NCBI GenBank assembly: GCA_003663345.1
Contig: QMZU01000013.1
Location: 1-10,736 of the forward strand
DNA length: 10,736 nucleotides
Origin: Candidatus Aenigmatarchaeota archaeon
GTDB taxonomy: Archaea > Aenigmatarchaeota > Aenigmatarchaeia > PWEA01 > B50-G16
Direction: 5' to 3'
The first letter of the stretch is position 1, and each line of letters opens with the position of its first letter. Shown piece by piece: positions 1 through 10,736 of the stretch. Under the pieces are notes generated by a model, which searched no databases, was not told where the DNA came from, and worked only from the letters and a program-made list of their open reading frames with translations. A program made the translations under genes and the position numbers.

Positions 1-3000
1 CAACGATACAGGTGACAAACGGAAATATGTCTGAAGTTAGAAGGCTCGGAGAAAACTACATTATTCTCGGCATCAAGGTGACCGATACCGACAAAGGTCG
101 AGGTGAGCCGGGTGTTTCAACAGCAATATGGATAAGCAAGAGTGGAACGGACCTCGGACAGCGCTTCAACTGCACAACCACATCAGGAGGCTATTGCTAC
201 CTCCAGTACTATCCAAACTGCAATTCAACAGTTGGTACCCAGACCTGGATTGCAGGGATAACCGATACCTGCTATCAAATACAAAACACTACAACGGCTT
301 ATCTGGATGTATATGGCCAGCTTTATCCAAATATAACATCACCAGATAATGATTCAATAGTTACGAGAAATCAGTTCATAGAACTCAACGCTACTGTTAT
401 AGATGACTGTAATGCTGATATCACCGACGCGAATGTGCTCTGGTTCAATGAAACATGGTACCAGATAGCATCCGGATACAACACCAACTGGACGGTTCCA
501 AGCAGATACGAAACCGGCTCAGAGATAATACATGTGAATTCCACCAGAACTTTCTATGATGAGGGGACATCAAATGTAACAATAAATGTATTCGGGTTGA
601 GCGAAATTGAACATATAACACCATCCAATGGCACGGAGTACCTTGCCGGTCTGGACGTAACAGTTACATGTAAGGTGAGAGATGCTGACATTCTCACTCC
701 AATACAGAATTATCCTGTTAACTTCTACAGAAATGGTTATCTGAACGAGAGCGGGTACACGGATGAGGATGGTATTGCCACATGGATATGGACGGATACC
801 GACATACCTGGTTATTACAATATCACCTGCAACATAACAGATGAGTTTTCACTTGGTTATAACTACACGGAACCACATGAACGATATACGATAATAAGAA
901 TAAACAGACCTCTTATCATAGATCAGATATATCCAGAAACAACTCCGATATACAGAAATGACCTCTTCACACCAAATACCACAAACATCACAGTGCATGT
1001 AAAAGATGCAGAAGTAGGTGATGCGTTCAATGCAACAGTCAGTTTTTATAACTCAACAACTTTCCTTGGAGAGTGTCACACAAACTCTACCGGCTATTGC
1101 TCAATAATTTACAATCCACATGACACCATAACACCAGGTATACATACGATATATGCAAACGCAACCATCGATAACCCCCTGATTTCCAATTCCACAACAG
1201 AAACAACAACCGTAACGGTCAAAGGCATCCTCAACATAACGATAGATTCCCCATCGAATGGTTCAGAATTCCAGAGAAGCGATGTGGTGAGTTTGCAATC
1301 GACACTGAATGATGAGAACGGAGAGAGCGTTTCGGCAACTGTGAAATGGTACAACTCAACTGGCGCGGAGATAGGTTCCGGGACCGATACATTCTGGACA
1401 CCTCTGGAGCAGTCTCCAGGATGGGATGAAATAATGGTTCAGGCAACCCGTCAGTACTATGACACAGGAACCGACAACACAACAATTCTCATAACCGCCA
1501 CAGCAGATGTTCTCTGGATTTCTCCATCAAATGGAACCGTGATTCACTATCCTACCACCATGGAGCCAATCTGTCTGGTCAGGGACAAGGACTCACTTCA
1601 GGGTGTTTCAAACTATCCCGTAAACTTCAGTTATAATTTCACAACCACACCTGAACCGATATTCAATGTAACAGTCCTGACAAATAACACAGGACATGCA
1701 ACTTATAACTTCACAACACCGGAGAAAGGATACATGACAATACTCTGTAACATATCAGATAATGATACACTCTACTACACAGTCAGGTACCATATTGACA
1801 GCGCGACTTTCCTTATACGTGACTTCGATGCACCCCAGATATTGGGAACCAATATAACACCAACATCCCAGATAGAGGCGAATCTCGATTACATAAATAT
1901 CACGGCGAATATAACCGATAACTACCGTGTGTATTCAGTCTGGGCAGAGATAGGATTCCCGAACGGTTCCTATTATAACGTAACCATGCAGAACACCACA
2001 CCAGAATGGACGAGATTCAGAGGAACCTTCATCCCACCAATCGGCGGGACATACAATGTCACCGTATTCGCACAGGACTATCCTCCGGAATCAAACCTTA
2101 ACTCCAGTTTTGCTGGATATTTCTACGTCTGGGGCAAGAGCTTCGGTGAAGTGGAGCAGGTAGACCTCGTTACCCTTTATGGAATAACCCAGACAGACTC
2201 GGATAGTTTTGATATGACCGTTAACTTCACCAATAATGGACCAGCGCACATGTACGATGTGAATATTACAATGGAAGAACACAGCCCCTACAATGTCCAG
2301 TTCAACCAGACATTCCCGTACAGCTGTGGAGATCTGGCAGCGGGTGAAACATGTGTGATGCCTGTAACGGTTACTGTTCCTGCCAAAACACCACCCACAG
2401 CCATAGACCTCTACGGAAACGCAACATGGAGAAATCCGGATGTGTCCACAAACATGACGTTCGGTGTCACGACCATAGATGTAGCATCAAATCCGGTTAT
2501 AGATATTCATGAAAGTCTTGTCACAGGTGTGACACCTCACGGGGAAACCACGCATGTCGGGAGTATAACTGTCAAGTCCACAGGAAATGACGGGCTCGAA
2601 AACATAGACTTGGGAACGGTCGGTGGGAATATGGAGGACAACTGTCCGGGATGCACTGTCTCTCTCATACCCTCAACATGGGGTTATCTCGCCGCTGGTG
2701 ATAACTTCACGGTTGATATCAGTGTGAGTGTGCCTCTCGGACAATCACCTGGATACTATTACACATATATATCATCAGTTTCCTCGAATGATGGCTCAGA
2801 TATAGTTAAGTTGAATGTTTCAATTCCAGTGAACATGACATGGAATAGAGCCCCAGAGACCTTCAACTTGGTTTACACGCCGAAAGGAACTACTGGCAAA
2901 GTCGGGGATATAATAATCACAAATTACGGTAATGTTAAAATACCATTTTTCGTGAGCAGAACAGGAAACGGTTCGGACCTCATACTCCTTGACCCGGGAT

Positions 3001-6000
3001 CGCTCACGGTTGACAAACAGGCGAGCAGAAATGAAACAGTCAGTTATGCAATTCCACAGAATAAAGAAGATGGTATATACTATGTACAGGTGGTTATGAG
3101 GAATGTTTCCGCGGACCCACCAGAACTCATAACGGACTTCTATCTTGATGTGAGACCTGTGGAGATGACATGGAATCAAACACCCTCTGAAATAAATGCC
3201 ACAAATATGCAGCTTCGCTCTGGCAATTTCACACCGGTAAATATAACCAACACAGGTAACATTCCGATGTTGATACATCTCAATGTCACAGGAAATATAT
3301 CCACCCGGACAGGGTTCAATTATACCAATATAACAGTCCCGCCAGGTCAGACCAGTACAATTGTGCTGAACTACACCACACCCAACGTCACGGGTATCAC
3401 GGTTTACACCGGTTATCTCTTCTCGTATAACTCAACCTCAAATGTAACGCACAATTCAACACTCAACATCACGATATATCCATTCTTCGTTGACATCGTC
3501 CAGCCGAGTTTCGATAACCCATTAAATGATGTGATGCCGAACTCCACAGTAGAGGTGGTGGTGAATGTTTCCGATGCATTTGGTCCGGTCAGTGACCCTG
3601 TGGAATTCACAGCTTATGTGCTCAATGAAACCTGTCAGGCATGGGCAAATGTCACATCTGCCACATACTCCTCTGGCCTCTGGTATCTGGATGTAACGGC
3701 TCCGGATCTTCCAACAGGTCACGCATATGACTTCCTCATCTATGCGAACAGAACAAATATTCCTTATCAGGATGGGAGTGACAGAACAAACGGTTCCGTA
3801 ATATACGGTGATATCTATCCACCGGAGATGGTGATAGACATGTATTCCACAAACGATCAATCATATCCAATACTGGATTCACAGGGTTCGACCATATACT
3901 TCTTCGTAAACGTGACAGAGAATGGGACGATGCAGAGTATGAACGCGTACATCACCTTCCCCAATGGAACAACAACTCCATTCCCGTTCACACTCCTTTC
4001 AAAGGAAGATGCTCTCCACTGGTATTCACTTGAGTTCCAGCACACCGAAAACCTCGGAAACTACAGTGTAAGAATCGAGGCATGTGATCTGGCAGGCAAC
4101 TGCGCAGAGGAAAGAAAGTGGTTCAAGATAGTTGAAAAGGTTTATTATGCAGGAAGATACGTGGATTATGAGAGTACTGAACAACCAAAACTTGATGGTT
4201 ATATAAAATTCTACGAGCAAGGGGGCAACTTCCTTTACTATGATGTGAGTATAGACTCTTCAGGAAATTATAATGAATCAGTCCACAAAGACTATTTTGA
4301 TATAAAATACAAGGTCGGACAAGATTATCTTGATTTCTACAACGTAAACATAAACCAGACCTTCTACAATCCGACAATATTCGGTATAATACCGGCATCC
4401 AAGATAGGTGCGGGTGGACTGAAAGGACTATACATAGACAGCGTTCTTCAGTTCGATGTCGCATCACTCACATTTGACTACTCGGATTTCGTGACCGAGA
4501 TAACAGCATCGGACCTACAGATTTATAAGTGTACTGACTGGATTCAGGGCGTTGGTTGTGCTGTCAACTGGACAAACATGTCAGGTTCATACCACCTTGT
4601 TCCGTATACAAACTTCATCCGTGTCAATCTAACAAACTTCAACACACACGCCTATGCCATAGCCGAGCACATCTGCGGTGACGGTATCTGTAATGGAGAC
4701 GAGAACCATGGAAAATGTCCGCATGATTGTCCAGCCCCTCCAGTTACCCCACCAACTCCTCAAAACATAACCGGTGCTGCTCCAGGGGCAGGTGGCGGTG
4801 GAGGAGCTGGTATAAATATAACAAACATCAGCATTCCAAGTGTTGAACAGATAGCTCCCGCTGGCATTGGTATTTCACCAACCAGTATGGAGGCCACGCT
4901 CGAGCCAGGCGAATATGAAATAAGAGCAATAGCGATAACCAACAACAAAGGTTACGATATAGTCGTATCGCTGGAGGTCACAGGTGATGTCTGGGACATG
5001 GTTGAGCTGGAGAGGCTCGGTTCAACAGTCCCGAGCAAGGGCAGTGAGCTGTATAAGGTCAAACTATACGCACTACCAACCACACCACCGGGAATTTACA
5101 CCGGTTCAATAAAACTAACCATAGACGGTGAACCCTACAGTATACCCGTGACCATAAGGGTTGTTCTTCCACCACAACCACTGCTGGACGTCAAAGTCGC
5201 CGCGCTCAACAAGAAGGTTGAACCAGGCCAATACCTTAGGTTCAGGGTGGACCTCTCAAATCTAGGACAGACAAAGAAGGTAGATGTTTTCATAAATTAC
5301 GTGATAAAGGATGTGGTCACAGAAGATATCATTGAGAAGAAGGAGAAGACACTCGCACTTGAAACATCACTCTCCTTCACAGAGACCATGAAAATCCCAG
5401 AGGACACACCACCTGGCAAATATGTAATAGAGGCAACAGCGCACTATGCCAACAGGATAGCAACAGGCGTTGACAGCTTCGATGTTGTGGTACCCTTCTG
5501 GCTATTCTCTCTGCTCTGGGACCTGTTCACGAACATATGGATATACCTGATACTCTTCGGCCTCCTCCCGGCATTATATATTGCAATAAAGTTCTACAGG
5601 AGATGGAGAGCACTCAAAGCAGCCCGTGCCAGATACATATTCCCGGTTGACATAAAGAAGCTCCCACAGCCAGGACCGGATGCCATAGAGGTTGGAAAGA
5701 TAGCCGAGACCGATATGAAAGCGTACTTCAACATAAATGACCTGACAACCCACGGAATCTCAGCAGGTGCTACCGGTTCAGGTAAATCCGTCTCAGCACA
5801 GGTGATATCAGAGGAGCTGCTCAAGAGAGGAATTCCGGTGATAGTCTTTGACCCAACAGCCCAGTGGTCTGCATTCATAAGACCCTGCCAGGATGAGCGC
5901 ATGTTGAGTCTCTATCCGGAGTTCGGTCTCAGAAGGGGTGATGCAAGATCATTCAAGACAAACGTTATCCAGGTGGATGACAAGGATATGGAAATAGATA

Positions 6001-6710
6001 TCCGCGATTACATGAAAGAGGGAGAGATAACGGTCTTCCTCCTGAACAAACTCAGTACAAAAGATCTTGACCACTTCGTGAGGAAGACCATAGAAGGCAT
6101 ATTCAAGATACCGTGGCCCGAGGCAAAGAGACTCAAAGTCTTCATAGTCTACGACGAGGTTCACAGACTGTTGCCGAAGTACGGTGGTTCAGGTGGATAC
6201 GTTGCTCTTGAAAGGGGTGCACGAGAGTTCAGAAAGTGGGGTATCGGTCTCTGGATGATATCACAAGTCCTGAGCGATTACAAGGGAGCGATAAGAGCCA
6301 ATATCGCAACAGAGATACAGTTGAGAACCAAGTATACAGGTGACCTGAGACGTATAAAGAGCAAGCACGGTGCGGAATTCGCAGCTAGAGTGCCACGTCT
6401 ACAGGTTGGTACGGGTCTTGTACACAATGCAGAGTACAATGACGGTAAGCCATGGTTCGTCAGGTTCAGACCACTCTTACACGACGTGGGAAGAATGTCC
6501 GAGGAGGAGATAAATGAATACCTGACCCACAAGAAGAATCTGGATGACCTGAAGAGAAGGACAGAAGCCCTCAAGGAGAGAGGTGTGGAGGTCTATGACG
6601 TTGAAACTGAACTGGAGATGGCATATGACAGGTTAAAGATGGGTCAGTTCAGAATGGTTTCCAGCTATGTTGAATCTCTCACAAAGAGAATAGAAGAATT
6701 AGGAGGATAG
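1..6710 (+). CDS. Giant envelope-spanning protein: Ig-like ectodomain fused to a HerA/FtsK-type ATPase (5' partial)
   Basis: The frame is open to the left edge (codons ACG ATA CAG precede the first GTG at 12), and the first visible residues already lie inside a beta-domain, so the true start and any signal peptide are outside the window. Numbering from the GTG, residues 1-1554 are a chain of Ig-like/CARDB-like domains, with about 85 N-x-S/T sequons counted by eye over the ectodomain. A four-cysteine CGDGIC...CPHDC element follows at 1555-1573, then a Pro-rich and Gly-rich hinge to about 1605. Two sequon-free beta-domains occupy about 1620-1826. A Trp-rich membrane segment lies near 1842-1859, followed by a basic stop-transfer (YRRWRALK). 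The cytoplasmic ATPase spans about 1888-2165: Walker A GATGSGKS 1919-1926, Walker B VFIVYDE with D2048-E2049, a sensor-like SQ at 2084-2085 and a candidate arginine finger near R2105. A helical tail ends at 2232. Members of this ATPase family form hexameric DNA or protein pumps; the substrate here is unknown. It leads a four-gene cluster. Confidence 0.93.
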   Translation, partial: TIQVTNGNMSEVRRLGENYIILGIKVTDTDKGRGEPGVSTAIWISKSGTDLGQRFNCTTTSGGYCYLQYYPNCNSTVGTQTWIAGITDTCYQIQNTTTAYLDVYGQLYPNITSPDNDSIVTRNQFIELNATVIDDCNADITDANVLWFNETWYQIASGYNTNWTVPSRYETGSEIIHVNSTRTFYDEGTSNVTINVFGLSEIEHITPSNGTEYLAGLDVTVTCKVRDADILTPIQNYPVNFYRNGYLNESGYTDEDGIATWIWTDTDIPGYYNITCNITDEFSLGYNYTEPHERYTIIRINRPLIIDQIYPETTPIYRNDLFTPNTTNITVHVKDAEVGDAFNATVSFYNSTTFLGECHTNSTGYCSIIYNPHDTITPGIHTIYANATIDNPLISNSTTETTTVTVKGILNITIDSPSNGSEFQRSDVVSLQSTLNDENGESVSATVKWYNSTGAEIGSGTDTFWTPLEQSPGWDEIMVQATRQYYDTGTDNTTILITATADVLWISPSNGTVIHYPTTMEPICLVRDKDSLQGVSNYPVNFSYNFTTTPEPIFNVTVLTNNTGHATYNFTTPEKGYMTILCNISDNDTLYYTVRYHIDSATFLIRDFDAPQILGTNITPTSQIEANLDYINITANITDNYRVYSVWAEIGFPNGSYYNVTMQNTTPEWTRFRGTFIPPIGGTYNVTVFAQDYPPESNLNSSFAGYFYVWGKSFGEVEQVDLVTLYGITQTDSDSFDMTVNFTNNGPAHMYDVNITMEEHSPYNVQFNQTFPYSCGDLAAGETCVMPVTVTVPAKTPPTAIDLYGNATWRNPDVSTNMTFGVTTIDVASNPVIDIHESLVTGVTPHGETTHVGSITVKSTGNDGLENIDLGTVGGNMEDNCPGCTVSLIPSTWGYLAAGDNFTVDISVSVPLGQSPGYYYTYISSVSSNDGSDIVKLNVSIPVNMTWNRAPETFNLVYTPKGTTGKVGDIIITNYGNVKIPFFVSRTGNGSDLILLDPGSLTVDKQASRNETVSYAIPQNKEDGIYYVQVVMRNVSADPPELITDFYLDVRPVEMTWNQTPSEINATNMQLRSGNFTPVNITNTGNIPMLIHLNVTGNISTRTGFNYTNITVPPGQTSTIVLNYTTPNVTGITVYTGYLFSYNSTSNVTHNSTLNITIYPFFVDIVQPSFDNPLNDVMPNSTVEVVVNVSDAFGPVSDPVEFTAYVLNETCQAWANVTSATYSSGLWYLDVTAPDLPTGHAYDFLIYANRTNIPYQDGSDRTNGSVIYGDIYPPEMVIDMYSTNDQSYPILDSQGSTIYFFVNVTENGTMQSMNAYITFPNGTTTPFPFTLLSKEDALHWYSLEFQHTENLGNYSVRIEACDLAGNCAEERKWFKIVEKVYYAGRYVDYESTEQPKLDGYIKFYEQGGNFLYYDVSIDSSGNYNESVHKDYFDIKYKVGQDYLDFYNVNINQTFYNPTIFGIIPASKIGAGGLKGLYIDSVLQFDVASLTFDYSDFVTEITASDLQIYKCTDWIQGVGCAVNWTNMSGSYHLVPYTNFIRVNLTNFNTHAYAIAEHICGDGICNGDENHGKCPHDCPAPPVTPPTPQNITGAAPGAGGGGGAGINITNISIPSVEQIAPAGIGISPTSMEATLEPGEYEIRAIAITNNKGYDIVVSLEVTGDVWDMVELERLGSTVPSKGSELYKVKLYALPTTPPGIYTGSIKLTIDGEPYSIPVTIRVVLPPQPLLDVKVAALNKKVEPGQYLRFRVDLSNLGQTKKVDVFINYVIKDVVTEDIIEKKEKTLALETSLSFTETMKIPEDTPPGKYVIEATAHYANRIATGVDSFDVVVPFWLFSLLWDLFTNIWIYLILFGLLPALYIAIKFYRRWRALKAARARYIFPVDIKKLPQPGPDAIEVGKIAETDMKAYFNINDLTTHGISAGATGSGKSVSAQVISEELLKRGIPVIVFDPTAQWSAFIRPCQDERMLSLYPEFGLRRGDARSFKTNVIQVDDKDMEIDIRDYMKEGEITVFLLNKLSTKDLDHFVRKTIEGIFKIPWPEAKRLKVFIVYDEVHRLLPKYGGSGGYVALERGAREFRKWGIGLWMISQVLSDYKGAIRANIATEIQLRTKYTGDLRRIKSKHGAEFAARVPRLQVGTGLVHNAEYNDGKPWFVRFRPLLHDVGRMSEEEINEYLTHKKNLDDLKRRTEALKERGVEVYDVETELEMAYDRLKMGQFRMVSSYVESLTKRIEELGG
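12..1838 (+). repeat. Two tandem copies of a three-domain unit (about 303 residues, 910 bp) in the giant protein
   Basis: Within the ectodomain a set of three different beta-domains occurs twice in the same order. The first domain has a G-Y-C turn (SGGYCYLQYYP in copy 1, STGYCSIIYNP in copy 2). The second opens with an S-P-x-N-x-S motif at residues 110 and 413. The third opens with H-I-T-P-S-N-G-T at 201 and W-I-S-P-S-N-G-T at 502, and both copies then carry a C-x-V-R-D...NYPVNF stretch. Offsets between matching points are 301 to 308 residues. The copies are diverged, so this is an old internal duplication. Because copy 1 begins at the window edge, more copies may lie upstream. Confidence 0.75.
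2835..3490 (+). repeat. Pair of tandem 110-residue MTWN beta-domains in the giant protein
   Basis: Two adjacent domains each begin with M-T-W-N followed by a proline (residues 942 and 1052). Both then show an I-I/V-I-T-N-x-G-N strand-turn motif about 30-40 residues later, typical of CARDB/NPCBM-associated folds in surface proteins. The period is 110 residues. They form the middle of the external arm and are unlike the upstream three-domain unit, so the arm grew by at least two independent duplications. Confidence 0.6.
6701..6706 (+). promoter_or_regulatory. Shine-Dalgarno site of the zinc-finger gene
   Basis: AGGAGG sits inside the last codons of the giant gene, 9 bases before the ATG at 6716. 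It is a full match to the archaeal anti-SD core. With only 5 bases between stop and start, it argues for co-transcription and translational coupling of the two genes, and it fixes the start of the small gene. Confidence 0.85.
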
Positions 6711-6715
6711 ATACG

Positions 6716-7066
6716 ATGGCAGAGGAAATGTACAGATGTCTTTTGTGTGGTGAAAAGTTTGGGACAAAGAGGGGTCTCATCATACACAAATCCAAAAAAC
6801 ACAGCACCGAATCCCAGAGAAGACTGAACAGGTTAAAAAACAAACCCAAGAAGAACAGAAAGGAGATTGAAGAGATACTGAACGACCTCAGAGCCCAGAA
6901 GGAGGACATCAAAAAACTCTTGTACCACATAGAGGATGGTTACAGACGTGCCCAGATATCCGAAGAAACCTATGAAGAAATCAAAAGAAGAAATGAACAG
7001 AGATTGCTTGAGATATACAGTGAAATAGACGAACTCGAGAAGGTCATCAATTCGGGAGATTTATAA
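6716..7066 (+). CDS. Small C2H2 zinc-finger protein with SHOCT-like helical hairpin
   Basis: This 116-residue protein has no signal peptide or membrane segment and should be cytoplasmic. Residues 6-29 form a classical C2H2 finger: C8-x2-C11-x12-H24-x4-H29, with F15 and L21 in the usual core positions. A basic stretch (about 35-49, rich in R, K and N) follows and could contact nucleic acid. The remainder is predicted helical: a first helix at about 48-75, then the hairpin motif Y76-R-R-A-Q-I-S-E-E-T-Y86, then a second charged helix to about 111. The hairpin resembles the SHOCT family of short C-terminal oligomerisation domains and recurs in the two downstream proteins. The start is set by AGGAGG at the end of the giant gene. 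A finger of this kind may bind DNA, RNA or protein; a regulator of the cluster or an adaptor for the motor are both possible, and the sequence does not decide between them. Confidence 0.9.
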   Translation: MAEEMYRCLLCGEKFGTKRGLIIHKSKKHSTESQRRLNRLKNKPKKNRKEIEEILNDLRAQKEDIKKLLYHIEDGYRRAQISEETYEEIKRRNEQRLLEIYSEIDELEKVINSGDL

Positions 7067-7067
7067 A
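7060..7067 (+). promoter_or_regulatory. Candidate TATA box for a leaderless internal transcript
   Basis: TTTATAAA overlaps the stop codon of the zinc-finger gene and is preceded by a purine-rich GGGAGA that could act as BRE. Its centre lies 26-27 bases before the ATG at 7090, the usual archaeal TATA-to-start distance, so a transcript would begin at or very near that ATG. The gene has no convincing Shine-Dalgarno at normal spacing, which fits a leaderless message. AT-rich junctions can produce such a match by chance. Confidence 0.45.
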
Positions 7068-7089
7068 CAGGGAAAATGAAAAATAAAAT

Positions 7090-8775
7090 ATGGTTGATAT
7101 AAGGGCGTGGATAAAGGAGCAACTCAAAGCAGGATACACGCCCGAGGAGCTGAAAAAAGCCCTGAAGGACTCTGGATGGGACCCACGACTCGTCAAGGAG
7201 ACCCTCAGGGAAGAGTTCAAGACAGGTGACAAGATGGCCAAAAAAGAGAAAAAAGAAGAGAAAGAGATGACAGTTGAAGAACGCCTCAAACAGATGTGGA
7301 AGAAGGACCTCGAGGAACAGGGTGTGAAAGAGGAGGAAAAAGAGGAGAAGAAGCCTGAGCCCAAACCCCCACCAAAAGAGGAGCCCCCACCTGAAACCGC
7401 CCGTGAGGTGAAGATTGAAGCGGATATTCAGAAAAAAATTGATTCTCTTCAAATAGAGGTCGAGAAGCTCAAAACATTTCAAGAAAGCATTCAGAACCTC
7501 CGCTCTGAATTCAATGAAAGGTTACAGCGCCTCAGTGAGGATGTTGGGGAGGTCCGTTCTCTGGTTTACCAGCGCGAGACGGAGTTCAAAGAGGTGGAGA
7601 TGGAGGTTGAGAAGATAAGTGAGATAGTTGAGAACCTCGACCCGAACAGGCTTCTGTCGGAGTTCAGAAAGATAGAGAGGGATATGGAACTGAATGAGGC
7701 AGAGATAGAGAGGATGGGACAGGCGCTGTCCGATACGATTTCTAGAATGAGAAAGGTTGAGGATATAATAACCAGCATCGGGAGAGTTGAGAACCTTGTG
7801 GAGGCCGGAAGGATAATGAACAAGAAACTTGCAGAAATAGACGAAAAAGCAAAAAAAATAGGAGACCTGCATGCAAAGATAGAGCGCCAGTTCATAGAAC
7901 TCGGTAACAGAGTCGATGAGATAGACAAGATGAAGAGAAATATGGAGGCCATGGATGATGCGATAAAGAGTCTGTTCGACATAACCGACGAGATAAACAA
8001 GAAACTGTTTGGATATGTGGAGAAATCCGAACTTACTTCTCTTAAGGATGAAATGAGGAGGATTGCTGATGATATGGAAAGATTCAAGGCCGAAATCCAG
8101 ATTCAGCTTCAGAACCTCAAAAAAAGTATAAGTACTATAAGTACTCCTTCAACACCGTCACCACAACCCTCAACCCCTCCAAATCCTGAACTTGAAAAAC
8201 TTCAGGAGCAGAGGGAGCAGATAAACCTTCTCCTATCAACCCTTGAAGAGGAGTACAAGAAGAATAAGATAAGCGAAGAAGATTATAAGAGAGCAAGAGA
8301 AATCAACCTCGAGGAGCTGAAGAACATAGAGAAAAAGATACAGGAATTGAAAGAGTCCAAACCAGAGAAACCTCCTCAAGAACCAAAACCAGTCCCACCG
8401 GAATCTGTTCAGATGCCATCACCGGAAAAACCACCACCTGCGGAAGAAAAAACACCGGAGCATGTTAAAGAAACAACACAAGAATCACCGGAGAAACCTG
8501 TTCCAAGGGAGCAGAAAGGAAGAATAATAGTTGAAGGTATCACAAAACCAGAGAAGAAACCCGAACCAGAGAAAAAAGAGGAGCCTGTTGAGAAACCTTC
8601 TGAGCCAGAGAAAAAAGGGGTTGCACCAAAACCTGAAGAGAAGAAACCCGAAAAACCACCAGAACCGGAAAAATCCGAGGAAGAGTTGATGCTTGAGGAA
8701 CTCGAACATCTTTACAAAGAGGGTCTGATAAGCAAAGAGGCATATGAACACACAAAAAAGAAGATAACCGGTTGA
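7090..8775 (+). CDS. Cytoplasmic coiled-coil protein with two SHOCT-like hairpins
   Basis: This 561-residue, highly charged protein lacks a signal peptide and membrane segments. Residues 1-45 form a small helical module (WIKEQLKAGYTPEELKKAL, then SGWDPRLVKETL) of a kind I recognise from many archaeal proteins, probably a three-helix protein-binding unit. Residues 45-115 are Lys/Glu/Pro-rich. About 115-345 is a long coiled coil with regular heptads, including a VGEVRSLVYQRE patch. A Ser/Thr/Pro linker (about 349-366) follows, then hairpin 1 with Y389...I394-S-E-E-D-Y399, a Pro/Glu/Lys tether (about 420-535), and hairpin 2 with Y542...I547-S-K-E-A-Y552, ending at 561. The design suggests a multivalent scaffold. 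No enzymatic motif is visible and I cannot name a family. The ATG at 7090 is preferred because the helical module begins at once and the TATA-like box points to it. An ATG at 7076 is out of frame. Confidence 0.88.
   Translation: MVDIRAWIKEQLKAGYTPEELKKALKDSGWDPRLVKETLREEFKTGDKMAKKEKKEEKEMTVEERLKQMWKKDLEEQGVKEEEKEEKKPEPKPPPKEEPPPETAREVKIEADIQKKIDSLQIEVEKLKTFQESIQNLRSEFNERLQRLSEDVGEVRSLVYQRETEFKEVEMEVEKISEIVENLDPNRLLSEFRKIERDMELNEAEIERMGQALSDTISRMRKVEDIITSIGRVENLVEAGRIMNKKLAEIDEKAKKIGDLHAKIERQFIELGNRVDEIDKMKRNMEAMDDAIKSLFDITDEINKKLFGYVEKSELTSLKDEMRRIADDMERFKAEIQIQLQNLKKSISTISTPSTPSPQPSTPPNPELEKLQEQREQINLLLSTLEEEYKKNKISEEDYKRAREINLEELKNIEKKIQELKESKPEKPPQEPKPVPPESVQMPSPEKPPPAEEKTPEHVKETTQESPEKPVPREQKGRIIVEGITKPEKKPEPEKKEEPVEKPSEPEKKGVAPKPEEKKPEKPPEPEKSEEELMLEELEHLYKEGLISKEAYEHTKKKITG
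8347..8694 (+). repeat. Low-complexity Pro/Glu/Lys tether in the coiled-coil gene
   Basis: Roughly residues 420-535 of the coiled-coil protein are built from irregular short repeats such as PEKP, PEPEKK and KPEKPPEPEK, encoded by purine-rich DNA with recurring CCAGAGAAA and CCGGAAAAA words. It has the composition of a stiff, disordered linker separating the two hairpins. Repeats of this type change length readily between strains. Confidence 0.7.
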
Positions 8776-8786
8776 TGGTGCCGTAA

Positions 8787-10118
8787 ATGAGATGGATTCT
8801 GTTTGCGATTCTTTTTATTCTGATAAGTGAGAACGTTCTTGCCTCGTGCAACTACGATGTTATTATAAAGAATAAGAATGTTGAGCAGGAAGATTACCTC
8901 CAGGTTTCAGTCCTTCTCCAGAACAAGCTGGACAGAAGGCAGCAAGCTCAGGTGGAGTATCAAGTTATTGGAACAAGGGTCTGGTTTGATGAGAGTGAGG
9001 CAACAGTTCTCTATCCCACAGAATCGAAGAACCTCACAAAGGAGATATACATATACACTGCTCAGGACCCAGGCGAATATATCCTGAACACAACCATCAC
9101 ATGTGGATTCGATATTTATGTGGTTGAGAAAAATTTCACAGTTTTTGAGAGGGGGGCACTTAAACAGAACGAAGGAAAAAAGGAAACAAAACCACTCATG
9201 ATCACGAGCATACCGGATACTGTAAGAACCATATCAGGCGAACCTGTTAGTTTTCTCGTGAGTTTCAAAAACTTTGGCGATCATGACCTTTCGGATGTTT
9301 CCATAAAACTCGATAATATAGATAAGAGCTGGTACAACATCAAAAACCCTGTGATACCCACACTTCCCCAACAGGAGTCGAACTCATTTAATATAACGAT
9401 AACTCCACCCTCTTCCACAGATGAACAGCTGAAATCCATAAGGGTCACAATCTTTTCCGATACCTTCAGTGACTCGGAATCCGTAACCTTGAGAATATTT
9501 GCGACAAAGGAGGGATACATAGACTTTGAACTGGCCAGACTTGAAGACAAGCTCTATGAACTGAAAACAGCCTCCGCTGCCCTTAATGAGGAGGACATAA
9601 AAGAAAGCTTGAACGAAGCAGAGGCGGAGATAAAAAATGCAAAAATAGACTACAATCAGACAGATTATGATACTGCCATTGAAAGGTTAAAGAAGGTGGA
9701 TGAAATTCTGAAAAATGTGGATGAATACATCAAAGAAAAGGAATCAGAAATTGGAGGGTCGATTTTTCTTCCACTGGTTGATATATGGAACATAATAATA
9801 TCATACTGGATATTTCTTCTTATCCCTGTAGCTGGTGCTGGCGCATTTCTCCTTTTCAAACGTTTTTCACCCAAAAAAACCGAAGAAAAAACAGAACCTC
9901 AGCCGGTGCAATCACCAGCACCACCGCGAAACGAAGCAACAGAGATAAAGAAGATAATTCAACCTCCACAGATGGATAAGGAAAAGGAAAGAAGAAAGAT
10001 AGAGGGTGTGTTAAATATACTCAACAACCAGTATAAAAATAATCTGATATCTGAGAAAGCTTACAAAGAGATGAAGGAGCTCTATGAGAGGAAGCTGAGG
10101 GAACTATCCAAAGAATGA
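8787..10118 (+). CDS. Membrane protein: signal peptide, two Ig-like domains, one TM helix, cytoplasmic SHOCT-like tail
   Basis: This 443-residue protein starts with a hydrophobic signal sequence (residues 1-20). LASC at 18-21 resembles a lipobox, but C21 and C106 are the only cysteines and sit near the two ends of the first beta-domain, so a disulphide is the likelier use. Domain 1 spans about 22-120. Domain 2 spans about 136-240 and is CARDB-like (VSFLVSFKNFGDHDLSDVSI). A helical stretch follows at about 245-320, then a membrane helix at about 333-357 and a KRF stop-transfer. The cytoplasmic tail has a Pro-rich tether and a terminal hairpin, Y416...I421-S-E-K-A-Y426. Five sequons lie on the external side. 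The ATG at 8787 is 11 bases after the previous stop, with only a weak GGTG before it. Its topology mirrors the giant protein (external beta-domains, single TM, cytoplasmic module), so it is a plausible partner in the same complex. No known enzymatic motif is present. Confidence 0.88.
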   Translation: MRWILFAILFILISENVLASCNYDVIIKNKNVEQEDYLQVSVLLQNKLDRRQQAQVEYQVIGTRVWFDESEATVLYPTESKNLTKEIYIYTAQDPGEYILNTTITCGFDIYVVEKNFTVFERGALKQNEGKKETKPLMITSIPDTVRTISGEPVSFLVSFKNFGDHDLSDVSIKLDNIDKSWYNIKNPVIPTLPQQESNSFNITITPPSSTDEQLKSIRVTIFSDTFSDSESVTLRIFATKEGYIDFELARLEDKLYELKTASAALNEEDIKESLNEAEAEIKNAKIDYNQTDYDTAIERLKKVDEILKNVDEYIKEKESEIGGSIFLPLVDIWNIIISYWIFLLIPVAGAGAFLLFKRFSPKKTEEKTEPQPVQSPAPPRNEATEIKKIIQPPQMDKEKERRKIEGVLNILNNQYKNNLISEKAYKEMKELYERKLRELSKE

Positions 10119-10469
10119 TGCAGCTCTTTTCTCCACCTCTTCTGTGAAACTGAACATGGATACAACCTCGTTAAGGTGACGTACAAAAGTTATGGTCGTG
10201 AGCAATGTGGCCAGAACCGCAAGAAAAGCTACCCCCATAATGATAAGGTCCAGATCCGCGACACCGGCCCTTATAATTATACATACTGGGAACGCAATCT
10301 GAAGGAATGCCATGAAGAAAACAGGCCTGCACAGACTTCCGAAAACTTTACTTATTTTACCTGTGAGGAGTTTTGATGCTTTTTTTGCGTTCACGAAAAG
10401 GAAGATGTTTGTGGCTGTTACAATCACTATATAAATTACCGCCATCACTATCTTCATTATTTCAATCAT
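10104..10469 (-). CDS. Small three-helix membrane protein of unknown function
   Basis: This 121-residue protein has hydrophobic segments at about 6-27, 47-68 and 73-95. The loop after the first helix is lysine-rich (NAKKASKLLTGKISK), so by the positive-inside rule it is cytoplasmic. That puts the N-terminus outside and the charged tail (from about 97: RHLNEVVSMFSFTEEVEKR) inside. No catalytic motif is seen and I do not recognise the family. GAGGTG lies 5 bases upstream of the ATG at 10469, supporting this start over the Met at residue 5. The start overlaps the stop of the preceding ATPase gene as ATGA, so the two are translationally coupled; a membrane anchor or sensor for that ATPase is a reasonable inference. 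The last codons overlap the convergent 443-residue gene by 15 bases. The hydrophobic pattern and the good SD make this a real gene rather than a shadow. Confidence 0.85.
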   Translation of the reverse strand: MIEIMKIVMAVIYIVIVTATNIFLFVNAKKASKLLTGKISKVFGSLCRPVFFMAFLQIAFPVCIIIRAGVADLDLIIMGVAFLAVLATLLTTITFVRHLNEVVSMFSFTEEVEKRAASFFG

Positions 10470-10736
10470 TCTTTCACCTCTATCTTCTCGGCAGAGAGTT
10501 CTTCTACAATTCTCGCCATTTTCTCACTTTCCTTTGAATTGCACATCAGTATTCCACGAATCTCCCATTCTTCAACCCTTTTTTTCATGAATTTTGAAAA
10601 TTTAAGAGCAACATTGGGCGTATTGTATCTTGAAATACTGTTCAGATTATCTATGAATATGAAATCCACAGTTGTTGAAGCAACAAAATGATTAATGAAA
10701 AGAGCCACATCCGTTAAATTGGATGGTGAGCTGGAA
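10466..10736 (-). CDS. RecA/KaiC/RAD55-like ATPase, C-terminal part (5' end outside window)
   Basis: The frame enters from the right edge and is open upstream of the GTG at 10708 (reading S-S-S-P-S-N-L-T-D-V-A-L-F), so the visible 90 residues are the C-terminal portion of a longer protein. The S-P-S-N-L-T-D segment leads into a helix, then a hydrophobic strand ending in Asp (VDFIFIDNLNSI), which fits the Walker B strand of RecA-fold ATPases. Next come ALKFSKFMKKRVEEWEIRGILM, matching the following helix and strand, and a charged C-terminal helix. The P-loop would lie outside the window, so ATPase activity cannot be confirmed here. The order 'P-x-N-L-T... hhhhD-x-h... LKF' is typical of archaeal KaiC/RAD55-like regulatory ATPases. 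It forms an operon with the small membrane protein, which starts within its stop codon (ATGA). A role in signalling is an inference from family habit. Confidence 0.75.
   Translation of the reverse strand, partial: SSSPSNLTDVALFINHFVASTTVDFIFIDNLNSISRYNTPNVALKFSKFMKKRVEEWEIRGILMCNSKESEKMARIVEELSAEKIEVKE
10475..10480 (-). promoter_or_regulatory. Shine-Dalgarno site of the three-helix membrane protein gene
   Basis: GAGGTG on the minus strand (CACCTC on the plus strand) lies 5 bases before the ATG whose first base is at 10469. It sits inside the 3' end of the preceding ATPase gene and works together with the ATGA overlap at 10466-10469 to couple translation. Confidence 0.75.

Follow-up and report, generated by a model that had tools for sequence, protein, structure and literature searches.

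As far as the available accounts describe them, cultivated DPANN archaea are ectosymbionts that need direct contact with their hosts. The closest described giants are the SPEARE proteins, for which the accessible parts of the original paper (Hamm 2019, PMC6642349) give lengths of up to 8553 residues, a C-terminal transmembrane (TM) helix in most, and a chain that is largely extracytoplasmic, with adhesion domains and a conserved intracellular part labelled type III restriction-like. A laminin-G domain is stated there for all SPEARE extracytoplasmic parts, and SPEARE-like sequences are reported in Woesearchaeota, Aenigmarchaeota, Micrarchaeota, and Altiarchaeales. TM and cytoplasmic peptides of the Nha. 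antarcticus SPEARE were found only in gel fractions below 315 kDa, and the protein was most abundant above (PMC6642349); as the fractions separate their peptides, arm and motor may be cleaved apart after synthesis. A later study took the cytoplasmic end for a VirB4/TraG-like ATPase, the arms being Ig-like, and proposed secretion straws (Reva 2023, PMC10266531). According to the available text of that paper, an immediately downstream VirB4/TraG gene with PF03135 accompanies SVXNc_0300 and BNXNv_0298, in two genomes, and the coiled coil it describes is the C-terminal tip of the giant protein itself.

A second point of comparison is the Ced system of the Sulfolobales. The accessible text on it (PMC11868833) describes CedD as required for DNA import in Saccharolobus and as having an N-terminal domain between TM and ATPase; Ced works with the multi-pass protein CedA and with Ups pili.

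The giant protein and the spread of its architecture

The window, as we call the whole 10,736-nucleotide stretch analyzed, is the complete contig G000:C13 of a Candidatus Aenigmatarchaeota archaeon whose genome (G000) is 74% complete and lies in 183 contigs. A giant gene (3–6710; this and all features below are on the + strand unless stated) runs through 2235 stop-free codons from an extracellular arm over a single membrane helix into an ATPase, as a sequence-only reading of this DNA had proposed. The contig begins at base 1, so the frame is open on its left side and has no start codon in the window. Because the end of the contig truncates the gene, the arm (residues 1–1840; 3–5522) is at least 1840 residues long, with its full length and true N-terminus beyond the contig, and thus exceeds the 1800 residues first given. 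Within the arm, the NEW3 domain at residues 737–807 is the sole Pfam match above its cut-off, while the Ig-like Big_1, Big_7, and MG2 matches all fall below theirs; the Ig-like domains of the sequence-only reading are putative. The claim that the arm is glycosylated fared similarly. N-x-S/T sequons are enriched, with 86 in the arm versus 26.3 ± 4.5 (maximum 41) in 1000 shuffles, and the 373 cytoplasmic residues hold none. The same holds across the family: in the 31 of 43 proteins with at least 400 residues ahead of the Walker motif, sequons number 4.99 per 100 residues in the arm versus 0.11 in the cytoplasmic part. Glycosylation itself is predicted from these sequons, and no STT3/AglB oligosaccharyltransferase (PF02516) was found in the 74%-complete genome, yet its arms are sequon-rich; the same search was positive in four control archaea.

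Towards the membrane, the arm carries a Cys-rich CGDGxC...CPxDC motif (residues 1558–1576; 4674–4730), with a like motif recognized by eye in a paralogue from the same genome, and then a Gly-rich linker (4773–4811). The single TM helix, predicted from hydropathy only, spans residues 1844–1864 (5532–5594). A giant extracytoplasmic part, one TM near the C-terminus, and a cytoplasmic ATPase are the features shared with the SPEARE proteins, which are known here by description; the topology of our protein follows from hydropathy, its Ig-like matches are weak, and its ATPase motifs are intact. From the descriptions by Hamm 2019 and Reva 2023, the arm-ATPase architecture is therefore of a known kind. 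It differs from them in that all SPEARE proteins have laminin-G, whereas no Pfam match to it was obtained at E ≤ 0.01 in the 2235 residues of the frame, a weak negative because the contig stops short of the N-terminus.

Judged from sequence comparisons, such fusions occur widely among DPANN archaea. The paralogue in G000 has a frame of 2915 aa and is 50% identical in the ATPase part, and besides the two giants, DUF87 detects two smaller frames, one of 426 and one of 483 aa. Among relatives, 23 of 59 genomes contain an ATPase match at E < 1e-90, a count that leaves out weaker matches to other HerA-like proteins. How often arm and ATPase occur in one protein, a question raised by the earlier reading, can be gauged from a search with the 436-residue TM-ATPase region, which matched long proteins in 505 clusters (E ≤ 1e-3); the lengths of these proteins, about 1230–3900 residues, are the limits of the search itself, and the 120 of the 505 clusters that are listed cover 97–100% of the region. 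Named sources among the matches listed include Aenigmatarchaeota, Micrarchaeota, Woesearchaeota, and Nanohaloarchaeota, together with one entry labelled Thermococcus (on a 5.9-kb contig) and one labelled Euryarchaeota SM23-78. Of the 141 genomes in the class reached via a Pacearchaeota locus, 15 carry the family ATPase at E ≤ 1e-40, and a single genome may have up to three strong ATPase places (G128 and G106). The fusion is thus less exceptional than had first been supposed: the SPEARE layout was already published, and it recurs in at least 120 protein clusters.

A gene cut by a contig end, in a genome of 183 contigs, could in principle be a chimera in which assembly joined a surface protein to an unrelated ATPase. 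We consider this next to impossible. As the arm-helix-ATPase join recurs in the paralogue of the same genome and in many independent genes, it is not an artefact, and homologues carrying the same join refute the chimera; the misassembly that the earlier reading had named as its own undoing is likewise countered by the paralogue, the 23 of 59 relatives, and the 505 TM-ATPase clusters.

Two frames of the arm-ATPase family are far larger. An unbroken frame of 12,373 residues on a Micrarchaeota contig (L159 and L160; G069:C12:99310-136429) exceeds the 9409-aa protein described in the available text of Reva 2023 as the largest from cultivated archaea; its start appears AbrB-like by eye and is followed by a hydrophobic helix at position 72. 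Another frame has 11,262 residues (L161 and L162; G020:C2:31307-65093) and contains no exactly repeated 12-mers. Tandem pairs of family ATPase genes occur at L149 (G092:C8) and L145 (G075:C72), the second gene of L145 being cut by the contig end; as the tandem ATPases of L149 are followed by one partner gene, arms may be duplicated with a common partner.

The link to published SPEARE sequences was also approached through P0037, a protein named 'Nanohaloarchaeota archaeon QJJ-7' that is 52% identical over the entire TM-ATPase region and acidic in both parts. No published SPEARE name appeared among the 120 matches listed for it. Frames of the published SPEARE lengths (5998, 8553, 4057, 9409, and 8880 aa) were found in none of the 34 genomes that make up both the class and the phylum of G062 here. 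ATPase charge was measured in 18 of 20 loci and none was acidic, so this length search is uninformative on halophiles.

A HerA-clade ATPase

The ATPase core (5685–6428), delimited by Pfam, a member alignment, and PDB and NCBIfam matches, contains Walker A (GATGSGKS, residues 1922–1929; 5766–5789), a DPTAQW motif (within 5847–5867), Walker B (VFIVYDE, residues 2046–2052; 6138–6158), an Arg motif (6207–6248), and an SQ motif (6255–6272). It is followed by a C-terminal cytoplasmic tail (6429–6707) that is conserved in the member alignment and, by eye only, apparently helical. In an alignment of 11 family members, the residues of Walker A, DPTAQW, Walker B, REFRKWG, and SQV vary little or not at all, which points to an active ATPase. 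DUF87, the HerA central domain, matched residues 1895–1958 with 41.9 bits against a cut-off of 23.2 and was present in all 11 members scanned; HerA_C was also above its cut-off, and FtsK_SpoIIIE was weak and under its own (15.9 versus 24 bits). By its DUF87 core and its Walker A/B, Arg, and SQ motifs, the giant protein is placed in the HerA clade of the FtsK-HerA superfamily.

PDB sequences and family models agree with this placement. A profile of the 11 members matched eight distinct PDB sequences at E ≤ 0.01, five of them named HerA or HerA-like and the other three DNA helicase, ATP-binding protein, and DUF87 protein, with HerA 4d2i at the top (1.6e-12). At E ≤ 10 it gave 19 PDB rows, in which chains of FtsK and 'DNA translocase coupling protein' appear from E = 0.062 and no chain is named VirB4 or TraC. 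These HerA matches and the DUF87 score bear out the earlier view of a HerA-clade ATPase fused to a very long external arm. Across the same members, the NCBIfam models for CedD and thermoproteal HerA matched 11 of 11, TraC nine, and CedB two; CedB, which that view had used for comparison, is therefore a fair parallel by way of its paralogue CedD and of HerA. The best matches of the giant protein were CedD (43.3 bits; equivalog cut-off 600) and HerA (43.0 bits; cut-off 800), with TraC at 28.2 bits (cut-off 567). Because all scores are far under the equivalog cut-offs, the ATPase is neither HerA nor CedD proper, and by sequence it is nearest to these two.

The regions around both Walker motifs and the Arg and SQ motifs all align with HerA (PDB 4d2i). 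The alignment begins at HerA residue 119, leaving HerA 1–118 unmatched, and between the two aligned blocks 46 positions in the giant protein replace 118 in 4d2i; the ATPase thus lacks the HerA N-terminal region, which we take to be the HAS barrel, and most of the RecA-core insert, presumably a four-helix bundle. Unlike HerA, it is membrane-anchored, with only about 30 residues between the TM and the start of the aligned part. CedD and CedB share with it a TM and a C-terminal HerA-clade ATPase, whereas Ced has the CedD N-terminal domain, CedA, and Ups pili, and the available text on it describes no giant arm.

The type IV secretion ATPases VirB4/TraC and TrwB/TraD belong to the same superfamily and match weakly, but the giant protein scores lower against them than against HerA and CedD and is without the VirB4 N-terminal domain. 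These scores bear on the effector-secretion straw that Reva et al. 2023 proposed for SVXNc_0300 and BNXNv_0298 with their downstream VirB4 (PMC10266531), in which the arm binds the host and a VirB4/TraG-like ATPase exports proteins into it. The TraC matches in nine of 11 members are in line with such a straw, as is a nanohaloarchaeal consortium for which the available text (PMC11001535) describes cytoplasmic bridges measuring up to 11 nm together with changes in host DNA methylation, read as protein transfer to the host. For the locus studied here, we nevertheless regard secretion as rather unlikely: HerA and CedD outscore TraC (43 versus 28 bits), VirB4- and TraC-named chains are missing from the 19 PDB rows, PF03135 is absent at E ≤ 0.01 from the six proteins of the window, no effector is known at the window locus, and the genes downstream encode a hairpin protein, a coiled coil, and a second surface protein where the two genomes of Reva 2023 have VirB4. 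Membership in VirB4/T4SS was rejected on scores and absent parts (the VirB4 N-terminal domain and PF03135), and no T4SS gene was recognized in the window.

Two other identities were tried and rejected. PF04851 (ResIII) is a minor match in one of 11 scanned members and is precomputed in several family members listed; such matches may explain the older restriction label of the SPEARE cytoplasmic part, and a type III restriction domain was not retained. PADLOC models for HerA and mad8 match the ATPase weakly and nothing in the two other proteins scanned, and arm, TM, and neighbors do not resemble a defence system.

A coiled-coil partner downstream of the ATPase gene

The sequence-only reading took the giant gene alone. 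The gene is real, and three co-directional genes trail it, with gaps of 5, 23, and 11 bases, including a partner and a second surface protein. The partner (7090–8775) is a conserved coiled-coil protein of 561 aa without a membrane helix, whose central domain (7447–8058) served as the family model. It contains a SHOCT-like hairpin at residues 380–413 (8227–8328) and a second hairpin (8683–8763); as the Pfam SHOCT match (PF09851) is below its cut-off, 'SHOCT-like' denotes resemblance only.

A partner homologue lies at most four genes downstream in 39 of 43 family ATPase genes. These come from 42 loci in the own genome, its relatives, and named genomes, and some are contig-end fragments; L084 (G013) was excluded because its contig ends inside the ATPase. 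At two of the four exceptions, L034 and L041, the contig runs out; the other two are the pair of ATPase genes of L082 (G037). Using phmmer with the central domain from the window, without iteration, the identical 39 of 315 ORFs were found, and a profile rebuilt from 11 random rows also recovered 39. Reversed sequences gave one match in 315 ORFs at 2.5e-9, versus the 39 forward matches at E < 1e-30.

The linkage was also followed genome-wide, by counting how many strong partner matches (E ≤ about 1e-30) have a same-strand ATPase no more than 4 kb upstream. This was the case for 29 of 29 in the own genome and relatives (six weaker rows dropped), for 27 of 37 in the class of G062 (ATPase rows weaker than 5e-24 left out), and for 15 of 19 in the class of G067 (seven rows between 1e-17 and 1e-15 dropped), or 71 of 85 in the three groups together. 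The remaining 14 of 85 are away from any detected ATPase; four of the ten in the G062 class lie less than 1 kb from a contig start. By genome, the partner was present in 21 of 23 relatives with the ATPase versus 0 of 36 without (p = 5e-14), in 23 of 24 versus 3 of 10 in the G062 class (p = 2e-4), and in 13 of 15 versus 2 of 126 in the G067 class (p = 1e-14). It should be noted that the profile seeds include many relatives, that related genomes are non-independent events, and that the tests in the G062 and G067 classes are nearly, not wholly, independent because the seeds include G062, G064, and G067. As a single-sequence database search with the partner matched nothing except itself, the evidence for its spread comes from searching genomes with profiles.

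ATPase and partner distances are correlated (Mantel r = 0.82 for 37 of 39 pairs; 0 of 2000 permutations), and as this is confounded by common descent we did not use it as proof of interaction. In a cut into three clusters, the window's partner and the window's ATPase fell into different groups. Six ATPase-less partner loci were inspected, and some adjoin other surface or membrane proteins. At L143 (G093:C75:1755-2876), a partner homologue has its own C-terminal membrane helix, no giant ATPase was detected, and the adjoining genes look pilin-like by eye. Genome G037 (L082 and L150; G037:C53) has two family ATPases, one of them almost armless at 385 aa, and no partner match genome-wide at E ≤ 1e-5, possibly a decayed or partner-free state.

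The partner weakly matches SMC/Rad50 coiled-coil models, which, with the weak FtsK_SpoIIIE match, would suit an FtsK-like chromosome or division anchor that carries an incidental surface domain and has an SMC-like partner. The SMC matches are far under their cut-offs and probably reflect only coiled-coil similarity, the FtsK match is itself below threshold, and a family that is patchy among relatives (23 of 59) and has three strong places in G128 and G106 is unlike a core division gene. We consider a division role very unlikely.

A second surface protein and shared hairpins

Between the ATPase and partner genes, a 116-aa protein (6716–7066) combines a weak C2H2 zinc-finger match with a SHOCT-like hairpin (6911–7015). 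Behind the partner, the third gene (8787–10118) encodes a second single-pass surface protein of 443 aa, with a weak NEW3 match below cut-off, a TM at about residue 336, and a cytoplasmic hairpin of the partner type (10002–10106). It aligns with the C-terminal part of a family of about 1950 aa (22% over 472 positions, E = 1e-16), single-pass surface proteins with NEW3/MG2/Ig domains found at related loci. Of the 21 loci in the ATPase cluster to which the window belongs, 14 have a relative of this ~1950-aa protein nearby; 13 of these relatives are encoded on the same strand, and the one at L055 is on the opposite strand. L056 and L058, of the other ATPase cluster, also have one, on the opposite strand. 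A different single-pass protein, about 850–1050 aa long, occurs at five further loci (L045, L079, L080, L081, and L083).

The tail of the 443-aa protein ends in a hairpin, which in the family reads LLExEYKEGxISExxYxELKxxNExKL; 25 of 39 partners and the 116-aa protein of the window have it too. A model of this hairpin, built from 14 of these segments, matches 43 of 315 ORFs at E ≤ 0.05, and all of the matches belong to the 172 ORFs that follow an ATPase at a distance of at most five genes. The minus strand of the window further encodes a 121-aa multi-pass membrane protein and, by eye, the C-terminal piece of a RadA/KaiC-type ATPase (10104–10735); these genes are convergent with the operon and probably unrelated to it.

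The recurrent neighbors found are not channel proteins; one is the coiled-coil partner and the other the second surface protein with its single membrane pass. With these neighbors and a compact ATPase that lacks the HerA insert, the locus could serve a mechanical or assembly role, in which the ring of ATPases would cluster or assemble the arms and a coiled-coil scaffold, or put them under tension, and would move no cargo. The FtsK-HerA superfamily as known consists of pumping motors, and a 2004 paper by Iyer is reportedly on 'pumping ATPases'; this, with the strong conservation of the motor motifs, leads us to judge a cargo-free role unlikely.

A candidate contact machine

The reading we favor, to which we give about an even chance, is that the locus encodes a SPEARE-type, contact-dependent transfer motor of a DPANN archaeon. 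The topology signature, the intact motor motifs, and the conserved linkage to the partner are its basis. The arm would lie outside and bind the host cell, the ATPase domains would form a hexameric ring beneath the membrane, the coiled-coil partner would scaffold or gate this ring, and contact would trigger ATP-driven transfer of macromolecules across the joined envelopes. The DNA uptake or secretion suggested by the sequence-only reading is likewise a proposal. The closest relatives are HerA and CedD, the latter being needed for DNA import; by analogy, imported host DNA would be our guess for the likeliest cargo. The host-methylation result favors protein export over DNA import. In the available account, images of Nha. 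antarcticus suggest a cytoplasmic channel at contact sites.

Several observations count against a transfer motor. With one helix per subunit, it is not obvious how a wide channel would form, nor does any of the three downstream genes resemble a multi-pass channel protein of the CedA or VirB6 kind. No nuclease, relaxase, or competence family is among the Pfam matches of the window's proteins. All putative relationships to DNA motors are based on scores no higher than about 50 bits, far below equivalog cut-offs. SPEARE arm and motor are possibly separated, G037 is without the partner, 14 of 85 partners are away from an ATPase, and partner and ATPase of the window differ in cluster.

A more specific version of the transfer motor is possible, and we put it forward tentatively: a DPANN-specific contact machine, distinct from T4SS, in which a HerA-clade motor with a host-binding arm would work with a coiled-coil ring or scaffold and, in many loci, with a second arm tied in by SHOCT-like hairpins, from Aenigmatarchaeota to Micrarchaeota and Pacearchaeota, drawing in host nucleic acid or other macromolecules. 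The fusion itself was already known; for the HerA/CedD placement, the coiled-coil partner, and the hairpin-tailed second surface protein, no description was found in a body of literature that excludes most subscription papers and all bioRxiv preprints.

To our knowledge, no molecular machine for DPANN-host contact has been proved so far. The SPEARE giants are a candidate for such a machine, and published readings of them include restriction enzymes as well as secretion straws. The HerA/CedD placement and the partner would reduce the problem to a small, expressible complex of two proteins, of about 370 and 560 residues, which would make the question of a contact machine testable without arms of 2000 to 12000 residues.
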